NCBI GenBank assembly: GCA_938048695.1
Contig: CALIUO010000013.1
Location: 1-58,371 of the forward strand
Source of the DNA: an uncultured SAR86 cluster bacterium
GTDB taxonomy: Bacteria; Pseudomonadota; Gammaproteobacteria; Magnimaribacterales; Magnimaribacteraceae
DNA length: 58,371 bases
Direction: 5' to 3'
Shown here: one piece after another, positions 1-58,371 of the stretch
Position numbering within the stretch: the first letter of the stretch is position 1
How the letters are laid out: each line of letters starts with the position of its first letter
The notes under the pieces: model-generated
The model's input: only the letters and a program-made list of their open reading frames with translations
Told to the model about the DNA's origin: nothing
Database searches by the model: none
Made by a program: the position numbers and the translations under genes

Positions 1-60
1 AAGGAATTTTTTCTTAAACTAGGTTTAATCGACTAAATTAGTGACACAGTGAGCAGTCTT

Positions 61-117
61 GTGAACAGCAAAAAATGTTATTTGTGAACATAGTAATAGG
101 TGTTCACAGGTGTTCAC
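61..117. repeat. Array of four GTGAACA/TGTTCAC half-sites downstream of the tRNA
   Basis: Seen: GTGAACA at 61-67 and 84-90, and its reverse complement TGTTCAC at 101-107 and 111-117. The last two form a tandem 10-bp direct repeat (GGTGTTCACA), one helical turn apart. Arms 83-90 and 101-108 can form an 8-bp hairpin with a 10-nt loop. This could be the 3' end or terminator of the tRNA/rpoD transcript, or an operator for a gene left of the window. No T-run directly follows the stem on the minus strand. Bases 1-60 hold nothing I recognise. Confidence 0.5.
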
Positions 118-155
118 ACTTTTTAAAAATAAAGAACCTCTAAAACCCTTTTAAA

Positions 156-232
156 TGGTGGGCCCGGGAGGACTCGAACCTCCGACCAATGGATTATGAG
201 TCCACTGCTCTAACCAACTGAGCTACAGGCCC
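156..232 (-). tRNA. tRNA with CAU anticodon, probably tRNA-Ile2 (lysidine-modified); elongator tRNA-Met is the alternative
   Basis: A 77-nt cloverleaf is readable on the minus strand. The acceptor GGGCCTG pairs with CGGGCCC (one G-U), followed by discriminator A and an encoded CCA. The D arm is GCTC/GAGC, the anticodon stem GTGGA/TCCAT with loop CTCATAA, and the T loop is TTCGAGT. The anticodon is CAU. In E. coli (ileX) and Pseudomonas a CAU tRNA-Ile lies close downstream of rpoD, which favours Ile2 over Met. Its 5' end is 3 nt after the rpoD stop codon, so it is probably cut from the rpoD transcript by RNase P. Confidence 0.93.
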
Positions 233-235
233 TGT

Positions 236-2107
236 TTATTCGTCAAGAAAACCTTTCAAGTGAGAAGATCTAGTTGGATGTCTCAATTTTCTAAGCGCTT
301 TAGCTTCTATTTGTCTAATCCTCTCTCTGGTGACATCAAACTGTTTTCCGACTTCTTCTAGAGTATGATCGGTATTCATACCTATACCAAATCTCATCCT
401 TAAAACTTTTGCTTCCCTTGCCGTTAAGCTGCCTAAGATATCGTCCGTAGCACCTTGAAGATTTTCTTCAATAGCAGCAATATCTGGAGCAGCTATAGAA
501 GTATCTTCTATGAAATCTCCAAGAGTTGTGTCTTCTTCATCTCCGATCGGAGTTTCAGTAGATATGGGTTCTTTGGCAATTTTTAAAACTCTTCTGACCT
601 TGTCTTCGGGCAAGTCCATTCTTTCACCTAGCTCCTCTGGACTAGGTTCTCTTCCCATTTCTTGAACCATCTGGCGCGAAACTCTATTCAGTTTATTAAT
701 TGTTTCTATCATATGTACAGGAATACGAATAGTTCTTGCCTGATCAGCTATTGATCTTGTAATAGCTTGTCGTATCCACCATGTAGCATATGTCGAGAAT
801 TTATATCCTCTTCTGTATTCAAATTTGTCTACTGCCTTCATCAGGCCTATATTTCCTTCTTGAATAAGATCTAGGAATTGGAGTCCTCTATTTGTATATT
901 TTTTCGCAATTGAAATAACCAATCTGAGGTTTGCTTCGACCATATCCTTCTTGGCTCTTCTTATTTTCGCCTCGCCAATAGACATTCTTCTATTAATGTC
1001 CTTTATTTCGCTGATTGGTAATTGAATAATTTTCTCAAGTTTGGCTAACTTATTTTGCAGTCTTACAATCTCTGTAAGATTGGCTTTTACTTCTTTAGCC
1101 CAAGGTTTTCTTGATTTAGCAATTTTTTGTGACCAAGATGCATCAGCTTCATTACCAGAGTAATCTTGTATGAATTCCTTTCGAGGCATCCTTCCTCTTT
1201 TTACATAAATGGTAAATAGATATTTCTCTACTTCACGGATAATTTCTAGAGCATCTCTTGCAGGATCGGCAATAATCTCAAATTGTGTTGGAGATAGTTT
1301 TAAGAATTGGAAGATTTCTCCTAATTTTTGCTGTTCTTGTACAGCAGCCTTACTAGTCCTTGTTCTGGCACAAGCTTTTTCAGATTTATTAAATTGTCTT
1401 TTGAGAGCGCTGAAGCGTTTCTTAACTTCGGCAGGATCTGGTCCAGAAGGTTCTTCTTCATCAGATTCTCCTTTTTCCTCTTTTTCCTTCTTTTGGGCTA
1501 ATGCTGGTGGTGGGATCCCTTCTTCGATATCCATAAAGCCTACTAAGACCTCAGATAATCTTCTATCACCGGCAACTACTTCTTGATATTCATCTAATAT
1601 CCTATCCACGATTCCTGGATAGAAGCAGCAAGCATTAAGCAATTCCCTTGCACCCTCTTCTATCCTCTTAGCTATAGCAATCTCACCCTCACGCGTAAGT
1701 AGATCTACCGTACCCATTTCTCTCATATAGAGTCTCACAGGATCAGTGGTTCTGCCTACCTCTGACTCGACAGTAGTTAAGGTAGTTCTTGTATCAGCGA
1801 TAGTCTCTGGTGCTGCTTCAGCATTATCATCCGAAGATGTGCTTGTTGATTCAAGAACTTCAATTCCGATATCCATCAACATTTGAATCGTCTCTTCAAC
1901 CTGATCAGGATCGGAGATATCTTCAGGCAGCATAGAATTGATGTCTTCATAAGTAAGGAATCCTTGATCCTTTCCTTTATCAACCAACTCTCTAAGACCT
2001 GAGTTTTCTAAGTCTTCCTCACCAAAAAGGATTTCATCAGAATCTTCAGAAGCTTCTACTTCTTTTTCTTTAACTTCAACTGGTGGATTTTTTGCTTTTC
2101 TTGCCAT
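236..2107 (-). CDS. rpoD: RNA polymerase primary sigma factor RpoD (sigma-70)
   Basis: Housekeeping sigma factor that directs core RNA polymerase to -35/-10 promoters. The 623 residues match the family size. Region 1.1 is around 37-86, region 1.2 around 120-152 ([11 protein letters not shown]), then a Lys/Glu-rich non-conserved region. Region 2 is around 395-476, including the -10-melting segment [14 protein letters not shown]. Region 4.2 is at the end ([18 protein letters not shown]). It lies 66 nt downstream of dnaG and has its own -10 (2129-2134) with a GC-rich discriminator. The dnaG-rpoD pair is the distal half of the macromolecular synthesis operon; rpsU-yqeY is elsewhere in the window. 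Confidence 0.99.
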
Positions 2108-2150
2108 ATCAAATCTTAAGGGTGCGCAATTATATTAGCTTTTTAGCTAA
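2108..2150 (-). promoter_or_regulatory. rpoD promoter: TATAAT with GC-rich discriminator and short inverted repeat
   Basis: On the minus strand a perfect TATAAT (plus 2129-2134) is followed by TGCGCA, then CCCTTAAGAT, with 21 nt from the -10 to the rpoD ATG. A 6-bp inverted repeat TTAGCT-N4-AGCTAA (2135-2150) abuts the -10. I see no good -35 hexamer. The -10-to-ATG segment is nearly identical to that of hisB at the other end of the window. Stringent-control-type regulation is inferred from the GC discriminator. Confidence 0.55.
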
Positions 2151-2173
2151 ATTACCTAACTTTTAATTAAATT

Positions 2174-3994
2174 CTAGTTAGTTTTCTGACTCAGTTTTTT
2201 AAGAAGATTTTTCTCAGGTTCTTCTAATTTGTGAATATTAGACAGTAAATGTTGTTGAAGTTCAAAAGTTTCATCCTCAGACAAGCTGCCTTCTTCAAAA
2301 ATCTCTTTAAGCTCTAAGATTCTTGTAACTGAATCGGACTTCTTAAGATTAAATAAACAATCATTCAGATAATCTCTAGCATTTTGCTCTTCTATTTGAT
2401 CATTTATTGATATTAATGCCCCTACAAAAGAGGCAGATTCTTTATCTAAGGTGCTCAAAAGATCAGCAATCCCTTCTTCTGGTCGTTCCGTAAAAAATGT
2501 AACAACTTCGGTCATTAATCTAACTTCAGGCTCATTAAAATTACTGAATTTATCTAGATCCTCAATTTCTTTAGCTAAATAAGGATACGATAGAACAACT
2601 GATAATATCTTAGAGCCCAGACCGGTTGTTTCGAAACTCTTATGGTTATCATCAGCTTCAGGATTAGTTTCTTTTTTTATCCTACCAGGAAAATTAATTG
2701 TCTTACTTCGAGTTTTAAGATCCTTTGTGTCCAAACCAGTAACTTTGGATACCTCGCTCTCAAGTAGCTTTTTTATCGAACTTTCTTGCATAGTCGCCAG
2801 AAGTTCCATTGCCTTGAAAGCCAAAGAGGCTTTCTTTTCCAAAGAAGTAACTTCTGAGACTTGGGTTAACCTCTCAATGAAATATTCTGATAAAAGGTTG
2901 GCTTGTTTTGACATTTCCTTAAAACTTTCAACTGAGTCTTTTTCTAGCAAGCTAGCTGGATCTTCTCCTTCTGGTAAAAATAAGAACTTTATTTCAGTTC
3001 CATCAGTTACAGATGGCAATACATTCTTGAGAGCCCCCCATGCAGCGCCTCGCCCTGCGTCATCTCCGTCAAAACAAAAAACTATCTCATTAACTATTTG
3101 TAGCAATTTCTGAATATGAAATCTATTTGTGGCTATCCCTAAAGTAGCAACCGAATTGGTCATACCATGTTCGTACATGGCAATAGAATCCATATACCCC
3201 TCAACTACAAATATTTCCTTTAGATCTTTTCTAAACTCAAGGGCTTCATAAAGCCCATACAGTTCTCTGCTTTTTTGGAAGACCGCCGTTTCACCGGTAT
3301 TAAGATACTTGGGCTGGTCATCTGGATTCATAACTCTCCCCCCAAAACCTACAACTCTTCCCTTTCGATCTTTAATAGGAAACATGAGTCTGTCTCTAAA
3401 GACATCAAACAATTTATTATCTTTATTTTTTTTAGCTAAACCTGATTTTATTAGAATTTCTTCTTTTATACCTTTGCTTAACATTTGTTTTGAAAGAGCA
3501 TCCCAGGATTTACTGGCATATCCCAAACAAAACTTTTTACATACTTCACTTGAGATTTTTCGTCCTTCTAATATGTAATTCCTGACATGTTCAGAATTAT
3601 CAGAATTTGCTAAATTCTTCTCAAAGATATCTGCAGCAACCTGCAGTGCATCATAAATAGGATTCTTTTCAGGGCTTACGGCGCTGCTATTTTCATAAGG
3701 AACTTCCATTCCAGCTCTTGCAGCTAAAGCCTCTATTGATTCTATAAAATCATATCCTTGATGAGATTGTAAGAAACCTATTACATTCCCACTTGCCCTG
3801 CATTTAAAGCAGAAATAAAACTGTTTTTGCTCACTGACACTAAAAGATGGATTTTTACCATCATCGCAAAAAGGACACTGCCCCCAATGATCCTTACCTT
3901 TTCTTTTGAGAGGTAAATAGGAGTCAACCAGTGACACAATATCTGTGGTATCAACTATATCCCTTATAAATTCTTGCGGAATTGAACCTGACAC
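2174..3994 (-). CDS. dnaG: DNA primase DnaG
   Basis: Makes RNA primers at the replication fork. The 606 residues are of usual length. The N-terminal zinc module has Cys40, Cys43, Cys62 and Cys65, so the usual CPFH is CPFC here and all four ligands are Cys. The RNA polymerase/TOPRIM core contains VVEGYMD and FCFDGDDAGRGA. The C-terminal helicase-binding region is weakly conserved, as is usual. The start is GTG, sharing its first G with the TAG stop of ruvX, so the two are translationally coupled. Its neighbours are ruvX upstream and rpoD downstream; the usual yqeY/rpsU are not beside it. Confidence 0.98.
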   Translation of the reverse strand: MSGSIPQEFIRDIVDTTDIVSLVDSYLPLKRKGKDHWGQCPFCDDGKNPSFSVSEQKQFYFCFKCRASGNVIGFLQSHQGYDFIESIEALAARAGMEVPYENSSAVSPEKNPIYDALQVAADIFEKNLANSDNSEHVRNYILEGRKISSEVCKKFCLGYASKSWDALSKQMLSKGIKEEILIKSGLAKKNKDNKLFDVFRDRLMFPIKDRKGRVVGFGGRVMNPDDQPKYLNTGETAVFQKSRELYGLYEALEFRKDLKEIFVVEGYMDSIAMYEHGMTNSVATLGIATNRFHIQKLLQIVNEIVFCFDGDDAGRGAAWGALKNVLPSVTDGTEIKFLFLPEGEDPASLLEKDSVESFKEMSKQANLLSEYFIERLTQVSEVTSLEKKASLAFKAMELLATMQESSIKKLLESEVSKVTGLDTKDLKTRSKTINFPGRIKKETNPEADDNHKSFETTGLGSKILSVVLSYPYLAKEIEDLDKFSNFNEPEVRLMTEVVTFFTERPEEGIADLLSTLDKESASFVGALISINDQIEEQNARDYLNDCLFNLKKSDSVTRILELKEIFEEGSLSEDETFELQQHLLSNIHKLEEPEKNLLKKLSQKTN

Positions 3995-4419
3995 TAATCC
4001 TTACTCCTAAACCAATCCTCTAAAATAACTTGAGCAGAGATGCTGTGCTTATTTGAGGAATCTTTGGTACCAATCGTTTCTTTTTCAAGTCTCTCTTTAG
4101 CTTCTCTACTTGATAATCTTTCATCAGTTTTTTCAATATTAATATCATATCTCTTATTCAAAGAATTAGAGAATCTATCTGCGAGGTCTTGAATCTTGCT
4201 TCTAGTGCCATCCATATTAAAAGGGTCACCAACTACAAACAGATGAGGTTGCCACTCATTAATTATCTTATCTAATTCAGACCAATTAGGTTGTCCATCA
4301 ATAGCAGTTATTGAATAAAAAGTTGAGGCTGTTTTAGTTATCTCTTGCCCTATGGCAATTCCAATATTTTTTATTCCAAAATCAAAGGCCATAACGACCC
4401 TCGGGAGACTTTTATTCAT
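3994..4419 (-). CDS. ruvX: Putative pre-16S rRNA nuclease / Holliday junction resolvase-like RuvX (YqgF)
   Basis: RNase H-fold protein of the YqgF family, linked to 16S rRNA 5'-end maturation and formerly annotated as a resolvase. It has 141 residues. The N-terminal signature FDFGIKNIGIAIG carries the first catalytic Asp. VGDPFNMDGT (commonly VGLPLNMDGT) and DERLSS carry later conserved acidic positions. It overlaps gshB upstream by 4 nt (ATGA) and dnaG downstream by 1 nt. The pairing with gshB matches gene order I recall from Pseudomonas. Confidence 0.95.
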   Translation of the reverse strand: MNKSLPRVVMAFDFGIKNIGIAIGQEITKTASTFYSITAIDGQPNWSELDKIINEWQPHLFVVGDPFNMDGTRSKIQDLADRFSNSLNKRYDINIEKTDERLSSREAKERLEKETIGTKDSSNKHSISAQVILEDWFRSKD

Positions 4420-5357
4420 AAGGTAAATTCTTCTACCGCTTCAATGAAAGTCTTAGCAACATCTATGTCGCATAGCTCTTTATATTCTTTAAAACAGGTA
4501 GGGCTGGTAACATTTATCTCTGTTAAGTAATCACCAATTATGTCCAAACCTACTAGTAGAAGTCCTTTCTCTACTAAGGAGGGACCGACCTCTTTACAAA
4601 TCCACATATCTCGGTCTGATAGAGATTTTGCTACAGCAGATGCACCAGCTGCCAGGTTTCCTCTCAATTCACCTTCTGCAGGAATTCTAGCAATAGCAGC
4701 AGACATAGGTTCTCCGTTAATTATAAGAACACGTTTGTCACCTTCTGTTATCTCGGGTATGTACTCTTGAATCATTACCTTTTGAGTAAAGTGAAGAGTT
4801 ATTGTTTCTAAAATAACGTTTAAATTAGGATCATTTTTCTTTAATCGAAAAATAGATGCACCGCCCATACCGTCTAATGGTTTTATGACAGTGTCGTTGT
4901 GCTCTTCTACAAAATCAGTTAAAAGTTTTTTATGGCTTGTGACTAAGTGCTTAGTACAACATTGAGGAAATTCAGTAGCAAATACCTTTTCATTACAGTC
5001 TCTTAAGCTTCTAGGATTATTAAAAATACTTACACCCTCTCTAGAAGCCATCTCCAAGACATAAGTGTTATAAATATAATTAGAATTAAATGGCGGATCT
5101 TGCCTCATTAGAATGGCATCAAGCTGAGAGAGCCTAATTAATTTTTCTTCTTCTAGTTCAAACCAACCTAAGGGGTCATTCTTTACTTCAACTTTTGAAG
5201 AAGCTGCATAAGATATTCCTGAATTTATATATAAAGAATCCGGAGTCATGTAGAAAAGTTCATGATTTTTATTTTGTGCCTCAATCATCATTGCCAAAGT
5301 ACTATCTTTCTTAAAATTTATAGTTTCGATTGGGTCCATTACAATGCCTAACTTCAT
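4416..5357 (-). CDS. gshB: Glutathione synthetase
   Basis: ATP-grasp ligase joining gamma-glutamylcysteine and glycine to make glutathione. The 313 residues match the bacterial GshB length. MRQDPPF (84-90) and KPLDGMGG (159-166, ATP-binding loop) are hallmarks. The C-terminal segment GLDIIGDYLTEINVTSP carries metal and substrate ligands. It lies 20 nt downstream of rsmE and overlaps ruvX by 4 nt, in one minus-strand run rsmE-gshB-ruvX-dnaG-rpoD. gshA is not in the window. Confidence 0.97.
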   Translation of the reverse strand: MKLGIVMDPIETINFKKDSTLAMMIEAQNKNHELFYMTPDSLYINSGISYAASSKVEVKNDPLGWFELEEEKLIRLSQLDAILMRQDPPFNSNYIYNTYVLEMASREGVSIFNNPRSLRDCNEKVFATEFPQCCTKHLVTSHKKLLTDFVEEHNDTVIKPLDGMGGASIFRLKKNDPNLNVILETITLHFTQKVMIQEYIPEITEGDKRVLIINGEPMSAAIARIPAEGELRGNLAAGASAVAKSLSDRDMWICKEVGPSLVEKGLLLVGLDIIGDYLTEINVTSPTCFKEYKELCDIDVAKTFIEAVEEFTL

Positions 5358-5377
5358 CTCTCTTCCTAATTCGTCAA

Positions 5378-6100
5378 TTAAAATTCTTTCGCGCCATATC
5401 TTATAGCACTTATTACTGATATGGCTGCTGTTTCTGCTCTAAGTATTCGATGTCCCATAGTGACTGGAATAAAACCAAACTCTTTTAATGCTTCTACCTC
5501 ACCTACAGTAAAATCACCTTCTGGTCCTATGGCAATAGATACTGTTTCTTTAAATGCAATATCGGAAAGTTTCTGTTCTGCATTTGGATAAAGTAATATT
5601 TTAGTCTGCGACGAAGTTTCTTTTGCCCATTCTATTAAATTGGTAGGCTCGTTAATGAAAGGTACCCAGTTCTCTCCACATTGTTCACATGCTCCTCTAG
5701 CAATTTGATACCATTTCTCAATCCTTTTTTTAGAATCGAGACTTTTTCGATTCATAACAACCCTTTCCGTCAGTAATGGAGAAAAAGTTTTTACGCCTAA
5801 CTCAGTAGCTTTCTGAAGAGCAATGTTGAACGGGTCACTTTTGATGATTGATTGACCAAGATCAAAATCGATGCCTGATCTTGGAGAAGGCGGAAATAAT
5901 TTATTTATACAAATTTCAAAATGTTTTTTGGTACTTAATATTTCAGCCATTGCAGAATTGCCTTTACCATCAAAAACTATAAAGAGATCTCCAGATTTCT
6001 TTCTTAAGACATTTAATTCATGATGAAAAAATCTCTTCTCTAACAAAATAGTTTCATTAAGTACGAAAGAGCGATCTAAGAAAGTTCTTGTTAAATTCAT
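5378..6100 (-). CDS. rsmE: 16S rRNA (uracil1498-N3)-methyltransferase RsmE
   Basis: SPOUT-family methyltransferase that methylates U1498 of 16S rRNA using SAM. The 240 residues are of usual length. The SAM-binding knot is clear: IGPEGDFT (191-198; the family more often has GGFT) and RILRAETA (218-225). The N-terminal PUA-like half contains FDGKG. It is the first gene of a five-gene minus-strand run and is divergent from the phosphatase gene at 6154, with 53 bp between them. Confidence 0.97.
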   Translation of the reverse strand: MNLTRTFLDRSFVLNETILLEKRFFHHELNVLRKKSGDLFIVFDGKGNSAMAEILSTKKHFEICINKLFPPSPRSGIDFDLGQSIIKSDPFNIALQKATELGVKTFSPLLTERVVMNRKSLDSKKRIEKWYQIARGACEQCGENWVPFINEPTNLIEWAKETSSQTKILLYPNAEQKLSDIAFKETVSIAIGPEGDFTVGEVEALKEFGFIPVTMGHRILRAETAAISVISAIRYGAKEF

Positions 6101-6153
6101 ATTCTCTATAAAACTTATATTTTAAATCATCAAATCAATTTAAAGTGTAATCA

Positions 6154-6729
6154 ATGATAAATGATCAAGAAACTATCAATATTTTTATAATTAGGCATGG
6201 TGAAGCGGCTAAGTTGTGGGATGAAGATCCAGATCCGAGTCTAAGCGAAAAAGGGCAATTACAATCGAATGGAATTGTTCAAAAATTAATTAATGAATTA
6301 GATGGAAAGGAATTTAAAGTTTTATCTAGCCCCTTAAAGAGAGCGCGTGAAACCGCAGAACCTCTTCAAAAAAAATTAGGATTTGAAATTAAAATTGATG
6401 ATACTTTTGCAGAAATACCATCACCCGAAGTAACTCTAGGTGACAGAAAGAATTGGTTAAAAAGTATATTCGACACAAATGTTGCTGATTCGGGTGAAGT
6501 ACAAAAAAATTGGCGAGACGGAATCATCAATAGTATCTCCAGACTAGAAGAGCATACGGTAATTTTTTCTCATTTCATGGTCATTAACTGTGTAGTGGGC
6601 TGGCTAGAAAAAAAATCGCAGATGGTCAGTTTTTATCCTGATAACTGCTCTGTAACTAAGATAGAAATAGATGACAATACCATTAAGCTAGTTACGAAAG
6701 GAGAAGAGTTAAAAACTATTGTTCAGTAA
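6154..6729 (+). CDS. SixA-like histidine phosphatase family protein
   Basis: Branch-1 histidine phosphatase fold, 191 residues. IRHGE (13-17) provides the phospho-accepting His15. LSSPLKRARETAEPL (58-72) supplies the conserved Arg. FSHF (139-142) supplies the second catalytic His. This resembles SixA, which dephosphorylates histidine-containing proteins, but the natural substrate cannot be told from sequence. Not a phosphoglycerate mutase: gpmA is a separate gene in this window. It stands between divergent rsmE and the fis-purHD operon. Confidence 0.8.
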   Translation: MINDQETINIFIIRHGEAAKLWDEDPDPSLSEKGQLQSNGIVQKLINELDGKEFKVLSSPLKRARETAEPLQKKLGFEIKIDDTFAEIPSPEVTLGDRKNWLKSIFDTNVADSGEVQKNWRDGIINSISRLEEHTVIFSHFMVINCVVGWLEKKSQMVSFYPDNCSVTKIEIDDNTIKLVTKGEELKTIVQ

Positions 6730-6742
6730 ATAACTAAACTTC

Positions 6743-6770
6743 TTGAAAGATAAAATATGTTGGGTATTAT
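6743..6770 (+). promoter_or_regulatory. Probable sigma-70 promoter for fis-purH-purD-coq7
   Basis: TTGAAA (6743-6748) and TATTAT (6765-6770) are separated by 16 bp, about 44 nt upstream of the fis GTG start. This is a good match for an AT-rich genome. No rRNA-type GC discriminator is present, unlike the rpoD and hisB promoters. Confidence 0.5.
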
Positions 6771-6813
6771 TCATAGTCATTTTAGAAATTACAACTGACT
6801 GAAATTTAATCAA

Positions 6814-7077
6814 GTGACTCAAAACAAGAATAAGAAATTCAACGGAGAAGGACGACAGCTGGGTCATCAAGTTTCTAAAAGCATGAGAAAATACTTCAAA
6901 GAATTGGATGGTGAAAAACCAACTGATATCTACAACATGGTCCTCAAAGAGGTAGAACTTCCTCTGTTAGAAATTGTCATGAGAGAATGTAATGATAATC
7001 AATCAAAGGCGAGTAAGATCTTGGGAATAAATAGAGGTACATTAAGAACCAAGCTTAAAGAACACAAACTACTCTAG
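6814..7077 (+). CDS. fis: DNA-binding protein Fis
   Basis: Small nucleoid-associated DNA-bending protein of 87 residues (E. coli Fis has 98). The C-terminal helix-turn-helix is highly conserved ([20 protein letters not shown]), preceded by the dimerisation helix [16 protein letters not shown]. The N-terminal beta-hairpin is short and divergent. The start is GTG at 6814. It lies 7 nt upstream of purH; fis-purH-purD is an arrangement I recall from Pseudomonas, in contrast to dusB-fis of enterics. Confidence 0.95.
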
Positions 7078-7084
7078 TCTTATA

Positions 7085-8653
7085 ATGGCTCAAACTGCCA
7101 ATCCAAAAATAAAAAGAGCTCTAGTGAGCGTTTCCAACAAAGAGGGGATTGTTGATTTTTGTAAGTCACTTTCTAAAGATCACGGAGTTGAAATAATCTC
7201 CACTGGGGGGACTCTAAAGACTCTCCAAGAAGCTGGGATTAATGCCATTGATATTTCCGATCATACTGGATTTCCCGAGATGATGGATGGCAGAGTCAAA
7301 ACTCTTCATCCGAAAGTTCACGGAGGTATTCTAGCAAGAAGGGATTTAGATCAAGAGGTGATGGAGAAGAATCAAATCAAGGAAATTGATTTGGTTGTAG
7401 TGAATCTTTATCCATTTATTGAGACTGTTTCCAAAGAGGATACCACTCTTGAAATTGCCATAGAGAATATAGATATCGGTGGCCCAAGTATGGTTAGGTC
7501 AGCTGCAAAAAACAATTTATACGTAGGCGTTGTAGTGGAACCAAGTGACTATAAAAAAGTACTTGAAGAAATATCTAAAAACGAAGGAGCTATTTCTTTA
7601 GAAACTAGAAGAAATCTTGCAGCTAAGGCTTTCAGTCATACAGCGAATTATGATTCGGCCATATCGAACTATCTCAATCAACAACAAAATACAAAACCTA
7701 AGTATCTTTTTGGAAAATATGAACTTAAGCAAGAACTCAGATATGGTGAAAATCCTCATCAGTCTGCAGCCTTCTACATCAATACTAGCGAGACAAACAA
7801 TGACAATATTTCATCAGCAAAGCAGTTACAGGGAAAAGAACTTTCCTATAACAATATTGCCGATACTGATGCTGCTTATGAATGTGTGAAAACTTTTTCT
7901 GAACCGGCATGCGTTATTGTCAAACATGCAAATCCATGCGGAATAGCGCTTGGGAACTCAATTCAAGAAGCTTACGAAAAAGCTTTTGCATCTGATGAGA
8001 CTTCTGCATTTGGAGGAATAATTGCTTTCAACCAATCCTTAGATGAAAGCACAGCAAGTAAAATTATTGAAAATCAATTTGTTGAGGTAATCATAGCTCC
8101 AGGGATAAAGGAAGAAGCTCAACAAGCTCTATCGACCAAAGAGAACATAAGGATCCTAGATGCTGGGACTTTAGGGAGCCAAAATAACAATCCTAAGCTT
8201 TTAAGTGTGTCTGGAGGATTGCTAATACAAGATAATGATATTGCAACTCTCTCAAATGAAGATATCAAGATTGTCTCAGAAAGAGAGCCGAGCGAAGATG
8301 AAATACAAAATTGTTTATTTGCTTGGAAAGTTTGTAAGTTTGTAAAATCAAATGCCATTGTTTACACCAAAGATAATCAAACTATAGGTATTGGAGCTGG
8401 TCAAATGAGTAGAATAGATAGTGCACAAATAGCAGCTTCTAAGGCATTGGAGAGGGGTTTTAAAACTGAAGGATGCTCAATGGCATCAGATGCTTTCTTT
8501 CCTTTTAGAGATGGCATAGATGCTGCAGCTAAAATTGGAATAACTTCAGTTATTCAACCAGGGGGATCAATGCGAGATCAAGAAGTCATAGATGCAGCAA
8601 ACGAAGCCGGTATGGCGATGCTTTTTACTGGCATCAGACACTTTAGACATTAA
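7085..8653 (+). CDS. purH: Bifunctional AICAR formyltransferase / IMP cyclohydrolase PurH
   Basis: Catalyses the last two steps of de novo IMP synthesis. The 522 residues match the family. The N-terminal MGS-like cyclohydrolase domain has STGGTL (39-44) and [16 protein letters not shown] (66-81). The C-terminal transformylase domain has KHANPCG (about 279-285), where Lys and His are catalytic, and ends with PFRDGID and the terminal GIRHFRH. It sits between fis and purD (2 nt gap), so the purine genes probably share the fis promoter. Confidence 0.99.
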
Positions 8654-8655
8654 AT

Positions 8656-9939
8656 ATGAAGGTTTTGGTTGTAGGTGCGGGAGGAAGAGAGCATGCATTA
8701 TCATGGAGAATTTCGCAGAGCCCTATTGTAAAAGAGGTTTATGTAGCTCCTGGAAACGGAGGGACTGAATTAGAAAACCTCCTCACTAATGTTGAAATAC
8801 AAGCTGACGATATTGAAGGTCTCGCTTCTTTTGCATTAGAAAATGAGATTGATCTAACAGTTGTGGGTCCAGAAGATCCATTGGTTAATGGTATTACTGA
8901 TAGATTTAATGAACTCAGCTTAAAATGTTTTGGACCCTCTAAAGGGGCTGCACAACTTGAAGGCTCTAAGGAGTTTATGAAAGATTTCCTGAAAAGACAT
9001 AATATTCCTACTGCTGAATATTCAACTTTCGATAGCACAAAAAAAGCTATTGAATATGTTGAAGAAAAGGGATGCCCAATAGTTATAAAAGCTGATGGCT
9101 TAGCAGCAGGAAAAGGAGTAACGATTGCTCATACAATCGAAGAAGCCAAAGAAGCTATAAATCAATCTCTTGAAACCAAGGTTTTTGGAGAAGCAGGAAA
9201 TAGAATTGTTATAGAAGAGTTTTTGGATGGTGAAGAGGCAAGTTTTATCGTTATGACTGATGGTGCAGTAGTGATACCATTCGCCTCTTCTCAAGACCAC
9301 AAAGCCTTAGAAGATAATGACAAAGGGCCAAATACAGGAGGAATGGGCGCTTACTCTCCTGCTCCAATAGTAGATGATTATATTCATGAAAAAATCATGG
9401 AAGAAATTATTCATCCAACTTTGAAAGGATTGAGGAAAGATGGATACAAATACTGCGGATTTTTATATGCAGGAATGATGATAGATAAATCTGGCCAATT
9501 AAAAGTCTTAGAGTTCAACTGTAGGTTTGGAGATCCTGAAACTCAACCTATTATGATGAGATTAAAATCTGACATAGCTGATCTTTGTAATCAAGCCTGT
9601 GAGGATAGACTGAGTGAGCAAACACTAGAATGGGATCAAAGAAAAGCACTAGGAGTGGTAATGGCCTCTAAAGGCTATCCTTATGAATATGAAAAGGGAA
9701 AAAATATAACTAATATTCCACAAGAAAGGAGTGACTTGAAAGTCTTTCATGCTGGTACAAAAATTGAATCTGGCACACTACAGTCAAATGGAGGAAGGGT
9801 CCTGTGTATTACTAGTTTAGGAAGTTCCGTGGAATCGGCACAAAATAAAGCTTATGATGCACTTTCTGAAATAGAGTGGGACGACTCATTCTACAGAAAA
9901 GATATAGGTTATAGAGCTGTGGCAAGGGAAAAAAAATGA
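8656..9939 (+). CDS. purD: Phosphoribosylamine--glycine ligase (GARS) PurD
   Basis: ATP-grasp ligase for the second step of purine synthesis. The 427 residues are of usual length. It begins with MKVLVVGAGGREHAL, has GPEDPL around 71-76, the ATP-binding KADGLAAGKGV (145-155), GGMGAYSPAP, and the metal-binding EFNCRFGDPETQ. The stop overlaps the coq7 start by 4 nt (ATGA), placing coq7 in the same operon. Confidence 0.99.
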   Translation: MKVLVVGAGGREHALSWRISQSPIVKEVYVAPGNGGTELENLLTNVEIQADDIEGLASFALENEIDLTVVGPEDPLVNGITDRFNELSLKCFGPSKGAAQLEGSKEFMKDFLKRHNIPTAEYSTFDSTKKAIEYVEEKGCPIVIKADGLAAGKGVTIAHTIEEAKEAINQSLETKVFGEAGNRIVIEEFLDGEEASFIVMTDGAVVIPFASSQDHKALEDNDKGPNTGGMGAYSPAPIVDDYIHEKIMEEIIHPTLKGLRKDGYKYCGFLYAGMMIDKSGQLKVLEFNCRFGDPETQPIMMRLKSDIADLCNQACEDRLSEQTLEWDQRKALGVVMASKGYPYEYEKGKNITNIPQERSDLKVFHAGTKIESGTLQSNGGRVLCITSLGSSVESAQNKAYDALSEIEWDDSFYRKDIGYRAVAREKK

Positions 9940-10565
9940 ATTTTGTAGATCAAATAATCTCTGAAATTGATAAAGGAATAAAATTTTCTTTGGACAATTA
10001 TCAAAAAGAAAATAGGCGATATCCCGCAAGTAATATTCAGGAGGATGATTTAAACGAATTTGATAGAAACAATTCGGCAAATCTTATGAGAGTAAATCAT
10101 TCTGGTGAAGTCGCTGCTCAAGGCCTTTATAGAGGTCAAGCTCTCACAGCTAGGCTTGAAGGAACGAGAGAGAAAATGGATCATGCTGCGCTTGAAGAAT
10201 TAGATCACCTCTCTTGGTGCAATAAACGGCTTGAAGAACTTAATGATAAACCCAGTCTTCTAAATCCACTCTGGTACGGGTTATCTTTTGGCATGGGGGC
10301 AATTGCAGGTGCTGCTGGAGACAAATGGAGTCTGGGCTTTGTTCATGAAACAGAGGAGCAAGTAGTTATACACTTAGAAGAGCATCTAGAAAAACTCTCA
10401 AGTGAAGATAAAAAGACAATTGCTATTCTTGAGCAAATGAGAATTGACGAAGCACAGCACAGTGAAGAGGCTCTTGAGTCAGGTGCAGAAATTCTTCCTG
10501 AAGGTGTAAAAAAAATTATGTCGCTAATTGCTAAAGTGATGACAAAATCTAGTTACTATGTCTAG
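9936..10565 (+). CDS. coq7: 2-octaprenyl-3-methyl-6-methoxybenzoquinol hydroxylase Coq7 (di-iron)
   Basis: Ferritin-like di-iron monooxygenase of ubiquinone synthesis, 209 residues. Metal-ligand motifs are visible: MRVNHSGEVAAQGLYRGQ (first Glu), LEELDHL (ExxH), HETEEQVVIHLEEHL, and RIDEAQHSEEA (second ExxH). Many gammaproteobacteria use Coq7 in place of UbiF. It is translationally coupled to purD; ubiA, another gene of the pathway, is at 45.5 kb. The start overlaps the purD stop (ATGA). Confidence 0.95.
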   Translation: MNFVDQIISEIDKGIKFSLDNYQKENRRYPASNIQEDDLNEFDRNNSANLMRVNHSGEVAAQGLYRGQALTARLEGTREKMDHAALEELDHLSWCNKRLEELNDKPSLLNPLWYGLSFGMGAIAGAAGDKWSLGFVHETEEQVVIHLEEHLEKLSSEDKKTIAILEQMRIDEAQHSEEALESGAEILPEGVKKIMSLIAKVMTKSSYYV

Positions 10566-10590
10566 AAAAAAATTATTTCTAAATTACTTA

Positions 10591-10642
10591 TTGATAATTA
10601 ACTATACCTAGGTATAGTTGCGCGCGTAACAATAATGTTACG
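10591..10642 (+). promoter_or_regulatory. Promoter and palindromic operator of the RRM gene
   Basis: TTGATA (10591-10596) and TATAGT (10613-10618) are spaced by 16 bp. A perfect 20-bp palindrome, AACTATACCT followed by AGGTATAGTT (10600-10619), fills the spacer and covers the -10, as an operator would. After the discriminator TGCGCGCG comes a second dyad CGTAAC-N6-GTTACG (10625-10642), which would be in the leader RNA as a small hairpin. Function is inferred; the symmetry is directly visible. Confidence 0.6.
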
Positions 10643-10662
10643 GTTATAGAAAAGGAAAATTG

Positions 10663-10908
10663 ATGAATATATACGTTGGAAACATTGCCTGGAGCACATC
10701 TGAGGAAGAACTAGAGGCTCATTTTGGTCAATACGGAAACGTCAAAGCAGTCAGGATAATCACAGAAGGTCACTCAGGTAGATCGAAAGGTTTCGGATTT
10801 GTAGAGATGGAATCAAAAGAAGAAGGTCAAGCAGCCATAGAAGGACTTGATGGAACTGATTTTGGTGGAAGAGATTTAAGAGTAAACGAAGCCAAGCCTA
10901 GAGACTAA
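10663..10908 (+). CDS. Small RNA-recognition-motif (RRM) RNA-binding protein
   Basis: An 81-residue protein that is a single RRM: RNP2 is IYVGNI at the N-terminus and RNP1 is KGFGFVEM in the middle. There is no Gly-rich tail, unlike many cyanobacterial Rbp proteins. The ATG at 10663 is preferred (AAGG 7-8 nt upstream) over a TTG at 10660 that adds one residue. It is monocistronic, with its own palindromic promoter and a strong hairpin terminator behind. Such proteins are often cold- or stress-linked RNA chaperones; here that is inference. Confidence 0.93.
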   Translation: MNIYVGNIAWSTSEEELEAHFGQYGNVKAVRIITEGHSGRSKGFGFVEMESKEEGQAAIEGLDGTDFGGRDLRVNEAKPRD

Positions 10909-10957
10909 TTATCTCTTAGAAGAAATTTTCATTTCTTCTCTTAAAGAATTTTAATAA

Positions 10958-10986
10958 AAAAGCCAAGACACTGTCTTGGCTTTTCT
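10958..10986. terminator. Bidirectional intrinsic terminator between the RRM gene and trpC
   Basis: Stem AGCCAAGA/TCTTGGCT (10961-10968, 10974-10981), 5-nt loop, flanked by A-run on the left and TTTTCTT on the right. The flanks let it work for both converging transcripts. Confidence 0.85.
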
Positions 10987-11034
10987 TGTTTTCTTACCTT
11001 TCTTTAAGATTCAATCTAACTAACTCCTAAAAAT

Positions 11035-11823
11035 CTAAGCAAAAAATAATTTTTTTAATTCATTTCCAGGATCTTCCGCCCTCATGAAGGATTCTCCAAC
11101 AAGAAAATTTAATACGCCATAAGAAAGTATCTCTTCTATATCTTTCTTATTTCTTATGCCACTTTCTGAAACTAATGTGGCCTCCCCTGATAGACTGGAC
11201 AGATCTCTTGTTGTTTCAAGGCTAACTTCAAAAGTACTTAAATTCCTGTTATTTATCCCTATGAGAGAAAAATTCATAGTCAATATACGTTCTAATTCTT
11301 GTTGATTATGGACCTCTACTAATACATCAAGAGAAAGTTCTTCAGCAATACTCTTATACTCTATCAACTGATTGTCAGTTAAAGCGGACACTATTAAAAG
11401 AATACAATCTGCACCATATAATTTACTTTGGTAAATTTGATATTCGTCAACAATAAAATCTTTCCTCAATAAGGGTATTTCGACTTGAGTCCTCACTTGC
11501 TTGAGATAGTCTAGAGATCCCTGAAAGTACTTCTCATCAGTCAAGATACTCAAACAAGTTGCGCCATTAGTTTCATACTGTTTAGCAATCTCTGTTGGGG
11601 AAAAATCTTCTCTAATTATACCTTTGCTCGGAGAGGCTTTTTTTATTTCTGCAATTACTGAAACTAATCCTTTTTTATTCCTTTCTTGAATTGCGTTAAT
11701 AAAACCTTTACTAGGTGAAGCATCATCTATTCTCAATTTAATGTCGTCTAAATTGAGTAAAGATTTCTGTTGGTCTACTTCCAATACTTTCGTGCTTAAG
11801 ATTTTATCTAGGTAACTAGTCAT
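11035..11823 (-). CDS. trpC: Indole-3-glycerol phosphate synthase TrpC
   Basis: Converts CdRP to indole-3-glycerol phosphate in tryptophan synthesis. A TIM barrel of 262 residues, not fused to TrpF. Signature VIAEIKKASPSKG carries the catalytic Lys; PLLRKDFIVDEYQI, GINNRNLSTF and SESGI follow in family order. It is the last gene of the amgK-to-trpC run, overlapping trpD by 4 nt. trpF, trpB and trpA are not in the window. Confidence 0.98.
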   Translation of the reverse strand: MTSYLDKILSTKVLEVDQQKSLLNLDDIKLRIDDASPSKGFINAIQERNKKGLVSVIAEIKKASPSKGIIREDFSPTEIAKQYETNGATCLSILTDEKYFQGSLDYLKQVRTQVEIPLLRKDFIVDEYQIYQSKLYGADCILLIVSALTDNQLIEYKSIAEELSLDVLVEVHNQQELERILTMNFSLIGINNRNLSTFEVSLETTRDLSSLSGEATLVSESGIRNKKDIEEILSYGVLNFLVGESFMRAEDPGNELKKLFFA

Positions 11824-12839
11824 TTAAATGTTGAAGAATAATCAATTAGCTGATTTAACTTTTTAATTCCGCCGCCCTCTTTTATGCAATCTTTTGCTAG
11901 TTGAACGCCAGAATCAAGAGAATCGGCAATATCAGATATATAAAGCGCGGCACCGGCTGTCATTGCAATCATAGCGCTAGCTTTCTCGTGTTCACCCCTT
12001 AGGGCTAATTTCGCTATTTCTAAACTTTGTCTGGGTGAATTTACTTCCAGCCCCTCTAGTGAAGAGGCTTTAAAACCGAAGTCTTCAGGATGAATTTGAA
12101 ACTCAGAGATATTTCCATTTTTCATCTCAACTACTGAGGTAGGAGCAGCTATACTGATTTCGTCCAAACCATCCTCTGAGTGCACTATAAATAAATGCTC
12201 GCTTCCTAATTCTTTTAAAACTTCAGCTATTGGAAGCATCCATTTTTTATCATAAACACCCATGAATTGTCTTTTAGCTGATGCAGGATTAGTAAGAGGT
12301 CCTAAAATATTGAAAATGCTTTTCTGTCCAATTTCCTTTCTAGGGCCCACAACATGTTTCATAGCACTATGATGAGAAGGTGCAAACATAAATCCAATCC
12401 CAATCTCCTCGATACACTTTGCTACTTCGTCAGGTTTCAATGATAAAGAGACTCCTGCCTCTTCTAGAAGATCTGCACTACCACTCTTTCGAGTAGATGT
12501 TCTGTTGCCATGTTTGGCAACTTTAGCCCCACAGTAGCTAGCCACAAAAGCAGAAGTGGTTGAAACATTAAAAATGCCAATACCAGTTCCTCCTGTGCCG
12601 CAAGTATCTATTAAGTTGAGACAATTGGCTTCTACCTTAGTAGAAAGATGACGCATCGCATATACGGCACCTAAAACTTCATCTACAGTTTCTCCTTTAA
12701 TTGAGAGAGCAATTAAAAAAGCGCCTATCTGTGCATCTGTTGATTTACCATTCAATATTTCAGACATAATTTCAGACATCTCAACTTGAGTGAGATTATT
12801 ATTTGATGAAACTAAACTGATAGCCTCTTGAATATTCAT
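11820..12839 (-). CDS. trpD: Anthranilate phosphoribosyltransferase TrpD
   Basis: Transfers phosphoribose from PRPP to anthranilate. The 339 residues match the family. The PRPP loop DTCGTGGTG is around residues 78-86; KHGNRTSTRKSGSADLLE and GPRKEIGQKSIFNILGPLTNP are characteristic. It is separated from trpG by 3 nt and overlaps trpC by 4 nt. The 5'-to-3' order is trpE-trpG-trpD-trpC. Confidence 0.98.
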   Translation of the reverse strand: MNIQEAISLVSSNNNLTQVEMSEIMSEILNGKSTDAQIGAFLIALSIKGETVDEVLGAVYAMRHLSTKVEANCLNLIDTCGTGGTGIGIFNVSTTSAFVASYCGAKVAKHGNRTSTRKSGSADLLEEAGVSLSLKPDEVAKCIEEIGIGFMFAPSHHSAMKHVVGPRKEIGQKSIFNILGPLTNPASAKRQFMGVYDKKWMLPIAEVLKELGSEHLFIVHSEDGLDEISIAAPTSVVEMKNGNISEFQIHPEDFGFKASSLEGLEVNSPRQSLEIAKLALRGEHEKASAMIAMTAGAALYISDIADSLDSGVQLAKDCIKEGGGIKKLNQLIDYSSTFK

Positions 12840-12842
12840 AAT

Positions 12843-13415
12843 TTAATTTTTATCTAAAAAGTTTTTAAGTAAGGTTTTGCCAAATTCGGTAGCGATAGAT
12901 TCAGGATGGAATTGAATGCCTGTGACTGGAATAGAATTATGTTGAATCGCCATTATGGTGCCGTCTTCTGATCTAGCAGAAATTTCAAATTCTTCGGGTA
13001 AAGAAGACTCTTCAATTACTAGAGAATGATATCGAGTTGCTATGAATTCATTGTTGATTGAAGTAAAAATACCTTCGCCATTGTGACTAATCTTAGAAAG
13101 CTTGCCGTGCATGATTTCATTAGCTTTTATAATCTTTGCTCCAAAGGCAGAACCTATCGATTGATGTCCAAGACAAACCCCTAATATAGGAATTCTTCCA
13201 GCGAACTCTTTTATAACTTCCACAGAAATTCCAGCCTCATCGGGCGTACAAGGCCCTGGAGAAATGACAAGATATTCAGGGGACAACTTTTCAATATCAG
13301 AAGAGGTTATCTCATCGTTCCTATAGACCTCGACTTCTTGATCCATTTCAAAAAAGTACTGTACTAGGTTGTAAGTAAAGGAATCATAATTATCAATCAT
13401 TAATAACATATTCAA
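12843..13415 (-). CDS. trpG: Anthranilate synthase glutaminase component TrpG
   Basis: Class I glutamine amidotransferase that feeds ammonia to TrpE, 190 residues. The catalytic triad is visible: nucleophile Cys81 in GVCLGHQS and the His/Glu pair in GIQFHPES. The oxyanion segment ISPGPCTPDEAG is present. It overlaps trpE by 4 nt. It could also serve PabB for folate, as TrpG does in some bacteria; no pabA/pabB is in view. Confidence 0.97.
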   Translation of the reverse strand: MNMLLMIDNYDSFTYNLVQYFFEMDQEVEVYRNDEITSSDIEKLSPEYLVISPGPCTPDEAGISVEVIKEFAGRIPILGVCLGHQSIGSAFGAKIIKANEIMHGKLSKISHNGEGIFTSINNEFIATRYHSLVIEESSLPEEFEISARSEDGTIMAIQHNSIPVTGIQFHPESIATEFGKTLLKNFLDKN

Positions 13416-14854
13416 CCTTCTAGTTTTTCCTGAACCATTTCTGCAGCTTTAAATATCGCCCTTCCTTTGTTGAGGGACTCTTTCCATTCAAGATTAGGAA
13501 CAGAGTCAGCCACCCAACCGCCTCCAGCCTGAATGTAAAGGACTTCATCTTTTATAACAGCCGTTCTAATAGCGATAGCCATATCCATATTGCCTTGCCA
13601 AGATAGATATCCTATTGCACCGCCGTAAATCCCCCTTTTGACTGGCTCGAATTCATCAATAATCTCCATGGCTCTTATTTTGGGTGCTCCTGATACGGTA
13701 CCTGCAGGAAAAGTAGCCTTGAAGACGTCTATGGCGGATAAATCTTTTCGTATTTCAGCTTCTACATTAGAAACCATGTGCATGACATGACTATATTTTT
13801 CTACTCCAAATTGTTCGGTAACAACCACAGAACCTGGTTCAGCAATTCTACCCACATCGTTCCTTCCTAAATCTATTAGCATCAGATGCTCTGCTATTTC
13901 TTTAGGATCATTCACCATATCCTCTTCCATAGCCGCATCATCTTCATCATTTTTTCCTCTTCTTCTAGTGCCTGCTATGGGTCTAACAGTAACCTTATCA
14001 TCCTCAAGTCTAGCTAAAATCTCAGGAGATGAACCCACAATGTAAAAATCATCTAAGTTTAGGTAATACATATAGGGTGATGGATTCAGCTGTCTTATAG
14101 ACCTATATAATGCTATTGGGTCAGCCGTAAAAGGAAGAGACATTCTTTGAGAACAGACAACTTGCATAATGTCTCCGTCTTCAATATATTTTTTAGCTTT
14201 CTCTACTGATCTCTTAAAATCGTCTTCTCCGAAACCTGAAATGAAATCTGATTCATCGATACTTCTTTCTGGTTTCTTAAAGGATTCAAAGTTAAGAGAT
14301 TTTTGTAATTTGGACTCCAAATCATCAAGACGTTTTTCGGCTTCTTTTTTGTCCTCATTTGAGTCGATTAAAATGATAAGATGAAGTTTGTTCTTTAGAT
14401 TATCAAAAACAGCCACTTCTTCAGAAACCATAAATAACGCATCAGGTGTTCCTAAGTTATCTGGAGGAGCTGTATTGACCAATCTCTTCTCAATATACCT
14501 GACACAATCGTAAGCAAAGTAGCCTACCAAGCCACCATTAAATTTAGGTAAATCAGGGTCTTCCTCTAAGGTAAAACTTTTCTGTAATTCATCAATATAA
14601 CTTAAAGGATCTTCTGAGTTTATATTCTCAATAATTTCGCCGTCTTGAAGTATTTCAATCTGATTCCCTATTACCCTTATTATCTTTCTAGCTTTCAGGC
14701 CTATAAGAGAGTACCTCGCCCATTTTTCTCCTCCCTCTACAGACTCAAATAGATAGCTATAAGAACAATCTGCTAGTTTCCTATAGACACTTAAAGGAGT
14801 TTCCATATCCGCCAGGATCTCTCTGGAAACAGGTATCTTTGTTTGTATATCCAC
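13412..14854 (-). CDS. trpE: Anthranilate synthase component I TrpE
   Basis: Chorismate-utilising enzyme, 480 residues. The C-terminal chorismate-binding domain has PIAGTRRRG, HLMLIDLGRNDVGRIA and FPAGTVSGAPKIRAMEII. The N-terminal half contains YSLIGL, resembling the LLES-type Trp feedback site region. The PIAGTRRRG form favours anthranilate rather than aminodeoxychorismate synthase, and linkage to trpG, trpD and trpC confirms it. It overlaps rpe by 1 nt. I see no trp leader peptide or attenuator before it. Confidence 0.97.
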   Translation of the reverse strand: MDIQTKIPVSREILADMETPLSVYRKLADCSYSYLFESVEGGEKWARYSLIGLKARKIIRVIGNQIEILQDGEIIENINSEDPLSYIDELQKSFTLEEDPDLPKFNGGLVGYFAYDCVRYIEKRLVNTAPPDNLGTPDALFMVSEEVAVFDNLKNKLHLIILIDSNEDKKEAEKRLDDLESKLQKSLNFESFKKPERSIDESDFISGFGEDDFKRSVEKAKKYIEDGDIMQVVCSQRMSLPFTADPIALYRSIRQLNPSPYMYYLNLDDFYIVGSSPEILARLEDDKVTVRPIAGTRRRGKNDEDDAAMEEDMVNDPKEIAEHLMLIDLGRNDVGRIAEPGSVVVTEQFGVEKYSHVMHMVSNVEAEIRKDLSAIDVFKATFPAGTVSGAPKIRAMEIIDEFEPVKRGIYGGAIGYLSWQGNMDMAIAIRTAVIKDEVLYIQAGGGWVADSVPNLEWKESLNKGRAIFKAAEMVQEKLEG

Positions 14855-15531
14855 TATCCTACAGATTCTAAAGAAGCTCTCATCTGCGAAATTGACTTGG
14901 TATAGTCTCCTTGATTGAAGATTGCAGATCCCGCAACAAATGTATCTGCACCAGCGGAAGCTACTGTTGATATATTATCTAGATTAATTCCGCCATCGAC
15001 TTCCAATCTAACATTTAAATTATTCTTATCTATTAAAGAACGAACCTTTGTAACTTTATTCAAAACAGATTCAATAAATTTTTGACCCCCGAATCCAGGA
15101 TTAACAGACATCAATAACACCATGTCTAACTTTTCAATTGACTCTTCTAGTAAGCTAACTGGTGTAGCTGGGTTGAGAACCAAACCTGCCTTGCAATTAA
15201 GACTTTTGATAAGCTCTATAGACCTGTCGATATGATCTGAGGCCTCAGGATGAAAAGTAATATAAGTAGAGCCAGCCTCCGCAAAACTCTCGATTAATCT
15301 GTCGACGGGCTTGACCATAAGATGAGTGTCAATAGGTGCAGTAATTCCATAATCCCTCAATGCCTTGCAGACCATTGGTCCAATAGTTAAATTAGGTACA
15401 TAGTGATTATCCATTACGTCAAAATGGATCCAATCGGCGCCAGAATCCAAAACATTTTTAGATTCCTCTCCAAGCCTAGCGAAGTCTGCGGACAAGATTG
15501 AAGGTGCAATTATGTATTCTTTGCTGCTCAT
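14854..15531 (-). CDS. rpe: Ribulose-phosphate 3-epimerase
   Basis: TIM-barrel enzyme interconverting ribulose 5-phosphate and xylulose 5-phosphate. [15 protein letters not shown] is at the N-terminus, [17 protein letters not shown] carries catalytic Asp and metal ligands, and [10 protein letters not shown] and LEVDGGI follow. The ATG at 15531 gives 225 residues and an N-terminus like other Rpe proteins; a TTG at 15540 would add three. It lies between murU and trpE; rpe next to trpE is an order I recall from Pseudomonas. Confidence 0.97.
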
Positions 15532-15542
15532 TAAATGCAAGT

Positions 15543-16208
15543 TTACTCTTCACCTAGAGAAGCGTCTAATCTTTCAACATCATCCATGGTGTTGAGGTTC
15601 TCAAAAAGACCCTCATAAACCTCTCCAGAAACCAGACCTTTTGCTGCGGCAGGTTTTAGAAAATCTTTCCATAGTTCGGACTCAATTACCTTAGATCCGT
15701 GGAAAAGTTTGGGAGATAAAATAGAAACTCCTGAAAATGTATATTTATTTATGTCACTCTCAAGATTGATTAAACCATCAATAAGGGCTGCATCTCCAAG
15801 CTTATTATTTTTTGGGTTAGGTATCATAATCATATGCGCTAAGTGTCCTTCCTTAAGTCTCAATTTATTAAAATCAAAATCTGTCCAGGTGTCAGAGCTT
15901 AGGACAATGAATGGATCATCAAAATGATGAATAGAATTACAAATTCCACCTCCAGTTCCTAAAAGATCTTTCTCTAAAGAATAAGAAATCTTGAGACCAT
16001 AATTTGAGCCCTCTCCGAGTAAGTCGATGATTTTCTCGCCAAAATGATGAAGGTTTATAACCACTTCGCTTATATTATGCTCTTTAAGCTTGAGAATATT
16101 TCGTTCAATCAGTGAAATACCTCCAACTTTTATCAAGGGCTTCGGGTTGTTATCAGTAAACGGACGCAATCTAGTCCCCTTACCAGCAGCCATTAAAAAA
16201 GCTTTCAA
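15543..16208 (-). CDS. murU: N-acetylmuramate alpha-1-phosphate uridylyltransferase MurU
   Basis: Nucleotidyltransferase making UDP-MurNAc in the peptidoglycan recycling route that bypasses de novo MurA/MurB. It has 221 residues. The N-terminal sugar-nucleotidyltransferase signature is [13 protein letters not shown], followed by [15 protein letters not shown] and [10 protein letters not shown] bind nucleotide and metal. The specific MurU call rests on the overlap (4 nt) with the AmgK-like kinase gene and on the lptD neighbourhood. Other hexose-1-phosphate nucleotidyltransferases share the fold. Confidence 0.9.
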
Positions 16209-17221
16209 TTAATTGCCTCTAAAGTTTTTAAAAGTTTTGGCTCAACCTTATTTTTTAAAATTTTCGCCGCATCCCTTAGTTCATCATACTTGATAGAATC
16301 TTCGCACAAGAACCTAAGGGTTTGAACAAGATCTTTTAGCCTAAAAGATTTCTTATCTCTTAAATGCAATCTAGCTAGAGTACCTAAAATCCTGAATTGC
16401 CGTTGAAAACCTGCAAAGTCAATATCCCTCTCAAGATCCTTAATTGTTAGATTAGTTTTATTCTGTTCAGTAAGAAGACTATCTAAGTAAAATTCAAGGT
16501 ATTCAGATATATCTTCTTTATCTAAAGGATTGTCAATATCCTTCATAATGGACACCAGGTCCAAGCTATAAGGGCCAACACAAAGATCTTGGAAATCTAA
16601 AATACCCAATTCGGAGTCCGGCAATAACATTAGATTTCTAAATTCGAAATCAAAGTGACACAAAACATAGTCTTGTGCAAAACAATGATTTGCAATAATT
16701 TCCCAAGTATTTTGGAGCGTAGTTTTTTCTTTAGTTGAATACTCTAGTCCTAGGAGTCCATGGAAAAACCATTCATCAAATAATCTCATTTGTTCAATTA
16801 GAGTCTCTTTAGATAATTTGGACAATGATTGAGAAGGTTTGCATTTCTGAATTTTATGAATTGCCATTATGGACTTCTGATAAAAAGAAGTTTTATTTTT
16901 AGAATTTATTTCTAGTTGAAGAACTTTATCGCCAAAGTCCTCTAGAATCATAAAACCTTTTTGGTGATCAAATGCTTCAACCTTAGGTACTCTAATGCCA
17001 TTTTCTTGTAAGAACTGAGAATGTATTTCGAATAATTTGTTCTCATCAGACCCTGGTTTAGAAATGACTCCAATCATAGAATTAGATTCAGTGTAAATCC
17101 TAAAATAGTTCCTTAGGCTAGCCTGCTCTCTTAGAGGTTTTATCTCTAGAACATCACTGAATCCTAAATTAGAACTCTGAGATAGAGTCCAGTCTAACAA
17201 GTCATCTTTCATCTCTGTCAT
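16205..17221 (-). CDS. amgK: N-acetylmuramate/N-acetylglucosamine anomeric kinase AmgK
   Basis: Aminoglycoside-phosphotransferase-fold sugar kinase that phosphorylates the anomeric carbon of MurNAc/GlcNAc, supplying MurU. It has 338 residues. The catalytic loop reads HFDFEFRNLML (the family more often has HRDFHxxN), followed by the metal-binding LGILDFQD. The C-terminal half is helical. It is the first gene of the seven-gene minus-strand run and divergent from lptD. Confidence 0.88.
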   Translation of the reverse strand: MTEMKDDLLDWTLSQSSNLGFSDVLEIKPLREQASLRNYFRIYTESNSMIGVISKPGSDENKLFEIHSQFLQENGIRVPKVEAFDHQKGFMILEDFGDKVLQLEINSKNKTSFYQKSIMAIHKIQKCKPSQSLSKLSKETLIEQMRLFDEWFFHGLLGLEYSTKEKTTLQNTWEIIANHCFAQDYVLCHFDFEFRNLMLLPDSELGILDFQDLCVGPYSLDLVSIMKDIDNPLDKEDISEYLEFYLDSLLTEQNKTNLTIKDLERDIDFAGFQRQFRILGTLARLHLRDKKSFRLKDLVQTLRFLCEDSIKYDELRDAAKILKNKVEPKLLKTLEAIN

Positions 17222-17282
17222 AATATTATAGTAATAGATGAAGGTCTTCCTTTATGATTTCTATAAGTTTATGGAACAATCA

Positions 17283-19520
17283 ATGTTTAAAAACACTCTA
17301 AAGTGTCATATGCCCAAAGAAAAATACATCGTTTCTTGGATGATCATTTTTTACATGATTATTATTCCCAATGCTTTATTTGCTGACGAACAAAGAGAGA
17401 TAGAGATAAGGTCTATTGATGCCAAAATCATTGAATCCATTGAAGGAGATCTCCTTAAACTTAAAGGAAATGTAATCATTAAAACTGATACAGTCGAGTT
17501 ATGGTCTGATGAGGCCCTTTATGACCGCAATAATCAAGAAATAAGATTAGAAGGTAACGTTCGAGCCTTATCGAAGAATCTATCTGTAAATGCACAAAAA
17601 ATGAAAGCTGATTTTCAGAGTAATTCCTTCTATTTGTCTGAATCAAGCTTTAACTTTAAGCAACGTGGATTTGGTAAGGCGCAATCTGTATCTCTTAAAA
17701 TCAATGAGAATATTGAACTCTTGAATATTTCTATATCCAGCTGCAGCAATGAAAAGATTGATTGGAATTTAGAAGCAGGTGAAATTACCATTCTAAAGGA
17801 TAGACGCAATGTAGTTACAAAGGATATCAAGGTTGAGATTAATGATGTGCCCATTTTATATCTTCCCTACATCAGGTCGGCCATAGGAAAAGATAATTTC
17901 TCCGGATTTCTCACGCCTTCCATCAAACAAGGTAAAGATGGATTAGATATGTCTATTCCCTATTTTATAAGTCTGGCACCAAACTATGACTTAACAATTA
18001 GTCCAAGGTATATAGAAGAAAGGGGTTTGGGTTTCGCCACAGAAGGAAGATTTTTAACAAATAATTCAGAAGGATCATTAGCTTTTTCACATTTTGCAGA
18101 TGATAGAAAATTTAAAGACCAAACTGGTTACGGAGAAAAAAGATGGGCATCAAGGGTAAATTCTCGTTCCAAGTTAGGTTCAAATTTATTAATTTATCTT
18201 GATTCTGAGCATGTAAGCGATGATTTGTATTTCGAAGATCTAAATGATGATATTCTGGGCAGCCAACAAAAAGATTTCTTAAACAAAAGTCTTGCGATTA
18301 GATTTCATAACAAAAATCTTACAATAAAAGGTAAGTTAAATCAGTTTCAGAACCTAAATCCCTTTTCATACGATGAGTACGAAACAAGGCCACATTTAAA
18401 TTTAGATTATTTCAATAAATTCAATAACTTAGGATTGAGGCTAATAACTGATTTTTCTAAATTTTCTTTCGAAGAAGGCTATAATCCACTTCAAAAGGAT
18501 AATGACCTTAAAAGAATTTATATTGAGCCTTCAGTGTCTTTTGAAAAAATCTCTCACTCTTCTTTAACATCATTTAAAGCAGGTCAAAGGGATGTAAATT
18601 ATCAAAATAATACAAGTTCGACCGATAATAGTTACAAATGGGCAGAGCTAACACACAAAATTTTCTTTGATAAAAGAAATGGTTCAAAATTTAAAAGTCT
18701 TAGTCCTATAACCAAGCTAATTTGGTTAGATGGTGAAAATAGATTTAATAAAAGCATAGACTCTAAATTTCTAAATTTAAACTTTGATACTTTATTCAAT
18801 AAGAACTGGTATTCGGGTTCAGATCTATTTCTTGAGCAAAATAGATTGATACTTGGATTTGAGCACCGCTCTTACGACACTTCTAACGGTGATGAAATAT
18901 ATTTATCGCTTGGACGTGCATTCTTTGATGAACAAGAAAATAATTTGAGCCGCAATAATAAACATTCATCTTATGTGGCTGAATTAATGACTACAATATC
19001 GAATAACCTTAGTATTCGTGGTGTGCTACAGATAGACTCGAACCTTGAAACTATATCTAGCGGGCAGCTTGGGATAATTTATAAAAAAGATCAAAGAAAT
19101 AATATTCAATTGAGGTCAATTTATAAGAGGCATATCAAGTATCTTAACGAACCATCTATATGGAAAGATGCAGACCTACCTATAAACCAATTAGAGTTAA
19201 TCTCTCAATGGGAATTATCGGACCAACTGCTTTTCTTTGGAAAAATATCAAAAGATTTAGCGATAAATTATTCAAGAGATATATCGTATGGGATCGAATA
19301 CTCAAATTGCTGTCTTAAATTAGGAGTAATGAAAAGAAAATGGAAGGATCAAAACTATTACAATTTTTTCAATATGAAAGAAGAAGCCTTTAATCTTCTT
19401 GATGAAGATATCTTGCTAGAGCGAGAAAGAGATAATATTTATTTCTTTTTTGAGCTGACAGAACTGGGTAGATTTGGGAAAACAATATCGGAAGTTTTAA
19501 CTTCACGCTCGTTTCAGTAA
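17283..19520 (+). CDS. lptD: LPS-assembly outer membrane protein LptD
   Basis: Outer-membrane beta-barrel that inserts LPS into the outer leaflet. A signal peptide (hydrophobic run ending NALFA) precedes an OstA/LptA-like beta-jellyroll (LKGNVIIKTDTVELWSDEA) and a long barrel. I prefer ATG 17283 (GGA 7-8 nt upstream; leaves about 60 bp for a promoter). An ATG at 17238 would start 16 bp from divergent amgK; 17310 is also possible. Mature cysteines are one after the jellyroll (codon at 17742) and an adjacent pair near the C-terminus (codons 19308-19313). The E. coli Cys31 equivalent is absent. Confidence 0.95.
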   Translation: MFKNTLKCHMPKEKYIVSWMIIFYMIIIPNALFADEQREIEIRSIDAKIIESIEGDLLKLKGNVIIKTDTVELWSDEALYDRNNQEIRLEGNVRALSKNLSVNAQKMKADFQSNSFYLSESSFNFKQRGFGKAQSVSLKINENIELLNISISSCSNEKIDWNLEAGEITILKDRRNVVTKDIKVEINDVPILYLPYIRSAIGKDNFSGFLTPSIKQGKDGLDMSIPYFISLAPNYDLTISPRYIEERGLGFATEGRFLTNNSEGSLAFSHFADDRKFKDQTGYGEKRWASRVNSRSKLGSNLLIYLDSEHVSDDLYFEDLNDDILGSQQKDFLNKSLAIRFHNKNLTIKGKLNQFQNLNPFSYDEYETRPHLNLDYFNKFNNLGLRLITDFSKFSFEEGYNPLQKDNDLKRIYIEPSVSFEKISHSSLTSFKAGQRDVNYQNNTSSTDNSYKWAELTHKIFFDKRNGSKFKSLSPITKLIWLDGENRFNKSIDSKFLNLNFDTLFNKNWYSGSDLFLEQNRLILGFEHRSYDTSNGDEIYLSLGRAFFDEQENNLSRNNKHSSYVAELMTTISNNLSIRGVLQIDSNLETISSGQLGIIYKKDQRNNIQLRSIYKRHIKYLNEPSIWKDADLPINQLELISQWELSDQLLFFGKISKDLAINYSRDISYGIEYSNCCLKLGVMKRKWKDQNYYNFFNMKEEAFNLLDEDILLERERDNIYFFFELTELGRFGKTISEVLTSRSFQ

Positions 19521-19555
19521 TTGCAACAATTACAAAAAAGGAGACAATAGCACCT

Positions 19556-20875
19556 ATGTATATATCAAAAACATTAGAACTTTTATTTTCTTCATGGAAA
19601 AGTACATTTTTTTTCTTTTTAAGTATTTCAATATCAACAAATGCTTTTACCAAAATAGAACTAATAGATAGGGTTGTCGCTGTAGTAGACTCAGGTGTGA
19701 TTATGGAATCGCAGCTTAATGCCAGAGTTGAAGAGATCCTTATAAGGCTCAAGAGTGATCAAGCTGAATTACCGCCTTTAAATTTGTTAGAAGAACAAGT
19801 TCTGGATAGATTAATTATTGAGGAGATTCAACTTCAAATTGCTGATAGGGCTGGAATAAAAATAAGCGATTCTGAATTAAATCAAACCCTTTCCAGAGTT
19901 TCAGCTCAGAATAATCTGAGTCTTGATGACTTTAGAATAAAGCTTGAGGAAGAAGGAACATCTTATAAATCTTTCAGGGATACCATAAGAAAAGAACTCA
20001 TAATTCAAAGGGTTCAAAGAGGAAAAGTAGGAGCTAAGATAGATATCTCCGAGCAGGAGCTTGAAAATTTTATCAATTCTGAAGAAGGAAAAACTCAACT
20101 TGCTGAGCAATACAACGTTCAACATATATTACTTTCAGTAAAAAGTGGACTGACCGAGGGCGAAGTAAAAGAAATAGAAAATGATGCAAATTCTTTAATA
20201 GAAAGACTTAACAATGGAGAAAGCTTTGAAAAACTTGCGGCATCATATTCTTCCGGACAAAATGCTTTAGAGGGAGGGTTTCTAGGTTGGAGAACATCAG
20301 CTGAATTGCCGAGTCTATTTGCCCAAGTTGTCACGGAATTAAAAGTAGGTGAAGTGGCTGACCCCGTAAGAAGTGGAGCTGGATTACATATCCTGAAATT
20401 AACCGAAAAGAGAGGAAATACCGTTAAATTTCTTGATCAGACACTTGCCAGGCATATTTTAGTACAGCCCTCTGAAATTAGAACAGAGAACCAAGCAGAA
20501 GAGCTAATTAATGATATTTATACTAGATTAAAAGAAGGTGAAGACTTTAAACAGCTCGCGCGTCAGTATTCAGAAGACCCTGGATCCAAAATGGATGGAG
20601 GAGAGTTGGGATGGAGTAATCCAGGAGACTATGATCCTGCATTTGAAACAACCCTAAACGCAACGGAAATAGGGCAATTATCTCAACCAGTAAAATCTTC
20701 TTTTGGATGGCATATTATTGAAGTTATGGATAGAAGAAACGAAGATGTGAGCCAGGAAGAGCAAAAAAATCGTGCCTATCAAATTATCTTTAAAAGAAAG
20801 TTTGAGCAAGAGCTTCAAAGCACTCTTATTGAATTAAGAGCGGAAGCTTATGTTGATATAAAACTCACCTCATGA
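19556..20875 (+). CDS. surA: Periplasmic peptidyl-prolyl isomerase/chaperone SurA
   Basis: Outer-membrane-protein chaperone acting in the periplasm. It has 439 residues: a signal peptide (about 1-31), an N-terminal chaperone module starting IDRVVAVVDSGVI, and two parvulin domains. Parvulin 1 begins around 186 (VQHILLS to HILKLTEKRG); parvulin 2 begins with ARHILVQPSEIRTENQAEE and ends HIIEVMDRR. It lies 35 nt downstream of lptD, its best-known folding client, and overlaps pdxA by 4 nt. Confidence 0.98.
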   Translation: MYISKTLELLFSSWKSTFFFFLSISISTNAFTKIELIDRVVAVVDSGVIMESQLNARVEEILIRLKSDQAELPPLNLLEEQVLDRLIIEEIQLQIADRAGIKISDSELNQTLSRVSAQNNLSLDDFRIKLEEEGTSYKSFRDTIRKELIIQRVQRGKVGAKIDISEQELENFINSEEGKTQLAEQYNVQHILLSVKSGLTEGEVKEIENDANSLIERLNNGESFEKLAASYSSGQNALEGGFLGWRTSAELPSLFAQVVTELKVGEVADPVRSGAGLHILKLTEKRGNTVKFLDQTLARHILVQPSEIRTENQAEELINDIYTRLKEGEDFKQLARQYSEDPGSKMDGGELGWSNPGDYDPAFETTLNATEIGQLSQPVKSSFGWHIIEVMDRRNEDVSQEEQKNRAYQIIFKRKFEQELQSTLIELRAEAYVDIKLTS

Positions 20876-21852
20876 CCAAAATTGCTGTCTCTTCCGGAGA
20901 CCCGGCAGGAATTGGTCCAGATATATGCATTAAGGCCTTTGGAAACAAAAAGGATTTGATTTATAAGCCAATCGTATTTGGTAATTTAGATCTTTTCGAA
21001 GAAAGAGCTGCACAAATTAATCAAGAGATAGCTATAAAGGAATATAGGGGTGAAGATGAAGACTCTTTGTCTAGTGACTTTCTTTGGATAGTCAACAAGC
21101 CCATAGGAACAGAAATTTCCGCAGGCAAACCAGACCCTAAATCAGCAAAGTACATAATCAATATTTTTGAAGAGTCAGTAAAAAAAACAATTTCAAATGA
21201 GTTTAATGCAATTGTTACCTGTCCTATTAACAAAGAAGTAATTAACGCGGGAGGTATTCCTTTTACCGGACACACGGAGGAGTTGGCAAGATTAAGTAAA
21301 AGCAAAAAAGTAGTTATGATGTTGGCCAACCAAAAAATTAAAATTGCGCTAGCTTCAACACACATACCCTTGAGCGCAGTATCTGATTTCATTAATAAGA
21401 GCCACCTTGAAGAGGTGGTAAAGATTATTTATAAATCTCTTAAAGATTATTGGAATAAAGATGAACCTCTAATTAAGGTTTTGGGCATAAATCCGCATGC
21501 AAGCGATGGAGGTTATATTGGCAATGAGGAAAATGAAGTCATAATTCCTGCCTTACAAAATTTAAAAGAAAAAGGAATAGATACCATAGGTCCAATTTCA
21601 GCAGATACTGCATTTATAGAAAAAGAAGGTGAAAAAGCAGATGTTTTTTTGGCAATGTTCCATGATCAAGGACTTCCTGTAATCAAGACTATGGGTTTTG
21701 GAGAAACGGTTAATGTTACTTTGGGACTTCCTTTCATTAGAACCTCTGTGGATCATGGAACGGCATATGATAAAGCTGGTCTCGGTAACGCTGATGAATC
21801 TAGCCTCGTTGCTGCAATGGATATGGCCTTTTCAATGAGTACAAAAATCTAG
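20872..21852 (+). CDS. pdxA: 4-hydroxythreonine-4-phosphate dehydrogenase PdxA
   Basis: NAD-dependent enzyme of DXP-dependent pyridoxal 5'-phosphate synthesis. It has 326 residues. SSGDPAGIGPD lies at the start; TGHTEELA, HIPLSAV, NPHASDGG and MFHDQGLPVIKTMGF carry metal-binding His residues; SVDHGTAYDKAG is at the C-terminus. It is coupled to surA by an ATGA overlap and sits 3 nt before rsmA. Confidence 0.98.
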   Translation: MTKIAVSSGDPAGIGPDICIKAFGNKKDLIYKPIVFGNLDLFEERAAQINQEIAIKEYRGEDEDSLSSDFLWIVNKPIGTEISAGKPDPKSAKYIINIFEESVKKTISNEFNAIVTCPINKEVINAGGIPFTGHTEELARLSKSKKVVMMLANQKIKIALASTHIPLSAVSDFINKSHLEEVVKIIYKSLKDYWNKDEPLIKVLGINPHASDGGYIGNEENEVIIPALQNLKEKGIDTIGPISADTAFIEKEGEKADVFLAMFHDQGLPVIKTMGFGETVNVTLGLPFIRTSVDHGTAYDKAGLGNADESSLVAAMDMAFSMSTKI

Positions 21853-21855
21853 AAT

Positions 21856-22620
21856 ATGCCGCGAGCTAAAAAAAGTCTGGGACAGAATTTCTTAGTAGAT
21901 AGTGCAGTGATAAGACAATTAATAAACCACGTTAACCCAGACTCAAATGATGATTTCCTTGAGATAGGACCCGGAAAAGGAGCGATCACCAAAGAATTAT
22001 TATCAAAGTCTCAAAGCATTCATGCTGTAGAGATGGACAACGATTTATCAAAAGGGTTAATGACATTAGATAGGTTTGGAAACTTCCATCTACATAATGA
22101 AAATATACTGAGTTTTGATCCATCTAAGATATGTAAAGATAAAATAAGAGTAATAGGTAATTTGCCCTATAACATCTCTACTCCAATTATGTTTTGGAGT
22201 TTTAAATATCTTGAATTTTTCTCCGATATGCATTTCATGTTCCAAAAAGAATTTGGCGAAAGATTAATAGCCAAAAATGATAATAAAAACTTTGGAAGAA
22301 TTTCTGTTATCACTCAATATTTAACAAGACCTAAATTTTGTTTTTCAATAGAGCCAGAAAGTTTTTCTCCAAGACCTAAGGTTGAAAGTGTTTTTATTAG
22401 ATTTGAGGCTATTGAAAATAGAAGTATAAATGATGCTATATCAACTAAATTACAAGAGATTACTCATATTGCATTTATGCATAAAAGGAAGATGATTGGA
22501 AAATCATTTGAAAAGATTATCTCTAGCTCAGAACTTACAAATCTAGATATTGACTCCAGATCAAGGCCTGAGAATATATCAGTTGAACAATATGTAAAAA
22601 TTGCAGAAACTCTCTTGTAA
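21856..22620 (+). CDS. rsmA: 16S rRNA dimethyladenosine transferase RsmA (KsgA)
   Basis: SAM-dependent dimethylation of A1518/A1519 in 16S rRNA. It has 254 residues. Start KKSLGQNFLVD is typical; the SAM site is EIGPGKGAITKEL; the catalytic NxPY motif is GNLPYNISTPIM. SPRPKVESVFIRF and the basic HKRKMIGKS are near the C-terminus. It overlaps apaH by 1 nt (TAATG). apaG, usually between rsmA and apaH, is absent. Confidence 0.98.
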   Translation: MPRAKKSLGQNFLVDSAVIRQLINHVNPDSNDDFLEIGPGKGAITKELLSKSQSIHAVEMDNDLSKGLMTLDRFGNFHLHNENILSFDPSKICKDKIRVIGNLPYNISTPIMFWSFKYLEFFSDMHFMFQKEFGERLIAKNDNKNFGRISVITQYLTRPKFCFSIEPESFSPRPKVESVFIRFEAIENRSINDAISTKLQEITHIAFMHKRKMIGKSFEKIISSSELTNLDIDSRSRPENISVEQYVKIAETLL

Positions 22621-23453
22621 TGTCTAATTATGCTATTGGAGACCTTCAAGGATGCTATAGAGAGTTACAAGAACTCTTAACTACAATCTCTTTCGATAGA
22701 AAAAAAGATGTGTTGTGGTTTTGTGGAGACTTGGTTAATCGAGGTCCTGATTCTCTCAATTGCATGCTATATCTATATTCCATCAGAGATAGTTGCAAGA
22801 TTGTATTGGGAAATCATGACATTCATTTAATTGCAGTATCAGATTCAATTAGAAAAAAAAGCACTAAAGACACATTTGGGGATGTATTGAAAAGTCCTAA
22901 AAGAAAAGAATTAATAGACTGGCTAAAGACTTGTCCTCTCCATAACATAGAAAAAATAATTACAGAGGATGGTGAGAAGGAGTTTGTGATGACCCATGCA
23001 GGGATACCGCATCATTGGACAAAGGAAGATCTAATAAAAAATTCTAATGAGTTAAGTGGATATTTAGAAAGTAAAAACTCTAATACCTTTTTAGAATATG
23101 TATTTGGAGATGAGCCAAATCATCTTGATGAATGCAGGACCCCAGAAGAGAAAATGAGATTAAATCTAAATTATCTCACTAGAATGAGATTTTATAATTC
23201 CGATGGTTCCATTAATCTAAAATATAAAGGAAAGGTAGAAGCTGCTCCAGGAGATTTAAAGCCTTGGTTTGAACACGAATTAAAAATCATGAATCAAGAT
23301 ACTCATCTGTTATTTGGACATTGGGCAGCGTTGAATGGCCATACTGCAAAGCAGAACATTACTGCTTTGGACACTGGGTGCGCATGGGGAAATAAGCTAA
23401 CTGCCATGCGACTGGAAGATCTATCAGTCTTCTCATGTGATAAGCTAAATTGA
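22620..23453 (+). CDS. apaH: Symmetrical bis(5'-nucleosyl)-tetraphosphatase ApaH
   Basis: Hydrolyses Ap4A to two ADP and is linked to RNA 5'-cap (Np4) removal. Metallophosphatase of 277 residues: [33 protein letters not shown] and THAGIPHHW are the ordered metal-binding motifs, and FGHWAALNG is the C-terminal one. It lies in the lptD operon between rsmA and cca. Confidence 0.98.
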
Positions 23454-23457
23454 TTAT

Positions 23458-24525
23458 ATGCAAATTTATCTAGTTGGTGGAGCAGTAAGAGATAGCTTAC
23501 TTAATATAGATGTTCATGAAAATGATTGGGTTGTTGTGGGAGCTTCCGAAACTGAACTGACTTCACAAGGTTATAAAAAAATAGGAAAAGACTTCCCTGT
23601 TTTCCTTCATCCTGAAACGAAGGAAGAATATGCTTTAGCAAGAAAGGAAAAGAAATCTGGTACTGGACATAAGGGCTTTGAATTTATGTTTGATTCTTCA
23701 GTATCTCTTGAAGAAGATCTACTCCGCAGGGACCTCACTATCAATGCAATTGCTAAGGATACAAATGGTGAATTAATTGATCCATATAACGGTTTAAAGG
23801 ATATAGAAAATAGGGTGCTAAGGAAAGTCTCCTCAGCATTTGAAGAAGATCCTCTCAGAGTGCTTAGAGTTGCTAGATTTGCCTCTAAGTTAAAGTTCTT
23901 AGACTTTGAGATTGAAACAGAAACCATGGAACTCATGAAAAAGATAAGTTATTCAGGAGAAATTGAAACCCTGAGTAAGGAAAGGATATGGTTAGAGGCA
24001 TCCAAGGCTCTCTCAACCAAAAATCCAGAAGTCTTTTTTTCTGTTCTTGATGAGGTCGGGTGCCTAAGTAGAGTTGTGGGCTCAATAAATATAAACCTAG
24101 AAGCTCTAGGAAATGTTGCTAAAGAAAATGACGATACTGCTATCAGATGGTCTGTTGCAATCTCGGAAAATGAAAATCTTGAAGAAATCAATATTTCTTT
24201 CAATGCTCCCAAAGACTTTAGTGAAGTGTCTAAAATTTGCAGGAGCTTTCGATATTTTTATGAAAAAGATAAATCACCAGATGCATTGATGGAGCTTATT
24301 CTTCAAAACGATTTTATAAGAAAGCCTGAAAGATTTTTGAGAGCTGAAAAAGCTTCTGCCTACATTCATGAAGACAAAGCTTTAGGGAGCAAATTCTGGA
24401 AAGATATACATATTTTGTTGAGTACTATTGAAGTTGATACATCATTAAAGGAAGGAAAATTAATTGCAAAAAAATTACATGAAGATAGATTAGCAGCTTT
24501 GGAAAAATTTCTATCTAATATATGA
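23458..24525 (+). CDS. cca: CCA tRNA nucleotidyltransferase (no HD domain seen)
   Basis: Adds or repairs the 3' CCA of tRNAs. It has 355 residues. The class II signature [28 protein letters not shown] and [17 protein letters not shown] are all present in order. E. coli Cca is about 410 residues with a C-terminal HD phosphohydrolase domain; this protein lacks it. The ATG is 4 nt after apaH; the stop overlaps the next gene by 4 nt. Confidence 0.94.
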
Positions 24526-25253
24526 CATCTAAATTTATCTTTTTAACGGGTGGGGCAAAGAGAATAGGTAAAACTACCTGTAAGCATTTTCATGATGAAG
24601 GATTTAATATTATCTTTCACTATAACACTTCTGATAAAGAGGCTAATGAGATCAAAGAATCTTTAAATTCTATAAGGAAAGATTCTTGCTTTGTTATTCA
24701 AGCAGATTTTAATGATAAGTCCTCAATAGAAAGGTTGGCAAAGGGTGTTGCTGAAATAACCGATGAGTTAGCCGTTCTTATCAATAATGCCTCAAGCTTC
24801 TACCCTACTCCTATTGAACAAGCTTCTCAAAATGAGTGGGATGACTTAATGGCAACAAACGCAACTACCCCTTTATTTTTAACTCAGGCACTTTTGCCCT
24901 TCCTAAAAAAAGCTAAGGGTTGTGTTATTAATATTTCTGATACATTAGCACCAAGCGGTATTAAGAATTTTAGTCTCTACTCTGGTGCTAAATCTGCGCT
25001 GGAAGGTATAACAAAATCTCTTGCTAAAGAGCTGGCCCCCGATATCAGAGTAAACGCTATATCTCCAGGAGCTATCCTCTGGCCGGAAGATGAAGACTTA
25101 ACAGAAGAGCAGCAAAAGGAAAGATTGTCTAAAGTGCCTTTAGGTAGAATAGGATCTCCCGAGGATATTTCCTCTGTAGCAGTCTTTTTAACCGATGCAA
25201 AATATATTACTGGTCAAGTGATTAAAGTCGACGGAGGAAGGTCGGTAATCTAA
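24522..25253 (+). CDS. SDR oxidoreductase, probable pteridine reductase / dihydromonapterin reductase (FolM-like)
   Basis: Short-chain dehydrogenase of 243 residues with cofactor loop TGGAKRIG, the [10 protein letters not shown] segment typical of pteridine reductases, SGAKSALEG with the catalytic Lys (the conserved Tyr is in FSLYSGAK), and VDGGRSVI. The pteridine-reductase reading fits linkage to folK and folB, which lie after the 25.3-30.2 kb block. Substrate is inferred; it may reduce dihydrobiopterin, dihydromonapterin or dihydrofolate. Confidence 0.8.
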
Positions 25254-25299
25254 AAAATTATTACTTTTATCATTTTTACAACTACCTTATTATTGAATT

Positions 25300-26364
25300 A
25301 TGACAAACGAACTTCACGATACTGACGAGAATACTGGAACTATGGAGGTCCTGGAGAGACATCAATTTGATGTTGCTAAACTCAAAGAATATATGCATGA
25401 AAATGTTGATGGGTTTGAAGGAGAGATAGAAATTGAAGAATTTAAAGGCGGTCAATCTAATCCTACATACAAAGTCATAAGTCCAAAACAGTCATATGTC
25501 CTTAGAAGAAAACCTCCTGGGAAACTATTGAAATCTGCTCATGCAGTAGATAGAGAATATAGAGTTATTACAGCACTTAATGGAACCGATGTTCCGGTTC
25601 CTAAGAGCTATGCCCTTTGTGAAGATGATGATGTTATTGGAACAGCTTTTTATCTTATGGAATTTAAAGATGGAAGGGTTCTATGGGATCCAGCAATGGA
25701 AGATAGCGATAATGATGAAGCTAAAGGTGTGTATGAATCCATGAATGATTCTATGGCCCGACTGCATTTCGTAGACCCTAATGAAATAGGGCTAGAAAGC
25801 TTTGGTAAGCCTGGAAATTATGTCGGAAGGCAAGTTTCAAGATGGTCTAAACAATACATAGATTCTGAAACAGAAACTATTGAGTCTATGAATAATCTTA
25901 TCGACTGGTTACCAAATAACTTACCCACAGAAAAGAAAACAAGCATTGTTCATGGGGACTATAGTTTAACCAATGTAATGATTGGGAAAGAAGATCCAAA
26001 TGTTATTGCCATATTGGACTGGGAACTCTCAACTTTAGGAGATCCATGTGCTGACTTTAACTACCATTGTCTTCAGTACACAATGAATCCAAAATTGGCC
26101 GATAAAGAATACTGCAAAAATAAAGGAATACCAGTCATAGAAGACTATGTACAAATGTATTCAGAGAAAATAGACATAGATCTATCTGAAGAATGGGACC
26201 TTTACTCCGCCTATAACCTATTCAAGCTGGCTGGTATCTTGCAGGGAATCCTAGGTAGAGTCAGAGACGGAACTGCAGCTAACCAAAATGCTGCTGAAAG
26301 AGCTAGTGGAGTAAGAAATCTATCTGATACTGCTTGGAATCTAGTAGAGAAAAATTTTTTATAG
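25300..26364 (+). CDS. APH-fold kinase of the ACAD10/ACAD11/LvaA type (putative acyl-CoA-linked hydroxyacid kinase)
   Basis: Phosphotransferase-family protein of 354 residues. The catalytic loop HGDYSLTNVMIG (218-229) and metal-binding LDWELSTLGDP (239-249) are close to those of ACAD10/11 kinase domains and LvaA. LvaA is known to phosphorylate 4-hydroxyvaleryl-CoA in levulinate breakdown. The nucleotide-binding lobe has YVLRRKPPGKLL. Ten nt downstream lie two MaoC-type hydratase genes, which supports action on CoA thioesters. Substrate is inferred. Not a resistance gene on this evidence. Confidence 0.72.
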   Translation: MTNELHDTDENTGTMEVLERHQFDVAKLKEYMHENVDGFEGEIEIEEFKGGQSNPTYKVISPKQSYVLRRKPPGKLLKSAHAVDREYRVITALNGTDVPVPKSYALCEDDDVIGTAFYLMEFKDGRVLWDPAMEDSDNDEAKGVYESMNDSMARLHFVDPNEIGLESFGKPGNYVGRQVSRWSKQYIDSETETIESMNNLIDWLPNNLPTEKKTSIVHGDYSLTNVMIGKEDPNVIAILDWELSTLGDPCADFNYHCLQYTMNPKLADKEYCKNKGIPVIEDYVQMYSEKIDIDLSEEWDLYSAYNLFKLAGILQGILGRVRDGTAANQNAAERASGVRNLSDTAWNLVEKNFL

Positions 26365-26374
26365 GAGAGAAAAT

Positions 26375-26881
26375 ATGGCAATTGATAAATTTTTAGTTGA
26401 AGCAAGTCATATCATGATGTTTGCAAGATCTGTAGGGGATGCAAATCCGATATATCATGATGAAGAATATGCAAAGAAAACAGATTTGGGTGGAATAATT
26501 GCACCACCTACATTTGCTCAGTCCAGTGCTCAATTTGATCCAGACTATTTTTTGAGACCTAAGATAGGCGGAGAAGGCTGGTTTGGCTCAGGTAAAGAGG
26601 CGACTGGCTCTAAACCTTCCAAAGAATCAGGAGGTGGCAGTGGCGGTGGAGCGGCTATGGGCCTTCATGCAGAACAACATTTTGAATATCACTTACCTGT
26701 AAAAGCGGGAGATGTATTAAGTGCAACAACAAAACCAGGTAATTCTTGGGAAAAAGAGAGTAAAAGAGCTGGTAAATTGAAATTCAGTGAGAGTGTTACA
26801 GAATACAGAAATCAAGATGGAGAGTTAGTCATAACAGCCACAGGTGTGGGAGTTCAAACTGAAAGAGCTGTAGATAGTTAG
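26375..26881 (+). CDS. FAS1-like/MaoC N-terminal-type hot-dog dehydratase with Gly-rich insert
   Basis: Hot-dog-fold protein of 168 residues. VGDANPIYHDEEYA (20-33) and APPTFAQ (43-49) match the N-terminal MaoC dehydratase family. Residues about 71-96 form a low-complexity Gly/Ser/Lys insert (GGGSGGGAA) where a long loop or helix would lie. This subfamily usually works as a heteromer with a second MaoC subunit, and the next gene is one. A good RBS (GGAG) precedes the ATG. Confidence 0.8.
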   Translation: MAIDKFLVEASHIMMFARSVGDANPIYHDEEYAKKTDLGGIIAPPTFAQSSAQFDPDYFLRPKIGGEGWFGSGKEATGSKPSKESGGGSGGGAAMGLHAEQHFEYHLPVKAGDVLSATTKPGNSWEKESKRAGKLKFSESVTEYRNQDGELVITATGVGVQTERAVDS

Positions 26882-26890
26882 GAGAAAGAG

Positions 26891-27310
26891 ATGCTTAAAG
26901 AAAATGAAATAAAAGTTGGAGATACTCATTCAGCTATACTCGTAGAGGACCTCAAAAGAACACAGATTGTTCAATATGCCGGGGCTTCTGGAGATTACAA
27001 CCCTCTTCATACAGATGAAATATTTACTACACAAATTGCTGGATACCCGAGTGTATTTGCCCATGGCATGTTATCTATGGGTCTTACGGGCACCATGTTG
27101 ACTGACTATGTAGGTGATGGGGCATTAAAGAAGTACGGTGTAAGATTTACCAATCAAGTATGGCCAGGTGATACGCTCACTGGAAAAGTCACTATAGTTG
27201 ATATTCGTGAGGAAGACGGTTCTAAACTCGTTGATCTAGAGATTGAAACAACCAATCAAGATAATATTGCCGTAATCACTGGAAACGCAACAGCTAGAAT
27301 AGAAGCTTAA
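26891..27310 (+). CDS. MaoC-type (R)-specific enoyl-CoA hydratase
   Basis: Single hot-dog domain of 139 residues. The hydratase-2 catalytic motif is intact: ASGDYNPLHTDE with Asp35 and His40, followed by FAHGMLSMGL. It lies 9 nt after its probable partner, with GGAG upstream of the ATG. Likely role: hydration/dehydration of enoyl-CoA/3-hydroxyacyl-CoA. Substrate chain (fatty acid, sterol side chain or other) is unknown. Confidence 0.85.
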   Translation: MLKENEIKVGDTHSAILVEDLKRTQIVQYAGASGDYNPLHTDEIFTTQIAGYPSVFAHGMLSMGLTGTMLTDYVGDGALKKYGVRFTNQVWPGDTLTGKVTIVDIREEDGSKLVDLEIETTNQDNIAVITGNATARIEA

Positions 27311-27335
27311 TTTCTAGCAATAAAGGGGAAAAATT

Positions 27336-28916
27336 TTGTCAGAAGAAAAAAATTCTGAGGTAGGAGGCTATCACGCTAAAGTTGCCTTAAGCCTATTGGT
27401 ACTCGTCTATATATTCAACTTTGTTGATAGACAAATACTTTCGATTCTAGCTGAGGATATAAAAGCAGACTTAGGAATTTCAAACAGTGACATAGGTTTT
27501 CTATTTGGAACTGCATTTGGAGTATTTTATTCTGTAGTTGGTATACCAATGGGTAAATTGGCAGATTCTTGGAATAGAAAGAATCTCATAAGCATAGGTT
27601 TAGCCTTTTGGAGCTTTATGACTCTCCTCTCCGGAACGGCTAAATCTTTTTTAAGCCTCTCAATTTACAGGTTTGGAGTTGGAATAGGAGAATCTAGTGC
27701 CACTCCTTCTGCTTACTCCTTGTTATCAGACTATTTTTCTCCAAAAGTAAGAGCCACAGTTCTGTCCATATATTCTAGCGGTCTATACATAGGTGCAGGT
27801 ATAGGCCTGTTCTTGGGCGGGGCAATATTAGATACTTGGAATTCTTGGTATCCTGATCACACTCAAGCCCCTTTTGGTCTCAAAGGGTGGCAAGCTGCTT
27901 TCATGGGTGTTGGGCTTCCGGGTATTTTGCTATCTATCATAACTTTTACATTTATTAAGGAGCCTGTAAGAGGCTTGAGCGAAGGTCTAGTTACTGAGCA
28001 AAGTAAAGAGCCGTTTAAAGACACTTTCAAGGAGTTCATAGGCCTTACACCCATATCTCTTCTAGGTAATAAAGATTCATTGAAGTCTTTAGGTATAAAT
28101 TTCATCATCGCCTCAGTGATTTTTATTTTATGTTTTTCTTTATACAAACTAACTGGAGATTTTCTTCAATGGGTGGCTTGGGGAATTGGAACTTATCTAG
28201 TTTGTACATGGATACAGAGTTTGGGTAAGAGAGATATTGTTGCTTTTAGTCTCATGTTTAGGAGTAAGGCAATAATTTATTCATTTATCTCATTTCCTTG
28301 TATACCTTTTGTGGGTTATGCCTATTCTGCTTTTACACCCTCTTTTTATATTAACTACCATGGAATGACAGCGCTAGAAATAGGAACGCTCATAGGTTTG
28401 ATAACTGCCATTGGCTCTTTTATAGGAGTCATCGGAGGAGGCTATTTTGGAGACAAACTAAGAGATAAATACGTTGGTGGAAGACTGTATGTAATTTTTG
28501 TTGGAGGAGTCCTCATTACAACATTAGGTTGCTTGGGAATGATTTATTCAGAGTCTAAAAATATGTCTTTATTATTCAATTTTATTTATCACATCGGTAG
28601 CTCAGTTTATGTTGGATGTGCTGCCACGACTGTGACAAATCTTGTCCTGCCAAGAATGAGAGCTATGGCGGGAGCTTTCTTCATTTTGACTTTAAGCATG
28701 ATTGGTTTGGCACTAGGGCCATATACTCTCGGCAGGATAAGTGATTTGTTTGAATATCAAGGTTATGCGGCTGGAGATGCAATGCAAACCTCTATGGCTC
28801 TTATCCTATTCATATTATTGATACCATCCGTCACGCTATTCTTAGCTGTTAAGCACTTAAAAGATGATGAGGAATCGGTTTCTGAAAGAGCTAGAGCTTT
28901 GGGAGAAATCATTTAA
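27336..28916 (+). CDS. MFS transporter, spinster-like
   Basis: Inner-membrane major facilitator protein of 526 residues, longer than the usual 400-450. The N-terminal half has YIFNFVDRQILSIL and the loop motif GKLADSWNRKN; the next helices carry GVGIGESSATPSAYSLLSDYF, as in spinster-type carriers. A central region (about 245-310) adds extra hydrophobic stretches. The start is TTG at 27336 with GGGG upstream. It probably exports or imports a lipid-like or organic acid substrate of the MaoC/kinase genes; that link is inferred from position. Confidence 0.85.
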   Translation: MSEEKNSEVGGYHAKVALSLLVLVYIFNFVDRQILSILAEDIKADLGISNSDIGFLFGTAFGVFYSVVGIPMGKLADSWNRKNLISIGLAFWSFMTLLSGTAKSFLSLSIYRFGVGIGESSATPSAYSLLSDYFSPKVRATVLSIYSSGLYIGAGIGLFLGGAILDTWNSWYPDHTQAPFGLKGWQAAFMGVGLPGILLSIITFTFIKEPVRGLSEGLVTEQSKEPFKDTFKEFIGLTPISLLGNKDSLKSLGINFIIASVIFILCFSLYKLTGDFLQWVAWGIGTYLVCTWIQSLGKRDIVAFSLMFRSKAIIYSFISFPCIPFVGYAYSAFTPSFYINYHGMTALEIGTLIGLITAIGSFIGVIGGGYFGDKLRDKYVGGRLYVIFVGGVLITTLGCLGMIYSESKNMSLLFNFIYHIGSSVYVGCAATTVTNLVLPRMRAMAGAFFILTLSMIGLALGPYTLGRISDLFEYQGYAAGDAMQTSMALILFILLIPSVTLFLAVKHLKDDEESVSERARALGEII

Positions 28917-28968
28917 AGTGAAGATTCTACTTTTACCGATAAAAAAATTTAATTACTAGGAGAAATAC

Positions 28969-29421
28969 ATGAAACTATTTAAAAGCATTATTTTATCAAT
29001 GCTTTTCTTAATAAATCCTGTTGTATTATTTGGTGATGACGAGAGCGATGTAATGGAAGTAATCAAAACTTGGGCTTCTCTAGAAGGAGACCTAAATAAG
29101 CAAGCTGAGCTCATACGTGATGACAGAGTTATGATTGCTGGCTCTTATGTTTGGCCTGATCAAAAGAATAATTTAATGATCCAAAACGAAAGAAGAGATG
29201 CAACATTAAAAAGAGATTCAGGTTGGAAAATAATGCAGACAATAATTTCACCTAAGGTAAGAATTTATGGCAACGTTGCAGTTGCTCATTTTATAAGAAG
29301 GTTTGACGTTATTCCCGGTGAAGGCGAAGTTTCACCACCCTCAATGGACAATGGGACAATGGTCTTAGTAAAAGATAAAGGTAACTGGGGAATAGCACAT
29401 ACGCATTTCTCCCAGATCTAA
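28969..29421 (+). CDS. Exported SnoaL/DUF4440-like protein of unknown function
   Basis: A 150-residue protein with a signal peptide (about 1-22, ending LFG before DDES). The rest has the spacing of an NTF2-like fold: an N-terminal helix (SDVMEVIKTWASLEGD), then alternating beta-strands (GWKIMQTIISPKVRIYGNVAVAHFIRRFDV) and a closing WGIAHTHFSQI. No catalytic residues can be assigned. AGGAG lies 6 nt before the ATG, and a strong hairpin follows the stop. Confidence 0.6.
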   Translation: MKLFKSIILSMLFLINPVVLFGDDESDVMEVIKTWASLEGDLNKQAELIRDDRVMIAGSYVWPDQKNNLMIQNERRDATLKRDSGWKIMQTIISPKVRIYGNVAVAHFIRRFDVIPGEGEVSPPSMDNGTMVLVKDKGNWGIAHTHFSQI

Positions 29422-29435
29422 TTAAGAGAGTCTAA

Positions 29436-29479
29436 AACTCAGAAATCTGGATACCTCTTTAGATATCCAGATTTGAGTT
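29436..29479. terminator. Long hairpin between converging genes, probable bidirectional terminator
   Basis: Arms AAATCTGGATA (29443-29453) and TATCCAGATTT (29464-29474) pair perfectly around a 10-nt loop; outer AACTC (29436-29440) and GAGTT (29475-29479) extend the stem past a 2-nt bulge. No strong T-run follows in either direction, so it may also protect the 3' ends. Confidence 0.65.
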
Positions 29480-29484
29480 ATCGT

Positions 29485-30198
29485 TTAGCTACCGAAGTAA
29501 ACTTGTTCGCAAATCTCCATATTATCTGACATAACTTCTCCAAGAAGCATCAAACTATCATAGTCCGCGGCCCAAGTTGCTGTTCCGGCAAAGTAATCAT
29601 CAAACAATACTCCCATTGACTGGGCATCCCTTGTAATGGATCTAACCATTAAAGTTTCTATCTCGTGAGTACCACCTCCAATTTGAACGAAAGCACCATT
29701 GAAAAAATTAGGATGTCCTGCCGCTTGAATAGAAGCCTCTAGTTTATTTAGGCCTTCATTAAATGCCTGCAGATTTTCAGCAGATACTTTAATTCTTTGA
29801 ACTCTTTCATAACCAGGCTCTAGTCTGAAAGGTGTTAGAGGTTTCCAAGTAACACCATATTTTATATCTCTCAAATTTTTAAATTGTCTGGGTGCTTGTT
29901 GAGGATCATACTTAGTTCCCCCCACAAGAGCTGAAGCAACATCAGGAAATGCACTCCAAACCATCATTTGGCCTTCATAAGCGTTACCAGAATTAGTAAC
30001 ACAAACTCCTGCGCCTGTAGTGCCAGTTGCTTGGAAGGCGGAAGGATTATCCCTAAGAGTTTCTGTATACTTTCCTATATCTGCAGCAGCTATCATTAGA
30101 GTTGTAAATGCTCCATCAGTAGTTTGCGGCCCATTCTCATCACTTGTAAATGCTGTCAAAGAAAATACGGTAATTGTTAATATTAATAATCTTTTCAT
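29485..30198 (-). CDS. Exported protein of unknown function with two apparent alpha-beta repeats
   Basis: A 237-residue protein with an N-terminal signal peptide (MKRLLILTITVFSLTAF). I do not recognise the family. The mature part looks like two related halves, each with a strand-helix-strand pattern: TTLMIAAADIGKYTETLR to MVWSAF, then YERVQRIKVSAENLQAFNEGLNKLEA to LMVRSITRD. This resembles tandem dimeric alpha-beta-barrel modules. One Cys lies in GAGVCVTN and one near the end (EICEQVYFGS), so a disulphide is possible. It converges on the SnoaL-like exported gene. Confidence 0.55.
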   Translation of the reverse strand: MKRLLILTITVFSLTAFTSDENGPQTTDGAFTTLMIAAADIGKYTETLRDNPSAFQATGTTGAGVCVTNSGNAYEGQMMVWSAFPDVASALVGGTKYDPQQAPRQFKNLRDIKYGVTWKPLTPFRLEPGYERVQRIKVSAENLQAFNEGLNKLEASIQAAGHPNFFNGAFVQIGGGTHEIETLMVRSITRDAQSMGVLFDDYFAGTATWAADYDSLMLLGEVMSDNMEICEQVYFGS

Positions 30199-30290
30199 AG
30201 TTATTTCTCATTTGTTATTTCTTTAGCGTACAGCAATAAGTAAGTAGTATTCAAGTTAATGTTGTTCAGGCAATGAAATTGCTTGAATTC

Positions 30291-30740
30291 TTACTTGAAA
30301 GAAGTTTGAAATAACTCCTTATAGGTTTTTTTTAACGTAGGATGAATGTAATCAGGTGCTATTTCAACCAATGGCTCTAGTACGAACTTATAGTTTTCAA
30401 TATCTGAACTGGGAATCTCCAAACCATCTTCGTTTATCAGCATATCTCCATATAAAATTAGGTCTAAATCTATCACCCTATTAGACATACCTTTCTGTGA
30501 GATTGTTCTTCCCATTTTTTCTTCAATGCTTTTAAGCGTTCTACGAATCTCGTTAGGCTTCTTGTCAGATTTAAACTTACAAACACTATTTAAGAAATCT
30601 CCTCCAGTAAAACCTTCGGCAGGTGTTTGATATATCCCTGAGTAAGTTACTTCAAAGAGTAAATTCAGGTGTTCTTTTACCAAAAGCATATTGGATTCAG
30701 CATCAATATTGCTTCCTATGCTTACAAAAATAGTTTGCAT
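30291..30740 (-). CDS. folK: 2-amino-4-hydroxy-6-hydroxymethyldihydropteridine diphosphokinase FolK
   Basis: Transfers pyrophosphate to 6-hydroxymethyl-dihydropterin in folate synthesis. It has 149 residues. FVSIGSNIDAES is at the N-terminus; GRTISQKGMSNRVIDLDLILYGD carries the metal-binding Asp pair. It overlaps folB by 1 nt (folB stop, folK start), in the order tsaD-folB-folK. Confidence 0.96.
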   Translation of the reverse strand: MQTIFVSIGSNIDAESNMLLVKEHLNLLFEVTYSGIYQTPAEGFTGGDFLNSVCKFKSDKKPNEIRRTLKSIEEKMGRTISQKGMSNRVIDLDLILYGDMLINEDGLEIPSSDIENYKFVLEPLVEIAPDYIHPTLKKTYKELFQTSFK

Positions 30741-31087
30741 CAGGGTCTTACTATAGAAACGCCTACCGAGTCTGAACCTCGCATTGCACCAGGCTTGTAA
30801 ACACTGACTTTTATTTTTGAAATTGGAAATTCTTTAAGAATAATCTTGGCAATATTCTCTGCCAGGGTCTCAACTAATTTAAATTTAGAATTTTTGATGA
30901 AGGAAGTAACTCTCTTGCCAACAAGCTTATAGTTAAGCGCAACTTCTATGTCATCAGATCTAGCGGCAGGTTTATTATCAAAGTCCATTTCTATATCTAC
31001 AGAAATTAGCTGCCTAACCTCCCTCTCCCATTGAAATATGCCAATCACTGCCTCAACTTCAAGATTATTTATTACTACTTTATCCAT
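30740..31087 (-). CDS. folB: Dihydroneopterin aldolase FolB
   Basis: Produces 6-hydroxymethyl-dihydropterin and glycolaldehyde. It has 115 residues. VEAVIGIFQWEREVRQ supplies the conserved substrate-binding Glu; DDIEVALNYKLVGKRVTSFI and LVETLAENIAKIIL follow; the catalytic Lys is in ISKIKVSVYKPGAM. It overlaps the tsaD stop by 8 nt. plsY, between folB and tsaD in Pseudomonas as I recall, is missing. Confidence 0.95.
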   Translation of the reverse strand: MDKVVINNLEVEAVIGIFQWEREVRQLISVDIEMDFDNKPAARSDDIEVALNYKLVGKRVTSFIKNSKFKLVETLAENIAKIILKEFPISKIKVSVYKPGAMRGSDSVGVSIVRP

Positions 31088-32090
31088 AATCTAATTCAGA
31101 AAGTGGCCATCTCGGTTTGATTTCTAGGCCATTATCTAATTTGTTTTTCCCTAAATAGAAACTACCGGCATAAGCTATCATCGCTCCATTATCTGTGCAT
31201 CTTTCTATTGGAGGAAAAAATATCTTTTTGTCTGTTAATCCATTAATCAATTTTTCTCTTATATTTTTATTAGAGGCCACACCTCCTCCTATAACTAACT
31301 CCGTGAGACCAGTTAATCTTAATGCTTTTTGGCATTTCCAAAGAAGTGTATCAGCAACTGCGGCTTGAAAAGAGGCTGCTATGTCAGCCTTTTGATTATC
31401 AGATGCTTTGCTTATTTTTTTGGACTCATAGAAAACAGCAGTTTTTAATCCGCTGAAACTGAAATCTAAGTTATCTTTATCAGTCATAGGTCTTGGAAAA
31501 TTAAAAGCCTCGGGATTGCCTTCTCTGGCCAATAACTCAATTTTTGGACCCCCTGGATACCCAAGTTCTAAAATCTTCGCAACTTTATCAAATGCCTCTC
31601 CTACTGCATCATCTAAAGTTTGACCGATAATCTCATACCTTCCGAGTGCTTTAGCGTGTATTAGCAGACAGTGACCTCCAGAAATTAAAAGAGTAAGAAA
31701 AGGAAAGGATGGAGGCGGGCTCTCTAGAAGATTAATTAGTAAATGTGCTTCCATATGATGCACTCCTACTGATGGTTTACCTAGAGCTAAGGCAATTGAT
31801 TTAGCTGCAGAAGCACCAACTAAAAGAGGTCCTCTTAAACCAGGACCAGCTGTATACGCTATACCGTCGATCTCATCAATATCTAATCCAGATTCCGCTA
31901 CTGTCAAACGTAACAAAGGTATTATTTTCTTTAGATGATCTCTAGAAGCTAGCTCAGGAACAACTCCACCATATTCAGCATGCTTAGAGGCTTGACTATA
32001 TAGTTGCTCAGACACGATCATATTTTTTTCAGTATCGAATATCGCAACACCAGTTTCGTCGCAAGACGTTTCTATTCCTAAGACTTTCAT
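31080..32090 (-). CDS. tsaD: tRNA N6-adenosine threonylcarbamoyltransferase TsaD
   Basis: ASKHA-fold enzyme of universal t6A37 tRNA modification. From the ATG at 32090 it is 336 residues and begins MKVLGIETSCDETGVAI, the family start; an upstream in-frame start would add 18 unconserved residues. HHMEAHL carries the metal-binding His pair, followed by LISGGHC and GGVASNKNI. It is divergent from rpsU with 99 bp between, and 8-nt-overlapping with folB. Confidence 0.98.
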   Translation of the reverse strand: MKVLGIETSCDETGVAIFDTEKNMIVSEQLYSQASKHAEYGGVVPELASRDHLKKIIPLLRLTVAESGLDIDEIDGIAYTAGPGLRGPLLVGASAAKSIALALGKPSVGVHHMEAHLLINLLESPPPSFPFLTLLISGGHCLLIHAKALGRYEIIGQTLDDAVGEAFDKVAKILELGYPGGPKIELLAREGNPEAFNFPRPMTDKDNLDFSFSGLKTAVFYESKKISKASDNQKADIAASFQAAVADTLLWKCQKALRLTGLTELVIGGGVASNKNIREKLINGLTDKKIFFPPIERCTDNGAMIAYAGSFYLGKNKLDNGLEIKPRWPLSELDYG

Positions 32091-32137
32091 AATTTCAAGA
32101 TATGCTATTCTCGTTGAAAATAAAAAAAAAGAAACTC

Positions 32138-32166
32138 TTTCCAAATTAAAAATGGTTCTATAGAAT
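32138..32166 (+). promoter_or_regulatory. Probable rpsU promoter with GC-rich discriminator
   Basis: TTTCCA (32138-32143), 17-bp spacer, TAGAAT (32161-32166), then TGCCGCC and the palindrome CTCTTAAGAG before the rpsU ATG at 32190. The TGC-rich discriminator and the CTTAAGA start region resemble the rpoD and hisB promoters. Confidence 0.5.
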
Positions 32167-32189
32167 TGCCGCCTCTTAAGAGATTATTT

Positions 32190-32405
32190 ATGCCATCAAT
32201 TAAAATAAGACCAAATGAATCTTTTGATGTAGGGCTCAGGAAGTTCAAAAGAGCCTGTGAAAAAGCAGGAATCATACCTGAAATAAGAAAAAGAGAGTTC
32301 TATGAAAAACCTACTTCAGTTCTGAAAAGAAAAAAGGCCGCTGCTGTTAAAAGAGAACAAAAAAATCAAAGAAAAAATAGATTAGGAAGACCTCCTAGAT
32401 TCTAG
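32190..32405 (+). CDS. rpsU: 30S ribosomal protein bS21
   Basis: A 71-residue basic ribosomal protein. [20 protein letters not shown] is the family N-terminus, and the C-terminal half is Lys/Arg-rich. The start at 32190 fits the family; an in-frame upstream start at 32166 would add eight residues. It is followed by yqeY after 10 nt but not by dnaG-rpoD, so the macromolecular synthesis operon is split in this genome. Confidence 0.98.
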
Positions 32406-32415
32406 TCGAAGCCTT

Positions 32416-32868
32416 ATGGCAAGTTCCATCAAAACCCTCATAGAGGAAGCTGTGAAGTCTTCAATGAGAGAAAAAAATAAAGAGAAGACGACTACCCTAA
32501 GAATGGCTATTTCTGAGCTCAAGAAAGAAGAGATAGATAGACGGATAGAACTTGATAACCAAGATTCCATCAAAATAATCCAAAGGATGATCAAACAAAG
32601 AAAAGACTCATTCAATCAATTCATAGAGGCCGGGAGAAAAGAATTAGCAGAAAAAGAAACTTCTGAAATATCAATATTACAAGAATTTCTGCCCGAGCAA
32701 CTCGATGAAAACGAGATATCAAAATTAGTTAAATCAGCCATCACTGAAACAGGTGCAACACAGCCTAAAGATATGGGCTTGGTTATGGGTGCTTTGAAAT
32801 CTAAAATAAGTGGCAATGCAGATATGGGCATTGTAAGCAGAATAGTAAAAGAAAATCTGTCGGGTTAA
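32416..32868 (+). CDS. yqeY: GatB/YqeY domain-containing protein
   Basis: A 150-residue helical protein of the YqeY family, related to the tRNA-binding C-terminal domain of GatB. KTLIEEAVKSSMREKNKEKTT and LRMAISELKKEEIDRR are typical, and the C-terminal PKDMGLVMGALKSKISGNADMG matches the GatB tail domain. Its exact role is not established. It follows rpsU in many proteobacteria, as here. Confidence 0.93.
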   Translation: MASSIKTLIEEAVKSSMREKNKEKTTTLRMAISELKKEEIDRRIELDNQDSIKIIQRMIKQRKDSFNQFIEAGRKELAEKETSEISILQEFLPEQLDENEISKLVKSAITETGATQPKDMGLVMGALKSKISGNADMGIVSRIVKENLSG

Positions 32869-32888
32869 TCAAATTTAGCTATCTATCT

Positions 32889-33491
32889 CTAAGTTTCAGC
32901 AAGTCTTGCTTCTGCTGCTTTCACAGCTGCATAAGTTGTTTGATCTACCTCTATATTAAGTAAATTTCCATTTTGTACTTCAGAAAGATTGGTGGCGCTA
33001 AGTGTTTCAGGAATTAAGAAAACCGAGAAACTTTTATCAGTTTTTTTTGCTACAGTAAGACTGGCTCCATTAATAGCAACATAACCCTTTAAAAAAATAT
33101 AATTAACCCATTCGTCTGGACATTCAACTGCTAACTCTACTTCATCACCAGATTCGATAAGTTTAGCTGGTGCTCTGCAGGAAATATGACCAGATAAGAT
33201 GTGCCCACCTACTTCGTCACCGAACTTAAGCGACCTTTCCATATTGACTTTGGAGGATACTGAAATTTCTTCAAGATTAGTAACCCTCAGTGTCTCCGGT
33301 ATGACATCAAATGCAACAGAGTTTTCGTTAAATTTCGTAGCGGTTAAGCAGACTCCATTGACTGCGATACTAGCCCCAATCTCTAGGTTCTTCAGAAATG
33401 TTGGTTCTACATCAACCTCTATAGAAATTCCTGAGCTGGTCTTTTCCTTTGAGGAAATAATTCCTATTTCTTGAACAATACCTGTAAACAT
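32889..33491 (-). CDS. ribE: Riboflavin synthase (alpha subunit)
   Basis: Dismutates two lumazines into riboflavin. The 200 residues form two lumazine-binding repeats: MFTGIVQEIG and NGVCLTA in the first; FGDEVGGHILSGHIS, INGASLTV and FLIPETLSATNL in the second. It overlaps pyrE by 1 nt. Other riboflavin genes are not in the window, and no FMN riboswitch is visible upstream. Some annotations use ribC for this gene. Confidence 0.96.
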   Translation of the reverse strand: MFTGIVQEIGIISSKEKTSSGISIEVDVEPTFLKNLEIGASIAVNGVCLTATKFNENSVAFDVIPETLRVTNLEEISVSSKVNMERSLKFGDEVGGHILSGHISCRAPAKLIESGDEVELAVECPDEWVNYIFLKGYVAINGASLTVAKKTDKSFSVFLIPETLSATNLSEVQNGNLLNIEVDQTTYAAVKAAEARLAET

Positions 33492-34120
33492 TAATTATTT
33501 GAAAGATGTTTTCTTATTATATTAGCTTCGTTGTCTCTCTTAGACTTATCCAAGAACTCAACTAACTGGGAGATTCTTGCAATAGAAAGAAATTCAATAT
33601 TACATTCTTCTGTAATCACATCTCTTGCTATTGACCCATCGATTATTTCCTCCCTATCAAGAGCCACCAAGCAACTGGTCACATTTCCACCAGCACCAGA
33701 AACAAGTTTTATAGATTCCTTAAGAGCTGTCCCTGCTGTGAGTACATCATCAATTACCAGTATGTTTTTGTCTTTTACATCGCCGACAATGACGCCCCCT
33801 TCTCCATGTTCCTTTTCTTCTTTTCTGTCGAAAGCAAAGGGAAAGGGCCTAGAGGTTTTAGCGGTTAATGAAGCTGATAAAGCACTTGCCAAAGGTATTC
33901 CTTTGTAAGCCGGCCCAAAAATAACATCGAAAGATATCTCTTTTTCGATTAATAAATCAGCGTAAAGATTCGCAAGTTCTAAAATATGACCTTTTGAAAA
34001 CAAGGATCCAATATTAAAAAAATAAGGACTTTTTTTACCTGATTTAAGAGTGAAATCTCCCAATAAGAGAGCATCTGACTTCAAAGCCAGCTCAAAAAAT
34101 GTATTTTCCTTTTTTGACAT
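33491..34120 (-). CDS. pyrE: Orotate phosphoribosyltransferase PyrE
   Basis: Makes OMP from orotate and PRPP. It has 209 residues. SGKKSPYFFNIG is near the N-terminus, FGPAYKGIPLA in the middle, and the PRPP loop VIDDVLTAGTA follows the flexible loop RKEEKEHGEGG. It is divergent from gmk (59 bp). Its stop overlaps the ribE start (TAATG), so the two are probably co-transcribed. Confidence 0.97.
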   Translation of the reverse strand: MSKKENTFFELALKSDALLLGDFTLKSGKKSPYFFNIGSLFSKGHILELANLYADLLIEKEISFDVIFGPAYKGIPLASALSASLTAKTSRPFPFAFDRKEEKEHGEGGVIVGDVKDKNILVIDDVLTAGTALKESIKLVSGAGGNVTSCLVALDREEIIDGSIARDVITEECNIEFLSIARISQLVEFLDKSKRDNEANIIRKHLSNN

Positions 34121-34179
34121 TATTTTTAAAAACTTAAATATTTTAAAGGTATTTCACCTACAATAAACTGTTTTTAGTC

Positions 34180-34794
34180 ATGGGCAAATTATTTGTTATA
34201 TCCGCACCGTCTGGAACGGGCAAAACCTCATTAATTCAAGCTATCCTTGAAGATTCTGCTGCAACAAATACCAAGCTTGGCATCTCTTGCACTACAAGAA
34301 AAGAGAGGCCTAAAGAAATTAATGGAGTTTCTTATTTCTTTATAACTAATGAAAAGTTTAAAGATAAAATTAAAAACAAAGAGTTATTGGAATACGCAGA
34401 AGTATATGGAAATCTTTATGGTACTCCAAAGGATTGGGTTTTATCGGTTCTGTCTAAGGGCGAAAATGTATTATTAGAACTAGACACTCAAGGTGCTTTG
34501 CAAGTAAAAGAATCTTTCCCTGAATCAAAGACGATATTTATCATTCCACCTTCTTATGAGGACCTTGCAAAGAGACTTGAATTAAGAGCTCAAGATTCTA
34601 ATGAGGAGATACTCAGGAGACTTAAAGAAGCAAAAAAGGAAGTCAATGTAGGAAAAGATTTTGATCAAATTGTTGTCAATAATAATTTTGAAGAAACTCT
34701 GAATGACTTGAAGCAATTTATCTTTAGAGGACTAAAGCCCTCAACTGCTAGACAGGATGCAGTAAATAAATCGTTAAATCTATTACTGGATTAG
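34180..34794 (+). CDS. gmk: Guanylate kinase
   Basis: Phosphorylates GMP to GDP. It has 204 residues. The P-loop SAPSGTGKTSL is at the N-terminus, then SCTTRKERPKEINGVSYFF (GMP binding) and LLELDTQGALQVK. It begins the run gmk-rpoZ-spoT-ridA-recG, a gammaproteobacterial neighbourhood where GMP metabolism meets (p)ppGpp synthesis. Confidence 0.98.
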   Translation: MGKLFVISAPSGTGKTSLIQAILEDSAATNTKLGISCTTRKERPKEINGVSYFFITNEKFKDKIKNKELLEYAEVYGNLYGTPKDWVLSVLSKGENVLLELDTQGALQVKESFPESKTIFIIPPSYEDLAKRLELRAQDSNEEILRRLKEAKKEVNVGKDFDQIVVNNNFEETLNDLKQFIFRGLKPSTARQDAVNKSLNLLLD

Positions 34795-34844
34795 ACTAAG
34801 ACTTTGCTTTAGAATGCAGCCCTCACAATAAAATCGTATATAAA

Positions 34845-35117
34845 ATGGCTAGAATCACAGTTGAAGACGCTTTAGAGAAAGTAACCACTAGGTATGAGTT
34901 AATATTACTCGCTGCAAAAAGGGCAAGACAGCTTGCTACAGGTGGAAGGCGTCCTACTTTAGAATGGGAAGGTGATAAGCCAACTGTAATGGCATTAAGA
35001 GAAATAGAGGCCGGAACAGTGACAACAGATAATATTAACGAACTGAAAGTTGATATAGCTGATCTTGAGCAAGAATTCTCTGATGAACTGTCTGCTGAAG
35101 ACCTACCTCAAACATAA
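34845..35117 (+). CDS. rpoZ: RNA polymerase omega subunit RpoZ
   Basis: Small RNA polymerase subunit of 90 residues that helps assembly and forms part of a ppGpp-binding site. [20 protein letters not shown] and [12 protein letters not shown] are family signatures. It lies between gmk and spoT, as in other gammaproteobacteria. Confidence 0.97.
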
Positions 35118-35149
35118 ATAATCCTAAAAAATTAGCAATAAGCTATAAA

Positions 35150-35172
35150 AACAGGGATACTTTATCTCTGTT
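35150..35172 (+). terminator. Hairpin between rpoZ and spoT (weak terminator or leader hairpin)
   Basis: AACAGGGATA (35150-35159) pairs with TATCTCTGTT (35163-35172) with one G-U pair and a 3-nt loop, followed by AT-rich sequence without a clean T-run, 12 nt before the spoT ATG. It may reduce read-through or affect spoT translation. Confidence 0.4.
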
Positions 35173-35184
35173 AATATTATTGTT

Positions 35185-37329
35185 ATGGAATCAATTGGAG
35201 CCTTATCTAAGAAACTTTCAGATTATTTAGATCCTAAGAAAGTTAAACAGGTTAACAAAGCATATAACTTTGCTTGCGAAGCCCATTCTGGTCAATTTAG
35301 GTCAAGTGGTGATCCCTATGTTACTCATCCTATTGCCGTAGCGTCTATACTTAGCTCTTTCAGAATGGATGAAGACAGTCTATCTGCTGCCATGCTACAT
35401 GATGTCATTGAAGATACAGGAATACCCAAAAGTGTTATAGAGGAAAAGTTCAATAAGGAAGTTGCGGAACTAGTAGATGGGGTAAGTAAATTAGATAAGC
35501 TATCTATATCCAGCAGAAATGAAGCAGAAGCAGAGAATCTTCAAAAGATGGTTCTGGCTATGTCAAAAGATATAAGAGTTATTGTTGTAAAACTTGCGGA
35601 TAGGCTTCACAACATGAGAACTCTTCTATACTTGAATCGAGAAAAGCAACTCAAAATAGCTCGAGAAACTCTAGAGATATACGCACCTATTGCTCACAGA
35701 ATAGGTATGAATAATGTCTATCGAGAGTTAGAAGATTTGGCATTCAAAGTTATTTATCCAACTAGACATGAAAGACTTACCGCTGCGGTCAAAAAAAATA
35801 GAGGTGGTCAAAAAAGAACTCTTAATAAAATTCAAAAAGAATTAAGTAAAAAGCTTTTAGATCAGGGGATTCCTGCGTTAGTCGAAGGAAGAGAAAAACA
35901 TATATATAGTATTTATCGAAAGATGAAACAAAGACAAAGATCTTTCGAAGAAATAATGGATGTATATGCAATAAAGATAATAGTTGATACTCCAGAAAAC
36001 TGTTACAGAACTCTAGGTCACATCCATAGTTTATATAAGCCAGTTGAGGGAAGATTTAAAGACTATATTGCTATTCCAAAATCAAATGGTTATCAATCAC
36101 TTCATACAGGTGTCGTGGGTTTAAAAGGTTTTCCAGTTGAAGTTCAGATAAAAACTCAAGAAATGAATGATATGGCCGAAAATGGCATAGCTTCTCATTG
36201 GTTGTACAAGTCAGGAAATCAATCAGATACCAGTCCCCAGATTAGGGCAAGACGATGGGTAGCGGGACTCCTCGAAATGAGGGATAAATACGAATCTACA
36301 GAAGAATTTATTGAGTCCGTTAAAACTGATATTTTTCCTGATGAGATATATGTCTTCACGCCTCAAGGTAAGATAATAGAAATGTCGGGTGGTTCGACAG
36401 CAATTGATTTCGCATACGCTGTGCATACAGACATCGGTCATCACTGTAGGGCCTGCAGAATTAATAGAAGACTTGCACCTTTGAGTGTTCCCTTAGAAAG
36501 CGGACAAACTGTTGAAATACTCACCGAGAAAGTACCTCAAACTTCACCCGCTTGGCTAAACTTTGCCGTAACACCACGAGCAAGAAACAGCATAAGACAT
36601 TACTTGAGTAATCTTAAAACCTCCGAAGCTAGAAAATTTGGAAAAAAATTATTAGATCAATCTCTTGGCAATATGGGTATCAAGCTCAGAGATATCGATA
36701 AAATAGAGCTTCGAAAAGTCTTAAACAACATTGGTGTTAGAAGCTTAAATAGATTACTTGAAGAAATTGGCCTAGGATTAAGAGTTGGAAATATTGTTGC
36801 CCAACAAATAACAGGATTCTTGAAAGGCAGTCATAATGTCAAAGAGAGAGAAGTTGTTCCTTTAGAAATAACTGGATCAGAAGGCCTAATTGTAAATTAT
36901 GCTGTTTGCTGTAAGCCCATACCGGGAGATTCAGTAATAGGACACTTTACAGCGGAAAGAGGACTGGTTGTGCATCAGGAAAGATGCAAAAATATTCTCT
37001 CAGTAAGAGAAGACCCTCAACAATGCTTCCCGGTAAATTGGGGCGAGCCCTCAGGCCGCTCATTCAATGCGCAGATTAAAGTGGTTGGCAAAGATGAACC
37101 AGGACTTTTAGCTAACTTAGCATCTGTAATTACAAGCCAAGAGACGAATATTGCTTCTATTCAAACAACAGAAATAAATACCGGTATGCATGAGTTTGTT
37201 TTAGATCTTGAAGTCTCCGATAGACTCCACCTCTCTAAAATACTTAGAAAAATTAGAACCCTTAATAGTATAGTCTCTGTCTCTCGCATACATGATTGGG
37301 AGATGAGGCAAGCTACAGCATTACATTAA
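35185..37329 (+). CDS. spoT: Bifunctional (p)ppGpp synthetase/hydrolase SpoT
   Basis: Stringent-response RSH enzyme of 714 residues. The N-terminal HD hydrolase is intact (THPI, then His72-Asp73 in AAMLHDVIEDT). The synthetase has DVYAIKIIVDT, VEGRFKDYIAIPK and GYQSLHTGV. TGS (IYVFTPQGKIIEMSGGSTAIDFAYAVH) and a C-terminal ACT domain follow. Intact HD and genomic context favour SpoT over RelA. It may be the only RSH; no relA is visible in this window. Confidence 0.97.
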   Translation: MESIGALSKKLSDYLDPKKVKQVNKAYNFACEAHSGQFRSSGDPYVTHPIAVASILSSFRMDEDSLSAAMLHDVIEDTGIPKSVIEEKFNKEVAELVDGVSKLDKLSISSRNEAEAENLQKMVLAMSKDIRVIVVKLADRLHNMRTLLYLNREKQLKIARETLEIYAPIAHRIGMNNVYRELEDLAFKVIYPTRHERLTAAVKKNRGGQKRTLNKIQKELSKKLLDQGIPALVEGREKHIYSIYRKMKQRQRSFEEIMDVYAIKIIVDTPENCYRTLGHIHSLYKPVEGRFKDYIAIPKSNGYQSLHTGVVGLKGFPVEVQIKTQEMNDMAENGIASHWLYKSGNQSDTSPQIRARRWVAGLLEMRDKYESTEEFIESVKTDIFPDEIYVFTPQGKIIEMSGGSTAIDFAYAVHTDIGHHCRACRINRRLAPLSVPLESGQTVEILTEKVPQTSPAWLNFAVTPRARNSIRHYLSNLKTSEARKFGKKLLDQSLGNMGIKLRDIDKIELRKVLNNIGVRSLNRLLEEIGLGLRVGNIVAQQITGFLKGSHNVKEREVVPLEITGSEGLIVNYAVCCKPIPGDSVIGHFTAERGLVVHQERCKNILSVREDPQQCFPVNWGEPSGRSFNAQIKVVGKDEPGLLANLASVITSQETNIASIQTTEINTGMHEFVLDLEVSDRLHLSKILRKIRTLNSIVSVSRIHDWEMRQATALH

Positions 37330-37330
37330 T

Positions 37331-37711
37331 ATGAAAAAACCAATTAAAACAAATCAAGCACCAGAGGCTATTGGTCCTTATTCTCAAGGGATAGAGACTG
37401 AAAATTTAATATTTCTTTCCGGGCAAATACCTCTTGATCCAGAAAAGATGCAGCTAGTAGAAGGCGATGAAAATCAGATACGGCAAGTTTTTAAAAATAT
37501 TGATGCGCTTTGTAAAGAAGCTGGCCTTAGTTTGGATCACATAGTGAAGCTCAATGTATCTCTTCATGATCTTTCCCTTTTTCAATTGGTAAATGAAGTG
37601 ATGAAAGAGATTTTTGTAGAACCCTACCCCGCTAGAGCTGCCTTACAAGTAGCCAAGCTTCCGATGGATTCGTCAATAGAAGTAGAGGCTATCGTAGCTA
37701 AAACTATATAA
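37331..37711 (+). CDS. ridA: Enamine/imine deaminase RidA
   Basis: YjgF/RidA family protein of 126 residues that hydrolyses reactive 2-aminoacrylate-type enamines from PLP enzymes. NQAPEAIGPYSQGI is the N-terminal signature. YPARAALQVAKLPMDSSIEVEAIV carries the conserved Arg that binds the substrate carboxylate. It sits 1 nt after spoT and abuts recG directly. Confidence 0.96.
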   Translation: MKKPIKTNQAPEAIGPYSQGIETENLIFLSGQIPLDPEKMQLVEGDENQIRQVFKNIDALCKEAGLSLDHIVKLNVSLHDLSLFQLVNEVMKEIFVEPYPARAALQVAKLPMDSSIEVEAIVAKTI

Positions 37712-39796
37712 ATGACTGAAGCGTCTTCAGATCTTCATTCAATTGAAAATTTAAAGGGTGTAGGCCCTAAAAGCGCTTCTTCTTTAAATAATCTTGGAAT
37801 TTTTACCATTCTAGATGCAGTCTTCCACCTTCCGTTTCGCTATGAAGACAGAAGCTTCATAACTCCAATAAGCGAAGCAAATTATCAAACTCCTGTTCTC
37901 ATTGAAGGAGAAATTATGAAATCAACCGTCGTATTCAGAGGCAGAAGGATGCTTTTTTCAGAAATATATGACGGAACAGGCAGGTTAACAATGAGAATGT
38001 TTAATTTTGCAATGGCACAGCATAAGGCATTAGAAGAAGGAAAAATGATCAGGTGTTTTGGGACAATAACTCCTGGACCAAATGGCAAACAAATGATTCA
38101 CCCTCAATATCAGGTATTTCAAAAAGACGACACGATTGAAGTAGAAAAAAACTTAACTCCTATCTATCCCACAACCTCCGGACTACAGCAAAATAAATTA
38201 AAAAAAATTATTGAAAGTTCCCTTGAGTTTTGCGACAAAAATGATCTTCTTAAAGAAGAGTCTGAAAATAGAGAGTATTCTGACTATGGAAATCTTCTTG
38301 AAACTCTAAAGTTTCTACATAAGCCTCCAGTAGAAACAAATCTTAACGAATTAATTGAAGGGAAACATCCTGCTCAACAATCTCTAATTAAAGAAGAGCT
38401 GATAGCACATATGCTTTGTGCGGGCATATTGAAAAATGAACTTGAAGGCAGAAAAGGTCCATCGATGAAAAATCATTCTTCCTATCAAGAGACATTTTTG
38501 AACTCCTTACCTTTTGATTTAACAAATGCACAAAAAAGGGTTTGGGAAGAAATCAGAAAAGACTTAACAGATGATGTTCCGATGAGGAGACTGTTACAAG
38601 GCGATGTGGGCTCAGGAAAGACGCTTGTTGGAGCATTAGCCGCATTGCATGCAAAATCAAATCAATGGCAAACGGCACTTCTTTGTCCAACTGAGATACT
38701 AGCTGAGCAACATTTTTCTTCATTTTTAGGATGGTTTGAGGAAGTTGGAATTAAAGTAAGTTTATTAACTGGATCTACCAAGTCTAAAGAGAGAAAACTC
38801 ATCATCCAAGATCTTGAAGAAGGAAATATTGATATCCTGATTGGTACTCACGCAATTTTTCAACTCGGAATAAAATTTAATAATCTCGGATTAACTGTCA
38901 TAGATGAACAGCATAGATTCGGTGTTCATCAAAGATTCTCAATGTTAGAAAAAGGCGGTATTAGCAATCAAAGTCCTCATCAGTTAATCATGACAGCTAC
39001 TCCCATCCCCAGAACACTAGCAATGACAGTTTATGGCTCTTTAGAAACTTCAATAATTGATGAACTGCCTCCAGGAAGAAATCCGGTTGTAACCTCGTCT
39101 AGACCTGATTCTTACAGGGACAGAGTGATTAAGAGAGTGGAAGAAGTATGTCTGTCTGGGAAAAGAGCTTATTGGGTATGCACTCTTATTGAAGATTCAG
39201 ATGAACTTGAAGCCCAATCTGCTGAAGAGTTATATAAAGAAATTTGCGATTCACTCCCAACACTCAAGGTAGGGCTGGTTCATGGGAGATTAAAAAAAGA
39301 TAAAAAAGATTCTGTTATAGAGAAATTCAGAAATGGGGATATACAGTTATTAGTTTGTACAACTGTAATAGAAGTAGGAGTGGATGTACCTGAAGCGACG
39401 CTAATGATTATAGAAAATCCCGAAAGATTGGGATTGTCTCAATTACATCAATTAAGAGGTAGAGTAGGAAGAAAAGCAAATACAGACTCACATTGTCTCC
39501 TGTTATACAAAGACCCTTTATCTAATTTAGCTGAAGAAAGGATTAAAACAATGGAATCTACGAATGATGGATTTCAAATTGCAGAAAAAGACCTGGAATT
39601 AAGAGGAGCTGGGGACATCTATGGTCTGAGACAGTCGGGTCTAATGGATCTAAAAATTGCTAATCCAATTAGAGACTCAGACTTATTAATCGTCGCTCAG
39701 AATGAAGCTCTTGAATTGGGTAAAAATGAAAAGGCATTTGCCAAAACGCTTGTAAAAAGATGGATCGGTAATAGAGTTGGTTATTCTGATTCTTAA
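37712..39796 (+). CDS. recG: ATP-dependent DNA helicase RecG
   Basis: Branch-migrating helicase acting on stalled forks and Holliday junctions. It has 694 residues. The N-terminal OB/wedge domain (PFRYEDRS, HPQY) is followed by helicase motifs: LLQGDVGSGKT (Walker A), VIDEQHRFGVHQR (DEQH), MTATPIPRTLA, and LRGRVGRK. Its TAA shares bases with the stop of convergent cmoB (TTAA at 39793-39796). Confidence 0.98.
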   Translation: MTEASSDLHSIENLKGVGPKSASSLNNLGIFTILDAVFHLPFRYEDRSFITPISEANYQTPVLIEGEIMKSTVVFRGRRMLFSEIYDGTGRLTMRMFNFAMAQHKALEEGKMIRCFGTITPGPNGKQMIHPQYQVFQKDDTIEVEKNLTPIYPTTSGLQQNKLKKIIESSLEFCDKNDLLKEESENREYSDYGNLLETLKFLHKPPVETNLNELIEGKHPAQQSLIKEELIAHMLCAGILKNELEGRKGPSMKNHSSYQETFLNSLPFDLTNAQKRVWEEIRKDLTDDVPMRRLLQGDVGSGKTLVGALAALHAKSNQWQTALLCPTEILAEQHFSSFLGWFEEVGIKVSLLTGSTKSKERKLIIQDLEEGNIDILIGTHAIFQLGIKFNNLGLTVIDEQHRFGVHQRFSMLEKGGISNQSPHQLIMTATPIPRTLAMTVYGSLETSIIDELPPGRNPVVTSSRPDSYRDRVIKRVEEVCLSGKRAYWVCTLIEDSDELEAQSAEELYKEICDSLPTLKVGLVHGRLKKDKKDSVIEKFRNGDIQLLVCTTVIEVGVDVPEATLMIIENPERLGLSQLHQLRGRVGRKANTDSHCLLLYKDPLSNLAEERIKTMESTNDGFQIAEKDLELRGAGDIYGLRQSGLMDLKIANPIRDSDLLIVAQNEALELGKNEKAFAKTLVKRWIGNRVGYSDS

Positions 39797-40725
39797 GAAA
39801 CTTTTCTCAAGATATAAAATTTTCTTGTAGGCGCCGGGTAACCCTCAATCGTTAGATTTTTATCTGTTGCATCCAAAGCTGATTCAAATGACTTAAATGG
39901 CATCCATTTGGTTTTCCTTTGTTCTTCAACATCGGTATATACAGGCTTGGTTTCGGCCACAACTTCTAATCCTAACTTTTCAAAGATTTCCTTACATCCA
40001 AGATCAGAATGAACGAAATGAACATTGGGCATTGATGCATAACGACCCTCAATGGGTTCTATTGCCATTCCAAATTTATCAGGGCAAATAATAGTCTCTA
40101 TTATCATCTTTCCTTGAATCTCTAATACGCTCTTAAGCTCTATTAAATGTTGTTCAGGATTCCTTTGATGATAAAGAAGGCCCATGCTGAAAATAAGATC
40201 GAAATTAGTATCTGATATGCCACTATTTTCTAAACGCTCTGGGATCATCCTAATTTTCTTGGAGCCAACAAAATGATTTATACATGCAAATTGTGAAACA
40301 TGCATCAAATTAGGTTCTAGGCAGAGCACTTGATCTGCTCCATCGCCTATCATTCTAAAAGCATAGTATCCATTACCAGAACCGACATCGAGTATTGATT
40401 TTCCATTTAAATCTATTCCTAGTTCCTTAAATCTTTCCCATTTTTTTCTAGAATCCCATTCACTATCAATGTTTATTTTATTTAGCCTGAATGGACCTTT
40501 TCTCCAAGGCAGGAGTTGTAATAAGACCTCTTCTAGTTCATCGATGTTCTGACTCTTAAAATCAATACTAACCTCATTTTTTAAATCAACTTGGACTTCA
40601 TTCAAGAGTGGTAAACGATTGAGAATTTCCAACCAATTTTCAATTCTTTTATCCTTTTTATCCCCAAATGGATTATCTAGAAAATTTCTAGATAGGCTTT
40701 CTATTTCATTAGAAATGAAGATCAT
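39793..40725 (-). CDS. cmoB: tRNA U34 carboxymethyltransferase CmoB
   Basis: Uses carboxy-SAM to modify U34 of tRNAs to cmo5U. It has 310 residues: an N-terminal helical module with LPWRKGPF, the methyltransferase motif DVGSGNGYYAFRMIG, and EPNLM. The C-terminal tail ends GYPAPTRKFYILRK. It overlaps cmoA by 1 nt and shares stop bases with recG. Confidence 0.97.
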   Translation of the reverse strand: MIFISNEIESLSRNFLDNPFGDKKDKRIENWLEILNRLPLLNEVQVDLKNEVSIDFKSQNIDELEEVLLQLLPWRKGPFRLNKINIDSEWDSRKKWERFKELGIDLNGKSILDVGSGNGYYAFRMIGDGADQVLCLEPNLMHVSQFACINHFVGSKKIRMIPERLENSGISDTNFDLIFSMGLLYHQRNPEQHLIELKSVLEIQGKMIIETIICPDKFGMAIEPIEGRYASMPNVHFVHSDLGCKEIFEKLGLEVVAETKPVYTDVEEQRKTKWMPFKSFESALDATDKNLTIEGYPAPTRKFYILRKVS

Positions 40726-41456
40726 TATTTACAAAAAATAAAAGTTCTAAAGTTTAAATTAGATAAAATTTTTGTTGAACTCTTAAAGCCAGCTCTTGCT
40801 CCTCTGGAAAAATGATCCTCTTCAGGCTCTGTAATTAAAACACCCTCTAGAGAGTCTCTTTTACCGGAGATTTCTAGATCTGAATAGCCATTAATTGACT
40901 TGAACTTATGGTGTGTTCTGAAAATCCTATTTGACTCAAAACTATTCTTATAGTGTATCTTCTCTGACAAAATTAATATTCCTCCTGGTAAAAGTGCCGA
41001 AAAGATCTTATCGAAGAGTCTTTCGCGCTGTTCTAAATCTAGAAATTGGATTAAATAATTTAATACAATAATTGAAGCATTATCTAGTTCGGCTTCCATT
41101 ACATCTTGTTGTAAAAACTGAATAGATTGTGATTGTGGTAAATTCTGAAATCTATTTTTACATTCTTCAATCATTGCTTCTGAATTATCGATCGCAATTA
41201 TTTTTACATCTTTTTTAGCTTGCAACATGGATAAACTTGAAGCGCCTAAAGAGCAACCTATGTCGTAACATGTAGTATCAGATTGATAGTAATGTTTTGT
41301 AAATAGTGTAATCAATCTCAAACTGGTTCTGTATCCAGGAACAGACCTGTTTATCATATCTTCAAATACTTCCGTCACTTCCTGATTGAAAGTGAATGGC
41401 AAACCACTTAAATTACCTTCTTCAAAAATTTTATCCTGCTTTCCCATAGGAGTCAT
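40725..41456 (-). CDS. cmoA: Carboxy-S-adenosyl-L-methionine synthase CmoA
   Basis: Makes carboxy-SAM from SAM and prephenate for CmoB. It has 243 residues. FEDMINRSVPGYRTSLRLI and DIGCSLGASSLSML (SAM site) are family signatures; IIVLNYLIQFLDLEQR and LSEKIHY follow. It is divergent from the GNAT gene at 41478 (21 bp between start codons), which leaves little room for two separate promoters. Confidence 0.97.
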   Translation of the reverse strand: MTPMGKQDKIFEEGNLSGLPFTFNQEVTEVFEDMINRSVPGYRTSLRLITLFTKHYYQSDTTCYDIGCSLGASSLSMLQAKKDVKIIAIDNSEAMIEECKNRFQNLPQSQSIQFLQQDVMEAELDNASIIVLNYLIQFLDLEQRERLFDKIFSALLPGGILILSEKIHYKNSFESNRIFRTHHKFKSINGYSDLEISGKRDSLEGVLITEPEEDHFSRGARAGFKSSTKILSNLNFRTFIFCK

Positions 41457-41477
41457 TGTAAAATCTAAAACCTTAAT

Positions 41478-41921
41478 ATGCCTAATTACCTTTTAAAATC
41501 ACCCGAGAATAAAGATGAATGGGAGAGATATCTTTTATTCAGATGGGAAATGCTTAGAAAACCATTAGGAATGTCTATGGATTCGCTGGCTGACTCCATT
41601 GAAGAGGAAAGCTTTCATCTTATGGGAATTGATGAAGAAGGTAATGTTATTGCCTCTGGCAGAGTGCACTTTAATACTTTAGATGAAGCTCAAATAAGGT
41701 ATATGGCAGTAGATGATAATTTTAAGAGGCAAGGAATTGGGTCTGAAATTGTTACTGAATTAGAAAGATATGCCCTTTCAAAAAAAGCTGTAACCATAAT
41801 ACTGAATGCTAGAGAGAATGCTATCAGCTTCTATTTAAGCTTAGGATACAGTGAGGTATGCCCATATCAATCTGATACGGGCATTCCTCATAAAACTATG
41901 AAGAAAGATCTTATTGTCTAA
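41478..41921 (+). CDS. GNAT family N-acetyltransferase
   Basis: A 147-residue GNAT domain. The acetyl-CoA motif A reads IRYMAVDDNFKRQGIGSEIV (R/Q-x-x-G-x-G/A form), with FYLSLGYSEV as motif B. It resembles the ElaA/YjcF group. Substrate unknown. Its TAA stop shares bases with the TAG stop of convergent hppA (CTAA at 41918-41921). Confidence 0.85.
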   Translation: MPNYLLKSPENKDEWERYLLFRWEMLRKPLGMSMDSLADSIEEESFHLMGIDEEGNVIASGRVHFNTLDEAQIRYMAVDDNFKRQGIGSEIVTELERYALSKKAVTIILNARENAISFYLSLGYSEVCPYQSDTGIPHKTMKKDLIV

Positions 41922-43924
41922 AGTAATGGAGCAATTACTAAACTAACAATTGCCATTACATTGATTAAGATATTCATTGAGGGTCCTGAAGTATCCTTGA
42001 ATGGATCACCAACAGTGTCACCGACTACAGCAGCAGCATGAGTATCTGTTCCCTTCCCGCCCAGATTTCCTTTCTCAATGTATTTCTTTGCATTATCCCA
42101 AGCTCCACCGGCGTTCGCCATAAATAGAGCCAGGAGAACACATACAAGAAGACCGCCTGCAAGCATTCCACCTAATGCTTCTGCACCGATTCCAAGACCA
42201 ACTAAAGGTGGGGCTGATACAGCAATGATACCTGGTAACAACATTTTCTTAAGCGCTGCCGCAGTTGCAATATCTACACACTTCGCAGTATCTGGTTCAG
42301 CATTACCTTCAAGGAGACCGGGTATTTCTTTGAACTGTCTTCTAATCTCATTGATCATTTCAAAAGCAGCATCGCCAACAGCGGTCATTGTTATTGAAGC
42401 GATTAAGAAAGGTATAGCCCCTCCAATGAAGATGCCAATTAGCACTATTGGATTAGATAGAAGTAATTCAAGAGGCTCTTCTCGATTGGCAGAAACTGTT
42501 GATACAAAAGCAGAAATAATTGCTAGTGCAGCTAAAGCAGCAGCTCCAATTGCAAAGCCTTTTCCTATAGCTGCAGTCGTATTACCTTGCTCGTCTAGTT
42601 CATCTGTAATGACTCTTGTTTCGGGTGGCATGCCGGCCATTTCAGCAATTCCTCCAGCATTATCAGCTACCGGACCGTATGCATCTATTGCCATAGTTAT
42701 TCCAACTGTTGATAACATTCCAACTGCTGCAATCCCAACACCATAAAGTCCAGTCAATTCTGTAGATATGTAGATGATTAAAATAATGCAAGCTATTGGC
42801 AATACAACAGACTGCATGCCCACTGACAAGCCCGTAATCATTACAGTAGCTGAGCCTGTTTGTCCTGATTCTGCAATCTTAATAACTGGACTTGAACCTG
42901 TGTAGTACTCTGTAATTAAACCTATTGCAATTCCTCCCACAGAACCACACACAACGGCAAGCCAAACATCGAACCCGTTATTTCCTACCAATGTATTTGT
43001 CAAAAAGTATGCTGCAATGATAAAGATCAAAGGCGCTCCCATGGTTCCCCATCTCATAGCATTTGCAGGAGAAGATTTTGAGAATAACCTAACTATGACA
43101 ATTCCAAGAATTGAAGCTATCAAACCTATTGATGATAAAGCAAGAGGTAAAAACATCATTCCGTCTTTCTGTGCTTGAGTAAATTCTGAAGTTATTAAAT
43201 AAGTTGAAGCTATGGCTATGCAAGCAACCATAGATCCGCAGTAAGATTCAAAAATATCTGAGCCCATTCCGGCTATATCTCCCACATTATCACCAACATT
43301 GTCAGCGATTACGCCAGGATTTCTAGGATCATCTTCTGGTATACCGGCCTCTATCTTACCCACTAGATCCGCACCTACATCGGCACTCTTAGTGTATATT
43401 CCACCTCCTACTCTAGAGAAAAGAGCAACTATAGAAGCTCCCATTGCAAACCCCTCTATAGAATGAGCATCTCCGCTTAAAATGTAAAAAAGACTTCCTA
43501 GTCCTATCAATCCTAGTGAAGCAACACATAGCCCCATTATGGAACCACCGTAGAAAGCAACCGATAAAGCAGCTTCAGCACCTGAGTCAGAAGCGGCTGT
43601 AGCAGTTCTTACATTTGCTTTTGTAGCTGAATACATACCTATCCAGCCTGCGATAGACGAGGATAAAGCACCTGCCAAAACGGCTATCGCTGTACCTTCA
43701 CCTAAAGAAAACCAAACCAGAACTATGACCACCAATGCAAAGATACTTAAATAAGTATACTCAGTTTTCATAAAGGTCATTGCACCTAGGTGAATCTGAT
43801 CACCAATTTTCTTAACATTGGCATCACCCTCTGGAAATCTAGTTACAACTATATATATTCCTAGAGCTACTAATAAGCCAAAGACACCCAATAATGGCGG
43901 TATTGCAAGATAACTTTCTAACAT
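41918..43924 (-). CDS. hppA: Membrane-bound ion-pumping pyrophosphatase, K+-dependent type
   Basis: Integral membrane enzyme of 668 residues, about 16 hydrophobic segments, coupling PPi hydrolysis to H+ or Na+ export. The PPi/Mg site is [10 protein letters not shown] (181-190) with DNVGDNVGD further on. [10 protein letters not shown] (447-456) has Ala and Gly at the two positions where K+-independent enzymes carry Lys and Thr, so it is K+-dependent by the known rule. Whether it pumps H+ or Na+ cannot be decided by eye. A strong GAGGAG precedes the ATG. Confidence 0.96.
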
Positions 43925-43996
43925 TTTTTCTCCTCAAAAATACTGGAATTCCAATCTAAGCGCGTAGTCTAACGGTATAGCAGACTAATTTAAATA

Positions 43997-45259
43997 TTAA
44001 TTTTCTGATTGAAAGGTTTCTAAATCAAATTCATCTTCAGAAATTGCAACAACACATGAAACCATTGCGTCTCCACATACATTTACTGCTGTTCTAGTCA
44101 TATCGAGTAGTCTATCTACGCCTATAATTAGGGCTATACCTTCCACAGGCAGCCCCACCTGCTCCAGAACCATAGCTAGCATTATTAAACCAACCCCAGG
44201 AACACCTGCTGTCCCTATAGATGCCAATGTTGCAGTTAGGATTACCATTAAATAGTCAATCATATTCAGATCTATGTTGTAAGCCTGAGAGATAAAGACT
44301 GTGGCAACTCCCTGCATGATAGCAGTTCCGTCCATATTGATGGTTGCTCCAAGCGGAACTGTGAATGAACCTATAGAAGATCTTACTCCCAATTTATTCT
44401 TAACTGTATCTAAAGTTATTGGCATAGTTGCGCTACTTGAAGATGTGCTGAAAGCAAACACAGCAAGAGATCTAACCTTCATAAAGAACTTAATAGGATT
44501 GATACGAGCTAAAACAGATAAAAGACTTCCATATGTTATGAAAGCATGAAAAATTAAAACAAAGACTAACAAGAAGAAATACTTTGCTAAATCTCCGATC
44601 ATACCGAATCCTTGAACAGCAAATAATGAAAAAAGTAATGCAAAAATACCATATGGAGCTAATTCAATGAGCATTTTTACAAGACTTAAAATCACATTAT
44701 TTATAGTCTCGAATGAGTTCTTTAATGAGTCACCTGCTGAACCAAGGCTTTTAAGGGCAATTCCAAATAATAAAGAAAAGACTATTATCTGTAACATATT
44801 ACCTTCTGCCATTGCAGCTATAGGGTTTGTCGGAAAAATATTAACTAAAACCTCTTTTAAGGAAGGTGCGTCTGTAGACTCGAATGCGGTTGGAAGGGCA
44901 AGATCAATTCCAATACCCGGTTGAAATAATAGTGCAAAAGTTAAAGCAATAGATATGGCAATAGCTGTTGTAAGCAAATAGAGAGAAAGGGTCTTGAGAC
45001 TTATTGTCCCAATTCTTGATGTTGATGATATAGATACCACTCCACAAACAAGGGAAAAGAAAACCAATGGAACAATTACTAACCTTAAAGATGCTATAAA
45101 TATCTGACCAATCACATCAAGAAGACCCTCAGTAAAAAAATCTAACAGGATTAATTGACCTATGTCCCCTAGATAACCAGAATCATCGATAAACTTTAGT
45201 AGAATGCCGCCGGCCATAGCCAGCACCATGGATAATACGATTCTAGTTGTGAGGCTCAT
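43997..45259 (-). CDS. Dicarboxylate/amino acid:cation symporter (DAACS family, GltP/DctA-like)
   Basis: Membrane symporter of 420 residues for glutamate/aspartate or C4-dicarboxylates with H+ or Na+. The re-entrant loop signature FSTSSSSATMPITL, NMDGTAIMQGVA and GVDRLLDMTRTAVNVCGD are all present. The last segment carries a conserved substrate-binding Asp/Arg/Asn set. Glutamate or dicarboxylate cannot be separated on this reading. It lies 72 bp upstream of hppA on the same strand and 2 nt after the rubredoxin gene. Confidence 0.93.
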   Translation of the reverse strand: MSLTTRIVLSMVLAMAGGILLKFIDDSGYLGDIGQLILLDFFTEGLLDVIGQIFIASLRLVIVPLVFFSLVCGVVSISSTSRIGTISLKTLSLYLLTTAIAISIALTFALLFQPGIGIDLALPTAFESTDAPSLKEVLVNIFPTNPIAAMAEGNMLQIIVFSLLFGIALKSLGSAGDSLKNSFETINNVILSLVKMLIELAPYGIFALLFSLFAVQGFGMIGDLAKYFFLLVFVLIFHAFITYGSLLSVLARINPIKFFMKVRSLAVFAFSTSSSSATMPITLDTVKNKLGVRSSIGSFTVPLGATINMDGTAIMQGVATVFISQAYNIDLNMIDYLMVILTATLASIGTAGVPGVGLIMLAMVLEQVGLPVEGIALIIGVDRLLDMTRTAVNVCGDAMVSCVVAISEDEFDLETFQSEN

Positions 45260-45261
45260 AG

Positions 45262-45429
45262 TTAATCTATTTCGACCATTTCAAAGTCTTCTTTACCTAC
45301 TCCACAGTCCGGACATACCCAATCTTCAGGTACATCTTCCCACTTTGTTCCCGGTTCAATACCATCATCAGGCCAACCTTCTTCCTCATCATAAATCAGT
45401 CCGCAAACAATACATTCCCACTTTTTCAA
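45262..45429 (-). CDS. Rubredoxin
   Basis: A 55-residue iron protein. Two Cys-x2-Cys knuckles are intact: CIVCG near the N-terminus and CPDCG near the C-terminus, with [19 protein letters not shown] between. The start is TTG at 45429 with GGAG six nt upstream (an in-frame ATG is not available). It is an electron carrier; partner unknown. In Pseudomonas, as I recall, rubredoxin genes lie between recG and ubiA, the same relative place as here. Confidence 0.95.
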
Positions 45430-45522
45430 TGCATTCTCCTAATTCAAAAAAGGATATTCTAACTCAACTTTATTACCAACTTAGACTAAAGTATCAATCT
45501 TCCTAATCAGGATTAATAGTTG

Positions 45523-46383
45523 ATGTTACATAGAAAGAAATTTTTTAGCTTTATTAAATTAATGAGAGCAGATAAACCCATAGGAACACTGCTATTGTTA
45601 TGGCCAACCCTATCTGCCTTTTACATACTTAGCGAAGGAAATCCAAATGCATTCCTTATGGCTTTATTTGTGCTGGGGACATTCTTAATGCGTTCAGCAG
45701 GTTGTGTAATAAACGATTTTTTTGATAGAGATTTTGACGGAAAAGTAGAAAGGACAAAAAATAGGTCTTTGGTAACAGGAGAAGTGAGTCCTAACGAAGC
45801 TTTAGTTTTATTTACTTTACTGATAGTAGTCTCTGCTTCTTTGCTGATATGGATGAATATATTTACTTTCTATATTGCATTAATTGGTCTAGCTCTCGCT
45901 AGCCTTTATCCTCTTACTAAAAGATTTTTATCGGTTCCGCAATTTTTTTTAGGATTGGCATTCTCGTGGGGAATAATGATGGTTTCAGCTGCTGAGACGA
46001 ATCACATAAGTAGCACCACCCTAATATTGTTTTTTTCATGTTGGTCGTGGATTGTTGCCTACGATACTGCCTATGCTCTTTGCGATATAGAGGATGACCT
46101 AGTCTTGGGAATTAACTCGTCCGCAATAGCTTTTGGAAAAAATACAGTGACAATGTTTATCTTATTTCACTCAATCTCAATACTATTACTAATTCTAGTT
46201 GCAGTCTTATCAAATTTTCATTCAATTTTTTATTTCTTTTTACTACTAAGCGCTCTCTTAATTGTCTATCAAACCTATTTGATTAAAGATTTTGATAGCG
46301 AGATGTGCTTGAAGGCCTTTAAAAATAATAACTGGCTTGGAATATCTATCTTTATAGGATCTATCTTAGGTGTTTCATTATGA
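45523..46383 (+). CDS. ubiA: 4-hydroxybenzoate octaprenyltransferase UbiA
   Basis: Membrane prenyltransferase of ubiquinone synthesis, 286 residues, about 8-9 membrane segments. The two Asp-rich motifs are visible: NDFFDRDFDGKVERTKNR and YDTAYALCDIEDD. ATG 45523 is preferred over TTG 45520 (AGGAT upstream). It overlaps the next gene by 4 nt. ubiC is not beside it. Confidence 0.96.
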   Translation: MLHRKKFFSFIKLMRADKPIGTLLLLWPTLSAFYILSEGNPNAFLMALFVLGTFLMRSAGCVINDFFDRDFDGKVERTKNRSLVTGEVSPNEALVLFTLLIVVSASLLIWMNIFTFYIALIGLALASLYPLTKRFLSVPQFFLGLAFSWGIMMVSAAETNHISSTTLILFFSCWSWIVAYDTAYALCDIEDDLVLGINSSAIAFGKNTVTMFILFHSISILLLILVAVLSNFHSIFYFFLLLSALLIVYQTYLIKDFDSEMCLKAFKNNNWLGISIFIGSILGVSL

Positions 46384-47543
46384 AAATAGACTTTCTGGAC
46401 ACTATAGAAAGAATTGACAAGAATGATTGGAATAAGTTGGTCAGGAAGAAGTATCCCTTTCTCAACTATGAATTTCTTAAAGCTTTAGAAATTACCAAAT
46501 GTGTATCACCGGAGGAAGGATGGACACCTCTTCACATAGTAGTATCGGAAAAAGATATTGTTCTCGCCATCATGCCTCTGTATATGAAAACTGATTCCCA
46601 AGGTGAATTCATTTTTGATTGGTCTTGGGCAGATGCCTATTATAGAAACGGACTTGAATACTACCCAAAGCTAGTTAGCTCAATACCCTTTACTCCGGCA
46701 AGTGGACCAAGATTGGTAATTGCAGATGAAAGTAGAAGCGAGGAGATTATCAAAGCAGTTTCAAGTGCCCTGAAGAAAATATCTGAAGATAATAACTTTT
46801 CAAGTGTACATATATTACTAGCTGAAAAAGAAGAAATAGATTTGTATTCCAACGAAGATTTTAGTCTTAGAACTAGCTACTCGTTTCATTGGTTCAATAA
46901 AGAATATAAAAATTTCAATAATTTCTTAGAAGATATGACGTCTAGGCAAAGGAAGAATATAAAGAAAGAAAGAACTAAGATAAGTCAGCAAGGTATAAAG
47001 ATGAAAAAAATAAGCGGTCATGAAATAACAGAAGACATGCTTGAGATTTTCTATAAATTCTACCAGGTAACATACCTAAAGAGAGGAATGAGAGGATATC
47101 TCAACTTAGAATTTTTTAAAAAAATAGTTAACAAAATGCCTGAGTCCCTTTTGATGGTTTTAGCTCAAAATAGCTCAGGAGAGTATGTTGCTGGAGCTTT
47201 GAATTTTTATGATGAAGAAAAGCTATACGGACGCTATTGGGGATGTCTTGAAGAATATGATTCTCTTCACTTTGAAACTTGTTACTATCAGGGTATTGAG
47301 TTTTGCATAAAAGAAAAACTTAAATCCTTTGATCCTGGCGTGCAGGGAGAGCACAAAATTAAAAGAGGATTCTGTCCAATTGAAACCTTCTCTGCGCACT
47401 GGATTAAAGATGTAAGATTTAAAGAAGCAATCGATGATTTCCTGAGCAGAGAGAGAGTCCATATACTTGAATACAATCAAGATAGAAAATCCCGTTTACC
47501 CTTCAAAAAAGAAGTCACCTTAGATCTGTATGACAAAATTTAA
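46380..47543 (+). CDS. FemAB-like GNAT-fold protein (DUF482/COG3146 family)
   Basis: A 387-residue cytosolic protein. WNKLVRKKYPFLNYEFLKALE, the central basic RQRKNIKKERTKISQQGI, and FDPGVQGEHKIKRGF followed by AHWI are signatures of the GNAT-like family labelled peptidoglycan biosynthesis in COG3146. Actual acceptor is unknown. It overlaps ubiA by 4 nt and the glycosylase by 14 nt. Confidence 0.82.
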   Translation: MKIDFLDTIERIDKNDWNKLVRKKYPFLNYEFLKALEITKCVSPEEGWTPLHIVVSEKDIVLAIMPLYMKTDSQGEFIFDWSWADAYYRNGLEYYPKLVSSIPFTPASGPRLVIADESRSEEIIKAVSSALKKISEDNNFSSVHILLAEKEEIDLYSNEDFSLRTSYSFHWFNKEYKNFNNFLEDMTSRQRKNIKKERTKISQQGIKMKKISGHEITEDMLEIFYKFYQVTYLKRGMRGYLNLEFFKKIVNKMPESLLMVLAQNSSGEYVAGALNFYDEEKLYGRYWGCLEEYDSLHFETCYYQGIEFCIKEKLKSFDPGVQGEHKIKRGFCPIETFSAHWIKDVRFKEAIDDFLSRERVHILEYNQDRKSRLPFKKEVTLDLYDKI

Positions 47544-48156
47544 AACTTTAAATGACATTACTTTAGGTGAAGGGTTTGAATACCTTTCAAACAAAGAACC
47601 CCTGTTCAAGAAAATATTAGAAGAAAAGAATTATAAAATTGCTCCATTCAGTAAAAAGGAAGGATTTGAAGGCTTAATAGGTTTAATAGTAGAGCAACAA
47701 CTTTCAGTCGCTTCGGCAAAGGCTATATTTGGAAGGATAAAAAAACTTGTAAGTCCTTTTAATGCCAATAACTTTCTTAAAGTCGATCCTGAAAGATTTA
47801 AAGAGGCGGGTCTAAGTAAACAAAAAATAGATTATTGCAGCGGTATTGCAATTAAAATTATAGATAAAGAACTTAATCTTAAACAGCTCGAAAAGAAAAA
47901 CGATACAGAGGTAATCAGCGAATTAATAAAAATTAGAGGAATAGGTGATTGGACAGCTCAATGTTACTTAATGGCATGTCTAAAGAGACTAGATGCCTGG
48001 CCTTCATCAGATTTAGGATTAATAGTTGCAATTCAAAGACTTAAAAACCTAAAAGTCAGACCGGACTATTTGACAATAGAAAAAATGTCAGAACCTTGGT
48101 CTCCCTATCGAAGCATAGCTGCGTTAATATTATGGTCTACTTATGATAAGGAATAG
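47530..48156 (+). CDS. DNA-3-methyladenine glycosylase 2 family protein (AlkA-like)
   Basis: HhH-GPD base-excision glycosylase of 208 residues. VEQQLSVASAKAIFGRI is the N-terminal helix; IRGIGDWTAQCYLMACL is the helix-hairpin-helix; WPSSDLGL carries the catalytic Asp. It lacks the AlkA N-terminal domain of E. coli. The start lies inside the end of the upstream gene (14 nt), and its stop overlaps yqiB by 14 nt. Confidence 0.92.
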   Translation: MTKFKTLNDITLGEGFEYLSNKEPLFKKILEEKNYKIAPFSKKEGFEGLIGLIVEQQLSVASAKAIFGRIKKLVSPFNANNFLKVDPERFKEAGLSKQKIDYCSGIAIKIIDKELNLKQLEKKNDTEVISELIKIRGIGDWTAQCYLMACLKRLDAWPSSDLGLIVAIQRLKNLKVRPDYLTIEKMSEPWSPYRSIAALILWSTYDKE

Positions 48157-48598
48157 ACGGTCATATTTTAAAAATAGTCAGAGAGCGTTAAATCAACTGC
48201 TGAGATTGTATGAAAGAAACTATCAAAAACTCGTTAGATTTTTTCCTCTAGAAAAGTCTGAAGTTGATATAGATTATTTAATACCAGAAGGAAAAAAGAA
48301 TTCTGAGATTAAAATAAAATGTAAAAATATTTCTAGTCATACCTCATTAATCAAAATAAATAAGACAAGGTCTTTCTCATTATTACAAGACACTGATATT
48401 GAGATCTATTTATATCACGATGCTAAAATGGCCGAAGTTAGAAAATTTAATGGTAAAAAACAATTCTGGCTGAGAAATAAATACCCAAATAAGAATATGC
48501 TTAGTAAAGATGAAAAGTTTCAATGGAATTTTTTTCTAGAGGAGTTTTTGACGCATACAAAAAACTACGGACTTAGTATCATAAAAATTGCACTATAA
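48143..48598 (+). CDS. yqiB: DUF1249 / YqiB family protein of unknown function
   Basis: A 151-residue basic protein. LRLYERNYQKLVRFFPL at the N-terminus, IEIYLYHDAKMAEV in the middle and YPNKNMLSKDEKFQWNFFLEEFL near the C-terminus align with E. coli YqiB motifs as I recall them (YHDAMVAEV; YPNKKLHQRDEKHQIN). Function unknown. Its TAA stop lies inside the first NtrC-box-like dyad upstream of the glutamine synthetase gene. Confidence 0.82.
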   Translation: MIRNRRSYFKNSQRALNQLLRLYERNYQKLVRFFPLEKSEVDIDYLIPEGKKNSEIKIKCKNISSHTSLIKINKTRSFSLLQDTDIEIYLYHDAKMAEVRKFNGKKQFWLRNKYPNKNMLSKDEKFQWNFFLEEFLTHTKNYGLSIIKIAL

Positions 48599-48605
48599 TA
48601 GTTCA
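48589..48605 (+). promoter_or_regulatory. NtrC-box-like dyad 1 upstream of the glutamine synthetase gene
   Basis: TGCACTATAATAGTTCA matches the enteric NtrC consensus TGCACYAWWWTRGTGCA at 16 of 17 positions (one T for G). It overlaps the stop codon of yqiB. The regulator ntrC is encoded about 2.2 kb downstream. Confidence 0.75.
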
Positions 48606-48607
48606 TT

Positions 48608-48624
48608 TGCACTATATTAGTGAA
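48608..48624 (+). promoter_or_regulatory. NtrC-box-like dyad 2 upstream of the glutamine synthetase gene
   Basis: TGCACTATATTAGTGAA matches TGCACYAWWWTRGTGCA at 16 of 17 positions (one A for C). Its centre is 19 bp from dyad 1. A second perfect palindrome, AGTGAA-TATT-TTCACT (48619-48634), overlaps its right half. Confidence 0.75.
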
Positions 48625-48647
48625 TATTTTCACTTTCCAACCAAATT

Positions 48648-48676
48648 TCTGCACAATAATTGTTCTTTTATATAAT
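48648..48676 (+). promoter_or_regulatory. Core promoter of the glutamine synthetase gene (sigma-70 -10 and a weak sigma-54-like element)
   Basis: A perfect TATAAT is at 48671-48676 with a poor -35 (TCTGCA, 17 bp upstream). Overlapping it, TGCACAATAATTGT (48650-48663) aligns with the sigma-54 form TGGCAC-N5-TTGC but lacks G at -25 and C at -12. Which element is used cannot be settled by reading; NtrC normally acts with sigma-54. Confidence 0.4.
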
Positions 48677-48724
48677 GTAGCATGGTAATATTTCTCCACT
48701 TTTAATTATGAATGGAGAAAGTAA

Positions 48725-49696
48725 ATGACAAAATATGAATATATATGGCTTGATGGATATCAGCCTGAAGCTAATTTAAGAAGTAAAGTTAAAGTCACTG
48801 ACGGCGAACCACCTGAATGGTCTTTTGACGGTTCTTCAACACTACAAGCTGAAGGTGGAAGCTCGGACTGTATTTTATTACCAGTTGAACAATACGAAAA
48901 TCCTACAAACGAAGGATCTCTTGTTATGTGCCAGGTACAAACCGGAGAACACGAAACGCACCCTTCAAACTCAAGAGCGGCAGCCGAAGCGGTTGTCAGC
49001 GACGAATGGTGGTTTGGATTTGAACAAGAATATTTCTTAACGGATAAAGACGGAACAATCCTTGGCTGGGAAGATGGAACTCCAAGCAGACCGCAAGGGG
49101 AATATTACTGTGCAGTAGGTGCTGCAAATGTTGTAGGAAGAGAGATTAGTGATGCTCATCTAGATGCATGCTTAGATGCAGGGATAGAATTAACAGGAAC
49201 TAATGCTGAAGTGGCCCTAGGTCAGTGGGAATACCAGTGCTTAGGAAAAGGTATAAAAGCTGCTGATGATCTTTGGGTAAGTAGATATCTTTTACATAAA
49301 GTTGCTGAAGAATTTGGAGTCTCTGTCAATATACACCCTAAACCTAAAACAGGTGATTGGAATGGCTCCGGTATGCACACAAACTTTTCTAACGAAGCTA
49401 TGAGAACTGCTGGTTCGGAAGAAATGTTTACTTCAATGTGTGAGAAACTAGGAGCTGTTCATGAAGAAGGAATTTCTTTGTATGGCTCAGATAATGATAT
49501 GAGACTTACTGGACTTCATGAAACTCAGAGCATTGATCAGTTCTCTTATGGTGTTAGCGATAGAGGTGCAAGTATTAGAATCCCTATCTACACAGTTGAA
49601 CATAACTGGAATGGGTATTTAGAAGACAGAAGACCTGCCTCTAATGCGGATCCCTACAAGATAATTGCCCATATAGTTGGTACTTTAACTTCATAA
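48725..49696 (+). CDS. glnII: Glutamine synthetase, type II (GSII, eukaryote-type)
   Basis: ATP-dependent ammonia assimilation into glutamine. The 323 residues are far shorter than GSI (about 470). GSII motifs are clear: WSFDGSSTLQAEGGSSDCIL (33-52), GFEQEYFL (98-105, metal Glu), GTNAEVALGQWEYQ (158-171), NGSGMHTNFS (213-222), RGASIRIP (280-287), DRRPASNADPY (301-311). The adenylylation Tyr loop of GSI is absent, so control is probably transcriptional through NtrC. GGAG lies 8 nt before the ATG. GSII is unusual in gammaproteobacteria. Confidence 0.95.
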   Translation: MTKYEYIWLDGYQPEANLRSKVKVTDGEPPEWSFDGSSTLQAEGGSSDCILLPVEQYENPTNEGSLVMCQVQTGEHETHPSNSRAAAEAVVSDEWWFGFEQEYFLTDKDGTILGWEDGTPSRPQGEYYCAVGAANVVGREISDAHLDACLDAGIELTGTNAEVALGQWEYQCLGKGIKAADDLWVSRYLLHKVAEEFGVSVNIHPKPKTGDWNGSGMHTNFSNEAMRTAGSEEMFTSMCEKLGAVHEEGISLYGSDNDMRLTGLHETQSIDQFSYGVSDRGASIRIPIYTVEHNWNGYLEDRRPASNADPYKIIAHIVGTLTS

Positions 49697-49710
49697 TAAA
49701 CTTTAATAAC

Positions 49711-49741
49711 ATATCCGGAGATTCTATCTCCGGATATTTAT
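49711..49741 (+). terminator. Hairpin terminator between glnII and ntrB
   Basis: ATATCCGGAGA (49711-49721) and TCTCCGGATAT (49727-49737) form a perfect 11-bp stem with a 5-nt loop, followed by TTATTG. It ends 1-2 nt before the ntrB GTG. It probably lowers read-through so ntrBC is expressed less than glnII, like the glnA-glnL arrangement in E. coli, and may also mask the ntrB start. Confidence 0.8.
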
Positions 49742-49742
49742 T

Positions 49743-50837
49743 GTGAGTAACTTGAACCAATCTCTTTTTTCCGAACTTACTACAGGAATTGTTATTCTAG
49801 ATACTTCGCTTAGAGTTAAATTTATCAACTCATCTGCGCTAAATATATTAGATACAACAGAAAAAACCTCTTTAAAACAAAAACTAGATCAAATATTTTT
49901 TGAAGAGCCAGAAAGCCTGCATAGCTTTCAAGAGGCTCTAGATCAAAAAAGGAGTTTTACAAAAACAGATGCCGTATTAAATTTAAAACGCGGCACTAAA
50001 GTTCTATGTACATACATTGTGCATCCTTTTAAAGATGACAAAGAAACAGGACTACTTTTAGAGATAATAAACAAAGAAGCCTCATCTGAATTGATTGAGA
50101 GATATAGGATGAGAACAAATCAACAAATTTCTCAAGACTTTGTTAGAGGTCTTGCACATGAAATTAAAAATCCTTTGAGTGGCATAAGAGGCTCTGCTCA
50201 ACTTCTTAGGAATAAATTAAATAATCCAGAACTAAAAGAGTATACAGACGTAGTAATAAAACAAACGGACAGGTTAACTGCCTTGGTAGATAACATTTTA
50301 GGACCAAATGAAAAACCTGATTTTAAATATCAAAATATTCACTATCCCATTGAGAATGTCTTGAACCTTGTAGAAAATGAATCTGATTACAAAAATATAA
50401 CAATTATCAAAGATTTTGATCCGAGTATTCCTGATCTATTCATAGATAGTTATTTAATCGAAAACGGGATTCTTAACTTAACTAAAAATGCTAAAGATGC
50501 TCTTCTTGATTCAAAAACCTCTAGTCCTAAAATTAGTATTGTTACCAGAGTTTCTCATGGAGAAATAATAGATGGAGAGCGTAATTCAACAGTTTGCAAA
50601 ATTTCAGTTATCGATAATGGACCAGGCATTAAAGACGAGATCAAAGACTCCATATTCTTCCCAATGATTACCGGTAAAGATAAAGGAACGGGCTTAGGGC
50701 TCTCTATTACACAAGGCATTATTTCTCAACATAAAGGAAATATTCATTTCAGTAGTGAACCAAATAGGACTGAATTTTTTATAAATATTCCTATTAACAC
50801 CAATAAAGAATTAGACTTGAACATAGTAAATGGATAA
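49743..50837 (+). CDS. ntrB: Nitrogen regulation sensor histidine kinase NtrB (GlnL)
   Basis: Cytosolic kinase/phosphatase for NtrC, normally controlled by PII. It has 364 residues: a PAS domain (about 8-115), HisKA with phospho-acceptor His139 in GLAHEIKNPLSGIRGSAQLL, and HATPase with LTKNAKDAL, DNGPGI and TGKDKGTGLGLSI. There are no membrane segments. Start is GTG at 49743, directly behind the hairpin. It overlaps ntrC by 8 nt. No glnB/glnK is in the window. Confidence 0.95.
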   Translation: MSNLNQSLFSELTTGIVILDTSLRVKFINSSALNILDTTEKTSLKQKLDQIFFEEPESLHSFQEALDQKRSFTKTDAVLNLKRGTKVLCTYIVHPFKDDKETGLLLEIINKEASSELIERYRMRTNQQISQDFVRGLAHEIKNPLSGIRGSAQLLRNKLNNPELKEYTDVVIKQTDRLTALVDNILGPNEKPDFKYQNIHYPIENVLNLVENESDYKNITIIKDFDPSIPDLFIDSYLIENGILNLTKNAKDALLDSKTSSPKISIVTRVSHGEIIDGERNSTVCKISVIDNGPGIKDEIKDSIFFPMITGKDKGTGLGLSITQGIISQHKGNIHFSSEPNRTEFFINIPINTNKELDLNIVNG

Positions 50838-52209
50838 GAATATTTGGGTAGTAGATGACGATGAGTCGATAAGATGGGTTCTTGAAAAGGGCTTAGAAGA
50901 GGGAGGAATGAAAGTCCAAACATTTGACTCTGCCAATAAAGTCATTAAGAAGCTTGAAACAGAAAATCCGCAACTGATTTTAACTGATATAAGAATGCCT
51001 GGACCCAGCGGAATAGATCTCTTAGATAAAGTCAAAGAAATCCGTCCAGATATCCCTGTGATTATCATGACAGCACACTCAGATCTTGATAGTGCAGTTG
51101 AATCTTACGAACATGGCGCATGGGAATATCTACCTAAGCCATTTGATATTGAAGAAGCAGTCTCGATGGTCCAAAGAGCTACTGCAACCGATAAAGCAAG
51201 TAAAGAAGAGGAAGTTGAATCGCAGGCTGAAGTTATTGGTGAAGCCCCTGCGATGCAAGAGGTTTTTAGAGCCATAGGTAAGTTATCAAACTCAAATTCT
51301 ACTGTGCTTATAAATGGAGAATCGGGAACAGGTAAAGAACTTGTGGCGAGAGCGTTATTTCAACACAGTCCAAGAAAAGATAAGCCCTTCATTGCGCTTA
51401 ATATGGCAGATATACCTAAAGAACTTTTAGAAGCAGAGCTCTTTGGACATGAAAAAGGAGCTTTTACAGGTGCTGATGAAAAAAGAATAGGAAGATTTGA
51501 ACAGGCTGACGGAGGAACCTTATTTTTGGATGAGATAGGAGATATGCAACTCGAGACTCAAACAAGGCTCCTAAGAGTTTTATCCAATGGAGAGTTCTAC
51601 CGTGTTGGAGGACGTGAGCCTATCAAGGTTGATGTCAGGATCATAACTGCAACTCACCAAAATATAGAATATCTTGTTAAAGAAGGTACTTTTAGAGAAG
51701 ATCTTTTCCATCGACTCAATGTAATAAAACTTTCCCTGCCTAAATTAAATGAAAGAAAAGAAGACATTCCTAATTTAGTAAAACATTTTTTTCAAAAGTC
51801 TTCTGAAGAATTAAAAGAAGAAAAAAAATACCTTTCTGCTGAAGTAGAAGAATATTTCATGACCCTTTCTTGGCCAGGAAATGTAAGGCAACTGGAAAAT
51901 ACGTGCAGATGGCTAACGGTAATGTCGCCAACAAGAGAGGTGAAGTTAGAAGACTTGCCCGACGACCTAAAAATTGAGAATGCAGAAAATATAAACGACT
52001 GGACAAAGGTTTTACAAAACTGGTCTGAGAACTACTTAGCAAAAGGTAAGGATAATTTACTTGAAGAAGCTATACCTGATTTTGAAAGAACAATTATCAA
52101 AGTTGCTCTAAGTAAAACAATGGGGCGAAAAAAGGAAGCAGCAGAATTGCTAGGGTGGGGAAGAAATACTTTAACAAGAAAAATTAAAGAACTAGGGCTA
52201 GATAATTAA
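50830..52209 (+). CDS. ntrC: Nitrogen regulation response regulator NtrC (sigma-54 activator)
   Basis: A 459-residue enhancer-binding protein. The receiver domain has VVDDDES (7-13) and phospho-acceptor Asp53 in LTDIRMPGPSG. The AAA+ domain has Walker A NGESGTGKE (162-170), the sigma-54-contacting GAFTGA (210-215) and Walker B LFLDEIGD (231-238). A Fis-type HTH closes it (KKEAAELLGWGRNTLTRKI). Intact GAFTGA means sigma-54 should exist in this genome. The likely targets in view are the two dyads at 48589-48624. Confidence 0.97.
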   Translation: MDKNIWVVDDDESIRWVLEKGLEEGGMKVQTFDSANKVIKKLETENPQLILTDIRMPGPSGIDLLDKVKEIRPDIPVIIMTAHSDLDSAVESYEHGAWEYLPKPFDIEEAVSMVQRATATDKASKEEEVESQAEVIGEAPAMQEVFRAIGKLSNSNSTVLINGESGTGKELVARALFQHSPRKDKPFIALNMADIPKELLEAELFGHEKGAFTGADEKRIGRFEQADGGTLFLDEIGDMQLETQTRLLRVLSNGEFYRVGGREPIKVDVRIITATHQNIEYLVKEGTFREDLFHRLNVIKLSLPKLNERKEDIPNLVKHFFQKSSEELKEEKKYLSAEVEEYFMTLSWPGNVRQLENTCRWLTVMSPTREVKLEDLPDDLKIENAENINDWTKVLQNWSENYLAKGKDNLLEEAIPDFERTIIKVALSKTMGRKKEAAELLGWGRNTLTRKIKELGLDN

Positions 52210-52629
52210 TTATTTATTTTTAACTAGAGGCATTCCGCTCTGAGTCCAGTTCATCATCCCGCCAGATAAGACATTCACATTTGTAAATCCTTGCTTTTTC
52301 AACTCACCCGCTGCCTTAGATGAAATAGTTCCTGTTTTGCATATAAGAATTATGCAATCCTCTTCATTAGGTTTAAAAAGAGAATCACCTTTTACGAGAT
52401 TACTGACTTGAAGGTTTGAAGCTCCAGCGATTGAGCCTGCTCCGTATTCGGCGGCACTTCTTAAGTCATAAACAAAAGGGTTATTCTTGTTGATGAGTCT
52501 TGTCATCTCGGAGGTGTCTAATTTGACGCCTCCTTTTCTTCTTTCATAGATAATTAAAATTGATACTAAAGACAGTAATACTACTACCGCTAGAAAATTA
52601 TCACCTATAAATGCAAAGAATTTGTTCAT
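52210..52629 (-). CDS. Membrane-anchored rhodanese-like protein
   Basis: A 139-residue protein with one N-terminal membrane helix (about 10-30), then a single rhodanese domain. FVYDLRSAAEYGAGSIAGA is the CH2A region and ILICKTGTISSKAA has the active-site Cys. Likely sulfurtransferase or persulfide carrier; partner unknown. Its stop directly abuts that of ntrC (TAA/TTA at 52207-52212). Confidence 0.88.
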   Translation of the reverse strand: MNKFFAFIGDNFLAVVVLLSLVSILIIYERRKGGVKLDTSEMTRLINKNNPFVYDLRSAAEYGAGSIAGASNLQVSNLVKGDSLFKPNEEDCIILICKTGTISSKAAGELKKQGFTNVNVLSGGMMNWTQSGMPLVKNK

Positions 52630-52682
52630 AACTCGCGAGATTATATAGATTACTAAGTTAAAATATAAAAAACTTTAAAATT

Positions 52683-53291
52683 ATGAAAAAATCAAACTTA
52701 GTTCTTGTTAGGCATGGCCAAAGTGAATGGAATAAGAAAAACCTTTTTACTGGCTGGAAAGATCCTGAGTTAACTCACTTGGGAATTGAGGAAGCGATAA
52801 AAGCTGGAAAGCTCTTAAAAACAAAAGAGATGAAATTTGACATCATGTTCACTTCTGATTTATTCAGAGCACAGGAAACGGGAAGATTAATTTTGGAAAA
52901 TATGAATCAACTTGATATACCTGTAATTAAAAATCAAAGCCTCAATGAAAGAAATTACGGTGATCTTGCCGGTCTAAATAAAGACGATGCAAGAGAAAAA
53001 TGGGGAGAAGAACAGGTACATATATGGAGAAGATCATTTGATATACCTCCACCTGGCGGAGAAAGTTTAAAGGATACAGCTGAAAGAGTACTTCCTTATT
53101 TTCATTCTGAGATTTTACCGAAAGTAGAAGAAGGATTAGATGTTCTTGTTGCTGCTCACGGAAATTCTTTAAGGGCCTTAGTTATGGAATTAGAAGGGAT
53201 AAGCTCCGATGATATAGTAAAACTCGAGATAGCAACTGGAGATCCTTTGACTTATGAGCTCTTAGAAGGAAAGATCACAAGAACAAATTAA
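52683..53291 (+). CDS. gpmA: 2,3-bisphosphoglycerate-dependent phosphoglycerate mutase
   Basis: Glycolytic interconversion of 3- and 2-phosphoglycerate. It has 202 residues. [18 protein letters not shown] holds the phospho-His; [14 protein letters not shown] and [19 protein letters not shown] are typical of d[14 protein letters not shown] carries the second His. It is shorter than the 230-250-residue enzymes by about one loop. Its stop shares bases with convergent hisF (TTAA at 53288-53291). Confidence 0.95.
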
Positions 53292-54055
53292 GATCGTACG
53301 ACTATTCCTGAGGCTTTCATAGCCTCTTTCGCTTCTTGAATTGTGAACTCAGAAAAATGAAATATACTCGCGGCTAAGACTGCCTCAGCGCCACCTTGTC
53401 GAATTCCGTCTATTAAATGTTGCAGATTGCCAACTCCACCGGATGCTATGACGGGTATATCTATTGATGAAGAAACCTTGAACACAAGCTTATTATCAAA
53501 GCCTTCTTTTGTTCCATCTCTATCCATACTGGTAAGTAATATCTCTCCTGCTCCTGAATCAGCAACTTTTTGAGTCCATTCTAAGACGTCTATTCCTGTT
53601 CTATTTCTTCCTCCGTAAGTCACAACTTCCCAGGACGAAGAAGAATCCTCTTTTAATTTAGCATCCACTGCAACGACAATGCATTGAGATCCAAATTTAT
53701 CTGCCGCCTCTTTGACGAAGTCAGGATTCTCAACAGCAGCCGTATTGATACTTACTTTATCTGCACCCGACCTAAGCAGTTTTTTTATATCCTCGATCTT
53801 TCTTACTCCACCACCTACGGTTAAAGGTATAAATACTTGGCTCGCTATACTTTCAACAGTCTTATATGTTGTATCTCTGGTTTCATGACTCGCAGTTATA
53901 TCTAACATGGTTATCTCATCTGCACCTTCGTCATCATATCGTTTCGCTATTTCAATAGGATCACCGGCATCTCTAATATTCAAGAAATTGACGCCTTTCA
54001 CCACACGACCTTTATCGACGTCAAGACATGGAATAATTCTTTTGGCTAATGTCAT
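53288..54055 (-). CDS. hisF: Imidazole glycerol phosphate synthase cyclase subunit HisF
   Basis: Synthase subunit that receives ammonia from HisH and forms IGP plus AICAR. A TIM barrel of 255 residues: [19 protein letters not shown], the catalytic Asp in that segment and in [35 protein letters not shown]. It lies 2 nt after hisA in the order hisB-hisH-hisA-hisF. Confidence 0.98.
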
Positions 54056-54057
54056 AA

Positions 54058-54780
54058 CTATCTGCCTACGACCTCTAATGCCTCTGAATAGGTAAAAGCA
54101 CTCTCGTACAGAGCTCTTCCACAGATAGCTCCAAATAAAATATTTTCATTAGAAAGTTGTTTTAAGTGGTTTAAAGAAGAGACTCCTCCAGAGGCTATAA
54201 CGGGTATATCTGTTTGCTTTGCCAGCTCTAATGTTGCATTCACATTAGGTCCTGACATCATGCCATCTTTGGATATATCAGTGAAAATAATAGCAGCGAT
54301 AGGCTCTCCATCAAAATCTTTGACCAGATCTAATGGAGTAATACTTGAACCTTTAAGCCATCCTTGAGTTTTAACCTGACCATGCAAGGCATCTATTCCT
54401 AAAACCAACCTATTGGGATAGGAATTACAAAACTCTCTAAGCATCTCAGGATCTTCTACTGCAGCAGTGCCCATGATTACTCTTTCTATACCTTGCTCTA
54501 AGTACTGGGAAGCTGATTGGAAATTTCTAATTCCACCGCCTACCTGTATTCTTTTCTCAGAGAATTGAGAAGCTATATCAAAAATTATCTCTTGATTCAT
54601 TGGCTTACCAGATACTGCCCCATCTAAATCTACTATATGGAGCAATTCAGCGCCTTGCGAAAACCACAAAGCAGCTGTTGAAAGAGGATCATCAGAAAAA
54701 ATAGTTTCCTCCTCCATCTTCCCTTCTCTTAGCCTAACGCATTTACCTTCTTTAAGATCTATTGCAGGTATAACTAACAT
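54058..54780 (-). CDS. hisA: ProFAR isomerase HisA
   Basis: Amadori isomerase before HisF/HisH in histidine synthesis. A TIM barrel of 240 residues: [14 protein letters not shown] with catalytic Asp, [21 protein letters not shown], and [14 protein letters not shown] with the second Asp. It directly abuts hisH (stop of hisH, start of hisA). Confidence 0.97.
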
Positions 54781-55392
54781 TTAAATATTCCAGTTTAAGA
54801 AGTTTTTATATAGTTCAAGACCCATCCCTTGGCTTTTCTCAGGATGAAATTGGACAGCAAAGATATTATCTTTAGCTATACATGAAACAAATCGCTCACC
54901 ATGAATAGTTTCTGTCAGAGCATCTTTAGAAGATAAGCAGCAATAGCTGTGCACAAAATAAAAAAAGCTTGAATCGGGTATATTCTTTAGTAACAAATGT
55001 TCTTTGAGAAACTTCACTTCATTCCACCCCATATGAGGTACTTTAACTTCTTTTGAAGCCTTAATTTTTGTTACTTTACCATCCAATATATCCAAACCAT
55101 CAATGCCGCCATTCTCTTCACTGGATTCTAGGAGCATCTGCATACCCACACAAATTGCTAAAGTTGGTTTTTTATCTATCTCTTCTAAGACAGTCTCTCT
55201 TAGATCTACAGAAAAGGCCTCCATGCAATCCTTAATAGCCCCTACACCAGGAAAAACTAATTTATCTGCAGCTTTTATAACATCAGTACTGGAGGAGATC
55301 ACTATTGACTCAGATGAAGAAACGGCCTGTATAGCCTTACTTACAGAATGAAGATTACCCATTCCATAGTCGATAACAACAACTTGTGTCAT
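54781..55392 (-). CDS. hisH: Imidazole glycerol phosphate synthase glutaminase subunit HisH
   Basis: Class I glutamine amidotransferase for HisF, 203 residues. VIDYGMGNLHSVSKA starts it; FPGVGAIKDCM precedes AICVGMQML with the nucleophile Cys (usually GICLGMQ); FVHSYCC and QFHPEKSQ supply the His/Glu pair. It follows hisB by 11 nt. Confidence 0.97.
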   Translation of the reverse strand: MTQVVVIDYGMGNLHSVSKAIQAVSSSESIVISSSTDVIKAADKLVFPGVGAIKDCMEAFSVDLRETVLEEIDKKPTLAICVGMQMLLESSEENGGIDGLDILDGKVTKIKASKEVKVPHMGWNEVKFLKEHLLLKNIPDSSFFYFVHSYCCLSSKDALTETIHGERFVSCIAKDNIFAVQFHPEKSQGMGLELYKNFLNWNI

Positions 55393-55403
55393 TTAAGGAA
55401 TTC

Positions 55404-55991
55404 CTACAATGCTCCTTTTGTAGAAGGAATAATATTTTCTTGTTTAGTATCTATCTCTAGTGCCATTCTTAAAGCCCTTCCAAAGGCCTTAAATATAGTT
55501 TCAATTTGATGATGAGTATTTTCTCCAGAAAAATTTTCTATATGCAACGTGATGAAGGCATGATTACAGAAAGATTGAAAAAAGTGTTCAAACATATTCA
55601 CATCTATACCGCCAACTTCCTCTTTCACAAAATCTACTTTCATATGTAGTCCTGGTCTTCCAGAAAAATCTAAGACGACTCTAGATAGAGCTTCATCTAA
55701 AGGAATATATGAGTGACCATATCTCTTTATGCCCTTTTTATCGCCAACAGCTTTATTGAAGGCCTCACCTAAAGAAATACCAATGTCTTCAATTGTGTGA
55801 TGATCGTCAATATGTAAGTCACCTTTAGCCTTGATCACTAGGTCTATCATTCCATGTCTACCAATTTGATCGAGCATGTGCTCAAGGAAAGGTAAACCGG
55901 TATTAAATTCAGTTTGACCTGTGCCGTCTAGATTCAAATCTATGGAAATCTGAGTTTCAGAGGTGTTTCTATTTATCGTTACTTTTCTCAT
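55404..55991 (-). CDS. hisB: Imidazoleglycerol-phosphate dehydratase HisB (monofunctional)
   Basis: Converts IGP to imidazole acetol phosphate. It has 195 residues, only the dehydratase domain; the histidinol-phosphatase half of enteric HisB is absent. The metal-binding motifs are [42 protein letters not shown] and [17 protein letters not shown]. It is the first gene of the his run and divergent from mutY. Confidence 0.98.
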
Positions 55992-56068
55992 AAGTCATCT
56001 TAAGGGTTGCGCATTATAGCTAATATGCCCGACTTGTTCATTACTTGTACAATTTGCATAATATTCCA
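55992..56068. promoter_or_regulatory. Divergent promoter region hisB / mutY
   Basis: For hisB (minus): TATAAT (plus 56013-56018), TGAACA 16 bp upstream, discriminator GCGCAA, then CCCTTAAGAT, 21 nt from the -10 to the ATG. For mutY (plus): TTGTTC (56034-56039), 17 bp, CATAAT (56057-56062), which places the transcript start at about 56069, the ATG itself. No Shine-Dalgarno precedes that ATG, so the mutY mRNA may be leaderless. Confidence 0.55.
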
Positions 56069-57124
56069 ATGTCCTCGCTGAGTAATCACCTTATAAAATG
56101 GCATAAGCAATCTGGCCGGAAGAACCTGCCTTGGCAGATAGAAACTAATCCTTACAAAGTATGGATATCCGAGATTATGCTTCAACAGACTCAAGTTAAA
56201 ACGGTAATCCCTTATTTTGTTAAATTTATGGAGAGGTTCCCAGACATCAATTCATTAGCTAATGCAGAAGAAGACGAGGTGCTAAGTTATTGGTCTGGAT
56301 TGGGCTATTATTCGAGAGGAAGAAACCTCCTTAAGTCAGCAAAAATTCTTCAGAAAGAATTTAGTTCAGTTATGCCAGATACCTCCGAACAATTGCAATT
56401 ACTTCCTGGAATTGGAAAATCAACTGCAGGCGCTATCCTCTCTCTTGGTTTTAAAATAAAGGCGCCAATTCTTGATGGGAACGCCAAGAGAGTGCTTGTT
56501 AGATATTACAACATTAATGATCCTGTAGATTTAGCAAGTACTGTAAATAAATTATGGGAAATTGCAGAAACCAACTTGCCTGAAAAGGAATGTGATGTTT
56601 ATACCCAGGCAATCATGGATGTAGGGGCATTGATTTGTAAAAGATCTAAACCTGAGTGCATAAAATGCCCGCTGAGTAATGCCTGTGTTTCTAAAAAAGA
56701 AAATACTCATAATTTACTCCCGATCCGTTCTCCAAAAAAAGAAAAGCCTATTAAAAAACTTTATTGGCTTATCTTACAAAATGAAGATGGCGAAATTCTG
56801 CTTGAGAATAAAAAAACTAAAGGTGTTTGGGAGGGTCTTTGGACTTTTATAGGATTTCAAGAACATCATTGTAGAAAAGAATATATAAAACAACTGAGCA
56901 AAAATTATTCAGTGCTGCAGGAGGGTAAGAAAATAAAACATAACTTTACGCACTATAAGTTAGATATAGATTTGCTGCATTTAAGGGTTCATGGGAAGAT
57001 TCAGAATCTAGATAATAAGAAAGTATGGTTTAATAATGAAGATTTAATGAAAGTTGGTTTACCCTCTCCAGTTACTAAAGAATTAGAACAAATAAAGAAA
57101 AATGACTCGTATAGTTTTTTGTAA
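56069..57124 (+). CDS. mutY: A/G-specific adenine glycosylase MutY
   Basis: Removes A mispaired with 8-oxoG. From ATG 56069 it has 351 residues; a TTG at 56045 would add eight. EIMLQQTQVKTVIPYF, the HhH LPGIGKSTAGAIL, APILDGNAKRVLVRYY with the catalytic Asp, and the 4Fe-4S ligands Cys-x6-Cys-x2-Cys-x5-Cys (ICKRSKPECIKCPLSNAC) are intact. A C-terminal NUDIX-like 8-oxoG-reading domain follows. It overlaps yggX by 23 nt. Confidence 0.97.
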   Translation: MSSLSNHLIKWHKQSGRKNLPWQIETNPYKVWISEIMLQQTQVKTVIPYFVKFMERFPDINSLANAEEDEVLSYWSGLGYYSRGRNLLKSAKILQKEFSSVMPDTSEQLQLLPGIGKSTAGAILSLGFKIKAPILDGNAKRVLVRYYNINDPVDLASTVNKLWEIAETNLPEKECDVYTQAIMDVGALICKRSKPECIKCPLSNACVSKKENTHNLLPIRSPKKEKPIKKLYWLILQNEDGEILLENKKTKGVWEGLWTFIGFQEHHCRKEYIKQLSKNYSVLQEGKKIKHNFTHYKLDIDLLHLRVHGKIQNLDNKKVWFNNEDLMKVGLPSPVTKELEQIKKNDSYSFL

Positions 57125-57371
57125 AAAATATAAAAAAGATCTAGAAGGGATGGATACTCCTCCCTACCCGGGAGATAAAGGTCAAGATATATTCGATAAC
57201 GTATCCAAACAAGCTTGGGAAGAATGGTTAGAGCACCAGAAAATGCTTATTAATGAAGGTCAAATTAATCTTGCCGATAGAGAATCTAGAAAATGGCTTA
57301 ATGAGCAGATGGACCTTTTTCTTTCAGGGGAGGATTATGCGAAACCGACTGGATTTAAACCAGTAGAGTAA
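57102..57371 (+). CDS. yggX: Probable Fe(II)-trafficking protein YggX
   Basis: An 89-residue protein linked to protection of Fe-S clusters from oxidation. RIVFCKKYKKDLEGMDTPPYPG carries the conserved Cys; AWEEWLEHQKMLINEGQINLAD is the family core. Its start lies 23 nt inside mutY, the usual mutY-yggX coupling in gammaproteobacteria; MutY itself is an Fe-S enzyme. Confidence 0.96.
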   Translation: MTRIVFCKKYKKDLEGMDTPPYPGDKGQDIFDNVSKQAWEEWLEHQKMLINEGQINLADRESRKWLNEQMDLFLSGEDYAKPTGFKPVE

Positions 57372-57395
57372 AACTTACTTTTTTAGAATCAATTA

Positions 57396-57422
57396 ATTGT
57401 ATACAATCGCAACACTCTTTAA
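57396..57422 (+). promoter_or_regulatory. tRNA-Phe promoter -10 with overlapping palindrome
   Basis: TACAAT (57402-57407) is the right half of a perfect 12-bp palindrome ATTGTATACAAT (57396-57407), followed by CGCAACACTCTTTAAG up to the tRNA. No good -35 is seen. Confidence 0.45.
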
Positions 57423-57498
57423 GCCCAGATAGCTCAGTCGGTAGAGCAAAGGACTGAAAATCCTTGTGTCGGTGGTTCGATTCCACCTCTGGGCACCA
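57423..57498 (+). tRNA. tRNA-Phe (GAA)
   Basis: A 76-nt cloverleaf with encoded CCA. Acceptor GCCCAGA/TCTGGGC, D arm GCTC/GAGC, anticodon stem AAGGA/TCCTT with loop CTGAAAA (anticodon GAA), T arm GGTGG/CCACC with TTCGATT. Its 3' half from 57454 is duplicated at 57720, the hallmark of a site-specific integration target. Confidence 0.97.
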
Positions 57499-57539
57499 TT
57501 CTTACAGCATTCTTACCCTCTAAATCATTTCGCATACTT
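57454..57539 (+). repeat. Direct repeat copy 1 (attL-like; tRNA-Phe 3' half plus 41 bp)
   Basis: 86 bp perfectly repeated at 57720-57805. It covers 45 bp of the tRNA (from the anticodon loop to CCA) and 41 bp beyond. It contains two CATTCTTAC 9-mers 11 bp apart (57497, 57508) and ends with CGCATACTT (57531-57539). Confidence 0.95.
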
Positions 57540-57719
57540 GTCGCATACTTTCTGCTATACTGTTATGTATGGTTAGAAAGCCAGAAGAAATGTTGATAAC
57601 ATACACAAAAAAGAATTTCCATTGCCTATAAGGTAATTCATAACGCACATTCTTACGCACACTAAATTTAGCACCCTCGCAAACCCTTTATTTACAAGCA
57701 CTTTTCGTCAAGCAATATT
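57540..57719. other. 180-bp segment between the two attachment-like repeats
   Basis: No convincing gene. It holds another CGCATACTT at 57542-57550 (11 bp after the one ending copy 1) and another CATTCTTAC at 57650-57658. A 32-codon open frame (57569-57667) lacks a clear RBS or homology I recognise. It is probably a remnant of an integrated element or the arm region of an attachment site. Confidence 0.5.
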
Positions 57720-57805
57720 CTGAAAATCCTTGTGTCGGTGGTTCGATTCCACCTCTGGGCACCATTCTTACAGCATTCTTACCCTCTAAATCATTTCGCA
57801 TACTT
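57720..57805 (+). repeat. Direct repeat copy 2 (attR-like; partial tRNA-Phe)
   Basis: Identical over 86 bp to 57454-57539, offset 266 bp. It is a tRNA fragment without the 5' half (starts in the anticodon loop), so it cannot encode a functional tRNA. It is followed by 60 bp with a weak promoter (TTGTAA 57813-57818, TATTTT 57836-57841) leading into the repeat-protein gene. Confidence 0.95.
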
Positions 57806-57865
57806 TTTTAGTTTGTAATATCCAAAATATAAAAGTATTTTTAAAACATAAATGGAGAAAAGGCT

Positions 57866-58371
57866 ATGAAAAAATTATTTTTATTATTTTGTTTTTGTAT
57901 AGGCACGGTTTATGGTGCCGGAGAAACTTTAATGGTGAAATCTTTGGGTGATACTGATGGAAATGGCGATCAGATAGATATCAACATCAAAAAGGTAACT
58001 AATTTATTGGTGGATGGCAAAAGTGTTACTCAAGCGATTGCTGATGTAGCCACCAACACAACCAACATTGCGACCAACACAACCAATATCGCAACTAACG
58101 CCGCTGGCATAGCCACCAACAACAAAACCAACATTGAGACCAACACAACCAATATCGCAACCAACACAACCAATATCGCAACCAACACAACCGATATCCC
58201 AACCAACACCGCTGGCATAGCCACCAACACAACCAACATTGCGACCAATACCATTGGGATAGCCAACTATGTTGTGAGGCTGGATAACTTGGCTGCTTTG
58301 GCTGCCTCTAATACCAGTCGAGTCGAAGGCTTGGAGACGCTAACTGGTCTTATGCAAAATGAATACCGCAG
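57866..58371 (+). CDS. Exported heptad-repeat protein, fibre/adhesin-like (partial, runs off the window)
   Basis: 168 codons are visible without a stop. A signal peptide (MKKLFLLFCFCIGTVYG) precedes a linker (about 18-61), then ten consecutive repeats of consensus ATNTTNI (62-132), one expanded to eight residues (ATNNKTNI, 83-90), and a following helical segment RLDNLAALAASNTSRVEGLE. Heptads with Ile at a fixed place suggest a trimeric coiled-coil stalk as in YadA-type adhesins or phage tail fibres. GGAG lies 9-12 nt before the ATG. ACC/AAC codons make the repeats richer in C than neighbouring genes. Confidence 0.8.
   Translation, partial: MKKLFLLFCFCIGTVYGAGETLMVKSLGDTDGNGDQIDINIKKVTNLLVDGKSVTQAIADVATNTTNIATNTTNIATNAAGIATNNKTNIETNTTNIATNTTNIATNTTDIPTNTAGIATNTTNIATNTIGIANYVVRLDNLAALAASNTSRVEGLETLTGLMQNEYR
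58049..58261 (+). repeat. Ten tandem 21-nt (one 24-nt) coding repeats
   Basis: Units of the form GCAACCAACACAACCAATATC encode ATNTTNI heptads. Units differ at third positions and at a few codons (AAG, TDI, PTN, TIG variants). The near-identity of adjacent units allows slippage or recombination that changes stalk length in frame. Confidence 0.9.

Follow-up and report, generated by a model that had tools for sequence, protein, structure and literature searches.

The window analysed here, i.e., the whole stretch of DNA of 58,371 nucleotides, corresponds to the entire contig C13 of the source assembly (G000) and ends with it at position 58371. Close to this end, ARAGORN disclosed an intact tRNA-Phe gene (GAA, anticodon at position 34) at 57423..57498 on the + strand, whose 3' half, from 57454 onwards, would represent an attL core. 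An 86-bp repeat begins inside this gene. Its first copy (57454..57539, + strand), recognised by a repeat finder and in the sequence itself, is composed of 45 bp of the tRNA, from position 32, where the anticodon loop starts, to position 76, through the encoded CCA, and of 41 bp of downstream DNA embedded in a left arm (see below). The same 86 bp are found again, as an exact direct repeat, at 57720-57805, with a start-to-start distance of 266 bp and a spacer of 180 bp. A preliminary description of this DNA had already reported the perfect duplication of the tRNA-Phe 3' half and its division into 45 bp of tRNA and 41 bp of flank, and both statements hold. In the region 57300-58371, the Rfam gathering score was reached by the tRNA alone. 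According to that description, a third copy of the repeat was to be sought by extending the contig rightwards; in the G000 assembly (1.33 Mb, 59 contigs, 84.8% complete), no third copy of the core was found. Besides the two copies, the core matched in G000 at E <= 0.001 only the tRNA-Asn of C14 and, with 75% identity, a stretch of C7. As for the remark that no integrase was in view, the PF00589 profile, applied to 61 genomes, agrees with it: no match was retrieved on contig C13, and the three matches of G000 are located on C7, C22, and C23.

The spacer and the arms were searched in an order-wide set of 203 genomes, and the matches came piecewise. In the left arm (57499..57551, + strand), TCGCATACTT occurs twice, at 57530-57539 and again at 57541-57550 (offset 11); the arm is shared with G046 (family f4), at 52/53 bp, and with G107 (family f2), where its first 40 bp are identical. 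The pair itself, even with up to two mismatches allowed, was detected in G000 and G046 only among the 203 genomes. The 41 bp following the tRNA in the repeat are conserved at 41/41 positions in G046 and at 40/41 in G107; since (nearly) the same bases are present in these two genomes of families f4 and f2, they are uninformative on recency and, on the basis of this comparison, are best regarded as a conserved element end (the left arm), providing no clock. The suggestion that the 41-bp identity reflects a recent event was thus not borne out, and a recent duplication deduced from it was rejected, those bases being common to other families. More generally, caution is needed with repeats of this kind, in which identity past the tRNA may be due to the conservation of an element end rather than to a recent event. 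Scans of IMG/VR yielded 0 matches for the left-arm word and 0 for the repeat pair; four phage records showed 44-bp matches, confined to the tRNA core.

Further along the spacer lies a gene stump (57577..57636, + strand) consisting of the last 19 codons, KARRNVDNIHKKEFPLPIR, and the stop codon, with an in-frame stop codon upstream. It matches the 3' end of a gene on contig C4 of G172, with 87% DNA identity over 53 bp and 15/19 identical residues (hand count). A whole copy of the parent gene was found in this one genome out of 203, and not in G000. The G172 gene sits, together with two PF00589 ORFs (one above the family cut-off, the other below), in a stretch bounded by a partial tRNA-Met on one side and an intact one on the other; in IMG/VR, two stretches matched the gene, neither of them encoding a relative. 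It can also be observed that the G172 element (L107 5539-5584, L222 1829-1905) is flanked by a copy of the tRNA-Met 5' half and by the intact tRNA-Met and that, therefore, it is the 5' half that is duplicated there, not the 3' half.

The last part of the spacer is occupied by the right arm (57634..57719, + strand), in which ACGCACA is present in two copies, one at 57643-57649 and the other at 57655-57661 (offset 12). Its counterparts in G106 (86% identity) and G123 (84%) both stop exactly at a partial tRNA-Phe, and the GCAATATT/core junction is common to the window, G106, and G123. In G107, the left arm is directly joined to the right arm, without a clear second core, and this arrangement can be read as a still smaller remnant. 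The tRNA-Phe of G107 includes an NN scaffold join (L106:8250-8251) surrounded by a few repeated bases. The right arm is only weakly matched in G046 (76% of 46 bp), about 1.2 kb further on and beyond a 354-aa ORF, without a clear partial tRNA. On the whole, the 180-bp spacer looks like an element without cargo, in which a left arm, a 19-codon stump, and a right arm follow one another. The arm search revealed the 266-bp arrangement in no other of the 203 genomes, the arms being joined in G107 and the second core absent. The DNA following tRNA-Phe is different in most of the relatives compared, a few groups being alike.

The second core (57720..57764, + strand), recognised in the sequence and by the repeat finder, is a partial tRNA-Phe (positions 32-76) that would serve at the same time as attR core of the stripped element and as attL core of the next one. 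It is followed by a second copy of the left arm (57765..57805, + strand; sequence and arm searches), containing one of the two repeats, which probably represents the start of a second element: given that the second core is followed by an identical left arm, a second cassette of the same family probably lies behind it. At 57866..58371 (+ strand), a gene cut by the contig end encodes a repeat protein with NTTNIAT repeats and a signal-like start, which is the probable cargo of this second element. Among the possibilities listed in the preliminary description, the residue of a deleted element and the tandem att are therefore the ones that stood, the former on account of the two element ends and the 19-codon stump in the spacer and the latter of the second core with its left arm, and recency is the one that fell. 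According to that description, an element edge would be refuted by relatives that share the 266-bp arrangement but lack variable DNA downstream; none was encountered, the arm search having shown the arrangement in no further genome of the 203.

It is plausible that the second element extends past 58371. In several relatives of the same genus, tRNA-Phe is followed by an alpha/beta-hydrolase gene block. Since in G000 this block is located near the end of another contig, C2, unassembled DNA probably exists between the ends of C13 and C2, and the true far end of the second element probably falls within it. The ends of C2 and C13 are without overlap, and the search for a continuation of the repeat gene on the other G000 contigs gave no match better than E 0.05. 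Five further genomes among the 203 contain matches to the repeat protein, with E values between 3e-25 and 2e-4, and the least significant match may be due to the repeats alone; the relative in G023 lies about 1.2 kb downstream of tRNA-Phe, and those in G015 and G010 are near tRNA-Thr. A relative of the repeat protein at L217:979-2157 matches no Pfam family; its C-terminus presumably resembles a trimeric autotransporter anchor, and its interpretation as a putative adhesin is based on its repeats and on this C-terminus.

The 45-bp core was also searched (up to three mismatches) in the order, and it is present in 164/203 genomes. Two or more cores occur in 47/203 genomes and three in 6 of them (hand count of the match table, made twice); in two of the 47, G006 and G136, the copies are on different contigs. 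As a control, a tRNA-Asn pattern was used, which matched 52/203 genomes and misses more divergent genes: within these same 52 genomes, multiple cores were found in 9 for Phe vs. 1 (G000) for Asn. The tRNA-Phe site is a hotspot across the order. The census of its cassettes covers 37 loci: 35 of the 47 genomes contributed one locus each, and G026 and G036, with partial copies that do not reach the core threshold, were added. It leaves out G006, with its copies on separate contigs, and 11 more of the 47. From these 37 loci, 44 cassettes were delimited, ranging from 221 to 9,483 bp (median 1,763). In a Pfam scan of 20 cassette proteins chosen by eye, a DNA methyltransferase or restriction-type protein was recognised in 12/44 cassettes, that of G067 being a restriction-type helicase; PhyH, HNH, and MazG-like proteins were recognised in others.

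The analysis of the cassette ends revealed stereotyped paired repeats at an end in about half of the cassettes. At the right end, 16/35 non-redundant cassettes have repeats of offset 12 and a run of at least 8 vs. 18/680 interior windows, with 0 cassettes at offset 10 and 3 at offset 11; at the left end, repeats at offset 10 are present in 13/35 vs. 1/680, with 3 at offset 11 and 4 at offset 12. The length scanned was 140 bp for interior windows and right ends (100 bp for the right end of the window's own unit) and 110 bp for left ends. With a run of 7, pairs are found at both ends in 13/35 cassettes and at neither end in 7/35. The positions are also regular: right pairs (offset 12, run of at least 7) lie 58-81 bp before the core in 21/44 cassettes, an additional pair 183 bp from the core in G073 being taken as chance, and left pairs (offset 10 or 11, run of at least 8) lie 28-63 nt after the CCA in 17/44, with one further pair at 82. 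Words of at least 10 bp are common to both ends of one cassette in 18/44 cases vs. 135/1,878 cross pairs. The pairs of the window are TCGCATACTT with offset 11 and ACGCACA with offset 12, the latter being short at 7 bp. The integrase-bearing element of G056 has similarly designed repeats at both ends (AAGTCATCA, offset 11). In the accessible literature, from which many subscription papers fall outside, no account was found of integrase-less cassettes carrying repeat pairs at their two ends, and titles and abstracts contained nothing relevant on SAR86 and tRNA hotspots.

As to the enzymes that might move these cassettes, no integrase was detected in 42/44 by means of a local integrase profile, and a recombinase-like gene is present in two (G056 and G042); the profile was built on 10 proteins including those of G056 and G042, and, being trained on these matches, it therefore detects only others like them. 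Integrases of the PF00589 family, about 100 bp from partial tRNA-Phe copies, are present in G056 and G006. Both exceed the PF00589 cut-off; for the Arm DNA-binding domain, the G006 integrase exceeds the cut-off and that of G056 falls short of it. No integrase associated with CGCATAC-type repeats was found among the 203 genomes, the left pair being limited to G000 and G046. On contig C23 of G000 (L054), an integrase with an Arm DNA-binding domain is located at 1072-2424, beside a partial tRNA-Asn at 2500-2544, which corresponds to the tRNA-Asn 3' half of 18/21 genomes of family f4 and differs from the tRNA-Asn of G000 itself (on C14). Either the element came from a different family, or contig C23 was misbinned. 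Its integrase was considered as the one belonging to the 266-bp element and rejected: it is not tied to it, because its neighbour is the partial tRNA-Asn.

In some cases, the same cassette is shared by genomes of different genera or families. A 1.81-kb cassette is the first after the tRNA in G036 (genus g9) and the second in G078 and G077 (genus g17), with 99% identity between G036 and G078 and 97% between G036 and G077. Similarly, an 878-bp PhyH cassette is 96% identical in G031 (family f1) and G127 (family f2), and the DNA upstream of their tRNA (up to 1.6 kb) gave no blastn match at E 1e-5. The comparison of these sequences points to the transfer of single cassettes and to their stacking beside the tRNA; since many assemblies are fragmented, misbinning could affect single cases of transfer.

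The 266-bp unit is thus probably a CIME-like cassette, decayed, devoid of an integrase and of its former cargo, which stands in tandem with a second one at a tRNA hotspot. According to this interpretation, a cassette would have entered at the anticodon loop of tRNA-Phe through site-specific recombination by a tyrosine recombinase, supplying a new tRNA 3' half and displacing the old one to its far end, where it would now be the second 45-bp copy. Both arms would have been retained, each with a short repeat pair resembling (putative) integrase arm-binding sites, and the interior would have been deleted later, except for the final 19 codons of one gene. Behind the second core would lie another cassette of this family, containing the repeat-protein gene; the newer cassette would be the one adjoining the tRNA, as in the single case in which the stacking order could be followed. 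Since most cassettes are without an integrase, they are probably served in trans by a helper, of the type that G056 and G006 have at tRNA-Phe. In favour of this interpretation count the exact repeat beginning at the anticodon loop, the right-arm/partial-tRNA junction in G106 and G123 together with the left arm in families f2 and f4, and the match of the stump to a gene of the recombinase-bearing G172 element, as well as the multiple cores in 47/203 genomes (9 vs. 1 against tRNA-Asn), the end repeats, the two shared cassettes, and the integrases close to partial tRNA-Phe copies in G056 and G006. Against it count the lack of a matching integrase, the 7-bp right repeat, the 7/35 cassettes without pairs and the mere 13/35 with both, the unassembled far end of the second element, the right-arm matches of G046 and G107, which are weak or without a clear core, and the NN gap in the tRNA of G107.

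The same repeat might be the left boundary of a larger island, as the preliminary description had also considered, with copy 1 as attL, copy 2 as a tandem or secondary att, and the island's own integrase beyond the contig end. The contig indeed ends within a probable cargo gene, the gene block that usually comes next is placed on C2, and tRNA-Phe elements with their own integrase are known (G056, 9.5 kb). However, in the spacer the right arm is located directly before the second core, and therefore the first unit is closed by itself. Moreover, of the three PF00589 matches of G000, two have what we presume to be the size of XerC/XerD and the third, on C23, adjoins the partial tRNA-Asn, and no integrase was detected in 42/44 cassettes at tRNA-Phe. 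We regard such an island as unlikely; it can be true together with the cassette interpretation as far as the second element is concerned.

It is even less likely that the arrangement was produced by the assembly, the 86-bp exact repeat having joined, in the graph, a separate loop (an excised circle or a strain variant) to the chromosome. A repeat of 86 bp falls among the k-mer sizes with which short-read assemblers operate, the G000 assembly is in 59 contigs, and the contigs of G010, G014, and G020 end at tRNA-Phe position 50-52. Nevertheless, G106 and G123 independently show the right-arm/core junction, it is common in the order for partial copies to follow tRNA-Phe, even within contigs of 1.2-1.3 Mb (G035, G056), and such a loop would still represent an end-to-end junction of the element. 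Finally, the short spacing and the perfect identity could be accounted for by a plain local duplication (slippage or unequal exchange) involving no mobile element; yet the unit begins exactly at the anticodon loop, the spacer combines two element ends with a foreign stump, and elsewhere, too, the right end adjoins tRNA copies, so that this origin appears very improbable.

The cassette interpretation refers to a class that is already known, i.e., additive islands at tRNA genes and CIME accretion. Additive flexible genomic islands at tRNA genes are reported, in the accessible text of the papers concerned, for Alteromonas, Ca. Actinomarinales, where tRNA-Phe is among the single-copy tRNAs concerned, and Methylophilaceae, with sizes from 330 bp (PMC4119200, PMC7771536, PMC10872708). 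The tRNA-Phe site shares with them a variable content at a fixed location, the flank differing in most relatives compared and 47/203 genomes having multiple cores; on the other hand, those islands belong to other lineages and can be much larger, and repeat pairs at cassette ends are not described in the accessible text. Integrating elements leave partial tRNA genes, as stated in the part available of PMC9897764. In CIMEs, according to the available text of PMC5704250, attL and attR are kept, the integration and transfer genes are lost, and tandems arise by accretion. The unit in the window likewise has two att cores (57454-57498 and 57720-57764), which enclose the left and the right arm, and its integration/transfer genes are lost, the 180-bp spacer containing only the 19-codon stump and C13 no PF00589. 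The difference is that CIMEs are decayed ICEs or IMEs (accessible text of PMC5704250), whereas the likeness concerns here the ends, the lost genes, and the tandem arrangement. Many tRNA-Phe cassettes also differ from CIMEs in having one or few open genes.

Tycheposons are said to have been described by Hackl and co-workers in 2023 as tRNA-associated cargo elements of marine bacteria, which is what the unit resembles. They measure 4-200 kb and carry a tyrosine recombinase, as far as the accessible part of PMC10872708 states. The 266-bp unit is without PF00589; the contig end is inside the second element, and therefore this difference is valid for the 266-bp unit only. An array of small cassettes growing from a single dock would presumably also recall the integron. 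The latter is presented, in the available text of PMC4119200, as an array of small gene cassettes at one dock. The window's dock, in contrast, is a tRNA gene, the ends are arm-like direct-repeat pairs plus the tRNA 3' half, and an integrase is absent next to the array.

A broader and more tentative possibility, which we would not yet call probable, is that tRNA-Phe acts in this order as an integron-like cassette dock without a resident integrase, with standard ends, exchange between families, newest-first stacking, and a helper coming from elsewhere, the window being a cargo-less example. The cassettes of such a dock would be mostly small, many with one or few genes (restriction-modification, PhyH oxygenases, surface proteins), and their ends would have repeats at offset 10-11 on the left, some 28-63 nt past the CCA, and at offset 12 on the right, some 58-81 nt ahead of the core. 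Even with a genome of about 1.3 Mb, a bacterium has to exchange defence and metabolic genes, and an integrase-free tRNA dock for small cassettes with standard ends would be cheap. The end structures provide a search pattern and a prediction that can be tested at the bench, i.e., which integrase acts on which ends.

A minor observation concerns a protein of about 107 aa (MEKNM...), found by eye in 8/44 tRNA-Phe cassettes, as in L199:2616-2945, L108:8463-8792, and L038:5159-5482. The member of L199, the single one scanned, had no Pfam match at E 0.01, and an ORF similar to this protein is present on C23 of G000.
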